From the NCBI GenBank assembly GCA_947627055.1, contig CANQUS010000003.1, positions 62,001 to 126,000 on the forward strand: a stretch of DNA of 64,000 nucleotides, written 5' to 3'. This document shows positions 1-64,000 of the stretch, one piece after another. The position numbers and the translations under genes were made by a program. Positions within the stretch are counted from its first letter, which is position 1. Each line of letters begins with the position of its first letter. The notes beneath the pieces were generated by a model. The model was not told the DNA's origin, ran no database searches, and saw nothing but the letters and a program-made list of their open reading frames with translations. Origin of the DNA: an uncultured Clostridia bacterium (GTDB lineage Bacteria; Bacillota; Clostridia; Oscillospirales; Acutalibacteraceae).

Positions 1-435
1 ATGAAGGAACACAGCGCATTGAATGAAAAGCTTACACCGCTTTCTGATTATCCCGATATTCATGTAGATATTGATTCAATTTATAAATTTGAGCCGTTGA
101 AGTTCTGGCAAAAAGTATTCTATAAACTTACCTATAACGGACATATTTATCCCAAATTTTTGCTTAAAGATGAGCCGGGCGTTATCGCATACGACTGGTT
201 TAACTGCCCCAAAAAGCAGTATAAAAGAAAGGTTTTGCTCTCTGTGAATCCGTATGAAAACACAGGTGCGATACGCGTACTTTCACGCAAAAGGTTTCTC
301 AAACTCCGACATCACTATAAAAAAACCATGAGAAATTACAATAAAAATCACAAAAGGGTCGAAAAGCAATATAGAATTCAAAGAGAGAAGTTTACCTCAT
401 ATGAATTTTGGATGAAATACCTTGGAATAAAATAA
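1..435 (+). CDS. C-terminal part of a GlfT2-like glycosyltransferase (gene probably starts before the window)
   Basis: ORF open at window position 1. Its C-terminus (YKLTYNGHIYPK...YKRKVLL...FTSYEFWMKYLGIK) parallels the C-terminus of the 473-2206 GlfT2-like protein (YYITLGGNILPS...YRARFAY...MSREFWEIYFSRY). Confidence 0.65.
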   Translation: MKEHSALNEKLTPLSDYPDIHVDIDSIYKFEPLKFWQKVFYKLTYNGHIYPKFLLKDEPGVIAYDWFNCPKKQYKRKVLLSVNPYENTGAIRVLSRKRFLKLRHHYKKTMRNYNKNHKRVEKQYRIQREKFTSYEFWMKYLGIK

Positions 436-474
436 AAGCAGCCGCACGTCAGTAAAAAACGTGCGGTTGCTTTT
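434..474. terminator. bidirectional intrinsic terminator between convergent genes
   Basis: aaaagcagccgcacgt...acgtgcggttgctttt inverted repeat with A/T tracts on both sides. Confidence 0.85.
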
Positions 475-2206
475 ATTTTGCGTCATATCTTGAAAAATAG
501 ATCTCCCAAAATTCTCGGGACATAAGCATACTTTGTTTTTGAATATATTCTTTGCGAATTTTCCTGTATTTAAAAATAAATTTAAAAAGCATACGTATAG
601 TTTGAAAAATCACCCAAAGCAGCTTTCTTTTTTTGCGCTTGGTAACAAAGCATATTGAACCGTCTTCTTTAATATGATAAGCAAATCTTGCTCTATAAAG
701 CTTATTTATGTCTGTATCCATCAGATCGAGCTTGACACATTGATTTTTTGACGGCAGAATATTCCCGCCCAAAGTAATATAATACAAAAGATTGCTTACA
801 GGATCAGGATTTTCTATTATTTTAGCGTTGCCTATCATACTTGTATCTGTTTGCGGCTTAGTTTGTGCTGAAAGGCTGATATTATATTCCGCCGGGTCAA
901 TACTCAAAAGCCAATCAGGACCTTTTAAAAAGTCGTCATAGGCCCTGACAACAGCCTCAGCGAGGAAATACCTCTGAAAAAGCGTAAGCTTACTAATGCT
1001 GGCCAACAGCTTTCTTATATTAGTTATTATACCGAGCTTGGGATTGTGCAGCGCTGTATTTATCAGTTCATTACGCTTTATGTAATATTCAAAGTGACCG
1101 ACATACTTATTCTCAAAGCCGTCATGCCATACGGCGATACCATTCATGGTGATTATAGGCCGCCTGCACCGTACTCCATATTCCACATCATCGCTCTTGA
1201 TAAAAAGAGGCAGAGGATAGCCGTATTTCTCTCCGAATGATGTGGGAAAGCAGCAATACCACCACGCCTGATAGTCGGGTATGGGCAGTTCCTCGTTGGC
1301 AAAAACATTAGCTTTTTCGCGCATATCTTTTTCATGACCAAGAGGGGTGAGATAAAAACCGTCCCAAAGCGCGCCGCACTCATACTGAATATATTGCTCC
1401 TCAGAAGGAAGCATTGCACCGCCGATAAAGGATTCATAGTATTCCTCTCTCAAGATATTAAGAAAAGAAAATGTTTTTAAAACCACATTGGTGTCAAGGG
1501 TTATATCGTCATCAAGGAATATGATATGCGTACAACCCGCTTTTGTTGCTTCGAGAAGCCCTCTGGCAAAGCCGCCGCTGCCACCGCAATTCGGGTTACT
1601 TATTATATGTATATCATCGTCAGAAAGTGTCTGAGGCAGCGTATCACCGTTATCAGCAACGAATATTATAAGCGGGAGGGAGTATTTCTTTTTAAATTTT
1701 TTAAGACGCTCTATGTTTGGAATAATATATTTTTCGCGTTTATACGTGCAGAATGAGGCGGCGAGTAAAATATCCCGCTTTGGAGTTATATCGGTTTCAT
1801 AGCGTCCCGAATTTATTATACAGTCGCTTTTTGCATATATTTCCGCATAGTATACTTCTCCGTCGCTAGCGTTTTTTATTGAAAAATTGATTTTGTGTGT
1901 AACGTTATATTGAGAAGATATTCGCTTAGAAGAAATAATATCACCGTTTTTGTTTTTTATATAAATATCGGCTGTTCCTTGAAATTCCAATGACAAGGTT
2001 ATATTTTCGGCAATAGTATATTTTCGGTATTTTCCGGCGGAAAAACAATTAAAATATGTACAAAAACTGCAAACAGTGTTTCCTTTAACAGACAGCGAGT
2101 GATTATTATTATCCACACCCTCACCGTTGTAATAAAGCCTGTATTCAGATGTGAGAACAGGAAAGGACAGTTCAAAAAGTATCATATTTATAACACTACC
2201 CTTCAT
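473..2206 (-). CDS. GlfT2-like galactofuranosyltransferase (GT2)
   Basis: 577 aa with FVADNGDTLP, NPNCGGSGGFARGL and IIFLDDDITLD (GT2 NxGGSGG and DDD motifs) and WWYCCFP, as in GlfT2-type enzymes. Confidence 0.85.
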   Translation of the reverse strand: MKGSVINMILFELSFPVLTSEYRLYYNGEGVDNNNHSLSVKGNTVCSFCTYFNCFSAGKYRKYTIAENITLSLEFQGTADIYIKNKNGDIISSKRISSQYNVTHKINFSIKNASDGEVYYAEIYAKSDCIINSGRYETDITPKRDILLAASFCTYKREKYIIPNIERLKKFKKKYSLPLIIFVADNGDTLPQTLSDDDIHIISNPNCGGSGGFARGLLEATKAGCTHIIFLDDDITLDTNVVLKTFSFLNILREEYYESFIGGAMLPSEEQYIQYECGALWDGFYLTPLGHEKDMREKANVFANEELPIPDYQAWWYCCFPTSFGEKYGYPLPLFIKSDDVEYGVRCRRPIITMNGIAVWHDGFENKYVGHFEYYIKRNELINTALHNPKLGIITNIRKLLASISKLTLFQRYFLAEAVVRAYDDFLKGPDWLLSIDPAEYNISLSAQTKPQTDTSMIGNAKIIENPDPVSNLLYYITLGGNILPSKNQCVKLDLMDTDINKLYRARFAYHIKEDGSICFVTKRKKRKLLWVIFQTIRMLFKFIFKYRKIRKEYIQKQSMLMSREFWEIYFSRYDAK

Positions 2207-2234
2207 ACAGTATGGTATTGAGATAATATGCTGT

Positions 2235-2598
2235 AAAAATTGGGCTGTCGCATTAAGATTGGAGAAATAAATACACTAAATGCAGTCAAAATTTAGTTTT
2301 AGGTCAAGCCTTTTTCAACAGGCTTGCGGTTTCCAAAGGCAGAGCCTTTGGTTTCCGTCCGCAGACGGCGAAATCATTAGCGTGAGAAAATCTACGCAAG
2401 GGTGAATTTCAAAAACAGTCCGGTGGACTGTTTTTGAAAGAGGGACGCCCTGCGATAGAGGGCGTCCCTGCTAACGATTTGTAGTATTTCACCTAGCCGT
2501 CTGTTGCTGCGATATTTATTTAGTGTAATATTTCAGAACTATAACAAATGGGGTATCGCTTAAGTTTATTAAAACTTAATGCGACAGCCCCATTTTTT
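2235..2598. mobile_element. MITE-like foldback element
   Basis: About 23-bp imperfect terminal inverted repeats: aaaaattgggctgtcgcattaag (2235-2257) and cttaatgcgacagccccattttt (2575-2597). Internal inverted repeats and hairpins; no ORF of its own. Confidence 0.6.
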
Positions 2599-3697
2599 AT
2601 TCACCAAATTCTTTTGCGACTTCATCAAATACAGCGGCTATAACCTTGTCCATGTCGTAATATTTGTAGTTACCGAGACGACCGCCGAAGATGACGTTTT
2701 CTTCCTTATCCGCCAGCTTTCTGTATTCGGCATAGAGATTATTATTCCTATCATCATTGATCGTGTAATACGGCTCATCGCCCTTTTTCCATTCTGACGG
2801 ATACTCGCGTGAAATGACCGTTTTAGGCTGCTTGCCATATTCAAAGTGCTTGTGCTCTATAATTCTTGTATAAGGAACCTCGCGCTCGGTGTAGTTGACA
2901 ACAGCATTACCCTGATAATTTTCCATATCGAGGACCTCAGTTTCAAAGCGTACGGAACGATATTCAAGGACTCCGAGACGATAGTCGTAGAATTGGTCTA
3001 TCGGACCCGTAAAGAGCGTTCTCTTAACGTTCTGAGCGTTATCCTTTATCCAATCAAAATAATCTGTATCTGTGAGGACCTCAATACCCTCCAGCATTTT
3101 TTCAATAATCTTCGTATATCCGCCTATAGGAATACCCTGATAGCGATCGTTAAAGTAGTTATTGTCAAATATAAACCTCAGAGGCAGACGCTTGATTATA
3201 AATGCGGGAAGATCCTTGCAGTCACGACCCCATTGTTTCTCCGTATAGCCTTTGATGAGTTTCTCGTAAACATCCTTACCGACGAGTGAAAGAGCCTGCT
3301 CCTCAAGATTCTTAGGTTCTGTAATGCCGAGGTCGGCGATCTGATCTGCGATTATCTTCCGCGCCTCGGCCGGAGTTTTAACGCCCCATAGCTTTGAGAA
3401 CGTGTTCATGTTGAAAGGAAGATTATAAAGCTCGTCCTTATATATTGCAACAGGAGAATTGATATAGTTGTTAAAATCAGCAAAGCTCGTTATATAGTCC
3501 CATATTTTTTTATCGCTCGTGTGAAAAATATGAGCTCCGTATTTGTGAACGTTAATACCCTCAATATTCTCACAGTAGATGTTACCGCCGATATGACTTC
3601 TCTTGTCAATTACAATACATTTTTTGCCTCGTTTTTTTGCCTCATAAGCGAACATAGCTCCGTAAAGGCCGGCGCCTACAATAAGATAATCGTACAT
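2597..3697 (-). CDS. glf: UDP-galactopyranose mutase
   Basis: MYDYLIVGAGLYGAMFAYEAKKRGKKCIVIDKRSHIGGNIY FAD site; KYGAHIFHT; GYTEKQWG. Confidence 0.97.
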   Translation of the reverse strand: MYDYLIVGAGLYGAMFAYEAKKRGKKCIVIDKRSHIGGNIYCENIEGINVHKYGAHIFHTSDKKIWDYITSFADFNNYINSPVAIYKDELYNLPFNMNTFSKLWGVKTPAEARKIIADQIADLGITEPKNLEEQALSLVGKDVYEKLIKGYTEKQWGRDCKDLPAFIIKRLPLRFIFDNNYFNDRYQGIPIGGYTKIIEKMLEGIEVLTDTDYFDWIKDNAQNVKRTLFTGPIDQFYDYRLGVLEYRSVRFETEVLDMENYQGNAVVNYTEREVPYTRIIEHKHFEYGKQPKTVISREYPSEWKKGDEPYYTINDDRNNNLYAEYRKLADKEENVIFGGRLGNYKYYDMDKVIAAVFDEVAKEFGE

Positions 3698-3702
3698 TTA
3701 CT

Positions 3703-4587
3703 TCAACCTTTCATTATTTTTCTCAGTATATTTCTTCTGAAAGTTCCAGGAGGAAATATTGCGTTGCCTAATCTGCTGCAGGAAAAGTTTTTTGTTGCGC
3801 CGCCTTCTTTGGAAAAATGAATCCGTGGAAGTTCAGCCCAATCAAGTACACCCTGCTGCTTGATATATGTCATATAAACTCCGAATAGCTGCTCGCCCAT
3901 CATTCCGTCATCACGAGGAAGTCTACCCATTAGGTTATCATCAACATACGAAAGTATGGAAAACAGCCATTCGCAATAATTGTTAAAGACATCGCTGCGC
4001 ATTATATACATATTGCAAAAATAAAGCATATTACTGCTCATATAGTTATCAAACGCAGATAAAAAATCAGGATAATACTTCGTTATCGCGTTTTTCATAA
4101 GTTCAAGCTCTCGTTTACCATTTTTTTGAGTTTTTATAAATCGCTTTTGCGCGTTATCAAACATTTTTTCAGGCAGCACGGCTATTATAGGATATTTTTC
4201 AATAATCTCCAGAATATGGCTTACTTCATAACAGTATTTTTTGAGAACCGACTCTGACGGCGATTTTTCTACAATATAAGGCCGTGGAAACGACTTGCTC
4301 TTGTATTTTTTATCCACCAGGTATTTTCGGTTAAAGGACATATAACGTCTGGTATGAAAAAAACCAAAATATTCAACATCGCAATTTTTCCAAGCGTAAT
4401 ATTGAGCAGTAAGCTCACAGTAGAATTGATTTTTTTCAGAAATATTTTCCCCGATGTTATCGCCAAGCATTCCGTCAAAAACACTATCCGCCTGAGCTGC
4501 ACCCACATGTATATTGTGTAGAAAAGGTAGCGGAGGTTTATCACTCTCGTGTGAGCATGAAATAAAGATGGTAAGCTTATCACTCAA
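3703..4587 (-). CDS. DUF4422-type glycosyltransferase-like protein
   Basis: VGAAQADSVF...DNIGENISEKNQFYCELTAQYYAWKN...FGFFHTRRY pattern of DUF4422; glycan gene context. Confidence 0.85.
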   Translation of the reverse strand: MSDKLTIFISCSHESDKPPLPFLHNIHVGAAQADSVFDGMLGDNIGENISEKNQFYCELTAQYYAWKNCDVEYFGFFHTRRYMSFNRKYLVDKKYKSKSFPRPYIVEKSPSESVLKKYCYEVSHILEIIEKYPIIAVLPEKMFDNAQKRFIKTQKNGKRELELMKNAITKYYPDFLSAFDNYMSSNMLYFCNMYIMRSDVFNNYCEWLFSILSYVDDNLMGRLPRDDGMMGEQLFGVYMTYIKQQGVLDWAELPRIHFSKEGGATKNFSCSRLGNAIFPPGTFRRNILRKIMKG

Positions 4588-4671
4588 GGACTATCACCTA
4601 AAAACTTCGAATCATAGGTATATTATAATACATTTCGTTTATATTATCAAGAGTTTTACACTGATTTAACG

Positions 4672-4706
4672 CAAAAAAACAGCGAACCGCCTAAGCGATC
4701 CGCTGT
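4672..4706 (-). terminator. intrinsic terminator of the 4736-5473 gene
   Basis: Minus strand: GGACAGCGGATCGCTTAGGCGGTTCGCTGTTTTTTTGC. Confidence 0.8.
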
Positions 4707-4735
4707 CCAAAAGACATAATAAATTTTAAATTAAA

Positions 4736-5473
4736 TTATTTAGATGACTTTTTAGCTTTAGATGTAACAACAACCGTAGCGAGAGCCGCAACTGCGATTG
4801 CACTTACAACAATGATAAGCGTAGCGGAAGCATCGCCTGTAAGAACGCCCTTACCATCATCGTTATTATTGTCAGCGGGCTTACCGTTGTTATCGCCGTT
4901 GTTATTGTTGTTGCCGTTATTATTGTCTACGATCTCAGCGAGAACATATGTTGAGAAATGAGGAGCTGTGAATGTAACGTTGCCGTCAGCGAAAGTAGCG
5001 TTTACATCCTCAAGACTCTTGGTCTCAGGATTGTAATAGAAGAGTGTGTTGCAGTTGCCGACATTCTTGATAGTAACAACAATGTCTTTGCCTGTTGCAT
5101 CGAGTACATCACCGGTATTATGATCTGTGAAGAAGAGATCGATAGCTTTTGAATCCTTAACTGTAGATGAAGAATCCAAATTCTGAAGAGCGCTGATGAC
5201 ATCAGCATTTTCAATGACAACTGCATTAAAATCAACCCAATCGACATCGAATGCGCCTGCGGGAATTGTGACGTCAACAGTCAGATCAGCAGTAGGAAGT
5301 TCGACAACGGCTTCAGTAGGATCTGTAGCGGAAAGCTCAATAGCAACCTTTTCAGACTCTACAATGTCACCGTCAGAATAGCCGATACCTGTAGCGCCGA
5401 CTGTGACAGCTGTTAATGTTGCAACTGCTGTTGCAGCGGCAACGGTGGTTAAAAGACGTTTTGAAATGTTCAT
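4736..5473 (-). CDS. secreted/cell-surface protein with Asn-rich linker and C-terminal membrane anchor
   Basis: N-terminal signal-like sequence; NNNGNNNNNGDNNG linker; VLTGD followed by hydrophobic helix and basic tail (KAKKSSK), sortase-like or TM anchor. Confidence 0.75.
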   Translation of the reverse strand: MNISKRLLTTVAAATAVATLTAVTVGATGIGYSDGDIVESEKVAIELSATDPTEAVVELPTADLTVDVTIPAGAFDVDWVDFNAVVIENADVISALQNLDSSSTVKDSKAIDLFFTDHNTGDVLDATGKDIVVTIKNVGNCNTLFYYNPETKSLEDVNATFADGNVTFTAPHFSTYVLAEIVDNNNGNNNNNGDNNGKPADNNNDDGKGVLTGDASATLIIVVSAIAVAALATVVVTSKAKKSSK

Positions 5474-5628
5474 TGAACATCCTCCTATAAAATATATTTA
5501 TTATGCTTTTGACATTGACATAATACCACAAAATATATTAAAGTGTCAATAGTAAATTCTGTTTTTTTTTTATGCGATGTTACAAACTAATTACAAAATA
5601 TAGTGTGATTTTATACAAATTGTTTTTG

Positions 5629-6747
5629 TTAAGCGCTAAGCCATGTGTTATATGGAACCACACCGTGAGCATTTTCGCTTAGTCCGTAGATGAAAGAAAA
5701 ATACGAAATGCCTAAAATCATTAAGAGAACAAGGGACGCAATTATTTGTTTCTGCTTTTGCGTCTTATTGGCAAGCCTTTTTATACCCTTATCTGTAATG
5801 CAGAAGCCTTTTTCCTTTATTGACAAATATATCTCGGGGACAAGAAGTATAAAGAATATAAGCGTATAATAAGACAGCCTTTCAATTATACCGTGCCTCA
5901 TCGCGGTTATAAAAAATAATCCGGTGATGATCGTCATGTTTATGAGGTATTTATTTTCGTCACTCATATTGATCGTGTACTTTGACAGCAAAAAGGCGAT
6001 TATTGCTATCGCGGTCGGCAGGATCGCATAGACAAACGATATGCCTTCCGTAACGAATATTGAGCGGTTATACTCCTCATGCAGGAACTTGGTGAGAATG
6101 TTTATAAGGTCTGTTGACGAAATATAGAAAATAAGCAGAAAATAGGCATATATGATCATACCCTGAGGCTTTATCTTCATTTTGATAATGAAGTAAATGG
6201 GTATCATAATAAGCACCGTTTGATGGAATAAGGACGCGATTAAAATAATTACCAAAAACTTGAAAAATTTCTTTTTCTTTATGAAGTGCCATGACAGCAT
6301 AACCAATGATACGGCGACAGCCTGACGCATAAAGTTCATTGTCATAAAGAAAAGAAATGTATTGACATATAATACCGTTGAGATCCACGGGATCTTAGAA
6401 TTTTTATAAATGAATATTGCAGCGGGGACGAGCGAAATAACAGCAAAAAAAGCCATATAATAGTAGAAGTTTGGAAAAACAAGACCTAATACCTTTGTCA
6501 AAAGTACAAAGCCTATTTCCCAATCCTTGTACTGAAGGGTTTCAAAGCCCTCCATGTGCATATTGAATTCCCCTGTCGCGTACATATTGTAGTCATAGCC
6601 TATTTTATAGCGGAAAATGGAAATAGCAAGCAACTGCGAAAAGGCAAGTATTACAAAAATAAGATTTTTCTTTTTTGACGGCTTTTTAAAGCAAAATATC
6701 GCAGCCCAAATCAATATTAAAATGTTATTAAGATGATAAATCAGCAT
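5629..6747 (-). CDS. EpsG-family polysaccharide polymerase-like membrane protein
   Basis: Polytopic, with RYKIGYDYNMY motif near N-terminus and MNFMRQAVAVSL, as in EpsG proteins. Confidence 0.85.
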   Translation of the reverse strand: MLIYHLNNILILIWAAIFCFKKPSKKKNLIFVILAFSQLLAISIFRYKIGYDYNMYATGEFNMHMEGFETLQYKDWEIGFVLLTKVLGLVFPNFYYYMAFFAVISLVPAAIFIYKNSKIPWISTVLYVNTFLFFMTMNFMRQAVAVSLVMLSWHFIKKKKFFKFLVIILIASLFHQTVLIMIPIYFIIKMKIKPQGMIIYAYFLLIFYISSTDLINILTKFLHEEYNRSIFVTEGISFVYAILPTAIAIIAFLLSKYTINMSDENKYLINMTIITGLFFITAMRHGIIERLSYYTLIFFILLVPEIYLSIKEKGFCITDKGIKRLANKTQKQKQIIASLVLLMILGISYFSFIYGLSENAHGVVPYNTWLSA

Positions 6748-6761
6748 GTTGTTCCTCCAAG

Positions 6762-8156
6762 TTAAAATCCGTTTTTGGAAAAAATTCCTTTTGTCAGCGT
6801 CATAAAAAGTATTTTTATGTCAAAGGACAATGTCCAGTTTTCTATATAATACATATCATATTTTATTCTTTCCTCAATAGAGGTGTTTCCTCCGCGCAGA
6901 TCATTTACCTGCGCCCAGCCGGTCATACCGGGCTTTACATAATGCTTGAGCATATACTGCGGAATCGACTTTCTGAATTCTTTTACAAAAAAAGGCGTTT
7001 CTGGACGAGGTCCTACAAGGCTCATATTCCCTTTAAGCACATTAAAAAGCTGTGGCAGCTCGTCGATACTGAATCTTCTTATAAACCTTCCTACTTTTGT
7101 ACATCGTTCGTCATCTTTTTCTGTCATTTTGTCGGCAATTTCGGAATTTTCCTTCATGGAACGAAACTTGTACATAATAAACTTTTTTCTGTTAAAGCCG
7201 ACACGCTCCTGCTTATATATGACCTTACCATCGGAGGTGGCCTTGATCGCAATGGCAACGCCGAGCATTAAGGGAGAAAATAGTATTATGCAAATTATTG
7301 AAATAACGACGTCACAAAGCCTCTTGATAAACGCGTTGAATTTATTGTCCAACGGTACTTTTCGCAGGCTTATAACAGGAACCGAGCCAAAGCTGCTGAC
7401 ATAAATTCTTGACGAAAACGCGTTAAATATATTTGGGATTATCGAAGTCTTGATCCCTGCTTTCTCACATTCACTGTAAATCCTTAAAAGTTTCTGTTCG
7501 TTGCTGTCGTTTATCATAAAAACAGCCTCATCTATTGAGTTTGCTTCAAGATAACGTGGGATAGCCTTGAAAATTCCGAGATATGGGTATTGGGGTATCT
7601 GCGACGTTTTATCGTTAAAATACCCCAAAATTTCATACCCGTATGAGGAATTGGCTTTTATGCTTTCAATGAATTTTTCAGTACAATTATTTATTCCTAT
7701 GATTACTATAAATTTTTTGTTATAGCCTTTTTTGCGCAGATACCTCAGCAATTTTCTGAGAAAAAACCTGTAAGAAACGATTATAACAGTATTTACTATA
7801 AAAAGAATTATTAAAAATATCTGTGTGTTATATATATTATTTATTATAAGGCAGGTCAGTTCAAGTGCAAAAAAGGATACCATGTTGGCCTTGAGGACAT
7901 TGACTGCCTCGTAATAAAATCGAGTTGTCCTGTGCGATGAGTACAAATCAAACAGCTTATAGAATATTAAATGTGTAACAATAATTATCAACGAAAATAT
8001 TATAAGAGTTACTATATCCTCTTTATGAAAAATATCTTCAAGTGATTCCTGAACACTTTGTGACAGAAGATATGTAATAATGATACTTATAGATACCGAG
8101 ACAGCATCAATAAGTACATTTATAACACTAAATTTTCGCTGATTCTGCTTTATCAT
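6762..8156 (-). CDS. polyprenyl-phosphate sugar-phosphotransferase (WbaP/EpsL-like)
   Basis: N-terminal TM helices; C-terminal KRLCDVVISI...YKQERVGFNRKKFIMYKFRSM...RRFSIDELPQLFNVLKGNMSLVGPRPE...KPGMTGWAQVN. Confidence 0.95.
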   Translation of the reverse strand: MIKQNQRKFSVINVLIDAVSVSISIIITYLLSQSVQESLEDIFHKEDIVTLIIFSLIIIVTHLIFYKLFDLYSSHRTTRFYYEAVNVLKANMVSFFALELTCLIINNIYNTQIFLIILFIVNTVIIVSYRFFLRKLLRYLRKKGYNKKFIVIIGINNCTEKFIESIKANSSYGYEILGYFNDKTSQIPQYPYLGIFKAIPRYLEANSIDEAVFMINDSNEQKLLRIYSECEKAGIKTSIIPNIFNAFSSRIYVSSFGSVPVISLRKVPLDNKFNAFIKRLCDVVISIICIILFSPLMLGVAIAIKATSDGKVIYKQERVGFNRKKFIMYKFRSMKENSEIADKMTEKDDERCTKVGRFIRRFSIDELPQLFNVLKGNMSLVGPRPETPFFVKEFRKSIPQYMLKHYVKPGMTGWAQVNDLRGGNTSIEERIKYDMYYIENWTLSFDIKILFMTLTKGIFSKNGF

Positions 8157-8219
8157 TCTACTTCACTTCCAAATATCGGAGGTAATTTTCGTATGCACCA
8201 ATAAAATCATTTTATCCTG

Positions 8220-8305
8220 TATAACTCAGGCAATATGTCCCCGCCTCTCATGCGGCTTACGCTGCGCCTGCGGTGTTGAATGAAGGGTCAAGCAAATTAT
8301 TGAAT
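8220..8305. repeat. copy A of a two-copy intergenic structured element
   Basis: tataactcaggcaatatgtccccgcctctcatgcgg...ttgaatgaagggtcaagcaaattattgaat; ungapped block alignment to 37647-37720 (29/36 and 24/30 identical by eye). Confidence 0.65.
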
Positions 8306-9612
8306 TATTCATACATTTCCTCACGCTGTCTTTTTTTAATGAGAAACTTTTTGTATTTTACAGTGAACCACAGCAAAATAACGAGAATAGATAAAAATAT
8401 AAACGCTATAATCAGCATGCTGTATTGGTCTGATTCCACTTCACGCACAGTGATCCTGCAAACAGCCTTACTTTTTGAATCAGGAGTAGTATATACAATA
8501 TCCGCATATCCGCTTTTGACAGCTACAATTTCTCCGTTGTCATTTATATCAACTACAGATTTATCGGTGGATGTAACCTTGAGCTTTGAAACATCAGCAT
8601 CACGCGGCGTTGTAATTATTTCAAGCGATTCTATATCTCCAACATTCATCAGTAAATACTCGTCTGTGAGTTTGACCTCCGTAGGAGTCGTACTTTTATC
8701 AGATCTGAGTTCGCCGTCTATTGTCAATAGTGAATCACCGTTAATTATACCGGTTATCTTTATATCCTTACCTGATATTGTAATGCTACCACTGTTAATG
8801 ACTTTTTTGGCAGTTGGACTGTAATATGCAAGAGTGTATTTGCCGTTCGGTATACCCGAGAAAGTAAATTTACCAAAGGAATCTGTTTTAACAGTCGAAA
8901 AATAGTTCTTTTTATCTGATTTAGTGCAAAGTGCAACTATTGTATTCTTATATACTTTATTCGAGGAATCAATAAGAGAGCCGGATACGCTGTGGCCCGA
9001 ATGAAACTTGCTGCCCTCACCTACGTTCACGGTGCATTTTTTTGTTGTTTTGCCGAATGTTGCGCTGATCGTTGCAGTTCCTTCGCTCACTGCCTCGATT
9101 CTGCCGTATCTGTTTACGGCTGCAATGTTATTGTCAGAGCTTTTAAAGGATGCCGCCTTGGTAAAGACATACTCACCCTTATTGTAGGTATAAAATAAAG
9201 ATGACACACTTCCCGTCCTGAGTGAAATAGTATCGTCTTTAAGATCTATAACCTCGGTATCAGTATTTTCAGTAACAGTGACCCGGCAGGTTGCAAAGCT
9301 GAATCCGTCATCACTTGTAACGGTAATATATGTCGAGCCTTTTCCTACTGCAAGTATAAGTCCGCTGTCGGATACATTTGCAACCATGGTATTATCTGAG
9401 TAAAACGTCGCACCCTGTGATGCTTCTTCGGGTACGATTTCCCATTGTAATTGGTATGACTTACCTGATGATAGTGTTATATCATTAGTATTTAAAATTA
9501 TGCCCTCCGAATTTACTGCGAAAGCAGTGAAGCGGGGCAAAGATAAAGAAATAATCATAAGCATAAATACACTTATGATTTTCATAAGCGAGATGCGCGG
9601 TTTAGTGTGCAT
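8305..9612 (-). CDS. surface protein with Ig-like (BIG2) domains and a carboxypeptidase-regulatory-like domain
   Basis: Signal peptide; repeated VSDSGLILAVGKGSTYITVTS / VNRYGRIEAVSEGTATISATF / INDNGEIVAVKSGYADIVY; TDSFGKFTFSGIPNGKYTLAYY; C-terminal TM. Confidence 0.85.
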   Translation of the reverse strand: MHTKPRISLMKIISVFMLMIISLSLPRFTAFAVNSEGIILNTNDITLSSGKSYQLQWEIVPEEASQGATFYSDNTMVANVSDSGLILAVGKGSTYITVTSDDGFSFATCRVTVTENTDTEVIDLKDDTISLRTGSVSSLFYTYNKGEYVFTKAASFKSSDNNIAAVNRYGRIEAVSEGTATISATFGKTTKKCTVNVGEGSKFHSGHSVSGSLIDSSNKVYKNTIVALCTKSDKKNYFSTVKTDSFGKFTFSGIPNGKYTLAYYSPTAKKVINSGSITISGKDIKITGIINGDSLLTIDGELRSDKSTTPTEVKLTDEYLLMNVGDIESLEIITTPRDADVSKLKVTSTDKSVVDINDNGEIVAVKSGYADIVYTTPDSKSKAVCRITVREVESDQYSMLIIAFIFLSILVILLWFTVKYKKFLIKKRQREEMYE

Positions 9613-9615
9613 TAT

Positions 9616-10764
9616 TTAACCTCCCATTGATTCCGCGTGACTTGCGGGCGTATCGGCAAATTTGCCGAGATAATATTCCAGCAAGGCATCGGTTACATTA
9701 TCCGAATTGTATTTATCATCAAGATATGTATTGCGGCGAATAGCTTCATAATTATCTTTGTCCTCAATTTTTATCATATTCTCAAGGAGACTTGTCTCAT
9801 CGTTGTCATCAAAGAGCAGCCCGTTGAATCCGCTGTGTATCAGATCCGAGTGTCCCTTTACATCAGAGGCTATGACAGGCACGTTGCATTCGAGAGCCTC
9901 CATAATATTAAAGGGAAGTCCCTCGGATCTGCTTGCCGATATGACAGCCTGAGAAGCTCTGTACAGAATATTTGTATCAGCTATATGACCCAGAAAACGA
10001 ACCCTGTGAGAAATCTCTTTATATTCTGCGAGCCGATTTGCTTCATCAAGCATCTCGCCTGTTCCGGCGAATAATAAAAGCGATTTTGGATATTTGATCA
10101 AAAGATCTGAAAAGGCGTTTATTATCAGAGTTTGATTTTTTCTGGCAGAAAATTCACCTACACAGAGAAAGAGAAAATCATCTTTACCCGCGCCGATCGA
10201 ACTGCGAAACAAATCGATATTATCACTCTCAAGAACGGGAAAACGCTCAACATCAAGCCCCATGCCGTTTATGGCTCTTATGTCACGACACAGACTGTAC
10301 TTTTGCGCGATCTCATAGTCCTCATGATTCATCGTCAGCAGCAAATCAACATAAGAAGAAGTAGCGCTTTCAATTTTTCGGTAAAATTTTGATTTTTTTG
10401 AGCTGTTATCCTTAAAAAGATAGCCGTGACATATGTAAATATGATACGGTCGCTCCTTACTCAATAGAGAAAGCGCAAGGCGCGTCATGATTCCTGCCAA
10501 TGTTGTGTTCGATATAACAACATCATAATTCTCTTTTATTATCAATCGAGAAATCTTTCTTATAGTATTGAAATTTTTCGGAGAATAGATTTTTTTCTTG
10601 AATGTCATATCATATGAATTATCACAATGTTCGGGGGAAACAGTCCCCTCTGAAATGACATCAACGATATGGCCTCTTCTGCGAAGCTCATCAATAGCAG
10701 GCAGATGAAAATTTTCTATATGAGAGGCTCGTGATGCGGTAAATAAAAATTTAAGCTTTTTCAT
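9616..10764 (-). CDS. GT4-family glycosyltransferase
   Basis: FLCVGEFSARKNQTLII, LLFAGTGEM, RVRFLGHIADTNILYRASQAVISASRSEGLPFNIMEALECNVPVIASDVKGHSDLI. Confidence 0.93.
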   Translation of the reverse strand: MKKLKFLFTASRASHIENFHLPAIDELRRRGHIVDVISEGTVSPEHCDNSYDMTFKKKIYSPKNFNTIRKISRLIIKENYDVVISNTTLAGIMTRLALSLLSKERPYHIYICHGYLFKDNSSKKSKFYRKIESATSSYVDLLLTMNHEDYEIAQKYSLCRDIRAINGMGLDVERFPVLESDNIDLFRSSIGAGKDDFLFLCVGEFSARKNQTLIINAFSDLLIKYPKSLLLFAGTGEMLDEANRLAEYKEISHRVRFLGHIADTNILYRASQAVISASRSEGLPFNIMEALECNVPVIASDVKGHSDLIHSGFNGLLFDDNDETSLLENMIKIEDKDNYEAIRRNTYLDDKYNSDNVTDALLEYYLGKFADTPASHAESMGG

Positions 10765-11540
10765 ACCATACTTTTATTTTTTTCTTGATTGAGATGAGCT
10801 TGTTCGATAATATACTTTTTATAAGCTAAACATACATCTTTCGCCGCGCCCGATCGAACAACTCGTCCGTTTTGAAGCCAGAGAGCCTTTTGGCACATAT
10901 TTACAACCTGACCCAAACTGTGGGAAACATAGAGTACCGTTGTGCCCTCCTTGAGCAGATTAGCAAGTCGATCCTGGCACTTTTTTCTAAAGCGCGCGTC
11001 GCCTGCGGCTAGGATCTCGTCTGCAATGACTATATCGGCATGTACCGAGGTTGCGATAGCAAAGCCTAATCTGGCGGCCATACCTGATGAAAAATTCTTT
11101 ATCGGGACATCAACAAAATCCTCAAGTTCCGCAAAGGATATTATATCATCAAAGCGTTTTTTCATGAATTGTTTTGTGTGACCATGCATCGCGCCGTTAA
11201 TATATATATTTTCTCTTGCGGTAAGATTAGAGTTAAAGCCGCCGCCGAGAGCTATGAGAGGGGCGATGGAACCATTTGTATATACTGTTCCGTAAGTGGG
11301 TTCCATGATACCGGCGACTAGCCTGAGCAGCGTCGATTTTCCCGCGCCATTATTGCCTATAAAACCCATGGATTCGCCGCGCTTGAGCTCGAACGAAACA
11401 TTTTCAAGCGCCCAGAATTCATCAAAAAACAGTTTGCCCTTGATCATATTTATAACATATTCTTTAAGGCGTGTTTCTTTGTTTCTGCTAAGGTTAAACA
11501 TCATGTAAACGTTGTCAACCTTGACTGTTGTGTCAGACAT
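10761..11540 (-). CDS. polysaccharide ABC transporter ATP-binding protein (Wzt/TagH-like)
   Basis: GFIGNNGAGKSTLLRLVAGIMEPT Walker A; NFSSGMAARLGFAIA signature; DIVIADEILAAGD Walker B. Confidence 0.95.
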   Translation of the reverse strand: MSDTTVKVDNVYMMFNLSRNKETRLKEYVINMIKGKLFFDEFWALENVSFELKRGESMGFIGNNGAGKSTLLRLVAGIMEPTYGTVYTNGSIAPLIALGGGFNSNLTARENIYINGAMHGHTKQFMKKRFDDIISFAELEDFVDVPIKNFSSGMAARLGFAIATSVHADIVIADEILAAGDARFRKKCQDRLANLLKEGTTVLYVSHSLGQVVNMCQKALWLQNGRVVRSGAAKDVCLAYKKYIIEQAHLNQEKNKSMV

Positions 11541-11554
11541 GTTTTTTCTCCTTT

Positions 11555-12337
11555 TTATAGATAGTTATAAAATTTATTTCTCTTATCCTTAAATACGAAT
11601 ATACCAAGCATCAATGTCAGTACGGCAAAGCTGGTGGCAATGATCAAAGTTTTCTCGGTCGGTATCGTGTTATAGATAAAGACATCTCTTATCATTTTTA
11701 CGTAAATATAGATAGGATTAAGCTCAAATAAAAATCTGTATTCGATCGGAATTATCTCTATCGGGTAAAATATCGGTGTAAGAAAACCGAGCATATATGT
11801 GAATATACCGTAAAGGTGTTTAAGATCTCTGAAAAATACCCCGTATGAAGCAAGCATCAATGAACATCCCGTTGTAAACATTAACAAAAGGATCAACGGA
11901 AGCGGCATTAACAGAATAGTAATATGAAACGGCATACCAAGAATAAGCGCAAGTACAAACATAGGAATTTCAGAAAACAAAAGAGTTATAAACGATATTG
12001 ATACATCTGATAAACAATACATATATTGCGGAAGCTTAAATTTTCTAAAGACGCTCGCGTTTCCGTAAACCGTGGAAATTGCCTGCCTGGTCGAGCCGGT
12101 AAAAAACGCAAGCATAACACGACCTGAAATATTATATATGGGATAATACTCTATGTCCCTTTTAAATGCCGTTGAAAAAATCAACGTCATTACCAGTGCC
12201 ATCAAAAGAGGATTTAATATTGTCCATAAAACACCGAGAAAGGACTTGTAGTATTTAATTTTAAAATCTTGTTTTATAAGCTCCTTCAAAAAAGGAAGGT
12301 AGTCCATAAATTCATTTAAGTACTTAGCTTTTGTCAT
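11555..12337 (-). CDS. polysaccharide ABC transporter permease (Wzm/TagG-like)
   Basis: LIKQDFKIKYYKSFLGVLWTILNPLLMALVMTLIFSTAFKRD; GIFTYMLGFLTPIFYPIEIIP. Confidence 0.94.
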   Translation of the reverse strand: MTKAKYLNEFMDYLPFLKELIKQDFKIKYYKSFLGVLWTILNPLLMALVMTLIFSTAFKRDIEYYPIYNISGRVMLAFFTGSTRQAISTVYGNASVFRKFKLPQYMYCLSDVSISFITLLFSEIPMFVLALILGMPFHITILLMPLPLILLLMFTTGCSLMLASYGVFFRDLKHLYGIFTYMLGFLTPIFYPIEIIPIEYRFLFELNPIYIYVKMIRDVFIYNTIPTEKTLIIATSFAVLTLMLGIFVFKDKRNKFYNYL

Positions 12338-13014
12338 CTGATCCTCTCCATTTTTTATTTAATTATCCAATGTAGATTATAGCACTTAATATACTCTTAT
12401 GTCTATACAAATAGTTTAACAATTTTTCTTTTTTCGCCCAAAACCCGTAAAAATAAGCAGAGCAGTGTTATTATTAAATTGTGGAAGTTTACTAATTAAG
12501 CTAATTAGTATGGATATGCAACTTAGAAAGATATAAGGAATTTTAATATTCCTTCAAGATTATAAAATATATTTCGTTAATTATAAAACTTTTTTGAAAA
12601 ATTATTTATTTTTTAAAAAATAATCCAAGGTATAAATACTGCCATGTATTCTACTGTAATGCATAATGCTGATATTTGTACTTACAGGAAGCAGCCCTTA
12701 AAAACGTAATGAGCTGTTTAAGACGTAGTTTGTAAATCGGAAATCTATATATAATACATTTATTATATATCATATTTTTGCTAAGTTGAATAATAAAAAT
12801 ACCGGACAGGGCAAAAAAATACAGACTCATATTGCGAGCCTGTAGTGCAATGTTAAGTGACAAAAAACAATGGCAAGGCAATAGTCAAGTATATGATAGC
12901 ACAAAATTCAGAAAATGTACGCCTAAATTATGAGGAAAGACTGAAAATCAAAGCAAGTAAATTCCACAATGGAATTTACTCAATTTACAGTGTTATTTTG
13001 ACTGAATTTTATAC

Positions 13015-13043
13015 TTGCGATTGGCAAATCTTTGTGGTACAAT
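13015..13043 (+). promoter_or_regulatory. sigma-A-type promoter of the pheST T-box transcript
   Basis: TTGCGA - 17 nt - TACAAT immediately upstream of the T-box leader. Confidence 0.7.
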
Positions 13044-13054
13044 ATTAACTAAAC

Positions 13055-13325
13055 GCAATGACGAAGAGAGTAGTCATATTTTTATTGCACTCAAAGAGAG
13101 AAACCGCCGTCGGCTGTAAGCGGTTTTGTGTGCCGTATGTGATGAAGTTCACTTCCGAGCGGCTTCGCTGAAATATCCGTATAGAGATTCAGTAGGTGTT
13201 GACGGTAAGTCCCGTTACAGGCTTAACAAGTGTTTGCTTTTGGCAAAAATAAGGGTGGTACCGCGGAAGTTTTCATGTACGCTTTCGTCCCTGATTTAAA
13301 CAAATTGGGGCGAAAGCGTTTTATT
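13055..13325 (+). promoter_or_regulatory. T-box leader (tRNA-Phe responsive) of pheS-pheT
   Basis: AGTAGGTGTTGACGG region, AGGGTGGTACCGCGG T-box sequence, terminator cgctttcgtccc...ggggcgaaagcgtttt; candidate specifier codon TTC at 13148-13150 in GATGAAGTTCACTTCC. Confidence 0.95.
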
Positions 13326-13360
13326 GTCTCAATTTATATGAATACTATGAGGTGAAGAAA

Positions 13361-14380
13361 ATGAAGGAACAGCTTGAAGATATCAGGCGGCAGGCACAGG
13401 CAGAACTTTCTGCCGCTTCAACAAAGCAGGAGCTGGAGACTCTGCGAGTAAAATATCTCGGCAAGAAAGGCGAGCTTACGGCTATTTTAAAACAAATGGG
13501 CAAGCTATCTCCCGAGGAACGGCCGATAATAGGTCAGCTTGCGAATGAGGTGCGAGAAAGTATTACAGCGCTTCTGGAAAGTTCACAGGCGGAAATCAAG
13601 CAAAAGGAGAGAAACGCAAAATTAGCTTCCGAAAAGCTCGATGTTACACTTCCCGGAAAAAAACACGTTCTCGGCAACAAGCATCCGCTTTCGATAGTTC
13701 TTGACGATATAAAGGAAATTTTTGTCGGAATGGGCTTTGACATAGTTGACGGTCCCGAGGTTGAATATGACTACTATAACTTTGAGGCTCTCAATATACC
13801 TAAGAATCATCCCGCGCGTGATACTCAGGATACGTTCTATATCAACGAAAATATTGTTCTAAGAACGCAGACGTCACCGGTTCAGATCCGTGTAATGGAA
13901 AAGCAAAAGCCGCCTATCCGCATCATTTCCCCGGGACGCGTTTACCGTTCCGACTCTGTTGACGCGACACACTCTCCTCTTTTCCATCAAATAGAGGGAC
14001 TTGTCGTAGATAAAGGAATCACATTCGCTGACCTAAAGGGCACGTTAGAGACATTCGTTAAGCGCCTGTATGGCGAGGATTCGGTTGTTCGCTTCCGTCC
14101 GCACCATTTCCCGTTTACAGAGCCGTCGGCCGAGGTCGATGTTCAGTGCTTTAATTGCCGCGGCGAGGGCTGCCGCTTGTGCAAAAACGAGGGCTGGATC
14201 GAGATTCTCGGATGCGGAATGGTACACCCCAAGGTTCTTGCGAACTGCAATATAGATCCGGAGGTTTACACGGGCTTTGCGCTCGGTCTGGGACTTGAGA
14301 GAGTTGCTATGCGCCGTTATAATATTGACGATATGCGCTTGTTCTATGATAATGACGTAAGATTTTTGTCGCAGTTCTAA
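13361..14380 (+). CDS. pheS: phenylalanine--tRNA ligase subunit alpha
   Basis: [45 protein letters not shown]-like block; [15 protein letters not shown] at 13361 has a well placed GAGGTG RBS, preferred over the 13352 GTG. Confidence 0.98.
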
Positions 14381-14394
14381 GGAGGGATTTTTAA

Positions 14395-16788
14395 ATGAAT
14401 TTATCAATGAAATGGCTTCGTGAATTTGTCGATATAGATGATGATATAAATATGCGCGATTTCTCCGAGGCGATCACGATGAGCGGCTCTAAGGTCGAAA
14501 GCTATGAAAAGGAGGGCGAGGAGCTTAAAAATATAGTTGTCGGCAGGATACTTTCCCTTGAAAAGCATCCGGACGCAGATAGACTAACTATATGCAAGAT
14601 CGACGTAGGTGAACCCGAACCGCTCCAGATAGTCACAGCCGCGACAAATGTTGTCGCGGGTGCTTTCGTGCCTGTCGCTAAGGATAATTCGGTCATTCAT
14701 GGCGGACAGAAAATAAAGAAAGGAAAGCTTCGCGGAGTGTTAAGTCAGGGTATGCTTTGCTCCGTTGCCGAACTCGGCGTTACGGTACACGACTTTCCTT
14801 ATGCGATAGAGGACGGTATATTTTTGCTTCAAGAGGACTGCAAGCCCGGCGATGATATAAGAACGGCAATCGGACTTGATGATACAAAGGTTGAATTTGA
14901 AATAACTTCAAACCGACCGGATTGTTTCTCAGTCATAGGTCTCGCGCGTGAAGCCGCCGCGACTTATGATATGCCGCTCAAGCTCCATACTCCGGTCGTT
15001 AAGGGAATAGAAGATGACTGCAAGGGTATGCTCGATGTTAAAATCGAAAACAAGGAGCTTTGCAAGGTATACAGCGCGAAGCTTGTAAAGAATGTAAGAG
15101 TAAAGCCGTCTCCACGCTGGATGCGCGAAAGGCTTCGCTCTATGGGCATACGTCCGATAAATAATATTGTCGATATTACTAACTATGTTATGCTGGAATA
15201 TGGTCAGCCTATGCACGCCTTTGACCTGAGATTTGTAGACAACGCGACTATTCGTATAAGAAATGCAAGAGCTGGTGAAACTATAACTACTCTTGACGGA
15301 GTTGAGCGCACACTAACAGAGAACGATCTTATCATTGCCGACGCAAACAAGCCGATCGCCATTGCAGGTGTAATGGGTGGGGAATTTAGCGGTATTGTCG
15401 ATGATACTAACACCATCGTATTTGAGTCCGCAAACTTTGACGGAGCCTCAGTCCGTTTAACGGCAAAAGAGCACGGCATGAGAACCGACGCGTCCTCACG
15501 CTACGAGAAAGGGCTTGACCCGAATAACTGCCTGCCCGCACTGAAAAGAGCGTGTGAGCTTGTGGAACTGCTTGACGCGGGCGATGTGTATGACGGCGAA
15601 ATAATTGATTTTGCGGGCGACTCACTTGACGCTTTATCAGTCAGAAAGAGAATCGCGCTTGAGCCGGAATGGATAAACGCTTTCCTTAATACAGAGCTTT
15701 CTGTTGATGAGATGAAGAGTATTTTGACTAAGCTCGAATGTGAGTTTGACGGAGAAGATGTTCTTGTTCCGACGTTCCGGCCTGATCTGCAGCATAAGGC
15801 TGATATTGCCGAGGAAATAGCCCGTTTTGTAGGATATAACAATATTCCGTCAACCTCTATCAGTGGAGGATCACAGGGAAAGTACAATGACCGTCAGAAG
15901 TTTGATAGAAAAATTGCTTCTACAATGCTTGCACTCGGTATGAGTGAGATTATGACATATTCATTCATCAGCCCTAAATATTACGATAAAATTCTTATGC
16001 CGAGGGATAGTGAGCTTCGCCGCTCAGTTGTGATAACAAATCCGCTTGGTGAGGATACAAGCGTTATGCGAACGACTGCTCTTCCGTCGATACTTGAGAT
16101 CCTTTCCAAAAACTATAACAACAGAAACGAGCGAGCCTATCTTTATGAGCTTGCCCGTGAATATATTCCTACTGAGGATGATAAGCTCCCGATCGAGAAA
16201 AATAAGCTTATAGGCGGTTTCTATGGTATGAGTGATTTCTTTGAGCTTAAAGGTATCATTGAGGAAGCATTCGACGATCTATCAATATACGGGTATGATG
16301 TTGCGGCATCGTCGCAGGAATATTCTTACCATCCCGGACGCTGTGCGGTTCTAACCATAAGCGGAGAGAAAATAGGCGTTTTTGGAGAGCTTCACCCACA
16401 GGTAGCCGAAAATTACGGAATCGGCGAGAGGATATACGCTTTTGAGCTTGATGCCGACCTGCTCTTCAAATATGCCGCGACAAATAAGCAATATACCCCC
16501 CTGCCGAAATTCCCTGCCGTAACGCGAGATATTGCGGTCATATGCGATGAGGACATTCCGGTTCTTACACTTGAAAAGGCAATGAGAAAATCTGCGGGAG
16601 CAATGCTTGAATCCGTTAAGCTGTTCGATGTATATCAGGGCGAACAAATAGAAAAAGGCAAGAAGAATGTCGCGTTCAGACTCACAATGCGTTCACACAA
16701 CGAAACTCTAACAGACGAACACGCCAACAGCATAATGAAGAAAATAATCAAGGCGCTTGAGGGTGAGGGCGCTGCTTTGAGAGCATAA
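14395..16788 (+). CDS. pheT: phenylalanine--tRNA ligase subunit beta
   Basis: MNLSMKWLREFVDI; tRNA-binding domain; NIVDITNYVMLEYGQPMHAFD; C-terminal FDX-ACB domain. Confidence 0.98.
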   Translation: MNLSMKWLREFVDIDDDINMRDFSEAITMSGSKVESYEKEGEELKNIVVGRILSLEKHPDADRLTICKIDVGEPEPLQIVTAATNVVAGAFVPVAKDNSVIHGGQKIKKGKLRGVLSQGMLCSVAELGVTVHDFPYAIEDGIFLLQEDCKPGDDIRTAIGLDDTKVEFEITSNRPDCFSVIGLAREAAATYDMPLKLHTPVVKGIEDDCKGMLDVKIENKELCKVYSAKLVKNVRVKPSPRWMRERLRSMGIRPINNIVDITNYVMLEYGQPMHAFDLRFVDNATIRIRNARAGETITTLDGVERTLTENDLIIADANKPIAIAGVMGGEFSGIVDDTNTIVFESANFDGASVRLTAKEHGMRTDASSRYEKGLDPNNCLPALKRACELVELLDAGDVYDGEIIDFAGDSLDALSVRKRIALEPEWINAFLNTELSVDEMKSILTKLECEFDGEDVLVPTFRPDLQHKADIAEEIARFVGYNNIPSTSISGGSQGKYNDRQKFDRKIASTMLALGMSEIMTYSFISPKYYDKILMPRDSELRRSVVITNPLGEDTSVMRTTALPSILEILSKNYNNRNERAYLYELAREYIPTEDDKLPIEKNKLIGGFYGMSDFFELKGIIEEAFDDLSIYGYDVAASSQEYSYHPGRCAVLTISGEKIGVFGELHPQVAENYGIGERIYAFELDADLLFKYAATNKQYTPLPKFPAVTRDIAVICDEDIPVLTLEKAMRKSAGAMLESVKLFDVYQGEQIEKGKKNVAFRLTMRSHNETLTDEHANSIMKKIIKALEGEGAALRA

Positions 16789-16842
16789 AAATGATAAAGC
16801 ACAATATATAGTCTGTTTTAAGGTTTTATTTACAATTTATAC

Positions 16843-16871
16843 TTGAAAAGTCATCGTTGATATGTTAAAAT
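16843..16871 (+). promoter_or_regulatory. sigma-A-type promoter upstream of ireB
   Basis: TTGAAA - 17 nt - TAAAAT. Confidence 0.65.
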
Positions 16872-16893
16872 AAACAATATGGAGGTGGCGCTC

Positions 16894-17142
16894 ATGCAGG
16901 ACAAAACTATGGTGTTTTCCCTAAGCGGAAATAAAGATGAGAGCATAAGGGTTATTTTGACAACTGTCTATAAAGCTCTTGAGGCAAAAGGATATAATCC
17001 TTTAAATCAAATGGTCGGCTATATTTTGTCTGAGGATCCCACTTATATAACCACTCACAACAACGCAAGAAATTTAATAAGAAAAATCGACCGCGATGAT
17101 TTGCTTGAGGTCTTGCTTAAAAGCTATTTGAATGTTAAATAA
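16894..17142 (+). CDS. ireB: IreB-family regulatory phosphoprotein
   Basis: KTMVFSL...[62 protein letters not shown] at 16894 has a GGAGGTGG RBS. Confidence 0.93.
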
Positions 17143-17239
17143 GTGAAATCTGCTATTTTCTGCGTCTTGTGCTTATGTGCGGGACGCAGAAATGTCCTTA
17201 ACTTACAATTACAGATTTAAATGATGATCGGAGGTTAAT

Positions 17240-17551
17240 ATGGCGAACGATAACAAAGCATTTCCGCTTTATTACAGAGGTAAGCCGCTTGTGCGCTGCG
17301 GCGATACTATTTACTTTGGTGATATGAGAGAACCTTATGTAGTTAAGCTGCAAATTAAATCAAAAACAAACGTAAACAATCTTGAATGTGCCGATAAGGT
17401 CGTATTTCAGCTTCTCAGCACGGATGCTGAAATCAGCGCAAGAAAACAGGTAATCAAGACAGGAGAAAAAGAAAGCCTTGCTGTTGCTCTTGATTTTGCT
17501 GTAGCTTGGCTTGAGAGAGAGCTTGCAAAAGCTGCAAAGAATAAAAACTAA
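17240..17551 (+). CDS. conserved hypothetical protein (103 aa)
   Basis: Good RBS (cggaggttaatATG), terminator downstream; no named family recognised. Confidence 0.75.
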   Translation: MANDNKAFPLYYRGKPLVRCGDTIYFGDMREPYVVKLQIKSKTNVNNLECADKVVFQLLSTDAEISARKQVIKTGEKESLAVALDFAVAWLERELAKAAKNKN

Positions 17552-17571
17552 AATAGTACAGATTTAATTTA

Positions 17572-17614
17572 AAGCCTCACTGCTGACGGAATTTACCGTT
17601 TGCAGCGAGGCTTT
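17572..17614 (+). terminator. intrinsic terminator
   Basis: aagcctcactgc...gcagcgaggctttttgc hairpin. Confidence 0.8.
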
Positions 17615-17632
17615 TTGCATAGCAGTTTTAAG

Positions 17633-18040
17633 TTACTTTCTTCTTTTTTTCTTGTTGACGCCCAAAACTCCGCCAAATGCTCCTGAAAGGATCATTGCGG
17701 CTAAACGCATAAGTGTGCTTAAATTCACATTATCAGCTGTGAATAATGTTCCTGTAATAAGTATTATTATAAATAACAATAATGAGGAAAGCGCTCCGAC
17801 AGCCATACCACGCTCCTTTAATATTCGTGCGCTGATAAATCCTGCAAAAAATGATGATATGCAGGAAGAAATAATTGATGCTCCGAAAACTATTCCCTGC
17901 GATATTGTACGCATTTTTAAGACAATAAAGGCGCTCAATAGAAGCATTAAAATTAAAATTATGCCTCCGAAAAGTCCTCCGAAGATTACCGCTCGAGCCA
18001 TTGTTTTTACTGTAAGCTGTTGTGATTTGTCATTTTTCAC
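17633..18040 (-). CDS. TIGR04086-like small membrane protein
   Basis: Four predicted TM helices; FAGFISARILKERGMAVGAL...GVLGVNKKKRRK. Confidence 0.75.
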   Translation of the reverse strand: MKNDKSQQLTVKTMARAVIFGGLFGGIILILMLLLSAFIVLKMRTISQGIVFGASIISSCISSFFAGFISARILKERGMAVGALSSLLLFIIILITGTLFTADNVNLSTLMRLAAMILSGAFGGVLGVNKKKRRK

Positions 18041-18238
18041 ACAAAAACCTCCCGATACAATTATATCATAATTGTATTCATAGAGCTTTATAAATATCCC
18101 TTGTAATGTAAATTATATAATAAAAACGGGCTTTACAAAATGTTAATAAAAATATTTCGTCATTTTCATCTAAAAAGGTGTAATTTTCAACAAAATATAG
18201 TATAATTTAAAAAAATATATTTTGGGGAGTATTGTATT

Positions 18239-19588
18239 ATGCCTTATAAAATAAAAATTATGCTTTTACTTTTAATAGGTTGTATAGTATCCTGTATATT
18301 TTCCGGAAGCTCGGTTACAGCAGAAGCGTCGAACTCTGTTGACGAATACTTGGTTCGCGGCTTTTCAGGCGGATTTTTTCTTGTTAAAAACAGCAGTGAT
18401 ACCTCAAGCTGTACTTGCATAAAAGAAAACGGTGATTCAATATTGATCTTCAGTCAGAGAAATGCAAAAATTATAAAAGCTGCGGTTTCAGATTCATATT
18501 TATATTTATTTATTGAGGACAAAAGCAGTAGTGATCCAATGATGGGCATATTTACCTATGATAAAGGAGGTCTTTTAAAATCAACGTCAGGTGTAGAGGC
18601 TGATAATACGCCTGCTTCTGCTTTTGCAGCTGATGACATATATTTTTATTATCTTGAAAGCAATAACGGTAAAATTCATAAGATTTCTCATGATAGAAGA
18701 CCATACGAAACAGTTACTTTGCAAAAAGGTATAACAAATTTATTTAGTTATAATGGAAATGTTTATGCCTTGTCAAAGGACTCAATCATAAATGTTAATA
18801 ATGCTGACGAAATATTAAGCTCGGATATACCAAACTTTTCATCGTCAGATGTTATTGAATTTTATGATAATATTTGTATTGATGATAGTGGAAAGGTATA
18901 TTCCTTCAATGAAGGTTACGGCTTTAAATATATAAAAACTCTTAATTATAAAATCAGCTTTGTTCTAAGTAAATCGTATTGTGGCGTTAGTAAGAATGTC
19001 ATATATTCATTATCCGAAGCCGGAACAAGTATCGGAAAATACACGTGCGATTCAGATATAGAAGATGCTTGTGTCAGCGGAAATAAAGCAGCAATTTTAT
19101 GCTCCGGCGAGGTGAAGATAATTTCCTTGAAGGATTTTGCAGCTTTTAATAGTAATACACCTGGCTCAAATAGCGGCTTATCTTCGGATAAGAATAATAA
19201 AATTACTGATATTGAAAACAAATATCAGGTAATAGATAAATATGTGATAATGTCCGAGGGTACAACTGTTGCCGCAATTAAAAAGAATATCGGTACGAGC
19301 CTGACATTCTGCAATGATGACGGAAAGGCGGTCACAAGCGGCAAGGTCGGTACAGGCTTTAGAATTGAATATCGCAACAACAGTTCTGTTTTGAAAAAAT
19401 ATACTATCATTATAAAGGGCGATCTTACGGGCGAAGGTTCGGTAAACACAAGGGACAGTAAAGCGCTTACTGACTATTTACTTGAAAATAACGACTTCAA
19501 TGAAACAAAAAGGTTTGCCGCAGATCTCGATAATAACGAAAAAATAGATTCTATCGATTTGCTGCTGTTGATAAGAAAATATAAATAA
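18239..19588 (+). CDS. secreted protein with C-terminal dockerin-like domain
   Basis: Signal peptide; C-terminal duplicated Ca-binding-like segments GDLTGEGSVNTRDSKALTDYLL and ADLDNNEKIDSIDLLLLIRKYK. Confidence 0.82.
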   Translation: MPYKIKIMLLLLIGCIVSCIFSGSSVTAEASNSVDEYLVRGFSGGFFLVKNSSDTSSCTCIKENGDSILIFSQRNAKIIKAAVSDSYLYLFIEDKSSSDPMMGIFTYDKGGLLKSTSGVEADNTPASAFAADDIYFYYLESNNGKIHKISHDRRPYETVTLQKGITNLFSYNGNVYALSKDSIINVNNADEILSSDIPNFSSSDVIEFYDNICIDDSGKVYSFNEGYGFKYIKTLNYKISFVLSKSYCGVSKNVIYSLSEAGTSIGKYTCDSDIEDACVSGNKAAILCSGEVKIISLKDFAAFNSNTPGSNSGLSSDKNNKITDIENKYQVIDKYVIMSEGTTVAAIKKNIGTSLTFCNDDGKAVTSGKVGTGFRIEYRNNSSVLKKYTIIIKGDLTGEGSVNTRDSKALTDYLLENNDFNETKRFAADLDNNEKIDSIDLLLLIRKYK

Positions 19589-19766
19589 TATTATTAAGAA
19601 AGCATATTTCGCCGTATTAACCGACAAAACATGCTTTCTCTTTTAAATATTTGTCTGTAAAATTTTACCGTATGTGATTTTCACAATACGATTGCATTTT
19701 TCTGTTTTAGAGCGGTCGCAGGTCGTTATAATAATTTTTTTGCGTTAAGACATTTCATTAACTGTA

Positions 19767-19931
19767 TTATTTCACTTGAGGTTTTGAGTCTGATACGCCT
19801 GTCAAATCATATTCAATGATAAAGTAATTAGATCCCGAACGATCGCTGCTAGTTGATTTTCCCGCACCGTAGTTCATGCGTATTGCGAGAAATTGACGGT
19901 TAAGTTTATATCTCTTGGTGTATGAAATTAT
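19767..19931 (-). pseudogene. candidate gene remnant/short ORF (54 codons)
   Basis: Minus strand encodes IISYTKRYKLNRQFLAIRMNYGAGKSTSSDRSGSNYFIIEYDLTGVSDSKPQVK*; below the ORF-track cutoff. Confidence 0.3.
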
Positions 19932-20111
19932 TCATCGCAGACGTCCGGGCTTTATAGTATTTGTTTAAATATTTATTTCTATGTCAAATAGCCAACAAAT
20001 AAAATGTTAATGTTTTTTTCTAAAAAACATTTAAATATCTGTAATACAATCTTTGACTTTATTCATATAATGTGTAATGAAGCTTATATTATGTAATAGG
20101 AGAGAATGCTT

Positions 20112-20393
20112 ATGAGCTGCAGAATTACCGACCTGCGCTGTAAGGAGGTCATAAACGGAAAGAACGGATGTCGTCTCGGCTGTGTAGACGATGTTGAGAT
20201 CGACATCAAAAATGCAAGGCTTGTAGCAATAGTAATATTTGGCAGACCCAAGTGCTTCGGATTGTTAGGCAGGGAGGAGGATATTATAATCCGATGGGAT
20301 AACATTGAGCTTATAGGAGAGGATACTATCATCGTAACTAACGTTCAGCTTCCGTATAAGCGCAAAAAAATGAAGCTGCCGTTTTTCAAGTAA
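20112..20393 (+). CDS. YlmC/YmxH-family sporulation protein (PRC-barrel)
   Basis: MSCRITDLRCKEVINGKNGCRLGCVDDVEIDIKNARLVAIVIFG family pattern. Confidence 0.9.
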   Translation: MSCRITDLRCKEVINGKNGCRLGCVDDVEIDIKNARLVAIVIFGRPKCFGLLGREEDIIIRWDNIELIGEDTIIVTNVQLPYKRKKMKLPFFK

Positions 20394-20396
20394 AGA

Positions 20397-20425
20397 AAAA
20401 GCCACCGCTTAAAACGGTGGCTTTC
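20397..20425. terminator. bidirectional terminator between ymxH-like gene and tsf
   Basis: aaaagccaccgcttaaaacggtggcttt between convergent genes. Confidence 0.85.
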
Positions 20426-20447
20426 GTCTATATATTTTGTCTGAAAA

Positions 20448-21368
20448 TCAGTTTTGAGATTCAGCGAGCTGCTTGGCAACCTCGTCGGCAAGATTGTCGC
20501 TTCTCTTCTCAAGACCCTCGCCCTTTTCAAAACGAACGAAGTCAATAATCTTAATGCTGCCGCCGAGCTTCTTAGCAACCTGATCCGTATACTGCTCAAC
20601 AGAAAGCTTGTTGTCCTTGACAAATACCTGATTTACAAGGCAATTTTCCTCGTAATATTTGCCAATTTTGCCCATAACGATTTTTTGGGCAATAGCTTCG
20701 GGTTTACCCTCGTTGATAACCTGCTCTGTCATGATAGCTTTCTCATGCTCTATAACCTCGTCAGGTACACATGCCTTGTCAAGATATGAGGGGTTGACAG
20801 CCGCGATCTGCATAGCTATGTCCTTGCCATATTCAGCAAAGCCATCCTTGTCTGCAACATCTGTCTCAAAATTGACCATAACGCCGATTTTGCCGCCTGC
20901 ATGAATATATGTTGCGATATTGCCCTCGTAACGTGCAAAACGACGGATCTTGATGTTCTCACCTATAGTCAAAACCTTTTCCTGAAGAAGCTCAGCGACA
21001 GTCATATCAATGCCTGAAGCAGTTTCCGAAAGGAGTGCGTCAACATCAGCGGGATTCTTTTCGATGATAGTATCGGCAACAGTCTTAACAAACTTTTGAA
21101 AGTCGTCGTTCTTAGCAACAAAGTCAGTTTCAGAATTGATTTCAACAACTACACCGACAGTAGCGTCTGCGTTTGTTTCTGCAAAAGCAACACCCTCGGC
21201 AGCGATTCTTGAAGCCTTTTTAGCGGACTTGGCAAGTCCCTGCTCTCTGAGAATATCAATAGCGGCGTCCATATTTCCGTCAGCCTGCGTAAGAGCCTTT
21301 TTGCAGTCCATCATACCACAGCCTGTTTTTTCTCTAAGTGTCTTGACATCTTGTGCTGTAAAAGCCAT
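20448..21368 (-). CDS. tsf: elongation factor Ts
   Basis: VKTLREKTGCGMMDCKKALTQADGNMDAAIDILREQGLAKSAKKASRIAAEG. Confidence 0.98.
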   Translation of the reverse strand: MAFTAQDVKTLREKTGCGMMDCKKALTQADGNMDAAIDILREQGLAKSAKKASRIAAEGVAFAETNADATVGVVVEINSETDFVAKNDDFQKFVKTVADTIIEKNPADVDALLSETASGIDMTVAELLQEKVLTIGENIKIRRFARYEGNIATYIHAGGKIGVMVNFETDVADKDGFAEYGKDIAMQIAAVNPSYLDKACVPDEVIEHEKAIMTEQVINEGKPEAIAQKIVMGKIGKYYEENCLVNQVFVKDNKLSVEQYTDQVAKKLGGSIKIIDFVRFEKGEGLEKRSDNLADEVAKQLAESQN

Positions 21369-21405
21369 AATAAAATTCCTCCAAAATCAAATTAACTGAA
21401 TCTTG

Positions 21406-21436
21406 AAAAATACCCACGAAAGGACGTGGGTATTTT
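21406..21436 (-). terminator. terminator-like hairpin between rpsB and tsf
   Basis: Minus strand AAAATACCCACGTCCTTTCGTGGGTATTTTT. Confidence 0.75.
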
Positions 21437-21462
21437 GCTTTTATCTTATTGAATTACTCAAA

Positions 21463-22209
21463 TTATTCTGCAACATTTTCCTCTTCAACTGCGTCAGCCT
21501 CATCTGCTTCAGCCGCCGCGCCCATCTTGCCCTCGTTGCCCTCTATAATGGCATTTGCGATCGCGGAAGATATGAGCTTAACGGCACGGATGGCGTCATC
21601 ATTGCCGGGGATAACATAGTCTATCTCATCGGGGTCACAATTTGTGTCAACGATAGCTACTATCGGAATACCAAGCTTTTTAGCTTCAGCTACCGCTATC
21701 CTTTCCTTACGGGGATCAATAATAAAGAGAGCGCCGGGGATCTCCTTCATGTCCTTGATACCGCCGAGGAATTTTTCAAGCTTTTCGATCTCAAGATTGA
21801 GCTTAACGACTTCTTTCTTGGGGAGAAGATCGAACGTACCGTCCTCCTCCATAGCGCGGAGCTGTCTAAGCCTGTCGATCCTTGTACGAATCGTAGCAAA
21901 GTTAGTGAGCATACCGCCAAGCCATCTCGCGTTTACATAGTATGCGCCTGCACGTTCTGCCTCTTCCTTAACGGACTCCTGAGCCTGCTTTTTTGTGCCG
22001 ACAAAAAGAACCGACTTTCCTTCAACGGAGAGGTCACGAACAAAGTTGTAGGCTTCCTCAAGCTTTTTGACTGTTTTCTGGAGATCGATAATATAGATAC
22101 CGTTTCTCTCTGTGAAGATGTACTTTGCCATCTTCGGATTCCATCTTCTTGTTTGGTGACCGAAATGTACGCCTGCCTCAAGAAGCTGTTTCATTGATAC
22201 TACTGACAT
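21463..22209 (-). CDS. rpsB: 30S ribosomal protein S2
   Basis: [41 protein letters not shown]. Confidence 0.98.
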
Positions 22210-22248
22210 AATTTGTCCTCCTGTTTTGGTTTTAACCGCCGCACAGCC

Positions 22249-22288
22249 AAATAAGACAAACGCCTTTCAGCGCACCGAGATCTTATTT
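22249..22288 (-). promoter_or_regulatory. structured rpsB 5' leader hairpin (candidate)
   Basis: 8-bp stem AAATAAGA/TCTTATTT enclosing a GAAA-capped GC-rich stem (GCGCT-GAAA-GGCGT). Confidence 0.4.
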
Positions 22289-22444
22289 TAAGCTCGCGTG
22301 TGTTTTTCTTGAATATTTTAACATAGATTATAAATTTTTGCAAGGACTTTTTTAATTTTTTCTCTGCGTATGCTGAGAGTAAATTTGCAAAGTAAGTTCC
22401 AAAGATGCGTTTATATCTCCTGTACAGATGTAAAAGCGGAATGG

Positions 22445-23104
22445 CTAATACTCTACTCCATACCGAGCGCGGTACTCCTTGATCGCAGTGAGGTATTCAG
22501 CACCGCTGATTATGTTGTTTTCTAAAGCAGAGATAATGTCGTTTATATTGACTATGGAGTAGACCTTTACGCCAAAATCCCTGTCTGCGGATTGTATAGC
22601 CGACAACTCACTGTCGAGCGCCTTTTCCATTCTGTCAACTGTGATCACCATGCCCGTTATATTTACGTCCGCCGCGCTTTTGAGCTTTGGCAAGACCTCG
22701 CGCAGGGCTTTGCCGGAGGTCATGACATCCTCGACAATAACTACCCTATCTCCGTCGGCGAGTTGCTTTCCGACGAACATTCCGCCCTCGCCGTGATCCT
22801 TTACCTCCTTTCGGTCAAAGCAGTAGCTGCCGTCCCAATCATATTTGTTATTCAGGGCAACGCAGGTACTCACCGCAAGGGGTATACCTTTATATGCGGG
22901 ACCGAAAAGAACATCTGCCTCGATATGGTTTTCGCTTATGCAGTCGGCGTAAAACTCACCGAGACGCGCAAGCTGCGCGCCGGTCCTATAGTTGCCGGTA
23001 TTTATAAAATAAGGAGCTTTTCTACCACTCTTCAATGTAAATTCGCCAAAAGTCAGAACACCGCTGTCCACCATAAACCTGATAAATCTCTCTTTATAGG
23101 TCAT
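22445..23104 (-). CDS. pyrE: orotate phosphoribosyltransferase
   Basis: FTLKSGRKAPYFINTGNYRTG; DVLFGPAYKGIPLA; VVIVEDVMTSGKALRE. Confidence 0.96.
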   Translation of the reverse strand: MTYKERFIRFMVDSGVLTFGEFTLKSGRKAPYFINTGNYRTGAQLARLGEFYADCISENHIEADVLFGPAYKGIPLAVSTCVALNNKYDWDGSYCFDRKEVKDHGEGGMFVGKQLADGDRVVIVEDVMTSGKALREVLPKLKSAADVNITGMVITVDRMEKALDSELSAIQSADRDFGVKVYSIVNINDIISALENNIISGAEYLTAIKEYRARYGVEY

Positions 23105-23250
23105 TACAGTTTCCCCCTTAAACAATTTAATGATATTATTTTAGCATATTGCTATATGCTGTCAAGAGAAATTTTAAATAATTCAGCTGCGTGTAAATTT
23201 CAATATTTAAAAAACTCGAAAAAAAGACATTATGGCGGCTCACTCCGCTT

Positions 23251-23839
23251 CTAATCAGGAAAATATAATTTTTTGAAATACGCCTCAAAGGTATTAAAAT
23301 CACATTTAAACGAATCCACTAATTCCATATCAAAATTATTCTCCAGATATTTAGGTGTATTTGTTAATTTGTTTTTTACAAACCAGGCTTTATCACTTGA
23401 TTTAATTTCAGTTGATATTTCATCCTTATCTATATACTCAACATTATCAGACGCAGCAAACCAAGGCTCGTTATATGTGCGTATATGCCTGCTTTCGGAA
23501 TAATAATAAGACATGATTCCAAATGAACTGTCGCAATATACAAATGTGTCCGTTTGAGAATAGCTTGCATTAAATCTGCTGAAAAAGTCTGTCATTGATG
23601 AATCGTATTCAAACATTGCTTATGTCACTTCATTTCTTATAATCATTATGTATAACAATACGCAAATTATTTTTTGGGAAATTTACTTTCAAATTTTCTG
23701 TACCGAAAGCAATAAGCAGAGCAAATCCCAAGACAACGACACTGTAACGGGCTATGTAAAACGGACGGATAAAAGCTGTGACGAAAAGACCTATAAACTG
23801 AATGCTTAAAACAGTAATAATTGCAAATATTGCAGTCAT
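23251..23839 (-). pseudogene. decayed polytopic glycosyltransferase-like gene (3' part, frameshifted)
   Basis: Two ORFs in different minus-strand frames: 23630-23839 (FIRPFYIARYSVVVLGFALLIAFGTENLK, TM segment) and 23251-23616 (TFVYCDSSFGIMSYYYSESRHIRTYNEPWFAASD, extracytoplasmic C-terminal-like). No upstream part. Confidence 0.5.
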
Positions 23840-24039
23840 TTTTTTATTTTCCTTCTTAAATTTTACCTAATACTAACACCGTAATGAGATCAATTCGGGA
23901 ATTTAACAAATTTTAATTTATCTTAATAAAATTATTTTCTTAATATAATATAATTTTTGTTATTTAACATAGAAATTTCCCAAATACATTACAAGTCAAA
24001 AATAGACAAATATTTTGTTGTTTTGTATATATTCGTTGA

Positions 24040-24159
24040 CACGGCATCAACTGGTTTCTCGCAACGGCGGCTCTCGGTTATATTGAAAAGGACTTCCCGA
24101 TAACGACAATAATAAATGCAAAGACGCCGACATCTGTTTTTCTGCTGACAAATAATTAA
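24040..24159 (+). pseudogene. candidate 3' gene remnant ending at a terminator
   Basis: Plus strand encodes HGINWFLATAALGYIEKDFPITTIINAKTPTSVFLLTNN*, directly followed by a terminator hairpin. Confidence 0.25.
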
Positions 24160-24197
24160 AAAGCAGGAAGTCACATTCCTGCGGCTGCCTGCTTTTA
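24158..24197. terminator. intrinsic terminator
   Basis: aaaagcagg...cctgctttt hairpin. Confidence 0.7.
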
Positions 24198-24309
24198 ATA
24201 CGTTTATACTTTAAATCTTAATCCGATAGTCCCTACTCCATGCTTTAAGAGATATTCAATAATAATATCATAGCTGTATGAGTTTTTTCACCGTGAAGTT
24301 TACAGCCTT

Positions 24310-25095
24310 TTAATCCCACCAGAAGTACCACACATTCGAGCCTTTTATGACGCTTGCCAGGGCTTTTATAGTTTCTGCTCCCTGATCTACAGAATCATTG
24401 CAAAATCCATACTGCTCCTCCGCGATTTTTAGCGCTGTATCATTATCCTCTATTGGTTTCGGAACATACATCTGCAGAGTATCGCTTGAAACTACCGCAG
24501 GAAGCGCGCCGTATTTCTCATACCAATGCTTACAAACAGCCATCATTTCATCGGCAGGCGGGCAGTCATTCCACCCTCCAAACGGTATCCACGCGAATAC
24601 CTCCCACGGATTATCGGCTGGTATTCTTACAAGTATAGGCTTATCATCGGAATTATAGCTGTAACACGATAGCATTCTAAGAGGCTCAACATCATCCTTA
24701 AATTCACCGTACAGCTCGTCGATAACACATTTATTAAACCCTACATAATTCTCGACATACCAGTCAAAACGCTCCTTCAGCAGTTCCGTTCCGTTCATAA
24801 TATCTTTGGACAGCAGCTTCTCACGGTACTTTTCCGCACCCTCATTATCGAGGTTGATTTCGAGCGCCTCTTTAAGAACGCTGCCATCCAAAACAATTAT
24901 AGGAATATATCCCGACTTTTGCCCCTCATGGTAAGCGTCAATATATATCCTTGTTGCTTCCTCATTGCTAATATCACCGTCAATTTTTTCATAATCACAT
25001 CCGATAAGCTCCGCTATGGCTTTTACATCATCAGTATTTCTCTCGGGTATTGACGGAACATCATTATTTTTAAAAAACCTTGAAAAAATCGACAT
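24310..25095 (-). CDS. DUF4253 domain-containing protein
   Basis: PADNPWEVFAWIPFGGWNDCPPADEMMAVCKHWYEKYGALPAVVSSDTLQMYV; ATG at 25095 with GGAAG RBS. Confidence 0.85.
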   Translation of the reverse strand: MSIFSRFFKNNDVPSIPERNTDDVKAIAELIGCDYEKIDGDISNEEATRIYIDAYHEGQKSGYIPIIVLDGSVLKEALEINLDNEGAEKYREKLLSKDIMNGTELLKERFDWYVENYVGFNKCVIDELYGEFKDDVEPLRMLSCYSYNSDDKPILVRIPADNPWEVFAWIPFGGWNDCPPADEMMAVCKHWYEKYGALPAVVSSDTLQMYVPKPIEDNDTALKIAEEQYGFCNDSVDQGAETIKALASVIKGSNVWYFWWD

Positions 25096-25129
25096 AATAT
25101 ACTTCCTTTTCAGCTTAAAACGCATATTT

Positions 25130-25897
25130 TTAATTGTCATCCCGACTATGAGGATCATCCGATTTCTTTCGCGCGTTTGTAAGTGCCTTCATTTCCTGCG
25201 GCGTAAGCTCTCTGTATTTACCGGGCTGGAGCATCCCAAGCTTAATAGGCCCAATTGCCGTTCTTTTAAGTCTCGCGACCTCCAGACCGACAGCCTCGCA
25301 CATCTTTCTTATCTGGCGATTCCTGCCCTCCTCTAATATTATCTCAAGGACAGTCCTCCCTCTTTCCTGTGTCAGTACCCTGATACCCGCCGGAGATGCC
25401 AATCTTCCGTCAACTAAAACGCCCTTAGTAAGTTCTGTAAGCTGCTCCTCAGTGATTCTCGGGTGAACTGTTACACGATATGTTTTAGCGACATGGTGCG
25501 ACGGGTGGATTATCTCGTTGGCAAACGCACCGTCGTTTGTCATTAAAAGCAAGCCCTCGCTCTCGCGGTCAAGCCTGCCCACAGGATAGAGCCTTGTCGG
25601 AAAATCCTTTATAAGTTGTGCAACGCACTTTCTGTCACGTTCATCGTTCATAGTCGTTATATAACCTCTAGGCTTGTGGAGCATGATATAATATTTTTTT
25701 AATTTTCCACCCGAGGTAAGCCTTTTGCCGTGTACAGTGATCACGTCTTTTTTAGGATCAGCCTTATCTCCGAGAGAAGCGGTATTGCCGTTGACCTTGA
25801 CCGTTCCCCTTTGGATAAGCTCCTCCGCCTTTCTGCGCGAAGCTATCCCCGCGTCAGCTATTATTTTCTGAATCCTTACAAGTTCATTAGAAGCCAA
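25130..25897 (-). CDS. rluB: ribosomal large subunit pseudouridine synthase (RluB-type)
   Basis: S4 domain RIQKIIADAGIASRRKAEELI; YPVGRLDRESEGLLLMTNDG. Confidence 0.93.
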   Translation of the reverse strand: MASNELVRIQKIIADAGIASRRKAEELIQRGTVKVNGNTASLGDKADPKKDVITVHGKRLTSGGKLKKYYIMLHKPRGYITTMNDERDRKCVAQLIKDFPTRLYPVGRLDRESEGLLLMTNDGAFANEIIHPSHHVAKTYRVTVHPRITEEQLTELTKGVLVDGRLASPAGIRVLTQERGRTVLEIILEEGRNRQIRKMCEAVGLEVARLKRTAIGPIKLGMLQPGKYRELTPQEMKALTNARKKSDDPHSRDDN

Positions 25898-25944
25898 ATT
25901 TTTTCCTCATTTCTATTATACACACTGTAGTATTTTCTCTCCGA

Positions 25945-27105
25945 CTATCCGCCGAACAGCTTTTCAAAAAATCCCTTTTCACTAACGAGAGCCTTACACT
26001 CATCCTTTGCAACAAGGTCAGAGCAGCCTATTACATTACCGTTTATGCGAAATATTATTTTCCCCTCTGCCTTGCCCTTACTAATAGGTGCATACAAAAA
26101 ACGCGGGAGAATAATCTCTGTTTCAATGTTTTTCTGCTCACCGTCCAATATAGGGGCAGTCACATCGCTAGACGGATACAGCATAACAGTATCGACTTCA
26201 CCACCGACTGTCTGTGCTTCTATACCCTTGCTTTTGTCACAGAGCTTAACGCTTTTTATCTTTGAAAATCCGTAGTCAAACAGCTTTTGGTGGTCGTTCC
26301 AATCGTCGCCGTCATTTAAGGTTACGCAAACAAGCCGTACCCCGTCACGCTCCGCGCAGCTCGAAAGCGTTCTGCCCGAAGCCTTTGTAAAGCCCGTCTT
26401 AACGCCGATACACCCGTCATATAAGGACAAAAGCCTATTGTGGTTGTTGCATACCTGTGTTTTATTTTCGGGAGAAACATATTTTACTGTTATGCTCTTT
26501 TGACCTACAGTTTCACAAAACTGCTCGTTTTCCATAGCGTATGACGTCAATATAGCCATATCATATGCACTTGAATAATGGTTCTCATCATCAAGTCCAG
26601 ACGGCGACACAAAATTAGTATCATTCATGCCGAGAGATTTTGCCTTTTTATTCATAAGCTGCGCAAAGCCCTCCACACTTCCGCCGAGAGTGATTGCGAT
26701 AGCATTTGCGGCGTCATTGCCTGAAACCATCATCATCCCCCTTGCAATCTCCGAAAGCTTTAAAATTTCGCCGTTTTTCAAGTACATACTTGAACCCTCG
26801 GCCTGCATTGATGATGTAAACTTAACCTCACGGTCATTTGAACCCGCAGCCTCAAATGCCAACAAAGATGTCATTATTTTGGTTATACTCGCTATCGGTC
26901 GCCTTGTGTGACTGTCCTTTTCATAAATTATCGTACCACTGTCGGGCGCATACAGTATCGCACTTAACGCAGAAATTGACGGAGCATCCTCGGATACTTT
27001 TCCTGACATAGGCATATCCGTTGCCGAGGTATCACTCGCGCCAAGAGATATAAAAGAATATAGCAAAACCGCAAAACACAATAAAACAGCAGTTGCCTTC
27101 TTCAT
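25945..27105 (-). CDS. dacF: D-alanyl-D-alanine carboxypeptidase
   Basis: RRPIASITKIMTSLLA (SxxK), SGNDAANAIA, VKTGFTKASGRTL (KTG). Confidence 0.93.
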   Translation of the reverse strand: MKKATAVLLCFAVLLYSFISLGASDTSATDMPMSGKVSEDAPSISALSAILYAPDSGTIIYEKDSHTRRPIASITKIMTSLLAFEAAGSNDREVKFTSSMQAEGSSMYLKNGEILKLSEIARGMMMVSGNDAANAIAITLGGSVEGFAQLMNKKAKSLGMNDTNFVSPSGLDDENHYSSAYDMAILTSYAMENEQFCETVGQKSITVKYVSPENKTQVCNNHNRLLSLYDGCIGVKTGFTKASGRTLSSCAERDGVRLVCVTLNDGDDWNDHQKLFDYGFSKIKSVKLCDKSKGIEAQTVGGEVDTVMLYPSSDVTAPILDGEQKNIETEIILPRFLYAPISKGKAEGKIIFRINGNVIGCSDLVAKDECKALVSEKGFFEKLFGG

Positions 27106-27185
27106 ATGTGATCACCGCCGAACAATAAATAAAATCATAATATTTATATGCTCTGCGGCTTGTCTCGATAACCGCTTAGGGATAA

Positions 27186-27614
27186 TTATTCTACATCAGC
27201 GGCTTCATCAGACTCATTTTCTTTTTTTGTTTCCTCGTCCTTTTTATCCTTTTTGAAAAGTCCGACAATTTTATCTATAAGCTCGGGAACCATTGCGACG
27301 GCTCTATCCTGACTGTCTTTAAAATTCTCAATATTCAACAGCTTTGCCTCGCCGTTGGAAACGGCAATAAACGCGATAGGGTTTATCGTTACACCCGCTC
27401 CCGATCCACCGCCGAAAAGCTTGTTGTTTTCTGATTTCTTTGTCGCAAATTCCGAGCCGCCGGAAGCAAAACCGTATGTCACTTTAGACACAGGTATGAT
27501 CGTTGTGCCGTCGGCAGTTGTTATGGGGGTTCCTATTACGGTGTTTACATCTACCATTTGCTTAATTTTGTCAAGGGTAGTTTCCATGAGTCCCTCTATT
27601 TGATGTTCAGCCAT
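27186..27614 (-). CDS. ytfJ: GerW-family sporulation protein
   Basis: TPITTADGTTIIPVSKVTYGFASGGSEF...GGGSGAGVTINPIAFIAV. Confidence 0.93.
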   Translation of the reverse strand: MAEHQIEGLMETTLDKIKQMVDVNTVIGTPITTADGTTIIPVSKVTYGFASGGSEFATKKSENNKLFGGGSGAGVTINPIAFIAVSNGEAKLLNIENFKDSQDRAVAMVPELIDKIVGLFKKDKKDEETKKENESDEAADVE

Positions 27615-27641
27615 TTTAAACCATTCCTTTCGATTATATTA

Positions 27642-28268
27642 TTACTCAATACCATTTTTTATTTTAAGTATAAGCTTTATACCTTTGATGGCAGCAGAAA
27701 TTGCTGTGCCTAAAAAAAATAACGGACGAATGTTGACCTTGCTTTCAACAATAATTTTCATTTCCGTTTCATTAAATCCCGGTGTTATATCAATTTCTTT
27801 ACGCTTTAGCTTTATATTGGAATCTATTATCGAGATCGCGGGATAAATTCCCGCGCAAGCATAGCCGTATTTCAGTGCTGTGTCTGCAGCGTCATCACCA
27901 ACTATTACAAGGTCGATTTTAAATCTTTTGATAACAGTATGGCGCAGGATACCCTTTGAAGTATCTTTCACAATAGACGCTGATTCCTTTGCTATATCTA
28001 TCAGTCCATCAAGCCCTTGTTTTTCATACAACACTTTCAACGGACTTTTTTCGTTTTTCGGCTTTTTCTCCTGAGGCTTTTTTTCCTCTTTTTCTTGCTG
28101 ATGAGGTTTATTATCCTTTTCCTTCGGCGGGACAAGCCTGATCTTTATAAAAAGATACCGCAGAAAAAGCCTCGGCTCACCCTCATATTTAAAATGAAAG
28201 GAAATCGGTATCATCAAAATCAAAAGAATAAAAAGCAGGATCCCGCCTATTATATAAAGAGTCGTCAT
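27642..28268 (-). CDS. DUF2953 domain-containing protein
   Basis: N-terminal TM; position next to ytfJ and scpAB as commonly seen in Clostridia. Confidence 0.75.
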   Translation of the reverse strand: MTTLYIIGGILLFILLILMIPISFHFKYEGEPRLFLRYLFIKIRLVPPKEKDNKPHQQEKEEKKPQEKKPKNEKSPLKVLYEKQGLDGLIDIAKESASIVKDTSKGILRHTVIKRFKIDLVIVGDDAADTALKYGYACAGIYPAISIIDSNIKLKRKEIDITPGFNETEMKIIVESKVNIRPLFFLGTAISAAIKGIKLILKIKNGIE

Positions 28269-28882
28269 GGCTTTGCTTCTTCTATCGTCTGACCTTTATT
28301 TTCCGCAGGGACTTGTCCGTCATTTTTTCCCTCGACGGAAGCGTCAGTCGTATTTAAATCTTCCTCTGATTCCTTTTGGGGCAGCGGAGGAAGCTCGCTT
28401 ACATCGCTAACATTAAAGCAGCGCAGAAAATTTTCTGTCGTACCATATATTAGAGGACGCCCCGGAAGCTCAAGTCTGCCCTTTTCCTCTATAAGCTCCC
28501 TTGCGACAAGACTTGATATAACGCCCGAGCAGTCAACGCCTCTTATCTGCTCAACAAAAGCCTTAGTAACAGGCTGATTATACGCTATTATCGCGAGAAC
28601 CTCCATAGCCGCCTGAGAAAGCGGTGTGTTTCTTCTGAGGTCGAGAACCGTCCTGATTATTTCGGCATATTCTTTTTCGGTACACATCTGATAGCTCTTT
28701 CCGAGCCTGACGATCTTTATTCCGGAATCACGCATTGAATAATCTTCCACAAGCGATTGAAGCAGCTCCTCTGCCCTATCGACAGATATCTCGAGGGCTT
28801 CGGCAATTTTCGCTGTTTCGGCAGGCGTACCGCACGCGAAAAGAACAGCCTCTATCGCAGGTTTAAGTTTTTCTTCCACCAA
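28265..28882 (-). CDS. scpB: segregation and condensation protein B
   Basis: PLSQAAMEVLAIIAYNQPVTKAFVEQIRGVDCSGVISSLVARELIEEKGRLELPGRP. Confidence 0.96.
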   Translation of the reverse strand: MVEEKLKPAIEAVLFACGTPAETAKIAEALEISVDRAEELLQSLVEDYSMRDSGIKIVRLGKSYQMCTEKEYAEIIRTVLDLRRNTPLSQAAMEVLAIIAYNQPVTKAFVEQIRGVDCSGVISSLVARELIEEKGRLELPGRPLIYGTTENFLRCFNVSDVSELPPLPQKESEEDLNTTDASVEGKNDGQVPAENKGQTIEEAKP

Positions 28883-28889
28883 AAGTCAA

Positions 28890-29594
28890 TCACCGCCTTA
28901 GCATCATTTGTATTTGTGTATATTCTCCGTCTCCCTCTACTCTGACACGCTTTCCCTTGACAAGCTCAAGAACCGCGAGAAATGTCGCGACCATTTGGCT
29001 CTTGCTTTCGCTATCCTCAAACAGTTTCGAATATCTAAAAGGTTTGCCGTTCCACAGCAAACGCATAACTGCGATAATTCTTGAGGAAACGGAAACTATT
29101 TTTCGTTTAACGATAACAGAAAATGCTTCATCCGAGGGCGGCAGATTTTTCTTGCCTCTGCCTACCGCCGAAATATATGCCGCAGTAAGAACGGACGGTT
29201 CATGGCTTCTTTTGTATGTGGTATCTGCTTTCATTTTGATTTGCTCGCGGCAATAATTATCAAAGCTAACTATTTCCGACAGCTTTTCGGCAGCCTTTCG
29301 GCACTCCTGATATTCAAGGAGCTGCCCCTGCAGTTCCTCCTTGAGCTTTCCACCCTCCTCGTACTTCGGAAGAAGCTCATATGACTTTATCTCCACAAGT
29401 CGCGACGCCATATCGAGAAACTCGCTTGCTACATCCATATTGTTCTCGCGCATAAGGTCAAGATGCTCCATATACTGGTTCAATAGGTCGGTTATGCTGA
29501 CATCATATATATTCAGCTTATTTTTATTTATGAGGTGAAGCAGCAGGTCAAGAGGTCCCTCAAAATCAGGCAGCTTATAAGATATTTTTTCCAT
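28890..29594 (-). CDS. scpA: segregation and condensation protein A
   Basis: YKLPDFEGPLDLLLHLINKNKLNIYDVSITDLLNQYMEHL. Confidence 0.96.
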   Translation of the reverse strand: MEKISYKLPDFEGPLDLLLHLINKNKLNIYDVSITDLLNQYMEHLDLMRENNMDVASEFLDMASRLVEIKSYELLPKYEEGGKLKEELQGQLLEYQECRKAAEKLSEIVSFDNYCREQIKMKADTTYKRSHEPSVLTAAYISAVGRGKKNLPPSDEAFSVIVKRKIVSVSSRIIAVMRLLWNGKPFRYSKLFEDSESKSQMVATFLAVLELVKGKRVRVEGDGEYTQIQMMLRR

Positions 29595-29606
29595 TTTATA
29601 ATATTC

Positions 29607-30338
29607 CTATACATTATTAAACGGGCTGTTTGGGAAAGGCAGCGCCGTAAGATCAATTATCCAACCCGTAAGCTTTGACTGTGCCGCTGAAAGAGGGCCA
29701 CTGAAAACACCCAGGAATAAAGCCGCCATCAATATCATTGAGATCATAGCCTGATTGCGTTCGATCTTCCAGCATATTCTGTTCGGCAGGAACGCCATGA
29801 GTATCTTTGAGCCGTCAAGCGGTGGAACAGGGATAAGATTAAAAACAGCAAGGGAAATGTTTATCGCCATAAAATAATTGAGGAAGAGAACCATAAAGGA
29901 AGAAAAACTGTTTGGATTACTTCCCAAAAAAACCAAAACTGACGATTTGTCAACGGACAAAATTAAATTTAATAAAATCCCCCCTGCTATTCCCGCTATT
30001 AGATTTGAAAGCGGCCCGGCAAGCGCTACGACCGCCATAGCAGCCTTTGGATTTTTTCTGTGGTCGAGGTTTACGGGTACGGGCTTCGCCCAGCCAAATC
30101 CGAAAAGCAAGAGCGCCAGAGCGCCTGCATAGTCGATATGCTTTAAAGGATTAAGTGTCTGTCTGCCGAGCATTTTTGCGGTTTTATCACCGTACCACCC
30201 CGCAACGGTAGCGTGCGCACATTCATGAAGCGGCAGTATAAGAAATATTACAAGCAGGGAAGCAAGTATACTAGTAATCAATGTTATCAAATCTATGCCC
30301 TGACCGCTGAATAATCCGCTTATTGTTCGTAAAATCAT
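29607..30338 (-). CDS. site-2 protease-family (M50) membrane protein
   Basis: LPLHECAHATVAGWYGD (HExxH-like HECAH) and NLIPVPPLDGSKIL. Confidence 0.92.
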   Translation of the reverse strand: MILRTISGLFSGQGIDLITLITSILASLLVIFLILPLHECAHATVAGWYGDKTAKMLGRQTLNPLKHIDYAGALALLLFGFGWAKPVPVNLDHRKNPKAAMAVVALAGPLSNLIAGIAGGILLNLILSVDKSSVLVFLGSNPNSFSSFMVLFLNYFMAINISLAVFNLIPVPPLDGSKILMAFLPNRICWKIERNQAMISMILMAALFLGVFSGPLSAAQSKLTGWIIDLTALPFPNSPFNNV

Positions 30339-30429
30339 GTGATCTTCCTTTCTCTATAAATCAAGCGGAATCCTGCACAGCTTCAGCAGAATCCCGCTTT
30401 CTGATCGATCAGCCACTCAGACATTATAG

Positions 30430-30867
30430 TTATTCGTTGTCATCATCGCTGTCATAAGTTTCATCTTCATCCTCATCATCGTCGTTAATATCGGAATAAT
30501 CAAACTCAAGCTCCTCGCCGCAGTTAGGGCAGGAAATGCTGCCCGCAAGAAGCGTATTCTCATCCATATAGGTGGTTTCACCGCAGTTAGGGCAAGTGAC
30601 CTCATAGAAGTTTTCATTTTCCTCGGATAAATCATCTTGCTCGACTTCCTCGTAGTAGTCCTCCTCAAGAGACGCGAGATCCTCGTCTATTTCATCGACC
30701 TGCTCGCAAAGATCATCATAGGATTCCTCAAGGTCGGATACGGACGAAGTGATTTCACCGAGAAGATCGACTATAGCATTGAGAACCTTAACAGTCTTGT
30801 CGTTTTTATCAAGCTCTAAACCCTCGATCAAGCCCTTGATATATGCTGCCTTTTCATTGATACCCAT
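30430..30867 (-). CDS. CD1247-like zinc-ribbon protein
   Basis: EKAAYIKGLIEGLELD N-terminus; CPNCGETTY...CPNCGEELEFD; acidic C-terminus. Confidence 0.82.
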   Translation of the reverse strand: MGINEKAAYIKGLIEGLELDKNDKTVKVLNAIVDLLGEITSSVSDLEESYDDLCEQVDEIDEDLASLEEDYYEEVEQDDLSEENENFYEVTCPNCGETTYMDENTLLAGSISCPNCGEELEFDYSDINDDDEDEDETYDSDDDNE

Positions 30868-30909
30868 TGATAAACGCTCCTTTCAATTTTTAAAATCATA
30901 TGACTTTAA

Positions 30910-31467
30910 TTAAGCTCGAGCCATATATTCGCCTGTTCTTGTATCAATCTCTATAACGTCGCCCTCGTTGATAAAGAGCGGGACCTTGATTTCGGCGCCG
31001 GTTTCAAGAGTCGCCGGCTTAGTTACGTTAGTAGCGGTATCGCCCTTAAAGCCGGGGTCTGTCTGAGTGACCTCAAGCTTAACGAAGTTTGGAGGCTCAA
31101 CACCGAAAACATTGCCTTTATAGGACAAAACCTTACATACCATATTTTCCTTAACAAATTTAAAGCTGTCCGTAAGAGTCGAAGCATTGATCGGAAGCTG
31201 TTCATATGTCTCGTTGTCCATAAAATAGTAGAGATCTCCGTCATTATAGAGATATTCCATATCACGTCTATCAATATAAGCTGTCGGGTACTTATCATTC
31301 GGGTTAAAGGTCTTTTCAACTACCGCGCCTGTTATAACATTTTTGATTTTTGTGCGGACAAAGGCCGCGCCTTTCCCCGGTTTAACGTGCTGGAACTCAA
31401 CTATGGAAACCACGTTTCCGTCCATCTCAAAGGTTACGCCGTTTCTGAAATCACCTGCTGAAATCAT
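30910..31467 (-). CDS. efp: elongation factor P
   Basis: [43 protein letters not shown]. Confidence 0.98.
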
Positions 31468-31636
31468 TTGAATCCTCCTGTTATTTCAAGAATATTTATC
31501 TCATATTTTAAAGCAAAGCGTTGTCTCATACCCGCCTTTTGCTTTCACACGTTTTAGTATACAATAAATAAAAAAAAAAAGCAACTGTTTAATCAATTTA
31601 CAATGACAAATACGGATAAATTTAACAATTTATTTA

Positions 31637-32716
31637 TTATTCTCCAAGGATCAAGAGCTCCTTAGTGAAAGAGTTGAAGTTTTTGCAGCCGTTCTCCGTA
31701 ACAAGAACCATATCCTCTATTCTCACGCCAAACTCATTGTCGAGGTATATGCCCGGCTCGGAGGTAACGACCATTCCGCTTGCGAGCCTGTATGAGCTAT
31801 CCGGTGAGAGAGAGGGTGTCTCATGTATATCAAGCCCTACGCCATGTCCTGTCGCATGACCGAAGCACCCCTCAAAGCCTGCGGCATTTATTATATCTCG
31901 CGCCGCCTTATCTACCTCACCGCAAGCCACGCCGTCTCTTATTTTGTTTAAAGCTGCCTGCTGGGCATTTCTCACAACGTTATATACCTTTGCCTGATAA
32001 TCGCTTATTTCTCCAAACGCGACCGTTCTTGTCATATCGCTTTTATATCCATCTATATCCGCGCCTATATCAAGTGTTATCAGGTCGCCCCTCTCAATTT
32101 TTTTATCATCGGGAACACCATGCGGCATCGAGGTCTTTTTTCCGGAAATTATGATCAAATCAAAAGCGACTCCCTTTGCACCGTTTTTGCGCATATACAT
32201 TTCCATAAACAAAGCCAAGTCACGCTCACTGACTCCTACCTCAATACGCTTCAGCGTCTCTTTGAGTGCCTCCTCCGTGAGGTCTGCCGCTCTCTGCATC
32301 ATTTTTATTTCCTCGTCGGATTTTATCGCCCTCATGCGTGAAATTATCTTATCAAGCTCGTCTGTTTTTATTGTGCTGACACCGCACAGCTTAAATGTTT
32401 CATCAAGACTGCTCAGCATATTAAGTGTAAACGATGAGCCCTCGAGCATTATCACATGGAGATTTTCACTTCTTATAACCTCCTTTAGGCTTTCGGTAAA
32501 TTTCCCGAATTGGATCACCTTGCAGTTTTTAGCCACAGCACGGGCAGCCTCGGCATACCGAAAATCTACAAAGAGATATGTGTCATGCTTAGTAATAAGC
32601 AGATAACCGAGAGATGAAACAAACCCCGTAAAATATTTTCTGTTGACCTGCGAATATATAAGAGCGGCGTCGGCATATGAGGGGATCATATGCGCAAGCT
32701 CCCTTGTTTTTGTCAT
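31637..32716 (-). CDS. pepP: M24-family Xaa-Pro aminopeptidase
   Basis: LDIGADIDGYKSDMTRT, CFGHATGHGVGLDIHETP, VTSEPGIYL. ATG at 32716 avoids overlap with aroQ. Confidence 0.93.
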   Translation of the reverse strand: MTKTRELAHMIPSYADAALIYSQVNRKYFTGFVSSLGYLLITKHDTYLFVDFRYAEAARAVAKNCKVIQFGKFTESLKEVIRSENLHVIMLEGSSFTLNMLSSLDETFKLCGVSTIKTDELDKIISRMRAIKSDEEIKMMQRAADLTEEALKETLKRIEVGVSERDLALFMEMYMRKNGAKGVAFDLIIISGKKTSMPHGVPDDKKIERGDLITLDIGADIDGYKSDMTRTVAFGEISDYQAKVYNVVRNAQQAALNKIRDGVACGEVDKAARDIINAAGFEGCFGHATGHGVGLDIHETPSLSPDSSYRLASGMVVTSEPGIYLDNEFGVRIEDMVLVTENGCKNFNSFTKELLILGE

Positions 32717-32741
32717 ACTGTTCAACCCCCAAATAAATAAA

Positions 32742-33173
32742 TTATTTATTCGATGCAAGCTCCTCAAGAGCAAGCATATACACATCCTTCCCGAAGCCCG
32801 CGATCATGCCCTTGCATACAGCGGAAATAACAGACCTGTGACGAAATTCCTCGCGCGCATGAATATTGGACATATGTACCTCTATTGTCGGGATGGAAAC
32901 AGAGGCGATCGCGTCTCGCAGTGCATAGCTGTAATGTGTCAACGCGCCCGCGTTTATTATGATACCGTCAACCTTTCCGTATGCCGCATGGATCCTATCG
33001 ATTATATCTCCCTCATGATTTGACTGATAGATCTCACAATCAACATCAAGCGCTTCTGCCTTTGCAAGGATATCATTGTTGATACTCTCCGCTGTCTCAG
33101 TCCCGTAAACACCTTTTTCACGAATACCTACCATGTTCAGGTTCGGACCGAGAATCACAAGTATTTTTTTCAT
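32742..33173 (-). CDS. aroQ: type II 3-dehydroquinate dehydratase
   Basis: ILVILGPNLNMVGIRE...YQSNHEGDIIDRIH...IINAGALTHYSYALRDA. Confidence 0.97.
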   Translation of the reverse strand: MKKILVILGPNLNMVGIREKGVYGTETAESINNDILAKAEALDVDCEIYQSNHEGDIIDRIHAAYGKVDGIIINAGALTHYSYALRDAIASVSIPTIEVHMSNIHAREEFRHRSVISAVCKGMIAGFGKDVYMLALEELASNK

Positions 33174-33199
33174 ATATTTTCATTCCCTTCGGTTCAATG

Positions 33200-33769
33200 T
33201 CATTTATATTTTTCTCCGTACAGCTTCTTTCTAATATGACGCTCCATCATGCGGCGAAGCCTTATCGTTGCACCACGCTCGGGCGATCGCGGAATAAGCA
33301 GCGCAGACTTCATACCTGCAAGCCTTGCTCCGAGAATATCTGTAAAAATCTGATCTCCGATAACAAGAACGTTTTTCGGCTTTACAGAGAGCTTTTTTTT
33401 CGCGCGGATAAAGCCGAACGGAAGCGGCTTGAAGCTCATCGCAACGCAGTCAAGACCTATGCTTTTCGCAAAAGGGTATACCCTCTTTTTAAAGTTATTA
33501 GAGCATATGACGATTTCTATACCCATACCCTTGATTTTATCAAGCCAAGCCTCAACGCCCTCGTAAATTTCCTGAGATGATGGCGGTGAAACAGTATTAT
33601 CAACATCAAGAATAATAGCGTCGATATTATACTTTATGAGAAGCTCGGGGGTAACATCGCTAAAGGCTTCTAACGCAACGGTCGGTGTAAGCACCCTGAC
33701 ACCTCCAAATAAATCAAATAAAAAATCCGCCCGAAATGCTGCCGCAATATTACGGCTCATGCTTTTCAA
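33200..33769 (-). CDS. yqeG: YqeG-family HAD IIIA-type phosphatase
   Basis: DAIILDVDNTV...ICSNNFKKRV...KPKNVLVIGDQIFTDILGA. Confidence 0.95.
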   Translation of the reverse strand: MKSMSRNIAAAFRADFLFDLFGGVRVLTPTVALEAFSDVTPELLIKYNIDAIILDVDNTVSPPSSQEIYEGVEAWLDKIKGMGIEIVICSNNFKKRVYPFAKSIGLDCVAMSFKPLPFGFIRAKKKLSVKPKNVLVIGDQIFTDILGARLAGMKSALLIPRSPERGATIRLRRMMERHIRKKLYGEKYK

Positions 33770-33821
33770 GGCAGATCCTTAATTTGTCATTTAATTTGCA
33801 GAAATGTTACTGTAGACAAGC

Positions 33822-33998
33822 TTATTTATATTTGCGCTTGCGAGCCGCTTCAGACTTTTTCTTGCGTTTAACAGAAGGCTTTTCATAAGCCTCTCTCTTG
33901 CGAACTTCAGCAATAACACCGGCTCTTGCACATTGCTTTTTAAATCTTCTGAGAGCGCTCTCAAGAGACTCGTTATCTTTAATTCTGATTTCAGCCAT
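33822..33998 (-). CDS. rpsU: 30S ribosomal protein S21
   Basis: Hand translation: [58 protein letters not shown]; 58 aa, so absent from the ORF track. Confidence 0.97.
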
Positions 33999-34190
33999 TT
34001 ATCTTCCCTCCCATCCGCCGTACGGCAGGGGTATTGTGTCATACGATACAAGTTGTATTATACTATATCAAACGGTTCACTGTCAAGAGGATTCATTAAA
34101 TTTGTTACATAATTCTCTGAATATTTTTAATATGAACGAATCATGTAACGCAGAAAGTCTATAACAAATATAGGCACTGAAATTTATAAA

Positions 34191-36605
34191 TTATTTTGCA
34201 ACGATATTGACGAGCTTACCCTTGACATAGATCTCTTTAACTATATTTTTACCGTCTGTAAATTCCGCGACCTTGGGTTCAGCCTTTGCAGCCTCAAGAG
34301 CTGCCGCCTCGTCAGCATCTGCGGCTATTTTGATCCTTGCCTTGAGCTTACCGTTGACCTGTACGGCTATCTCGACGGTATCATCCTTGCACTTGTTCTC
34401 ATCATACTCAGGCCACTGTTGATCGCAGACAAGACCATCACCGAGGCTGCACATGGCGAATACCTCCTCAGCAACATGGGGTGCAAACGGATCTATAAGG
34501 ATAGTAAATATGCGAAGTTCCTCACGCGTTATGGACTTCGTCGCATAGATGTCGTTTATAAGCGACATGAGCGCGGCGATAGCTGTGTTGAACTTGAGCG
34601 TTTCTATATCCTCTGAAACCTTTCTGATCGTCTTGTGGAACTTGCTCTCAAGTTCAGAGCGAAGTCCTCCCTCTATTAGAATCGAGGCAAGTCCGTAATA
34701 CCTCTCGATAAACCTGCGGCTTCCCCTGATCCCCGATGTACTCCAAGGAGCAGCTTTCTCGAAATCACCGATAAACATCTCATATACACGCATTGTATCC
34801 GCGCCGTATTCATTGACTATATCGTCGGGATTGATTACGTTTCCGCGCGACTTGCTCATCTTTTCGCCGTTTTCACCGAGGATCATACCGTGGCTTGTGC
34901 GCTTTGCATATGGCTCAGGTGTTGGAACTACTCCTATGTCATAAAGGAACTTGTGCCAGAAACGACTGTAAAGCAGGTGGAGCGTTGTATGCTCCATACC
35001 GCCGTTATACCAATCGACAGGCGACCAGTATTCAAGAGCTTCTCTTGAAGCAAGGGCTGTATCGTTGTGCGGATCCATATATCTGAGGAAATACCACGAT
35101 GAGCCTGCCCACTGCGGCATAGTATCTGTTTCACGCTTTGCGGGCTTGCCGCACTTCGGACAGGTCGTATTTACCCATGATTCAATAGCCGCAAGCGGCG
35201 ACTCGCCGTTATCCGTCGGTTCATATGACTCCACCTCCGGCAGCTCAAGCGGAAGCTCGCTTTCGGGAAGCGCGACAGCGCCACAGTCAGGACAATGAAC
35301 TATCGGAATAGGCTCACCCCAATATCTCTGGCGTGAGAACACCCAGTCACGGAGCTTGTAATTTATTTTAGTATGCCCTTTCTTTGTTTCGTTAAGGTAA
35401 TCGACGATTTTTTTCTTTGCCTCATCAACCGTCAGACCGTCGAGAATGCCGGAGTTGACCATGATCCCCGTAGCGCAGTCGGTGAATGCCGCCTCCTCGA
35501 CATTGCCGCCCTTAACGACCTCAATGATAGGAAGATCAAACTTTTTGGCAAATTCCCAGTCGCGCGTATCATGAGCGGGAACAGCCATGATAGCACCAGT
35601 ACCGTAGGAAACAAGAACGTAATCCGAAATAAATATCGGAATCTGCCTGCCGTTTACGGGGTTGATAGCTTCGACACCGTCAAGGCGTACACCGGTCTTA
35701 TCCTTGGCAACCTCAGTACGCTCAAAATCGGATTTCTTTGATGCTTCATATTGATAGCTGCGGATCTCATCTATATTTGAAATCTTATCCGCCCATTTTT
35801 CTATAAGCGGATGCTCGGGAGAAATAACCATATATGTAGCGCCAAAAAGTGTATCGGGACGCGTAGTATAAACCGTCAAGGTATCTCCGAGTGTCGTTTC
35901 AAAGTCAACCTCAGCGCCTGTTGAACGTCCTATCCAGTTCTTCTGCTGTATTTTGACACGTTCGGGATAATCCACAAGGTCAAGGTCTTGGATGAGCCTC
36001 TCGGCATACTCCGTGATTTTGAGCATCCACTGAGATTTGACCTTTCTGACGACCTCGCTATGGCAGCGTTCACATACGCCTCCGACGACTTCCTCGTTAG
36101 CAAGAACGCACTTGCAGGATGTACACCAGTTTACAGCCATTTCTTTTTTATAAGCAAGACCTTTCTGAAAAAGCTTAAGGAATATCCACTGAGTCCACTT
36201 ATAATACTTTGGGTCGGTCGTATTTATCTCACGACTCCAATCAAATGACAAGCCGAGAGCCTGAAGCTGTGATTTGAAGTGCGCAATATTTTTCTTTGTT
36301 ACCTCCGCAGGATGAACATGATTCTTGATCGCAAAGTTTTCCGTTGGCAGTCCGAAAGCGTCCCAGCCGATCGGGTAAAGGACATTGTATCCCTCAAGGC
36401 GTCTTTTTCTCGCGACTATATCAAGTGCGGTATACGAGCGCGGATGACCGACATGAAGTCCCTGCCCCGACGGATACGGGAACTCAACGAGAGCAAAAAA
36501 CTTCGGCTTGCCGCTGTGCTGCTCGGCGTGGAAAACTCCCCTATCCTCCCAGACCCTTTGCCATTTTGATTCTATCATTTTGTGGTCGTATTTTTCGATA
36601 TTCAA
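34191..36605 (-). CDS. leuS: leucine--tRNA ligase
   Basis: [51 protein letters not shown]. Confidence 0.98.
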
Positions 36606-36635
36606 TTTATTTCTCCCCTTAATTCGTAAAAAATA

Positions 36636-36977
36636 CTATTCTATGATAACTTCCTCGCCATCCTGCCACAGCCTCTCAAGGTCGTAATAGGCACGGGCCT
36701 CGTCAGAAAACACATGGACGACAACATCAACATAATCAAGAAGTATCCACGAATTTGAGCGATACCCCTCTATGTGCGTTACGCTTATTCCAGCCTCGTC
36801 AAGCTTCTCTTCTACCTCGTCGGCAAGAGACTTAACATGAGTGCTCGATGTACCGGTAGCGATCACAAAGTAATCGGACAGCGATGAAATGTCCTTGATT
36901 TTTATTATTTTAATATTCAGCGCTTTTTTGGAATCAAGTGCCTTATATGCCAGCTTTGCTGTTTCTAATGATGTCAT
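36636..36977 (-). CDS. rsfS: ribosome silencing factor
   Basis: DYFVIATGTSSTHVKSLADEVEEKL...GYRSNSWILLDYVDVVVHVF. Confidence 0.95.
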   Translation of the reverse strand: MTSLETAKLAYKALDSKKALNIKIIKIKDISSLSDYFVIATGTSSTHVKSLADEVEEKLDEAGISVTHIEGYRSNSWILLDYVDVVVHVFSDEARAYYDLERLWQDGEEVIIE

Positions 36978-37055
36978 ATACTTCCTCCGTTTATAATAGG
37001 GATACTGTCTTGTATACATATCAGTAATATATCTTGTACAAGCTTCCCGAATTTA

Positions 37056-37625
37056 TTATTTTCTTTTTTGCGTAATTACCTCGTTATATGCGTTTAATGT
37101 ATCAACAGAGATTGCAAGCCTTCTATGTGCAAGATCCTCAATGCTGAAGCTCAACCCCTCAAGCATAGCCGCCTCAAGACTTTTGTCGGCAGCCTTGCGG
37201 ATCTTTTCAACGCCGCTATAATCACGCTCCTCAGATGTAAAATCGGCAATAAAAATCACCTTTTCGAGCAAAGACATTCCGCCGCGCGCGGTCGTATGAT
37301 AGCGAACCGCATTGAGAATATCCTCATCGTCAATGCCAAGCTCGACCTTAATATAACCGCTTCCCGATATAGCATGCCACAGCTTAGGCGAGCCTGCCTC
37401 AAGCTCTGTAAGCTCTATACCGGCCCTTTTAATGATTTCGAGCTGCTCCTTTTCCGGGGTTTCCTTTGTTATATCGTGCAGGATCCCCGCGATCTCAGCC
37501 TTCCTCACATCAGCTCCGTATTTCTTGGCGAGGCGCGCAGCTTCCTTCGCAACGTTTTTTGAATGTTTAAAACGAGCGTCCTTTAATCTCGGTCTTATTA
37601 TTTTTTCATATTCCTTAATTTCCAT
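37056..37625 (-). CDS. yqeK: HD-domain phosphohydrolase YqeK
   Basis: RFKHSKNVAKEAARLAKKYG...AGILHDITKE...AVRYHTTAR. Confidence 0.94.
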   Translation of the reverse strand: MEIKEYEKIIRPRLKDARFKHSKNVAKEAARLAKKYGADVRKAEIAGILHDITKETPEKEQLEIIKRAGIELTELEAGSPKLWHAISGSGYIKVELGIDDEDILNAVRYHTTARGGMSLLEKVIFIADFTSEERDYSGVEKIRKAADKSLEAAMLEGLSFSIEDLAHRRLAISVDTLNAYNEVITQKRK

Positions 37626-37646
37626 AAAGCGACCCCCAAAAACATA

Positions 37647-37720
37647 TATAGCTTAGGCAAGATGTCCCAGCCTCTTAGGCTGAAGCCACGTTGAATGATG
37701 TGGCAAGCCCTTTATTGAAT
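37647..37720. repeat. copy B of the two-copy intergenic structured element
   Basis: tatagcttaggcaagatgtcccagcctcttaggctg...ttgaatgatgtggcaagccctttattgaat; matches 8220-8305. Confidence 0.65.
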
Positions 37721-37765
37721 ATTATATATCCCGCAACATATCAAATGCAATACTTCATCTGAAAA

Positions 37766-38368
37766 TCACGAAATATAGAGCCTGTTTTTTAAAATATACT
37801 CCTTGACAGCAGTCGGTACGAATTTGGAAAGATCTTGTCCGTACTTGACCGCCTGTCGAACCTCGGTAGATGATATTTGAGGAAGCGATAAGCTGAGAAC
37901 TTCGGTTTTCGCACCTAAATTGTTGAGAAACGGCTCACGGTCGAGGAGCGCCTTCCTGCCTCCTATTCCCTCTCTCGGTACACCGCACACAGTCGCAAGA
38001 CTGAAAATAATCTCAGGATTTTTCCATTTATCTATAGAGAGAAACATATCAGCACCCATTATAAGAAAAAGCTCATCACGGGGAAAAATCGAACGAAGCT
38101 CCTCAAGAGTTTCATATGTATAGCTTGTTCCGCCGCGCCGAATCTCAATATCTGAAATCTCCGCATCAGGTATTTCCGATATTGATATTCGGCACATATC
38201 AAGCCTGTTTTCAGGCGAAACAGAGGTATCTGCGACCTTATGCGGAGGAAGAAACGACGGAACAACAAGAAGTCTGTCAAGCGACAACTCCGAAATTATT
38301 CCTCGTATAAGCTCGATATGACCGTTATGTATAGGGTTAAAGCTTCCGCCGAACACACCTATTCTCAT
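37766..38368 (-). CDS. nadD: nicotinate-nucleotide adenylyltransferase
   Basis: RIGVFGGSFNPIHNGHIELIRG; MGADMFLSIDKWKN; ISSTEVRQAV. Confidence 0.97.
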   Translation of the reverse strand: MRIGVFGGSFNPIHNGHIELIRGIISELSLDRLLVVPSFLPPHKVADTSVSPENRLDMCRISISEIPDAEISDIEIRRGGTSYTYETLEELRSIFPRDELFLIMGADMFLSIDKWKNPEIIFSLATVCGVPREGIGGRKALLDREPFLNNLGAKTEVLSLSLPQISSTEVRQAVKYGQDLSKFVPTAVKEYILKNRLYIS

Positions 38369-38560
38369 AATAACACCTAAAATCGCTTTCTTTTTCTAAT
38401 ACGCAAAAAAACAAATGCTGTACTCTCATTTTGCGAACATATTTTTGTCATATTGTGTAAAATGACCGCAGATATATTGTCATACATCAAGAGATAGGTA
38501 AAACGTAACGGAAAAGGTACAGGCAAGGTAAGTGCCATTCCGTAAGGCGGCTATACATAT

Positions 38561-38866
38561 TCAGCGATTTCCCTTATCCTTTGGAAGGACGATCTTAGGC
38601 TCGTCCTTATTTTTGCGGTAAAGAACAAACTTGGTGCCTATCACCTGAACGACCTCACTGCTTGTTGCCATTGCTATCTGTTCAGCTGCATCACGAGGCG
38701 TGACCTCAGAAGAATTAAGTACCTTGCCCTTTATCAGCTCACGAGCCGTGAGAGCATCGTCAGCCTGCTTAATTATGTTATCGCTCATTCCGCCCTTGCC
38801 GACCATAATTATTGTATCAATGTCGACGGCAAGAGAACGTAGAAAAGCACGTTGTTTACTTGTCAT
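38561..38866 (-). CDS. yhbY: YhbY-family RNA-binding (CRM domain) protein
   Basis: MTSKQRAFLRSLA...MVGKGGMSDNIIKQADDALTARELIKGKVL. Confidence 0.95.
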   Translation of the reverse strand: MTSKQRAFLRSLAVDIDTIIMVGKGGMSDNIIKQADDALTARELIKGKVLNSSEVTPRDAAEQIAMATSSEVVQVIGTKFVLYRKNKDEPKIVLPKDKGNR

Positions 38867-38882
38867 AAAAACTCCTTAATTT

Positions 38883-39479
38883 TCACTGTTTAATTTTTTC
38901 TCTCAGTTTCTCGGCAAGAAGTCTGAGAGCATTGCCCCTGTGGCTCATTGCGTCCTTTTGGTTGCTTGACAACTCGGCAAACGTCTTGTTACCTTCCGTA
39001 AAGAAAATAGGGTCATATCCGAATCCGTCAGTTCCTCGAGGCGCAAAGCCTATCGACCCATCGCACTTTCCTTCAACCTCAATTTTGCTGCCATCGGGGA
39101 AGCAGCAGCATATTGCACAAACAAAGTGAGCCGTGCGCTCGCCGTCAGGAGTATCCTTAAGCTCAATGATAAGCTTTTCTATTTTTTCTTCATCTGTTGA
39201 GCCCTCGCCCGCATATCTAGCGGAAAACACACCGGGTCTGCCGCCCAAAGCGTCTACCATGAGCCCGGAATCGTCGGCAATGCACGGTCTGCCGGTCGTC
39301 TCACAGGCGCTTCTCGCTTTCAACTCCGCGTTTTCCGCAAAGGTCTTGCCTGTTTCTTTAACCTCAGGAAGCTTCATTCCGCACTCCTCGGCAGACACCA
39401 CTGAGATTCCTAGTGGCTTTAATATCCTATCAAATTCCTTTATTTTGTTTTCATTATGTGTAGCAGCTATAAATATCAT
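38883..39479 (-). CDS. rdgB: XTP/dITP diphosphatase
   Basis: FIAATHNENKIKEF; IADDSGLMVDALGGRPGVFSARYAG; GFGYDPIF; MSHRGNAL. Confidence 0.96.
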   Translation of the reverse strand: MIFIAATHNENKIKEFDRILKPLGISVVSAEECGMKLPEVKETGKTFAENAELKARSACETTGRPCIADDSGLMVDALGGRPGVFSARYAGEGSTDEEKIEKLIIELKDTPDGERTAHFVCAICCCFPDGSKIEVEGKCDGSIGFAPRGTDGFGYDPIFFTEGNKTFAELSSNQKDAMSHRGNALRLLAEKLREKIKQ

Positions 39480-39521
39480 ATTATCGATCCCCTTCAAATT
39501 GAAAATAAGCGAATTATCTGC

Positions 39522-40457
39522 TTATTCTTCCATATCATTATCCCTTGTAAAAAGCGCCCTTGCAAAATCTGACGGATCAAACGGCTGCAAGTCGTCGATT
39601 TGTTCACCGACGCCTATATATTTAACAGGTATTTTCAGGTCGTCCATGATTGCAAGGACAACTCCTCCCTTTGCCGTTCCATCAAGCTTAGTAAGAACTA
39701 TGCCTGTGATGCCCGCCGCATTTTTAAATTCGCGGGCCTGATTTACGGCATTCTGACCTGTTGTCGCGTCGAGAATAAGGAGAACCTCCTTATCCGCATT
39801 GGGAAGCTCACGGTCTATGATCCTGTTGATCTTGGCAAGCTCGTCCATGAGGTGCTTCTTGTTGTGAAGTCTGCCCGCGGTATCGGCAATGATGACATCG
39901 CTCCCCTTGGCCTTTGCCGAAGAAATAGCGTCAAATACGACAGCTGCGGGGTCAGATCCCTCCTGCTGCTTGACTATATCCGCACCTGAGCGTTCAGCCC
40001 AGATCTCAAGCTGTTCAATAGCGGCGGCACGAAACGTATCCGCCGCTGCAAGCGTTACCCTTTTCCCTGAGCGAACGAGGTTAGCGGAAATTTTTCCGAT
40101 AGTTGTTGTCTTTCCGACACCATTGACTCCGATAACGAGAATGACCGACGGTTTAGTATTTATTATAAGTTCCTGAGAACCGCTCAGCATATCGGCAATA
40201 ACATCCGCCAGGAGGTCGTGAATAGCGGCTGGGTCTGTTATTCCTTGCTTTTTTACTCTCTCGCGAAGCTCGTCGCAGATATGCTCAGAGGTCGTTACAC
40301 CGACATCACCCATAATAAGCAGCTCAAGAAGCTCCTCAAAAAGCTCCTCATCGATCTTTGTAAAGGATTTGAGCATAGTATCAATGCGGCCGACAATACT
40401 GTCTCTCGTCTTTTTAAGTCCCTCTTTTATTTTTTTGAATAAACCCATATCTATCAC
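39522..40457 (-). CDS. ftsY: signal recognition particle receptor FtsY
   Basis: VIGVNGVGKTTTIGKISANL; AADTFRAAAIEQL; IADTAGRL; TKLDGTAKGGV. Confidence 0.98.
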   Translation of the reverse strand: MIDMGLFKKIKEGLKKTRDSIVGRIDTMLKSFTKIDEELFEELLELLIMGDVGVTTSEHICDELRERVKKQGITDPAAIHDLLADVIADMLSGSQELIINTKPSVILVIGVNGVGKTTTIGKISANLVRSGKRVTLAAADTFRAAAIEQLEIWAERSGADIVKQQEGSDPAAVVFDAISSAKAKGSDVIIADTAGRLHNKKHLMDELAKINRIIDRELPNADKEVLLILDATTGQNAVNQAREFKNAAGITGIVLTKLDGTAKGGVVLAIMDDLKIPVKYIGVGEQIDDLQPFDPSDFARALFTRDNDMEE

Positions 40458-40504
40458 ATTTCCTTCCTATCTCATTGCAGGTCATCGCTTGCATTCTATC
40501 TTTG

Positions 40505-43500
40505 CTAACGGGCTTTTAAGCCGAGGTGCTGTTCAATTTCGGAGGCACGAAGCTCTAACAGCTTCGATATACCCTCGTCCTGCATCGTGACGCCGTAAAG
40601 GACGTCAGCCTCCTCCATCGTTCCTCGCCTGTGCGATATACAGATGAACTGTGTCCTGTCATTCATTCGGCGCAGATACTGCGCGAATCTGTCAACATTG
40701 ACATCATCGAGAGCCGCTTCTATCTCGTCCATAACGCAAAACGGTGCAGGTCTTACTTTCATTATAGCAAAATATAACGCGATTGCAACAAGAGCTTTCT
40801 CTCCGCCTGACAAAAGCTCTATATTGGAAACTATTTTTCCGGGAGGCGACACCTTTATTTCAATACCCGTCGTCAGAACATTATCAGGATCTGTCAGTGA
40901 AAGTGCGCCGCTTCCTCCTCCGAAAAGCTCAACAAAAGTCTTTTTAAAGTTTTCGTTTATAAGAGTGAATCGCTCGACAAAAATCTCCTGCATTTGGCGG
41001 GTTAGCTCGTCAATCAGTTTTAAAAGTTCCGACTTAGAAGTCTCAACATCACCGATCTGATTTTTTAGGAACTCATATCTCTCGCTGACCTCCTTGTACT
41101 CGTCTATCGCGGATACATTAACGCTGCCGAGAGAGCGTATTTTTTGCTTTAACTCCGAGAGTCTGCGCTGAGCCTTTGGCACTTCCTCTATCTTAGGCGC
41201 TTTTTCCTCCGCCTCTCGCTTTGTAAGCTCATATTCTTCCCAAAGCTTAGAAATTATATTGTCGTACTCGTTTTGAAGATTGTCCTTTTTCTCGGTCAGC
41301 CTCGCAATCTCTCCGCTCAAACGCTCTCTTTTTGATGTTTCATCACGTTCCTCCATGCGAAGCTTTGTTTGACGCTTTTCAAGCTCAAGCCTTGACTGTG
41401 ACTGTTCAGCTATGAGAGCGGCATTTGCTTTCGATTTTTCGGAAAGTATATCTGCCTGTGCGTTCAACTCCTCGATAGATTTTATAAGCTTGGTGTTAGT
41501 ATCTTTTATTGAGTCGCTCTCCGACTTTAGAGCCTCGATTCTTCCGCTCCCGGCATTTCTGCGAAGCTCATACCCATCAATATCGGCATTAAGTGCCTCT
41601 ATGTCTTTTTCTGTTGTAACGATTGAGAGCCGCGTCTCCTGAATACTTGCGGAAAGCTCTTCACGTTTTTTCTGAAGCTCCTCACGGCTACCCGACAGAG
41701 TACCGGCGATTGCTTCAAGCTCAGTTATTTTTTTTCTGTATTCCTCCGCAAGCGCCTTTGTGCTCTCCATATCATTTTTAAGCGAAGTGATTCTTTCGTC
41801 TGATCTTTCGCGGTCAGTTCTCAACTCCGTAAGTAGCTTTTGAGTGCTTTCAAGCTCCGAACGTCTGCTCTTTAATTCGGCCTCAATTTTTACCTTGTCG
41901 CTCTGCGCCGTATAAAGCTCACCCTGTGTGCCTGAAAACTCCGCCTTTATCTTTGAGGCTTGCTCAGATAAAAATCTCAGCCTTTCCAATGACTGCTCAT
42001 ATTCGCCCTTTAAGGACTGAGCCTGCTTTTTTATGCTCTCTATCTCGCTTGCGCGACCGAGAAGTCCCGCGCTCTTCGCGAGAGAACCTCCCGTCAGAGA
42101 GCCTCCGGCATTTACGACTTGTCCGTCGAGTGTGACAATACGGAAACGGTAATTATATTTCTTAGCTATGATAATTGCGCTGTCAAGATCATCGGCAATT
42201 ACAATCCTTCCGAGCAGAGAGTTTAAAATATTCTTATAGCAATCCTTGCAGGAGCATAACTCAGAGGCAATACCGATAAAGCCCTCGCAATGCTCAAGTC
42301 CACGCTCTGTAAATTCACGAGCCTTAATGGATGATATTGGCAGGAAAGTCGCTCTGCCTCCGTCCCGACGCTTCAAAAACGCGATAGCCATTTTCGCGTC
42401 GGAATCTGTGTCTGTAACAATGTTCTGCATCGCTCCTCCCAATGCCGTTTCTATCGCCGTACTGTACTCATGCGGGACAGTGATAACACGAGAAACAGGA
42501 CCGTGTATACCTGTCAGACCTCCGTTTTTTACCTCACGCATAATAGTCTTTACACTTGCGGCGAAGCCCTCAAGATTTCGCTCAAGATCCTCAAGGAGCT
42601 TTGCTTTGCGGAAAAGCTGCTCACTGTCAAGACGCAGCTTTTCAGCGCTTGCCTTCAGATCATCGCATTTATGTGTTTTTTGCTGCAATCTGATTTCACA
42701 GCCATTTAAAATATTTGTAAGTTCGGTGATCCTTTCATCACAATCGGAAACCATTTTTTCATAATCAGAAATAATTCCCTCTAATGTCGCGATTTGAGAT
42801 GTCTTTTCGTTAATGCTGTTTTCAAAGGACTGCATCCTCGTACTTATTTCCGATACGGAAGTTCCTGACGTCATATATTTTACATTGACCTCCGAAAGCT
42901 CCGATGTTAGTCTAGAAATCTCGTCATTTATCGACATAAGCTTGTCGCTGCTCTCGCTTTCTCCATCTCTTAAAGTATTGAGACGTTCGAGGTATGTATT
43001 TAAGCTTTCCTTGTATTTTGAAAGCGTTTTCTCCTTTTCGACTATTTGCAGACGTTTTTTATCAATTTCGCCTTTAATTTCGATCGAGCTTCGTTTCATT
43101 TCGTCAATGTCGGAAGAAATTCTTGTGATAGTTTCCTCGTTATGGTGAATATCATTCTGTAAAACATTCACGCGAGCACGCTTTTTCGCACTATCTTCGT
43201 CAAGCTGTGACGTCTCGGAACGAAGTTCTTCTATCTTAGCGGTAATTTTGCTTTGGCTTGAGAAAAGCTCCTCTGTTTTTGATTCTATCAGAGAGAGCGC
43301 CTTTTGAGCTTCGTCATACTGGCTTTGTGCAGTCGCGAGCTTATCCTCCTGTTCACGAAGAAGTCTTGTCGATTTTTCTATTGTGTTTAGCCAAAGTCCT
43401 ATTTCGAGATCTCTTTTCTCCTCGGCATATTCAAGGTATGACCTTGCCTTTTCGGACTGTATCCTCAGCGGCTCAACTCTACCCTCAAGCTCCGATAAAA

Positions 43501-44080
43501 TATCACGCAGACGCACAAGATTTTCTTCCGTTCGCCCGAGTCGGCGTTCCGCGTCTGCCTTCCGATAGCGGTAACGCGATATGCCCGCAGCTTCCTCAAA
43601 TATCTCTCGTCTGTCCTCGCTTTTTGCCGCAACTATCGAGTCGATCTTGCCCTGGCTTATCATCGAGTATCCGTCACGGCCAAGACCTGTATCCATAAAA
43701 AGCTCATGAATGTCCTGTAAACGGACTATCGTGTTGTTAATAAGATATTCGCTTGTTCCCGAACGATAGTAGCGCCGTGTTACGGAAACTTCGTCCTTGT
43801 CAAAACCAAGTGTTCTGTCGGTATTGTCAATGGTAAGCGTGACCTGAGCGAAGCCCGTGCGCTTACGGTTTTTTGCGCCGTTAAAGATGACATCCTCCAT
43901 CTTTGAGCAGCGAAGCGTTTTTGCCGACTGCTCGCCGAGGACCCATCGCACAGCGTCGCTTATATTGCTCTTTCCACTGCCGTTCGGACCAACAACAGCC
44001 GTTATACCGTTTGTAAACGTGAGCCTTGTTTTATCCGGAAATGTCTTAAAGCCCTGAAGCTCAAGGGATTTTAATAGCAC
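40505..44080 (-). CDS. smc: chromosome segregation protein SMC
   Basis: LELQGFKTFPDKTRLTF...VVGPNGSGKSNISDAVRWVLGEQSAK; coiled coils with hinge; ELLSGGEKALVAIALYFA...DEIEAALDDVNVDRF. Confidence 0.98.
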   Translation of the reverse strand: MLLKSLELQGFKTFPDKTRLTFTNGITAVVGPNGSGKSNISDAVRWVLGEQSAKTLRCSKMEDVIFNGAKNRKRTGFAQVTLTIDNTDRTLGFDKDEVSVTRRYYRSGTSEYLINNTIVRLQDIHELFMDTGLGRDGYSMISQGKIDSIVAAKSEDRREIFEEAAGISRYRYRKADAERRLGRTEENLVRLRDILSELEGRVEPLRIQSEKARSYLEYAEEKRDLEIGLWLNTIEKSTRLLREQEDKLATAQSQYDEAQKALSLIESKTEELFSSQSKITAKIEELRSETSQLDEDSAKKRARVNVLQNDIHHNEETITRISSDIDEMKRSSIEIKGEIDKKRLQIVEKEKTLSKYKESLNTYLERLNTLRDGESESSDKLMSINDEISRLTSELSEVNVKYMTSGTSVSEISTRMQSFENSINEKTSQIATLEGIISDYEKMVSDCDERITELTNILNGCEIRLQQKTHKCDDLKASAEKLRLDSEQLFRKAKLLEDLERNLEGFAASVKTIMREVKNGGLTGIHGPVSRVITVPHEYSTAIETALGGAMQNIVTDTDSDAKMAIAFLKRRDGGRATFLPISSIKAREFTERGLEHCEGFIGIASELCSCKDCYKNILNSLLGRIVIADDLDSAIIIAKKYNYRFRIVTLDGQVVNAGGSLTGGSLAKSAGLLGRASEIESIKKQAQSLKGEYEQSLERLRFLSEQASKIKAEFSGTQGELYTAQSDKVKIEAELKSRRSELESTQKLLTELRTDRERSDERITSLKNDMESTKALAEEYRKKITELEAIAGTLSGSREELQKKREELSASIQETRLSIVTTEKDIEALNADIDGYELRRNAGSGRIEALKSESDSIKDTNTKLIKSIEELNAQADILSEKSKANAALIAEQSQSRLELEKRQTKLRMEERDETSKRERLSGEIARLTEKKDNLQNEYDNIISKLWEEYELTKREAEEKAPKIEEVPKAQRRLSELKQKIRSLGSVNVSAIDEYKEVSERYEFLKNQIGDVETSKSELLKLIDELTRQMQEIFVERFTLINENFKKTFVELFGGGSGALSLTDPDNVLTTGIEIKVSPPGKIVSNIELLSGGEKALVAIALYFAIMKVRPAPFCVMDEIEAALDDVNVDRFAQYLRRMNDRTQFICISHRRGTMEEADVLYGVTMQDEGISKLLELRASEIEQHLGLKAR

Positions 44081-44112
44081 TTTATCACCACATTTGAATA
44101 ATTGAGGTCATT

Positions 44113-45123
44113 TCAATGACTTGCGTCGAGAACGCGTACTTCGTATTTAGAAAGCCTTATATCCTGACGGACTATCGCGTTTATTCCGAGATTTTTTAAG
44201 CGTTCTATGTTTTCTCTCTTTTGACCGATAAAGCGGGAAACAGAGCGAGGATTCACGAAGATCTCAGCCGTACCGCTATGTATACCGTTTTTCTCTAACG
44301 CCTGTACACAGCTGTTATACATTATCTCGCTTTCGCAAAGCTCACGAAAGGCAGGATGGAACGCACCCGCCGCCATACCCTCTCGCAAACTGTCGCTGTC
44401 GTGAAGTCCGAGACGGATAACGTTAATATTTCGTTCCTCAAAAAACATCAATAGCTCAGAACACAGCTTTATTGCATCGTTCAGCGTCTGCGGAGTATAT
44501 TCCTTTGTTTTATACAGATTATAAAGCTCCGTTCCCTTTATGACGACTGTAGGATATATACGAACGGTATCCGGATTGAGAGCGGCGATTTCATATGCGC
44601 TTTCGCGGTCAAGTTCGTCGCTGCTCTTATACAGTCCCGTCATCATCTGCAAGCCTAGAGAAAAGCCTGCCTCGGTTATCATCCTTGAGGAGGTGACGAC
44701 ATCCTTCTTTGTATGTCCTCTCTCGTTTGCGGCGAGGACCTCATCGCTCATACTCTGAGCGCCCAGCTCGATAGCGGTCACTCCGTATCTGTGGAGCGTA
44801 TCAAGTATTTCTCCGTCTATCGCGTCAGGACGTGTCGAAATTCTAATCCCGGCAAATTCTCCCGATTTTACGGACGGAGCCGCCGCCGAAAGCAGGCTCT
44901 CCATATATGCCCTATCTATAGCGGTAAAGCTTCCGCCAAAAAAGGCTATTTCGGCATTTTTTGTATTTTCCTTTAGGTTATTTCTTGCTGTTTCTATCGT
45001 TTCCTCAACGTCACGGACGCAAGGTTGGGTCTGTTGACCCGTTATTTCCCGCTGATTACAAAAGCTGCAATTATGCGGACAACCGTTATGTGGTACAAAA
45101 ATTGCTACATTTGAATGTTTCAA
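44113..45123 (-). CDS. radical SAM protein (Elp3/YhcC-like)
   Basis: PHNGCPHNCSFCNQREITG (CxxxCxxC-type); AFFGGSFTAIDR; IRISTRPDAID. Confidence 0.92.
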   Translation of the reverse strand: MKHSNVAIFVPHNGCPHNCSFCNQREITGQQTQPCVRDVEETIETARNNLKENTKNAEIAFFGGSFTAIDRAYMESLLSAAAPSVKSGEFAGIRISTRPDAIDGEILDTLHRYGVTAIELGAQSMSDEVLAANERGHTKKDVVTSSRMITEAGFSLGLQMMTGLYKSSDELDRESAYEIAALNPDTVRIYPTVVIKGTELYNLYKTKEYTPQTLNDAIKLCSELLMFFEERNINVIRLGLHDSDSLREGMAAGAFHPAFRELCESEIMYNSCVQALEKNGIHSGTAEIFVNPRSVSRFIGQKRENIERLKNLGINAIVRQDIRLSKYEVRVLDASH

Positions 45124-45818
45124 TATCCCATCAACTCCAACGCTTCTCTCGCTGCCTGCTGTTCAGCTTCCTTTTTGCTTCTGCCGCCGCCCTTGCCGAT
45201 TTTGTTGCTGTTGAGTCTTACCTCAACTGTAAAATGCTTATCATGGTCGGGGCCGCTTTCTCCGACGAGAACATACGATATTTTCTCCTCGGGATTTTTC
45301 TGGATAATTTCCTGCAGCGTCGTTTTGTAGTCCTTAAAGCTGAAGCTGCGCGGGGAATCTATTTCGGGCTTTACAAATCCCATGATAAATTCTGCCGCTC
45401 TCTCCATGCCGCCGTCAAGATAAATTGCGGCGATAAGCGCTTCAAACGCATCGGCAAGTATAGACGGACGTTCGTTTCCGTGAAGGTGAGCCTCGCCGTG
45501 ACTCACCTTCAGAAAATCTCCGAGACGGATCTTTTTAGCAAAGCGTGAAAGCGTTTTCTCGCATACGAGAGCCGCCCTGAGCTTACTCAGATCGCCTTCG
45601 GGATAGTTCGGGCAATTTTTAAAAATATAGTCCGAAACCACTATGCTCAAAACGGAATCCCCGAGAAATTCAAGCCTTTCATTACTTTTATCTCCATATT
45701 TAGATTCATTGGCATATGATGAATGAGTTACGGCTGTTTTTAAGTATTGTTTATTTTTAAAGGTATATCCTATTGTTTCTTCAAGTTCACCCAGTTTATT
45801 GTTCGTGTTAGCAGTCAT
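45120..45818 (-). CDS. rnc: ribonuclease III
   Basis: NERLEFLGDSVLSIVV; LADAFEALIAAIYLDGG; C-terminal dsRBD. Confidence 0.98.
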   Translation of the reverse strand: MTANTNNKLGELEETIGYTFKNKQYLKTAVTHSSYANESKYGDKSNERLEFLGDSVLSIVVSDYIFKNCPNYPEGDLSKLRAALVCEKTLSRFAKKIRLGDFLKVSHGEAHLHGNERPSILADAFEALIAAIYLDGGMERAAEFIMGFVKPEIDSPRSFSFKDYKTTLQEIIQKNPEEKISYVLVGESGPDHDKHFTVEVRLNSNKIGKGGGRSKKEAEQQAAREALELMGY

Positions 45819-45825
45819 AAATATT

Positions 45826-46830
45826 TCACCCTTCCTTCTTCAGTTCGTCCAGTTCCCTCCGAATCTCACCTATAACATCTTTCTCTGTGTAATCAATTAC
45901 AGATTTTATCGCGCTGATAAATGTATCCGCCTTAGCACTGCCGTGAGTTTTCAGCACGGGTCTTGAGACACCCATAATAGGAGCCGCGCCATAATTATTG
46001 TAGTCCATGTATTCCTTGAGCTGCTTCATATCCTTTAAAACAAGTGAAGCCGCAAATTTATTTTTAAGGTTCTTGGTAAATACTTCTTTGAACTTCTTCA
46101 TAAGCGCCGAGGCAACGCCTTCATACATTTTTACTATGATATTACCAGTAAAGCCGTCAGCGACTATAACATCAGCTGCGTCATGAGGAATATCCCGAGC
46201 TTCAATATTTCCGATAAAGTTTATAGGTGACTGCTTCAAAAGCTCAAACGCCTTATGCTGGAGTTCGCCGCCCTTATGTTCCTCAGTCCCGACATTGGCC
46301 AGACCGACTCTCGGATTTTTGATCCCTCCGATCTTGTCCATATAGACAGAGCCCATTATACCAAACTGCTGGAGCATTTCGGGGCGGCACTCGACGTTTG
46401 CCCCGCTGTCGATGAGGAGGACCTGCCCCTCGACCTTTGGCATGAGCGGTGAAAACGCCGGACGCTTAATGCCCTTGATGCGCTTAACTATCATAGTCGC
46501 GCCCATAATAAGCGCACCACTGTTGCCTGCGGAAAGAAACGCATCCCCTCCTCCGCTTGCGAGCAGCTTTAAACCGACCGCCATGGAGCTTTGATTTTTA
46601 GACTTCATAATATCGCCCGCTTCATCATCCATCGTGATAACGTCGGGAGCGTCCTCTATCATGATCCCTTTAAGCGATATATTGTTATCTGCGGCGTTTT
46701 TTTCGATTATCTCCTTGCTTCCGACAAGTACGATCTCAATGTTATCATACACCTCAAGTGCCTTGACGGAACCCTTTATGACCTCTAAGGGCGCGTTATC
46801 TCCACCGAATGCGTCAATTATAATCCTCAT
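45826..46830 (-). CDS. plsX: phosphate acyltransferase PlsX
   Basis: IIIDAFGGDNAPLEVIKGSV; FLSAGNSGALIMGA; VADGFTGNIIVKMYEG. Confidence 0.97.
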   Translation of the reverse strand: MRIIIDAFGGDNAPLEVIKGSVKALEVYDNIEIVLVGSKEIIEKNAADNNISLKGIMIEDAPDVITMDDEAGDIMKSKNQSSMAVGLKLLASGGGDAFLSAGNSGALIMGATMIVKRIKGIKRPAFSPLMPKVEGQVLLIDSGANVECRPEMLQQFGIMGSVYMDKIGGIKNPRVGLANVGTEEHKGGELQHKAFELLKQSPINFIGNIEARDIPHDAADVIVADGFTGNIIVKMYEGVASALMKKFKEVFTKNLKNKFAASLVLKDMKQLKEYMDYNNYGAAPIMGVSRPVLKTHGSAKADTFISAIKSVIDYTEKDVIGEIRRELDELKKEG

Positions 46831-46858
46831 GGCGATATACCGACCTTTCTTTTTATAT

Positions 46859-48157
46859 TTAGTAATTTTTTAACGATTCAAGAGCGCGCCTTGAATATTG
46901 CGAGGCTCTCTCGCGTTTATCCTTGATCCTTTGTTTTAGCGGTGGGAGAATACCCAAGTTCGCACCCATCGGCTGAAAATTGCTGATCGTTTCGTCCGCA
47001 ATATATCGAGAAAGCGCGCCTGTCATGGTTTCGGCAGGCAGCGTGAGCGTTTCTTCATTTCGTATTCTCCTGACAGCGTTTATCCCCGCGACAAGTCCGC
47101 TCGCGCCTGACTCCATATAGCCCTCAACTCCCGTTATCTGACCCGCGAAAAAAATATTTGCATTTGCTTTCAGCGAAAAATCGGAATTGAGTACCCTCGG
47201 TGAATCAAGAAATGTATTCCTGTGCATAACACCGAAGCGCACAAAATCCGCATTATGCAGAGCTGGGATCATTGAGAAAACTCTCCTCTGCTCCGGAAAT
47301 TTAAGATTTGTCTGAAAGCCTACGAGATTATACATCGTTCTGTGCGCGTTTTCTGTCCTTAATTGCAGAACAGCCCACGGTCTGTGACCCGTTTTGGGGT
47401 CGCGAAGTCCCACAGGCTTCATAGGTCCGAAACGCAGTGTATCATGACCGCGCTGCGCGAGTATCTCGACAGGCATACAGCCTTCATAAACCTTGGGATT
47501 CTGAACGTCAACACCGTGAAGAGGCGCACGCTCCGCCGAAACAAGAGCTTCATAAAAAGCCTCGTATTCATCCTTGTTCATCGGGCAGTTAATATAAGCA
47601 TCGTCACCGCCTTTATCATAACGTGAGGCGCGGAACGCATACTCCATATCAACACTTTCGGCGGAAACTATCGGAGCCGCCGCGTCAAAAAAGCTCAACG
47701 CGCCGCCGCACAGCCTTTGTATTTCAGCAGACAGCGCTTCACTCGCAAGAGGTCCTGCCGCGATAACCGTAACAGCATCGCCCGGGATCTCCGTGATCTC
47801 GCGCTCAATAATCTCTATCAGCGGATCGTTTCTTATCGCATATGTTACCATAGCTGAAAATTTATCTCTGTCAACGGCAAGCGCACCGCCGGCAGGGACG
47901 GCACACTTATCAGCACAGCACATAAGGAGAGAATCAAGCCTGCGCATTTCCTCCTTTAAAAGTCCCGCTGCGCTCTCTATCCTTGACGCCTTAAATGAAT
48001 TTGAGCATATAAGCTCGCAGAACAGGTCGCTTTTATGCGCGGGGGTTTTCTTTGTTGGCTTCATCTCGAAAAGGCGAACGTTCACCCCGCGTTTCGCGAT
48101 CTGATATGCACATTCGCAGCCCGCGAGCCCCGCGCCTATCACATTTATATATCGCAT
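46859..48157 (-). CDS. trmFO: methylenetetrahydrofolate--tRNA-(uracil-5-)-methyltransferase
   Basis: INVIGAGLAGCECAYQIAKRG; LFCELICSNSFKA; GQITGVEGYMESGASGLVAGIN. Confidence 0.97.
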   Translation of the reverse strand: MRYINVIGAGLAGCECAYQIAKRGVNVRLFEMKPTKKTPAHKSDLFCELICSNSFKASRIESAAGLLKEEMRRLDSLLMCCADKCAVPAGGALAVDRDKFSAMVTYAIRNDPLIEIIEREITEIPGDAVTVIAAGPLASEALSAEIQRLCGGALSFFDAAAPIVSAESVDMEYAFRASRYDKGGDDAYINCPMNKDEYEAFYEALVSAERAPLHGVDVQNPKVYEGCMPVEILAQRGHDTLRFGPMKPVGLRDPKTGHRPWAVLQLRTENAHRTMYNLVGFQTNLKFPEQRRVFSMIPALHNADFVRFGVMHRNTFLDSPRVLNSDFSLKANANIFFAGQITGVEGYMESGASGLVAGINAVRRIRNEETLTLPAETMTGALSRYIADETISNFQPMGANLGILPPLKQRIKDKRERASQYSRRALESLKNY

Positions 48158-48177
48158 ACGTCCCCTCTCAGCAAAGT

Positions 48178-50304
48178 TTATTCTTCTTCATATTCCTTCT
48201 CAAAGCTACAACCATCAGTCTGACAAAACAGCTTTGGCTTTTTGCCGGCTTTCTTGTAGAGGATCTCTCCGCAATGCGGACATTTCTCGGTCGTAGGCAT
48301 ATACCACGAAACGAAATCACAGTCGGGGTACTTCTCACAGCCGTAGAACACTCTGCCGCGCTTTGATTTTTTAACTATTACTTCGCCGCCGCACTTAGGA
48401 CACGGCACACCCGCCTTTACAACGAATTTTTTAATGTTTTTACATTCGGGATAGCCGGGACAGGCGATAAACTTACCATAGCGTCCGAACTTGACGATCA
48501 TCTGTCTGCCGCACTGCTCGCAAACAATATCGGTCTTATCCTGCTCAAGCTCTATCTTTACTCCTTCCATTTCTTCCTTTGCTTTTTTTAGCGTCTTATC
48601 AAAGTCGCTGTAGAAATTTTCCAAAAGCTCGTGCCACTCGCACTTGCCCTCCTCTACCGTATCAAGGTCGCTTTCCATCTGAGCCGTAAATCTTACGTTT
48701 ACAATTTTCGGAAAGCGTTCCTTCATCAGCTTTGTTGAGACCTCGCCCAACTCTGTCGGTATAAGCGTTTTTGATTCACGCTTAACATATTCTCTTGAGG
48801 TTATGGTTGAAATCGTTGCGGCATATGTTGACGGTCTGCCGATCCCGTATTCCTCAAGCGCCTTGATAAGTGACGCCTCAGTATACCTCGGCGGCGGCTG
48901 TGTAAAGTGCTGATTAGGAGTCAGCGCCTTTACACGAAGCTCTGTTCCCTCCTTCAGCGCCGGAAGCTGCTGTTCGCTCTCCTCGGCTGTATCCTTGCCC
49001 TCGACATATAAAACCGTAAAGCCGTCGAAGTCCACCATATAGCCTGACGCCTTAAATATATACTTTCCCGCGATAATATCAGCAGATGTTGTTTTTTGAA
49101 TACAATCTGACATCTGGCAGGCGATAAAGCGCTCCCAGATTATTTTATACAACTTGAACTGCTCGGCGGTAAGGCTGTTCTTGACCTTATCGGGTGAAAG
49201 CTCTATCATAGTCGGACGAATTGCCTCATGGCCGTCCTGAGCGTTCGAACGTGACTTATACCTTCTCGGCTCGGCGGGAAGATATTTTTCTCCCCATCTT
49301 TTAAGAATATATTCACGAGCGCCGTTTAAAGCGTCATCGGAAAGACGCAGAGAGTCGGTTCTCATGTATGTTATCAAGCCGACTGCTCCCATACCCTCTA
49401 TCTCGACACCCTCGTAAAGCTCCTGCGCTATGCGCATAGTACGTTTAGCTTGAAAACCGAGCTTCCTTGAGCATTCCTGCTGGAGCGTAGACGTTATAAA
49501 CGGCGGCGCTGGTTTTCTCGTTCTTCTGCCGTGTTTTACCTTACCGACCGTAAAGGTTTCGTTTCCAAGCTCCGAGAGGATCTCATTCGCGCGCTGCTCG
49601 CTTCTTACATCAATTTTAATGCTGCTGTTTTTCTCCTTAACGCGGAGAGTGCCGTCCTCGTTGTCATACAGGGACGCGGGAAAGGCCCTGCGTTCGCCTT
49701 TCGGGATCAGCTTTGCGTCGATAGACCAGTATTCCTCGGGCTTAAACGCGCGGATCTCATCCTCACGATCAACAATGATCCTGAGAGCAACAGACTGAAC
49801 GCGTCCCGCAGATAATCCGCGTCTTATCTTCTGTGCAAGAAACGGGCTTAGCTTATATCCTACAAGCCTGTCAAGGATACGCCTCGCCTGCTGCGCATTA
49901 ACAAGATCTATATCTATACAGCGCGGGTTTGCCATTCCGTTAGTCACGCCTGTTTTTGTAATTTCGTTAAATGTAACTCTGTTTTTTTTATCAAGCGGCA
50001 GGTCAAGAAGATACGCGAGATGCCATGAGATCGCCTCTCCCTCACGATCGGGGTCGGTTGCGAGGAATATCTGATCGCTCTTTGATGCTTTCTTTTTAAG
50101 CTCCTCGGCAAGCTCCTCCTTACCCTTTATTATATCATACTTAGGCTTAAAGCCATGCTTTATATCTACACTTAAACGCTTTTCCGGCAGGTCGCGTATA
50201 TGTCCCATAGACGCTACGACCTCATAGCCGGATCCGAGATATTTCTTGATAGTCTTAGCCTTTGCGGGCGACTCGACTATTACAAGCTTTGACAATCTCA
50301 TCAT
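48178..50304 (-). CDS. topA: DNA topoisomerase I
   Basis: LVIVESPAKAKTIKKYLG; ATDPDREGEAISWHLAYLL; AVGLITYMRTDSLR; C-terminal zinc ribbons. Confidence 0.98.
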   Translation of the reverse strand: MMRLSKLVIVESPAKAKTIKKYLGSGYEVVASMGHIRDLPEKRLSVDIKHGFKPKYDIIKGKEELAEELKKKASKSDQIFLATDPDREGEAISWHLAYLLDLPLDKKNRVTFNEITKTGVTNGMANPRCIDIDLVNAQQARRILDRLVGYKLSPFLAQKIRRGLSAGRVQSVALRIIVDREDEIRAFKPEEYWSIDAKLIPKGERRAFPASLYDNEDGTLRVKEKNSSIKIDVRSEQRANEILSELGNETFTVGKVKHGRRTRKPAPPFITSTLQQECSRKLGFQAKRTMRIAQELYEGVEIEGMGAVGLITYMRTDSLRLSDDALNGAREYILKRWGEKYLPAEPRRYKSRSNAQDGHEAIRPTMIELSPDKVKNSLTAEQFKLYKIIWERFIACQMSDCIQKTTSADIIAGKYIFKASGYMVDFDGFTVLYVEGKDTAEESEQQLPALKEGTELRVKALTPNQHFTQPPPRYTEASLIKALEEYGIGRPSTYAATISTITSREYVKRESKTLIPTELGEVSTKLMKERFPKIVNVRFTAQMESDLDTVEEGKCEWHELLENFYSDFDKTLKKAKEEMEGVKIELEQDKTDIVCEQCGRQMIVKFGRYGKFIACPGYPECKNIKKFVVKAGVPCPKCGGEVIVKKSKRGRVFYGCEKYPDCDFVSWYMPTTEKCPHCGEILYKKAGKKPKLFCQTDGCSFEKEYEEE

Positions 50305-50320
50305 CCTCCGTTTATTTAAA

Positions 50321-51559
50321 TTACTTCAATATATATTTACCGCCGACGACAGATTCAATATATCCGAAAATCTCAAGCTCTGTAAGAGCGGAAAGAAGTA
50401 TATTTATAGGTATACCCGTTTTTTCGGAAATATGATCCGTTGTCACCGGGACGTCACTGATCACCTTTAATACTTTGAGCGACTGCTCGGATAAATCGGC
50501 AGGATACTCTCTCTCTTTTTCCGATGCGATTGAACCGACGTCGATTTTGTCAGTTATGTCAAGACTAACAGAAGCTGTTTTTTCATGCTCCGCAGCAGTA
50601 TTTTCACTGACGGATGAACGTTCATCGAGATCCTCTCTGAAAATCTCATTTGTACGACCATGTATAGGGTAAGTCAGCTTATGCTTGTTTAAATCATACC
50701 AATCTACAAGGTCATCCGCATCTATCGCCGCTGAAAAACCTTTCCTGAGAAGATTGTTCGAGCCTTTGTTTTCATTAGAAAAAATGCTTCCCGGAACGGC
50801 AAATAATTTTCTGCCCTCCCTGACAGCATCCTTGGCAGTAATCAACGCGCCGCTCCTCTCCCCCGCCTGAACGACAAGGGTACAGTCCGAAAACCCGCAT
50901 ATGATCCTGTTTCTGAGCGGAAAATTTTGACTTACGGGAGGATAGCCCGGAGGAAACTCCGAAATAACAGCGCCGCTTTCCGAAATTTTTTCTCTCATAG
51001 CGGCGTTATCCGCAAGGTAATTATAGTCGATACCACAGCCGAGAACACATACGGTCGTCCCGAGAGCCTTGAGCGCGCCCATATGCGATGCACTGTCAAT
51101 GCCTAACGCTCCGCCGCTTACAACGACCGCTCCGCCGCTCGCAAGAGAATACGCAAAGTTATTTGCGGCGGTCAAGCCCTGACTCGTTGCTTCTCTCGAG
51201 CCGACCATGGCGACAGAAAATTTATCGTCAATCCCCGGCATTTTGCCGTTTACATATAACACGCACGGCGGTGAGGTTATCGAGCGAAGCTTTTTTGAGA
51301 AAAGTGCATCATCATATGTGATAATATCATAGCCGAGCTTGCGGCAATCGTCAAGAATTTTTTCCGCTCGAATGAGATCCTTTGAATTTAATTTATCTAT
51401 CGTTTTACGCGTAAAGCAGTCACATATCAGATAATCGTATTCGGAGGCATTATAAAATTCTTCTGCTGTATGAAAATATTCCATTCCCGCTTTAAAGCTC
51501 TTGTTATTAGCGCCAAAAACACATTGCAGCCACAACCAATATATTATATCATCCCTCAA
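50321..51559 (-). CDS. dprA: DNA-processing protein DprA
   Basis: VAMVGSREATSQGLTAANNFAYSLASGGAVVVSGGALGIDSASHMGAL; C-terminal winged-helix-like region. Confidence 0.96.
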   Translation of the reverse strand: MRDDIIYWLWLQCVFGANNKSFKAGMEYFHTAEEFYNASEYDYLICDCFTRKTIDKLNSKDLIRAEKILDDCRKLGYDIITYDDALFSKKLRSITSPPCVLYVNGKMPGIDDKFSVAMVGSREATSQGLTAANNFAYSLASGGAVVVSGGALGIDSASHMGALKALGTTVCVLGCGIDYNYLADNAAMREKISESGAVISEFPPGYPPVSQNFPLRNRIICGFSDCTLVVQAGERSGALITAKDAVREGRKLFAVPGSIFSNENKGSNNLLRKGFSAAIDADDLVDWYDLNKHKLTYPIHGRTNEIFREDLDERSSVSENTAAEHEKTASVSLDITDKIDVGSIASEKEREYPADLSEQSLKVLKVISDVPVTTDHISEKTGIPINILLSALTELEIFGYIESVVGGKYILK

Positions 51560-51584
51560 GAATATTCCTCCATACAGTGAAAAA

Positions 51585-52367
51585 TCACTTGTTTCTGATG
51601 AGTTCCCACATCAGAATCGCCGCAGCGGCAGAAGCGTTCAGAGATTCGGCTCTCCCGCCCATCGGTATTTTCACGCGGCACATACACGCATCTATTGCCG
51701 CGTCAGTTAAGCCTGCTCCCTCATTTCCGATAAGAATGATACCGCTTTTGAAATTTGCCTCCGTTACGGAAACGGCATCTCTCGGAGTAGACGCATATGT
51801 TTTTATGCCCCGACAAGTCATTTCTCCGATAAACTCGGGGAAATTCTCCGCTATACAGAAGTTGAGCCTGAATACGGCGCCCATGCTTCCCCTTGAAGCC
51901 TTTGGAGAATATATATCACAGCAGCCGCCCGATAGAATAACGCCGTCAAGTCCGAGAGCCTCGGCTGTTCTCAGTATTGTTCCGAGATTGGACGGGTCGC
52001 TGATATTTTCGAGGGCGACATATCGCCCCATGCTCTCTATTTTATCAAGTAAAACGCTTTTGTCAAGCATGGAAATCAAACATAGAAGTCCCTGCGGCGA
52101 TTTTGTATCGGAAATTTTCAAGAAAATATCGGGGCTTACCTCTATTTTTTCACATCCCGTATCCGATATCAGCTTGAAATCATCCGAATATTTTTCCCTT
52201 GCCTGTAATGTATAAATCAGCTTTTCTATTTTAGCACCTGAAAGTACCGCGTCACGGCAAAGCCTGACTCCCTCAGCACTGAAAAGAGAGCGTTCACGTC
52301 TGTATTTGGCGCTTTTCTGCAGCTTTATAATTTCTTTAATTGTCGGATTGTCCCTGCTCGTGATCAT
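51585..52367 (-). CDS. TrmH/SpoU-family RNA methyltransferase
   Basis: ALENISDPSNLGTILRTAEALGLDGVILSGG; LIGNEGAGL; IPMGGRAESLNASAAAAILMWE. Confidence 0.95.
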   Translation of the reverse strand: MITSRDNPTIKEIIKLQKSAKYRRERSLFSAEGVRLCRDAVLSGAKIEKLIYTLQAREKYSDDFKLISDTGCEKIEVSPDIFLKISDTKSPQGLLCLISMLDKSVLLDKIESMGRYVALENISDPSNLGTILRTAEALGLDGVILSGGCCDIYSPKASRGSMGAVFRLNFCIAENFPEFIGEMTCRGIKTYASTPRDAVSVTEANFKSGIILIGNEGAGLTDAAIDACMCRVKIPMGGRAESLNASAAAAILMWELIRNK

Positions 52368-52405
52368 TCTTATGCTATTCCCCTGTCTGAAAACCTTCAG
52401 TAATT

Positions 52406-52442
52406 AAAAAGCGCCGCAGACAATATGTCCCGGCGCGGTTTT
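52406..52442 (-). terminator. terminator after rplT
   Basis: gcgccgcagacaatatgtcccggcgcggtttt hairpin downstream of rplT on the minus strand. Confidence 0.65.
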
Positions 52443-52448
52443 ATAAAA

Positions 52449-52802
52449 TTATAACGCTGCCTTTGCCTTCTCAACAAGCGCTTTAAAAGCCTCAGGATCA
52501 GCGATAGCGATCTCGGAAAGAACCTTTCTGTTGAGCGTGATGCCAGCCTTTTTAAGACCGTTGATGAACGTAGAGTAGTTGACTCCGTTTGCGCGGCAGC
52601 CTGCAGAAATACGAGTTATCCAGAGCTTTCTGAAGTCTCTCTTGCGCTGCTTGCGTCCGATATAGGCGTAATTGCCGCTCTTCATTACGGCTTCCTTAGC
52701 CATCTTAAAATGCTTGCTCCTTGCGCCCCAGTAGCCGCGGGCTAGCTTAAGTGTCTTTTTTCTTCTTTTGCGTGTTGCTAACGCACCCTTTACTCGTGCC
52801 AT
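52449..52802 (-). CDS. rplT: 50S ribosomal protein L20
   Basis: [58 protein letters not shown]. Confidence 0.99.
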
Positions 52803-52850
52803 TTATATATACCTCCGTTATTTGTTAAGTAGCTTTCCAAATATATCGAC

Positions 52851-53048
52851 TTATTTGTAAGGGATAAGCCTCTTAATCTGAGCTGTATTTGTCTTATCGA
52901 CAACAGCCGTTTTTCTGAGACCTCTCTTGCGCTTAGTTGTTTTCTTGTTCAGGATGTGGCTCTTGTTTGCATGAGCGCGGATGACCTTGCCGCTCTTAGA
53001 GAGTTTAAAGCGTTTTTTTGCTCCACTGTGTGTTTTGATTTTGGGCAT
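52851..53048 (-). CDS. rpmI: 50S ribosomal protein L35
   Basis: MPKIKTHSGAKKRFKLSKSGKVIRAHANKSHILNKKTTKRKRGLR. Confidence 0.99.
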   Translation of the reverse strand: MPKIKTHSGAKKRFKLSKSGKVIRAHANKSHILNKKTTKRKRGLRKTAVVDKTNTAQIKRLIPYK

Positions 53049-53117
53049 TTTATTGCTCCTCCTTATTGTTATGTTTCACTTCCCGCAGGGGAAGTAAGAT
53101 TTCGTTTTAATGTCAAG

Positions 53118-53633
53118 TTATTTTGTCTTGGGGCTTAGGAACATAAGCATATTGCGTCCCTCAAGCTTTGCAGGCTTTTCTATATTTGCAAATTCTGCAC
53201 AAGCCTCCGCAAATTTACTCATTACATCAAGTCCCAACTCCGGATGACCCATTTCTCTGCCACGGAAGCGAATAGATACCTTTATCTTATTCCCGCCTTT
53301 GATAAAACGTTCCGCATGAGAAAGCTTCGTGTTAAAATCATGCGTGTCGATATTAAGCGAAAGACGGATCTCCTTAATATCAACAACGTGCTGATTCTTT
53401 CTTGCTTCCTTTTCACGTTTAGCCTGCTCAAAGCGATATTTTCCGTAGTCCATGATCTTGCACACGGGCGGTTTAGCCTGTGGGGCTATCTTGACAAGGT
53501 CAAGATTCATGCTCTCCGCCTTTTCCAATGCCTGAGAAAGAGACATTATTCCGAGCTGTTCACCGTCAGAACCTATAACGCGCAGTTCCTTGTCACGAAT
53601 TTCTTCGTTGATCTGAAGTTCTTGTCTGCCTAT
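53118..53633 (-). CDS. infC: translation initiation factor IF-3, apparent AUA start codon
   Basis: IGRQELQINEEIRDKELRVIGSDGEQLGIMSLSQALEKAES. GGAGGTG (53647-53641) lies 7 nt upstream of ATA at 53633-53631. Confidence 0.93.
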   Translation of the reverse strand: MGRQELQINEEIRDKELRVIGSDGEQLGIMSLSQALEKAESMNLDLVKIAPQAKPPVCKIMDYGKYRFEQAKREKEARKNQHVVDIKEIRLSLNIDTHDFNTKLSHAERFIKGGNKIKVSIRFRGREMGHPELGLDVMSKFAEACAEFANIEKPAKLEGRNMLMFLSPKTK

Positions 53634-53640
53634 GTTAAAG

Positions 53641-53815
53641 CACCTCCATATATAACTGTAAAACGAAAAACGCGGCACAGCATAACTGTCCGCGCATCAA
53701 AAGCATAACAAAGAGAAGTAACTCCCCTCCGAATACTATTGACCCATGACGGACATTGACCCCATGGGTGAAAGCTGACCGCTTTACTTTGTTGTACCTT
53801 AAGTAGTATACACAC
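53641..53815 (-). promoter_or_regulatory. infC-rpmI-rplT leader with terminator hairpin (candidate L20-type leader)
   Basis: Minus strand CGCGGACAGTTATGCTGTGCCGCGTTTTTCGTTTT (hairpin 53671-53695, U-tract 53661-53670), upstream inverted repeats around tgacccatgacggacattgaccccatgggt. Confidence 0.65.
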
Positions 53816-53874
53816 TCGGACTTAATTTGTCAAGAGAATTTTCAAAAATTTTTCAAATATTTTGCTAAATTTCT

Positions 53875-54471
53875 TTAAACGAGCTCCATCAATAAATAAT
53901 GAGATTTATTTTCACTTTCTGTAAGATTTTTTTTCATGTCATAATAAGCGTATTCATGAAAGCCGAATCTCGTCAAAGTATCGCGTCTTGCACTGTCCGC
54001 AGACTTAATAAATACATAATATCTATCGTATTTTTTCATTGACAAAATATATTTCAGGAGTTCGCACGCAACAAAATCGTCATACAGCTCCGAAGAAACG
54101 GGAAATGTTATGTAGCCGCTGTTTTCAGGTACACCCTTTACAGAAAAAGCATCTCTCAAAGCATTATATACCTTTTTTGCCCTAAACACACCGTATTGTT
54201 TTTTTACGTCGTTATATTCAAGCTCAATAAAACCACTCCTCGTATCGCTTAATGAAATAAGCCCTGTCAGCTTTCCATCCGAAACGGCTTTGTAGAATTT
54301 TCTGACGATAAGTCCGTTTTTTATGGCAAGACCCGCTTGATCAATTTTATTGATATACACTCTCAATTCGTCAAGCATTGAGTAGATCAGCAGATACGAC
54401 GCCACTCCCCTGTCCTTTTCTTCTAAAGGAATGATTTCTATTTCTTTATGACTTTTCATGTTTTTCTCCAC
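53875..54471 (-). CDS. hypothetical protein, possible GNAT-like acyltransferase
   Basis: Reads as an alpha/beta protein with RRDTLTRFGFHEYAYYDMKKNL near C-terminus; family assignment weak. Confidence 0.55.
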   Translation of the reverse strand: MEKNMKSHKEIEIIPLEEKDRGVASYLLIYSMLDELRVYINKIDQAGLAIKNGLIVRKFYKAVSDGKLTGLISLSDTRSGFIELEYNDVKKQYGVFRAKKVYNALRDAFSVKGVPENSGYITFPVSSELYDDFVACELLKYILSMKKYDRYYVFIKSADSARRDTLTRFGFHEYAYYDMKKNLTESENKSHYLLMELV

Positions 54472-54628
54472 GTATGTTTTTTCAATTCATTATCTCATAA
54501 AAGCCATAAATGCGCAAGAAAAGAATTTATTGTTGCTACATTCTGATCAGTAATACACATAATTTGTCTTGACTATCAGATAGTAATTTTATATAATTTT
54601 GTTAAAGCTATAAAAACGGAGGTACAAT

Positions 54629-56374
54629 ATGGATAAATCAAGTGTATTTCATCGTTCCTTTGCAAATCAGTGCTATGCGCTTGACAATGACAGAGTAAGA
54701 ATCAGCATTACGACCGGAAGAGATACAGACAAGGTATTCATAACCTACGGCGACCCGTTTTCAGCCGGCATTATGGGAGGAAATGAGTTTTGGCATGGCG
54801 ATATTACCGAAATGACCGATGTCAGGCTCCTTGAGCATCACAAGGTATGGTCTGTCGTTATCGCGCCAAAGCATAAAAGACTGCGTTATTACTTTATCCT
54901 TGAAAGCGGAGGCGAAAGACTGTATTATCTCGGAAACGGATTTTTCACGGAGGACGAGCTTTCCAGAAAGTCCTTTCCCGAATATTTCGTAATGCCATGG
55001 ATAAACCCCTCCGACGTATTTGAAACGCCCAAATGGGCAGAGGACACCATATGGTATCAGATTTTCCCCGAAAGGTTTTGCAACGGAAATGATTCTATAA
55101 GCCCTCCTAACCGCAAAAAATGGAGATCCGAAAGGATAAGTCGGGGAGGTTTTTACGGCGGCGACCTGTACGGTATTATAGAAAAAATTCCGTACCTCAA
55201 GGATTTAGGTATAACGGGCATATATATGACGCCTGTTTTTAAATCCTCGTCGGATCACAAATACAACACCGAGAACTATCTTGAGATAGATCCTCATTTC
55301 GGGGACGAGGAGACCTTTATCAGGCTTGTCGAGCTTGCTCACAAAAACGGTATACGTATCATGATAGATGCCGTATTCAACCACAGCGGATGGGATTTTC
55401 CGTTCTGGCAGGATGTTTATAAAAACGGTGAAAGCTCTAAATACAGAGATTGGTACATGGTCAACAAATTTCCCATAACAAAGCACGGCGACACAAGGGA
55501 TAACTGCTTCTACAGCTTTGCGTTTATCAAGGGCATGCCAAAGCTCAATACTAACAATCCCGAGGTAGTACAGTATTTCACGGATATTTGCACGAAATGG
55601 GTCAGAGATTGGAAAATCGACGGTATTCGCTTTGATGTAGCCAACGAAGTCAGCCATACATTCCTCAAAAAGCTCAGAGCCTCGTTGAGAGAAATAAACA
55701 GTGAGCTTTATCTCGTCGGCGAAATATGGCATGATTCAGTACAATGGCTCTTGGGTGATGAATTTGACGCGGTAATGAATTATCCGCTGACCTTCGGAAT
55801 AAAAGATTTTTTTCTAAACAAGGAACTAAACTCCGAATACCTCGAATATCATATAAACAACAAATTTACTATGTATCCTGAACAGGCAAACAGGGTAATG
55901 CTGAATCTTTATGATTCTCATGACACCATTCGTCTTATAACCTCGATAAACAATAATACGGATATTTTCATTCAAATGCTCGCTGTGCTGTTTACGCTGC
56001 AAGGCAGCCCGTGTATTTATTACGGTACGGAAATTGCTCTCGAGGGAGACTGCGACCCCGATTGCCGAAGATGTATGCCATGGGATGAAATCGAAAATGG
56101 AAAATACAGTCAGACTATCGAAGCGGTCAAATCTCTTATTTTGCTGAGAAAAAATGAAGCCGCAACAAAATCTTCCGACATCAGGTTTATTCACAGCGGC
56201 AGCAAACGCCTTGTACAATATATCAAAAACAGCAAGGACGAAAAACTTCTTGTTGCTCTTAACTGCGGGGATACGAGTAAAATAATTGATGTTGACGGAA
56301 AGATCCTCTTTTCTAACCTTTATGAAAACGGTATTTTGCTGCCCGACGGTGTGCTGATCTGCAAATGTAATTAA
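54629..56374 (+). CDS. GH13 alpha-glucanase (neopullulanase/cyclomaltodextrinase type), likely cytoplasmic
   Basis: WYQIFPERFCNG; IMIDAVFNHSG; DGIRFDVANEV; LVGEIWHD; LYDSHDT; no signal peptide. Confidence 0.93.
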   Translation: MDKSSVFHRSFANQCYALDNDRVRISITTGRDTDKVFITYGDPFSAGIMGGNEFWHGDITEMTDVRLLEHHKVWSVVIAPKHKRLRYYFILESGGERLYYLGNGFFTEDELSRKSFPEYFVMPWINPSDVFETPKWAEDTIWYQIFPERFCNGNDSISPPNRKKWRSERISRGGFYGGDLYGIIEKIPYLKDLGITGIYMTPVFKSSSDHKYNTENYLEIDPHFGDEETFIRLVELAHKNGIRIMIDAVFNHSGWDFPFWQDVYKNGESSKYRDWYMVNKFPITKHGDTRDNCFYSFAFIKGMPKLNTNNPEVVQYFTDICTKWVRDWKIDGIRFDVANEVSHTFLKKLRASLREINSELYLVGEIWHDSVQWLLGDEFDAVMNYPLTFGIKDFFLNKELNSEYLEYHINNKFTMYPEQANRVMLNLYDSHDTIRLITSINNNTDIFIQMLAVLFTLQGSPCIYYGTEIALEGDCDPDCRRCMPWDEIENGKYSQTIEAVKSLILLRKNEAATKSSDIRFIHSGSKRLVQYIKNSKDEKLLVALNCGDTSKIIDVDGKILFSNLYENGILLPDGVLICKCN

Positions 56375-56462
56375 GCAGTAATGTTATGAACAGCTATCAA
56401 TGCGTACTCAACGCAATCAAGAAGCCGCTTCCATGTGATTATCAATTTGCATATCGACAGCA

Positions 56463-56648
56463 GTGAATGATATTCGCTATGTCGATACTTGTTTTGACGG
56501 GAGCAGCTCGTATACTGTTGCATATGCTCTTTCACAATAGGTATAAGGAATTACAAGCAATCCGAATTTATCTCTTGTTCAAGACAATTTCAATCGTTCA
56601 GCAGGAGAATCATCGTTCTCCTTTGACACAATAATCGCGGAGTATTAA
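56463..56648 (+). pseudogene. 3' remnant of a coding sequence with two in-frame stops
   Basis: One frame reads VNDIRYVDTCFDGSSSYTVAYALSQ*V*GITSNPNLSLVQDNFNRSAGESSFSFDTIIAEY*. Confidence 0.45.
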
Positions 56649-56693
56649 AAAATCCACAAATACTTTCTTTAATAGCCATTTACTTTTCACCGC

Positions 56694-56730
56694 AAAAATC
56701 CCTTACGCATAAAGCGCAAGGGATTTTATC
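56694..56730. terminator. intrinsic terminator
   Basis: aaaatcccttacgcataaagcgcaagggatttt hairpin. Confidence 0.8.
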
Positions 56731-56735
56731 TTTAT

Positions 56736-56939
56736 TTATAAAGATAAATTACTGCCGGTAGTTTTGGAAGGAAGAGCCTGCGTCGTGGACAGTCTGAAAT
56801 ATGTGCCGAGATATTCCTTAGCTATCTTTGTAAGTGCGATCATTGCGGCACGTCGAATCTGTGGGTTAGGTGAAAGCGTGTGAATCAAGAGCTTGAAGAA
56901 AAGCTGAGGACTATAATACATCGGCTTCTGTTGTTCCAT
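56736..56939 (-). CDS. small hypothetical protein (67 aa)
   Basis: AAGGAG RBS before ATG and terminator directly downstream; no recognised family. Confidence 0.55.
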   Translation of the reverse strand: MEQQKPMYYSPQLFFKLLIHTLSPNPQIRRAAMIALTKIAKEYLGTYFRLSTTQALPSKTTGSNLSL

Positions 56940-57112
56940 TGTTTATCAACTCCTTTCTGAATACTATATATAAATTTTGTTGTAAGCTTATTAAAAGATA
57001 CATATGCAGAATCCACTTGATAGGATCATAATAGCATATGAATTTGAACAATTTATAAACCTTTTGTAAAAAAGAGGAATTATTGTACAAAAACGAAAAA
57101 ATGTCATATAGT

Positions 57113-57889
57113 TCAAATCTCATATATAACATTAAGTCCGAGAGAGTTTGCCATCCTGATGGCGCTCTGCATAGATCTGTCATAAATCTGTGACGGACAA
57201 TGACAATCCGAACCGACAAGAACTTTCAGCCCTGCGTCCTTAGCCATGCTCCAAAACTTAGGGTGCGGATACGGATCTCGTAACCCGTCGGGAAATTCCT
57301 GTTTTCCGCGCCGTATGCCGTTGGCATTGTATTCAACGGGAATATCCGTTTGAGCCGCTGCGTCAACTATTATTTCACACGCGCGGTCGCAGTTTTTATC
57401 CCACGCGAGATAGTTCAAAAACATTATATCAGGGTGTGCCAAAAATGAGAAATACTTTGTTTTCAGCGCTTCAGATATGGCTTTCGCATAGAGAATAAAA
57501 TCCTCTGTGCTTTCCGAGAAAAAAACATTGAACACCCTGCCGTTCACATCAAAAAAATGTTCACCTAAAGCAAGATAATCGAGCTTCAGATCATTCAATA
57601 GATATTCGTAATAATCGATATACCTTGGAAGGTATTCGATCTCAAGGCCGGACAAAATGCGCATTTTCCCCGCATAGCGTTCGCACTCGGCTTGAACTGC
57701 CTCAACATATTCCGGAAGCTCCTTATATTGCATACGATAGCCGTAATCGGTATCCCGAAAAGGTGCATGGTCAGAAAACCCGAGAATGTCGAGTTTCTTT
57801 TCAAACGCTTCAGCGGCGTATTCGGCTTCTGTCCCGTCAGCGTGACAGCATCTCTTTGTATGTGTATGAAAGTTGCTTTTCAAAGCCAT
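57113..57889 (-). CDS. PHP-domain histidinol-phosphatase (HisJ-type)
   Basis: NFHTHTKRCCHADG; LGFSDHAPF; GLEIEYLPRY; FLAHPDIM; VLVGSDCHCP. Confidence 0.9.
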   Translation of the reverse strand: MALKSNFHTHTKRCCHADGTEAEYAAEAFEKKLDILGFSDHAPFRDTDYGYRMQYKELPEYVEAVQAECERYAGKMRILSGLEIEYLPRYIDYYEYLLNDLKLDYLALGEHFFDVNGRVFNVFFSESTEDFILYAKAISEALKTKYFSFLAHPDIMFLNYLAWDKNCDRACEIIVDAAAQTDIPVEYNANGIRRGKQEFPDGLRDPYPHPKFWSMAKDAGLKVLVGSDCHCPSQIYDRSMQSAIRMANSLGLNVIYEI

Positions 57890-58437
57890 TTCCCGCTTTC
57901 CAATAACCCAATATTTGCAGCGCATTCAAGTACACGGATAAACTCCTGATATGTCATACAAAAACCGTCCTCTCTATTTTCAAGGCGGTTTTTTAAATCG
58001 TGAATTTCAAAGAAGCGAAGCTCAGTGATTTCCCCGCGCTCATAATCGAGCGTATCAAGAGATACGCTGTTGTCAACAAGATATACTCGGTTAAATTCAT
58101 TACAGAGAAAGTCTCCCTGATGAACCGTGAGTATCTGATCATGCAGAAAATGAAGTTCTTCCGGCTTTAATTCAAGGGATATTTCCTCCCGTGTTTCACG
58201 GATCGCCGCCTCGACCGATGTTTCACCCGCAGAAATATGCCCCGTACACGCCGCATCATAGCACGACGGAAACGATTCCTTATCATCCGCGCGCTTTTGC
58301 AGAAGCACCATGCCGTCACGGATAAGCCAGACATGGACACTGCCGTGGAGGTCACCATCACGATGGACGGCATCTCGCTCCTTTACTTTCCCTGTAGGTG
58401 TTCCATCCGGGTTGAGTATATCAAAAAATTCCGGCAT
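57880..58437 (-). CDS. Nudix hydrolase
   Basis: GHISAGETSVEAAIRETREEISLEL Nudix box. Confidence 0.93.
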   Translation of the reverse strand: MPEFFDILNPDGTPTGKVKERDAVHRDGDLHGSVHVWLIRDGMVLLQKRADDKESFPSCYDAACTGHISAGETSVEAAIRETREEISLELKPEELHFLHDQILTVHQGDFLCNEFNRVYLVDNSVSLDTLDYERGEITELRFFEIHDLKNRLENREDGFCMTYQEFIRVLECAANIGLLESGKWL

Positions 58438-58442
58438 TACTA

Positions 58443-59462
58443 TCAGTCTTTCTTGTAACCGTTAGGATTGTTTTTTTGAAAACGCCATGTGTCCTCACAC
58501 ATTTTATAGAGGTCACGCTCAGCTTTCCAACCGAGGAGTTCATTAGCCTTCTTTGGGTCAGCATAGAAAGCGGGAAGATCCCCGGGACGTCTGTCTCCTA
58601 TCTTGTAGTTTACCTTCTGACCGGTAGCCTCTTCAAACGTATTTATTATATCAAGGACGCTGTAGCCTGTACCTGTACCGATGTTGTATGCATCAATGCT
58701 GTGCGGGTCGGTTTTCAGCTTGTTGAGAGCGCAGAGGTGTGCCTTTGCAAGGTCTGCGACATGGATATAATCCCGTATACAGGTTCCGTCCTTAGTATCA
58801 TAGTCACCGCCGAAAACAGTAAGCTGCGGCAGCTTACCTATGGCAACTCTCGATATATACGGCATAAGGTTGTTCGGGATTCCGTTGGGATCCTCTCCTA
58901 TAAGACCGCTCTCGTGCGCGCCTATCGGATTGAAATAACGGAGAAGTGAAATGCTCCACTCATTATCAGAAGTATAAACATCACCGAGGATCTGCTCTAT
59001 AAAGTGCTTTGTACGACCGTAGGGATTGCTAACATCTCCTGTAGTCATGCTCTCTTCATAGGGGATGGGATTGTTGCCGTAAACTGTTGCCGAGGAACTG
59101 AAAACGATGCTCTTGCAGTTAAATTCCTTCATAACGTCAAGAAGCGTTACCGTCCCGGAAATATTATTGTCGTAATACATTATCGGCTCTCTTGTCGATT
59201 CTCCGACAGCCTTCAGTCCCGCAAAATGAATTACCGCCTCAATGCAATTTTCCGAAAAAATCTTCTCGAGTCCCTCTCTGTCTCTGATGTCGCAGTTATA
59301 GCCCTTTACGGCTTTCCCTGCAATTTGTTTAACTCTCTCAAGAACCTCCGGTACGGAATTGCAATAATTATCGCATACTACTACCTCATATCCATCATTT
59401 AACAGTTCGACACAGGTATGACTTCCGATATATCCTGCTCCGCCAGTTACTAAAATAGCCAT
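58443..59462 (-). CDS. galE: UDP-glucose 4-epimerase
   Basis: [77 protein letters not shown]. Confidence 0.97.
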
Positions 59463-59585
59463 CCGTATACTTCCTTTACTTCATAAATTTTATAGATTCA
59501 TTATTATGGTTTTTTATCTATTCCGTATAGTATACATCATAATACACTGTTTGTCAAACGAAGTAAAATGGAAAACTCTCATACC

Positions 59586-60242
59586 TCAGCAAATCAGCTT
59601 TTCCCTCAATATCATCAGCAGCTTTTTCTCTCTGCGGGAAACCTGAACCTGTGTCATTCCGAGTATCTTTGCGGTTTCCGACTGTGTTTTGTTTTTAAAA
59701 AATCGAAGAATTATGAGGTTTCTGTCCCGTGGCTCAAGTTGTTTTATCTCGCTGTGCAGAGATATTATTTCTGTCAGCTTTTCATCAGGTGAGTCAACGG
59801 GAATGTCGAGCTGTCCCGATCCGCTCTCGTCCTCAGCGGTCAGCGACATCGGAAGCCTCGAAGCATTCAGCGCCTCAGCCGCCTGCTCGGGCTCAACCTC
59901 GAGAGCCTGAGCAAGTTCCGACAGCTGCGGTTCTCTGCCGTTTTCCTTTGTAAAACGAGCAGCCTCGCGTGTGGCTTTAAGCGAAAGCTCCTTCAGACTG
60001 CGTGAGATCTTCACCGCTCCGCCGTCCCTGAAAAGTCCTCTGATCTCTCCCAAAATTACGGGAACAGCATATGTCGAGAGCTTCAGACCTCTGCTTTCGT
60101 CAAAGTTATCTACTGCCTTGATAAGTCCTATGCAGCCCGCTTGAAACAGATCGTCATACTCTATACCCTTTCCGCGAAAGCGCTTTGCACAGGAATGAAC
60201 AAGCCCCAGATTTTCACTGACCGCCTTATCCCTGTCATACAT
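59586..60242 (-). CDS. sigF: sporulation sigma factor (SigF-like)
   Basis: YDDLFQAGCIGLIKAVDNFD; QTEVARILGMTQVQVSRREK-like KNKTQSETAKILGMTQVQVSRREKKLL; in operon with spoIIAB-spoIIAA. Confidence 0.94.
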   Translation of the reverse strand: MYDRDKAVSENLGLVHSCAKRFRGKGIEYDDLFQAGCIGLIKAVDNFDESRGLKLSTYAVPVILGEIRGLFRDGGAVKISRSLKELSLKATREAARFTKENGREPQLSELAQALEVEPEQAAEALNASRLPMSLTAEDESGSGQLDIPVDSPDEKLTEIISLHSEIKQLEPRDRNLIILRFFKNKTQSETAKILGMTQVQVSRREKKLLMILREKLIC

Positions 60243-60675
60243 CTTTAATACGGCTCATAAGCCGCTTTTCGAGAGTTACAGTCGTTCCTTTGCCCTCCTT
60301 TGAGATGACCTTTACCTTATCGGTAAAGCTCTGCATCACCGCAAATCCGAGACCTGCCCGTTCCTCACCACCTGTTGTAAAAAGAGGCTCCATCGCCTGC
60401 TTGACGTCATGTATCCCACAGCCTTTATCCTTGATTTTTATCACTACCACCGCACCCTCATACACTTTCACGTTTATGTATATTTGCCCGACGCTTTCTT
60501 TATATGCGTGAACGATACAGTTGGTGACAGCCTCCGAGACGGCGGTTTTAATATCGGTTATCTCTCCTATCGTTGGATCAAGCTGAGATATAAAGGACGC
60601 TACTGCCGATCGTGCAAACCCCTCGTTAGAGGAACGGCTTTCAAAGGTTAGGCTCATTTCATTTTTTAACTTCAT
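60235..60675 (-). CDS. spoIIAB: anti-sigma F factor
   Basis: NEMSLTFESRSSNEGFARSAVASFISQLDPTIGEITDIKTAVSEAVTNCIVHAY; HATPase motifs. Confidence 0.95.
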   Translation of the reverse strand: MKLKNEMSLTFESRSSNEGFARSAVASFISQLDPTIGEITDIKTAVSEAVTNCIVHAYKESVGQIYINVKVYEGAVVVIKIKDKGCGIHDVKQAMEPLFTTGGEERAGLGFAVMQSFTDKVKVISKEGKGTTVTLEKRLMSRIKDV

Positions 60676-60994
60676 TCTTTTCACTTCCTTTGGCAAATAA
60701 ATTCAACGCGGAAAGCCCGGAAAGCTCCACCATTCTCTCCATGCTTTTAGGGATATTCAGCACACGAACCTCTCCGCCGAGCAGGTTCATAGTCCTGTAT
60801 CTGCCCATAATAAGACCGATACCCGAACTGTCCATAAACGTAACTCCGCCGAAATCGAGGTACAGGATCGACGGCTTATTCCTTTCCGCCGCAGAGTCGA
60901 TCATCTCCCGCATTTCCCGTGCGCGGTGATGGTCGATTTCTCCGTATAGCTTCGCAGTCATTTCACCATGATCGGTGATGATTTTTACATCCAT
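60659..60994 (-). CDS. spoIIAA: anti-sigma F factor antagonist
   Basis: LYLDFGGVTFMDSSGIGLIMGRYR STAS phosphoserine motif. Confidence 0.95.
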   Translation of the reverse strand: MDVKIITDHGEMTAKLYGEIDHHRAREMREMIDSAAERNKPSILYLDFGGVTFMDSSGIGLIMGRYRTMNLLGGEVRVLNIPKSMERMVELSGLSALNLFAKGSEKNEVKK

Positions 60995-61080
60995 TTTCTT
61001 TTCATTCCTTTCGGGGATTGATGATTTTAAGCTAATACTATTCTCGAAAACATCGTGTCGGATTTTAAATGAGTCACTGA

Positions 61081-61212
61081 TTAAATACGGCGCACAAATC
61101 CCGCCGTCAGATTTTTCAGATCGTTATAGACGACCTCAGGCATTTTGACGTATGCCAAGTCAGCTTGCCGCAGTATGACGGAAAATATACAAGCAAGGCA
61201 AGCGTCAAGCCA
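61081..61212 (-). repeat. candidate intergenic repeat element with short ORF-like frame
   Basis: Minus strand reads WLDACLACIFSVILRQADLAYVKMPEVVYNDLKNLTAGFVRRI*; ends in ACGGCG...CGCCGT inverted repeat; no nearby start codon. Confidence 0.35.
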
Positions 61213-61398
61213 TCATGCAGTATTTATTCAGTAATTCCTATATTACCGTACCCGAATATCACCTTAAAATCCCGATATAATAATATCCTGTTTATGCTAA
61301 GAATTACGGCGAAAAAAGTTTATCACAAAATTATTTTTGGCAAAGAAAAAGCAGCGGAAAAATTCTCGCTGCGTTTCAAAATTAAAGTATTTGCTGCC

Positions 61399-63255
61399 TT
61401 ACAGCTTCGGAGTAAACTCCGAATATTCGCTCATATCAAGCTGGACGATGCTGTGGCTTGTTCGACGCCTGCTCGCGGGCGGCAGCTGTTTATAGTCTCC
61501 GTAAAGATAAGTAAGGTACTTGTCATACTCCTTAGGTATAGGGAAGTCATGACCGTTGATATTTACATATATCACCTCATCAAGATAATACTTCGGAAAT
61601 GCACCGTTTCGGACATTCCTGCCCATACCGTCGTAGAGATACTTAGCGTTCTTGTTATGCTTAAACATCTTAAATATTTTGTATTGTATCCACTCGGATA
61701 ATCGAATCGGAAAAATGACCTTTAGAATGTTTGCGACAAAGGATTGAAATTTCTTCTTGTTGTCGATTTTACGCTTGTTCCATTTATTAAATATCATCGA
61801 ACGAATGAGCAGGGTAAACTGGACATGAAGCGTCTGTCCTATATGCGAATCAGCGGTTTTGTCATGCGCGAAAATATCGAAAGCCATACCGTTATTCATG
61901 CCCTCGTGTGTTTTTGAATACTTCGTTGCAAACATGGTGCTGTCGATCCTTATCTTAGCAAAGGGATAGTGACAGTATTTGTCTGTTTTAGATGTTTGAA
62001 GTGTCAAGCCCTTTGGGAGTTCACTCTGTGCAACCGCGAGAAACTTGTCATAGTCCTCACGGAGCATCATAATGTCCGCATCGTCGTCCCAAGGTATAAA
62101 GCCTCCGTGCCTTACAGCACCGAGAAGAGTACCCCCGCCGAGGAAATACTTTATATTGTGCTTTCGGCAGATCCTGTCTACCTCAAGCAGATACCCGAAA
62201 AGTACGTCCTGTATATCAACCATCTTGCCCTCATGCGAGTCGCCATAGCCGAACGGCTCATCGGACTGCCTGCTTTTAATACAGAGCTGTATAGCCTCGC
62301 TCATGTCAAACTGCGGCTCATAGCCCGCGTTGACAGCCATAGCGTCATTCATGGCAACACCGTAATGAGGGTCGTCCTCACACGGCAGGAGCTCTATGTT
62401 TGTCAAATCAGGGAAAATATCATATATCAGGCTTGAAAGCATACCGATCGACAAAGTCGCGTTTTTACTCACGATATTATAAATTCTGTTTTCGCGGAAA
62501 ACAAATAATGCGTGAAGCAGGGCATAAAACACATCGTTAAGATATGTGAACGAATACTTATTGCGGGAATTAGGCAGGCTTATGCTTTCGCCCTTCGACA
62601 CTGCGTCAAAGATCTCGTCAGTAAAGTTTTTCGGTATCTCCGCCCCAGCGCCGAGCAGGATCCCCGAACGCAGAATAACAGTCTTGAGCCCAAACTGCTT
62701 TGCGTATGATGAAAAGATCGCCTCGACAGCGGCGACAGTCATCTGAACCATATTCCCATTATCCGCGAACGGTATGAAGCCATCCTCATTTTCCGAAATA
62801 ACTACGCCTCTCTCGGTCTTTGCGTATATTCTGTAATCAGAAAGCAATATAAACCTGCCGCAGCAGTCAGCCGCAGCTGAAGCCGTGCGGGAAGCATTGT
62901 GTGTTATCCTGCAATATTCCGCAGACGTCCCCGAAAGTTCCATACCGCACACACCCGTATAGATGATGAAATCACATCTTTTTATGCTCCCGTGCGGTAC
63001 TATTGAAAAATCCTCTCTGTCGGTAAATTTATCTGATATTTCGCTGCCCTCGCCAATCATGACAACCTTGATCGAAATGTCCTTATCATCATTGAGAGCA
63101 AGCAGATTAAGGCACACAGCAGTCTTCATAAATACCGACTCTCCGTCAACCGCAATGACTTTACCTGTCAGCTTTTCATAAGGAAAGTCCTCTATGCCTG
63201 TCATTGCGAGAGCGTAATCTCGTACATATTCTCCTGATAATTCAGATATATTCAT
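61399..63255 (-). CDS. fusion protein: degenerate NAD-dependent epimerase/SDR-like N-terminus + LicD-family C-terminus
   Basis: N-terminal SDR-like (RFILLSDYRIYAKTERG, VILRSGILLGAGAEIPKNF, YLNDVFYALL); C-terminal LicD (RKHNIKYFLGGGTLLGAVRHGGFIPWDDDADIMMLREDYDKFL). Confidence 0.88.
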   Translation of the reverse strand: MNISELSGEYVRDYALAMTGIEDFPYEKLTGKVIAVDGESVFMKTAVCLNLLALNDDKDISIKVVMIGEGSEISDKFTDREDFSIVPHGSIKRCDFIIYTGVCGMELSGTSAEYCRITHNASRTASAAADCCGRFILLSDYRIYAKTERGVVISENEDGFIPFADNGNMVQMTVAAVEAIFSSYAKQFGLKTVILRSGILLGAGAEIPKNFTDEIFDAVSKGESISLPNSRNKYSFTYLNDVFYALLHALFVFRENRIYNIVSKNATLSIGMLSSLIYDIFPDLTNIELLPCEDDPHYGVAMNDAMAVNAGYEPQFDMSEAIQLCIKSRQSDEPFGYGDSHEGKMVDIQDVLFGYLLEVDRICRKHNIKYFLGGGTLLGAVRHGGFIPWDDDADIMMLREDYDKFLAVAQSELPKGLTLQTSKTDKYCHYPFAKIRIDSTMFATKYSKTHEGMNNGMAFDIFAHDKTADSHIGQTLHVQFTLLIRSMIFNKWNKRKIDNKKKFQSFVANILKVIFPIRLSEWIQYKIFKMFKHNKNAKYLYDGMGRNVRNGAFPKYYLDEVIYVNINGHDFPIPKEYDKYLTYLYGDYKQLPPASRRRTSHSIVQLDMSEYSEFTPKL

Positions 63256-64000
63256 TCGGAAGCCTCGCTCCTCGTTTTTAACTTCATCAATGTACCGCCT
63301 ATGCCCTGTTCAAGAGTCAGGGCGCTCTTAAATCCAAGCTCCAAAAGCTTTGTACCGTCAAGAATACGGCATTGTGTCATATATGAGCTTTCCTCTGCCT
63401 GTCCGAATGACGGTGTACGTCCGCACAGCTTATCCGCCGTGTTTGATATTTCACGGAACGTTGTGATATTCTTATCAAATGTCACATTATAAGTCTCTCT
63501 ATCCCCTCCATTAAGGAGTAAAAAAATAAGCGCTCTGATACAATCCGTAATATATATGATGCTCATTTTTTCGTCGGGAAGCGGCGGCAGATATGTGTGT
63601 CCTTTAACCGAGCTTACAATTATCCTATATATTTCAGCCTCGATTTCCGAGCCGCAGGCGAGAATGCCTGTATCTCCGCTGCGAGATCCGTAAACAGTCG
63701 GAATACGAGCGAAGATAACCGGTATATCCTTTTCCTTTGAAAGGCTGTATGCAAGCGTTTCTCCAAAACGAGCCGAAAGCCCGACAAGGTTTTCGCAATT
63801 ATTCGGAGAAATATATCCAACATCACTTTCCTTTATCGGCTTAAATCCGTTATGAACAGCGCCGTAAACCTCAAAAGGAGATACAAAAAGTACCCTCGCG
63901 CCCTTTTTAAGCGCAAGCGCCATCATCGAGGAAACGAGCATTTTATCTTTTTCCAGAGATGAACCGGGTATCGCCTTAAATCTCAACACATCATTAGACG
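63252..64000 (-). CDS. NAD-dependent epimerase/dehydratase family protein (5' end outside window)
   Basis: VLFVSPFEVYG, FARIPTVYGSRSGD, IIYITDCIRALIFLL; frame stays open to the window end (SNDVLRFKAIPGS). Confidence 0.85.
   Translation of the reverse strand, partial: SNDVLRFKAIPGSSLEKDKMLVSSMMALALKKGARVLFVSPFEVYGAVHNGFKPIKESDVGYISPNNCENLVGLSARFGETLAYSLSKEKDIPVIFARIPTVYGSRSGDTGILACGSEIEAEIYRIIVSSVKGHTYLPPLPDEKMSIIYITDCIRALIFLLLNGGDRETYNVTFDKNITTFREISNTADKLCGRTPSFGQAEESSYMTQCRILDGTKLLELGFKSALTLEQGIGGTLMKLKTRSEASE

Follow-up and report, generated by a model that had tools for sequence, protein, structure and literature searches.

A small repeat with a covarying cloverleaf-like fold, probably mobile as DNA, beside TATAA in uncultured gut Clostridia

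Two window copies and the family to which they belong

The 64,000-nt stretch of DNA analyzed here (the window), from an uncultured Clostridia bacterium, carries two similar intergenic segments, copies A and B, that raise the question of whether they represent a structured RNA or a dispersed repeat and, if the latter, how such a repeat spreads. The sequences quoted for them in the original prediction are found at 8220–8305 and 37647–37720, their two shared blocks align without gaps, and both copies stand in the same orientation between minus-strand genes. The match between A and B is far above chance expectation. A BLAST search of the window's genome with copy B yields four strong additional copies (87%, 82%, and 81% identity over almost all of the query and 91% over part of it), and covariance model (CM) R1, which was built without either window copy, recovers both A and B (Table 1).

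Table 1. Positions of copies A and B, their targets, and their terminal units in the window
Feature	Start	End	Strand	Basis
Copy A target TATAA (host DNA)	8220	8224	+	5-mer conserved to the left of all copies; gene disruptions
Copy A, 80-nt deletion derivative	8225	8304	+	CM R1, 30.8 bits, E 7e-5; alignment with full copies
Copy A terminal unit, 24 nt, TGAAGGGTCAAGCAAATTATTGAA	8281	8304	+	Homologous to the solo unit of genomes G060 and G061
Copy B target TATAG, diverged from TATAA	37647	37651	+	Position matches TATAA of other copies
Copy B, 68-nt deletion derivative	37652	37719	+	CM R1, 42.5 bits, E 2e-7
Copy B terminal unit, 24 nt, TGATGTGGCAAGCCCTTTATTGAA	37696	37719	+	Homologous to the solo unit of genomes G060 and G061

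Alignment with full copies identifies both A and B as old deletion derivatives of a repeat family, which probably have no function of their own. Copy A lacks hairpin II and joins the 5' arm of hairpin I directly to hairpin III; copy B retains little of hairpins II and III or of the neighboring 3' arm of the closing stem P1. The C-G to A-T difference between their hairpins, which had been taken for a compensatory pair, therefore compares unlike arms: in copy A a deletion has brought the 5' arm of hairpin I next to ATGCGG, which forms the 3' arm there but in the full element (..CACGCGGCTTACGCTGCG..) belongs to hairpin III as its 5' arm, whereas the 3' arm of copy B is a genuine arm of hairpin I. 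Given that the arms are not homologous, this pair provides no evidence of covariation. A same-genus genome (G001) has the orthologous nadD-yqeK region and lacks the element of copy B, the intergenic DNA at this site being too diverged to reveal a border. Apart from a T-box leader at 13049–13295 on the plus strand (RF00230, 113 bits), nothing in the window reaches the gathering score of an Rfam family.

The proposal of a dispersed small repeat family is borne out by approximately 30 copies in the window's 2.0-Mb genome in a CM search (E ≤ 1e-3, with at most 150 candidates per genome scored). Likewise, an 18-mer from the left end (AACTTAGGCAAGATGTCC), allowing up to three mismatches, has 20 matches in this genome versus none for the reversed control. 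Two same-genus genomes searched by CM contain no copies. The richest carriers are two related MAGs, G060 (BRZ_QS bin46) with 86 copies and G061 (B33_L2 bin.181) with at least 129, and an order-wide search identified 20 carriers among 394 genomes, distributed patchily over seven families; all carriers are drafts or MAGs in which genes were called only as open frames. A left-end scan of 84,980 species genomes, which favors intact left ends, found at least 117 loci, those listed all lying in MAGs of uncultured gut Clostridia. Phage and plasmid records contain no match, viral contigs contain just short left-end matches with the remainder of the element missing, no Rfam 15 family matches the element above its gathering score, and its motifs were not found in the text of the papers searched; the family is apparently undescribed so far. 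The copies of one genome (G402) are near-identical, which points to recent movement. A longer autonomous version was sought between the ends and found at none of 186 left ends; four of these have a right end 0.26–4 kb away, none seen bounding a transposase. The element occupies intergenic space, stop codons, and gene interiors and coincides with MAG contig ends, and its borders, target, and fold, described below, are now defined at base level for a high-copy and probably mobile repeat across several families of gut Clostridia.

A covarying cloverleaf-like fold

The full element is approximately 138 nt long and begins with CTTAGGCAAG; the G060 consensus, TATAA followed by CTTAGGCAAGATGTCCCCCGCCTCTAAGGCGGCGGGTTCCATATTCAGTTTCAGTTGGGGTTCAATCCCCAACTGAAACTGAATCGCAGCTTCGCTGCGGCTTGCCACGTTGAATGACGGGGCAAGCCCCTTATTGAA, has 138 nt after TATAA. 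Its predicted fold is cloverleaf-like, with stem P1 (GGCAAG paired with CTTGCC) enclosing hairpins I, II, and III, followed by a terminal hairpin (GTTGAATGACGGGGC..GCCCCTTATTGAA) and the right end ..TTATTGAA. The ends are the parts that change least, namely TATAAC, ATGTCCCCCGCCTCT, and the terminal hairpin GTTGAATGACGGGGC..GCCCCTTATTGAA. Stem sequences differ between lineages with pairing kept: P1 occurs as GGCAAG/CTTGCC, ACGACTG/CAGTCGT, GGACAAGA/TCTTGTCC, and ACGTCGA/TCGACGT, and hairpin III as CGCAGC/GCTGCG, GTGCGGC/GCCGCAC, AGTTGGC/GCCAACT, and others. Pairing is also kept across lineages in hairpin I and the terminal hairpin, which are subterminal at the two ends.

Two-sided changes in paired cells number 62 versus 28.5 (sd 4.2) in shuffles, and 81 versus 28.1 (sd 4.2) among distant relatives in an alignment that was fitted to the model and is biased in its favor. 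The proposed structure pairs 81–85% of cells, compared with 34–57% for slid structures, and the covariation of P1, II, and III exceeds that of every shuffle. Real covariation is present in the family at large. We considered an alternative hairpin IV, in which CTTGCC would pair with a 3' GGCAAG; this was not retained, since distant relatives show covariation of P1, whereas the 3' CAAG is no more than the variable loop of the terminal hairpin. In one genome (G062; loci L154, L075, L141, and L151) the loop of hairpin I contains an additional hairpin (CCTATCCTTTCGGATAG), and the right end has the sequence TTATTTGAA.

Borders, target, and orientation

The borders are best seen where copies interrupt genes. 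Locus L077 contains an aldo-keto reductase gene that is cut in two by the element, with PF00248 matched at 9–79 by one half and at 90–289 by the other; removal of CTTAGG..TTGAA with one TATAA kept restores the frame (..WPSEYGNAYNAIDQMLDRLG..), and removal of TATAA as well breaks it. Copies in genes for an AEC transporter (L081), a B12-binding-like protein (L112), and a multicopper oxidase (L085) behave in the same way with weaker Pfam support. Given that these genes are restored with a single TATAA, we conclude that TATAA is host DNA. Among 100 copies we detected neither target duplications nor terminal inverted repeats. The target is conserved only on the left side of the element, and the free first position is T in 93% of full copies. 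Several other copies directly follow a stop codon formed by the TAA of TATAA. Self-comparison of the loci yielded no informative empty sites.

The terminal 24 nt (TGACGGGGCAAGCCCCTTATTGAA) also occur as a solo unit, in a set that was not chosen by its left flank and whose count is free of the bias of the left-end scan: 20 of 21 follow TATAA and one follows TACAA. The unit is found in tandem after TTATTGAA in seven cases, and two copies terminate exactly at the internal GTTGAA. Thus, TATAA and TTGAA behave as equivalent junction points.

Copies tend to be co-directional with local GC skew, our proxy for replication direction (39/54 in G060, 29/43 in G061, 17/26 in the window's genome, and 10/16 in G062); the total for the four genomes is 95 of 139, versus 53% of intergenic TATAA sites (p 3e-4). 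Target sites at stop codons may contribute part of this bias.

Mode of spread and comparison with known systems

We consider it probable that the family is a non-autonomous mobile DNA repeat that inserts directly 3' of TATAA without target duplication, and the best-supported analogy for its mechanism is with IS200/IS605-derived palindrome-associated elements (PATEs) and REPs. Transposition of the IS200/IS605 type is marked by the lack of inverted ends and duplications, a fixed left target, hairpins near both ends, and a lagging-strand bias, and REPs have several of these marks in common (PMC7290912, PMC6006769). Like PATEs and other ends-only IS200/IS605 derivatives, the element has no inverted ends or target duplication, a fixed pentanucleotide 5' of the insertion, subterminal hairpins at both ends, and a gene-free interior; its moderate orientation bias, measured by the GC-skew proxy, may correspond to the lagging-strand bias of PATEs. 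From this likeness we infer a single-strand intermediate and cutting at TATAA and TTGAA: the folded single strand would be accessible chiefly on the lagging-strand template; cuts directly 3' of TATAA and of TTGAA would free it, and it would be joined to the 3' side of a different TATAA. The internal TTGAA is a possible second cut site, which would explain why the 24-nt unit occurs solo in some places and in tandem in others and is missing from some forms. Unlike PATEs, however, the element could be linked neither to a cognate Y1 transposase nor to a parent IS sharing its ends, many carriers are without Y1, the body of the element is occupied by a covarying four-way junction, and its 24-nt end unit also occurs solo. 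IS200/IS605 ends require just one hairpin each, whereas an entire four-way junction is conserved here, which counts against an IS200/IS605-like model.

The element resembles REP/REPIN-RAYT systems in its short hairpin unit, fixed 5' tag, high copy number, intergenic location, and solo and tandem forms. REP tags are GTAG or CGTC (PMC3733652, PMC6006769); by contrast, the tag of the element is TATAA/TTGAA, its full length is approximately 138 nt, and the window's genome is without RAYT. Neither a GTAG-type tag at the hairpin foot nor a RAYT gene flanked by REPs was found. BOX, ERIC, and RUP elements are modular, hairpin-rich, high-copy repeats of 100–200 nt whose mobilizer is often not known. 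The element is similarly small, modular, hairpin-rich, and high-copy; it is set apart by its base-exact target and borders and by the absence of ERIC- or RUP-like inverted ends.

The likeness to IS200/IS605 elements breaks down at the mobilizing enzyme. A search of the window's genome for Y1 transposase (PF01797), TnpB, and reverse transcriptase detected none, and PF01797 is also absent from eight other carriers, including the many-copy genomes G223, G226, and G328. PF01797 is present in 13 of 22 carriers and 8 of 20 comparison genomes, with no clear enrichment in carriers. The genome G402 has near-identical copies, yet its Y1 is only a 33-aa fragment; the one R1 match among the Y1 loci checked lies beside this fragment. 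Possible explanations are that the enzyme has been lost, is missing from the assemblies, has diverged strongly, or belongs to a different class. The last of these, in which DNA is mobilized by a non-Y1 enzyme (for example, a different HUH nuclease, or a site-specific recombinase that acts on the folded strand), seems unlikely to us. It is favored by the carriers without recognizable Y1, TnpB, or reverse transcriptase, among them ones with many or near-identical copies, and by a conserved four-way junction that is unusual among IS200/IS605 ends; against this, no candidate gene was found, and Y1 could have been lost after a burst, be absent from a draft, or be too diverged for PF01797. Also unlikely, though slightly less so, is a transposition system of a hitherto undescribed kind, in which a protein-free DNA cloverleaf would be cut at TATAA and TTGAA, its 24-nt tail would be mobile separately, and the enzyme would be neither Y1 nor TnpB-coupled nor a reverse transcriptase. 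Genomes that carry near-identical copies without the expected enzymes make the mover of orphan REP-like repeats a testable question.

Of the original prediction of a dispersed structured RNA or repeat, the repeat family and its covarying fold stand; the RNA is not supported, given the gene interruptions, the lack of strand-specific constraint, and the lack of an Rfam match, and an RNA gene or riboswitch was rejected on the same grounds. The borders, target, and orientation of the copies match those of transposable DNA. A multi-copy family of structured RNAs, acting as cis-regulatory elements or sRNAs, would fit the covarying secondary structure and the placement of copies in tandem gene pairs, where 41 are sense versus 17 antisense and many lie just 5' of a start codon. 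However, copies interrupt genes, the neighboring genes have no common theme, solo and tandem units have exact borders, and the two same-genus genomes have no copy at all. Moreover, losses of stem pairs among copies within a genome comprise 71 G-T and 63 A-C changes, and the two strands fold with equal strength without an excess of G-U. This equality suggests that the fold is selected in DNA during transposition, not afterwards in RNA, and we regard the RNA reading as improbable.

An ordinary MITE mobilized by a DDE transposase is more improbable still: the element is small, high-copy, intergenic, and non-coding, and two inverted-repeat MITE-like families are present in G061, but 100 copies without terminal inverted repeats or target duplication, a target conserved on a single side, and reconstructed empty-site frames with one TATAA speak against it. 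RNA-mediated spread, as a SINE-like retroelement or a TnpB-using omega-RNA mini-element, can be dismissed almost entirely, for despite the conserved multi-branch fold and a short motif adjoining the left end, as beside TnpB elements, reverse transcriptase (PF00078) is present in 4 of 22 carriers and missing in 18, including the window's genome, TnpB (PF07282) exceeds the cut-off in 2 of 44 genomes, solo units begin at one fixed base, with no variable 5' truncation, and the fold has no G-U bias. An integron attC site was also rejected, as GTTRRRY occurs inside the element but no matching core is present at the opposite end.

Several other loci were noted. In G060, an IS605-type IS with TnpA and TnpB (L158:1483–2000) has a left hairpin, GTCCCCTACCTCTAAGGTGGGGGA, with weak similarity to hairpin I (nhmmer E 0.0066), and ends otherwise unlike those of the element; a distant origin of the family from it is possible. 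RAYT-like Y1 proteins are encoded in G088 (L296:1417–1932, 171 aa) and G357 (L301:1399–1935, 178 aa), with no element nearby save one 2.4 kb away in G088. The G088 gene is flanked by genes resembling type I restriction genes, and its frame and a neighboring frame share GEIVGATL[RC]GRP, a pattern suggestive of REP-like palindromes inserted into coding sequence. Lastly, the two G061 families comprise repeats of approximately 180 bp with long inverted ends (TTAAGGCAATACCGCACA..TGTGCGGTATTGCCTTAA; L120:6323–6500, L104:7633–7811, L094:7220–7397, and L136:7362–7539), which have no Rfam match and in contrast to the TATAA element are ordinary and MITE-like, and a second inverted-repeat, MITE-like family (TAGAGCGTGTTCACAT..ATGTGAACACGCTCTA; L048:4852–5017, L098:1352–1517, and L124:3230–3396) with 89–94% identity among its copies.
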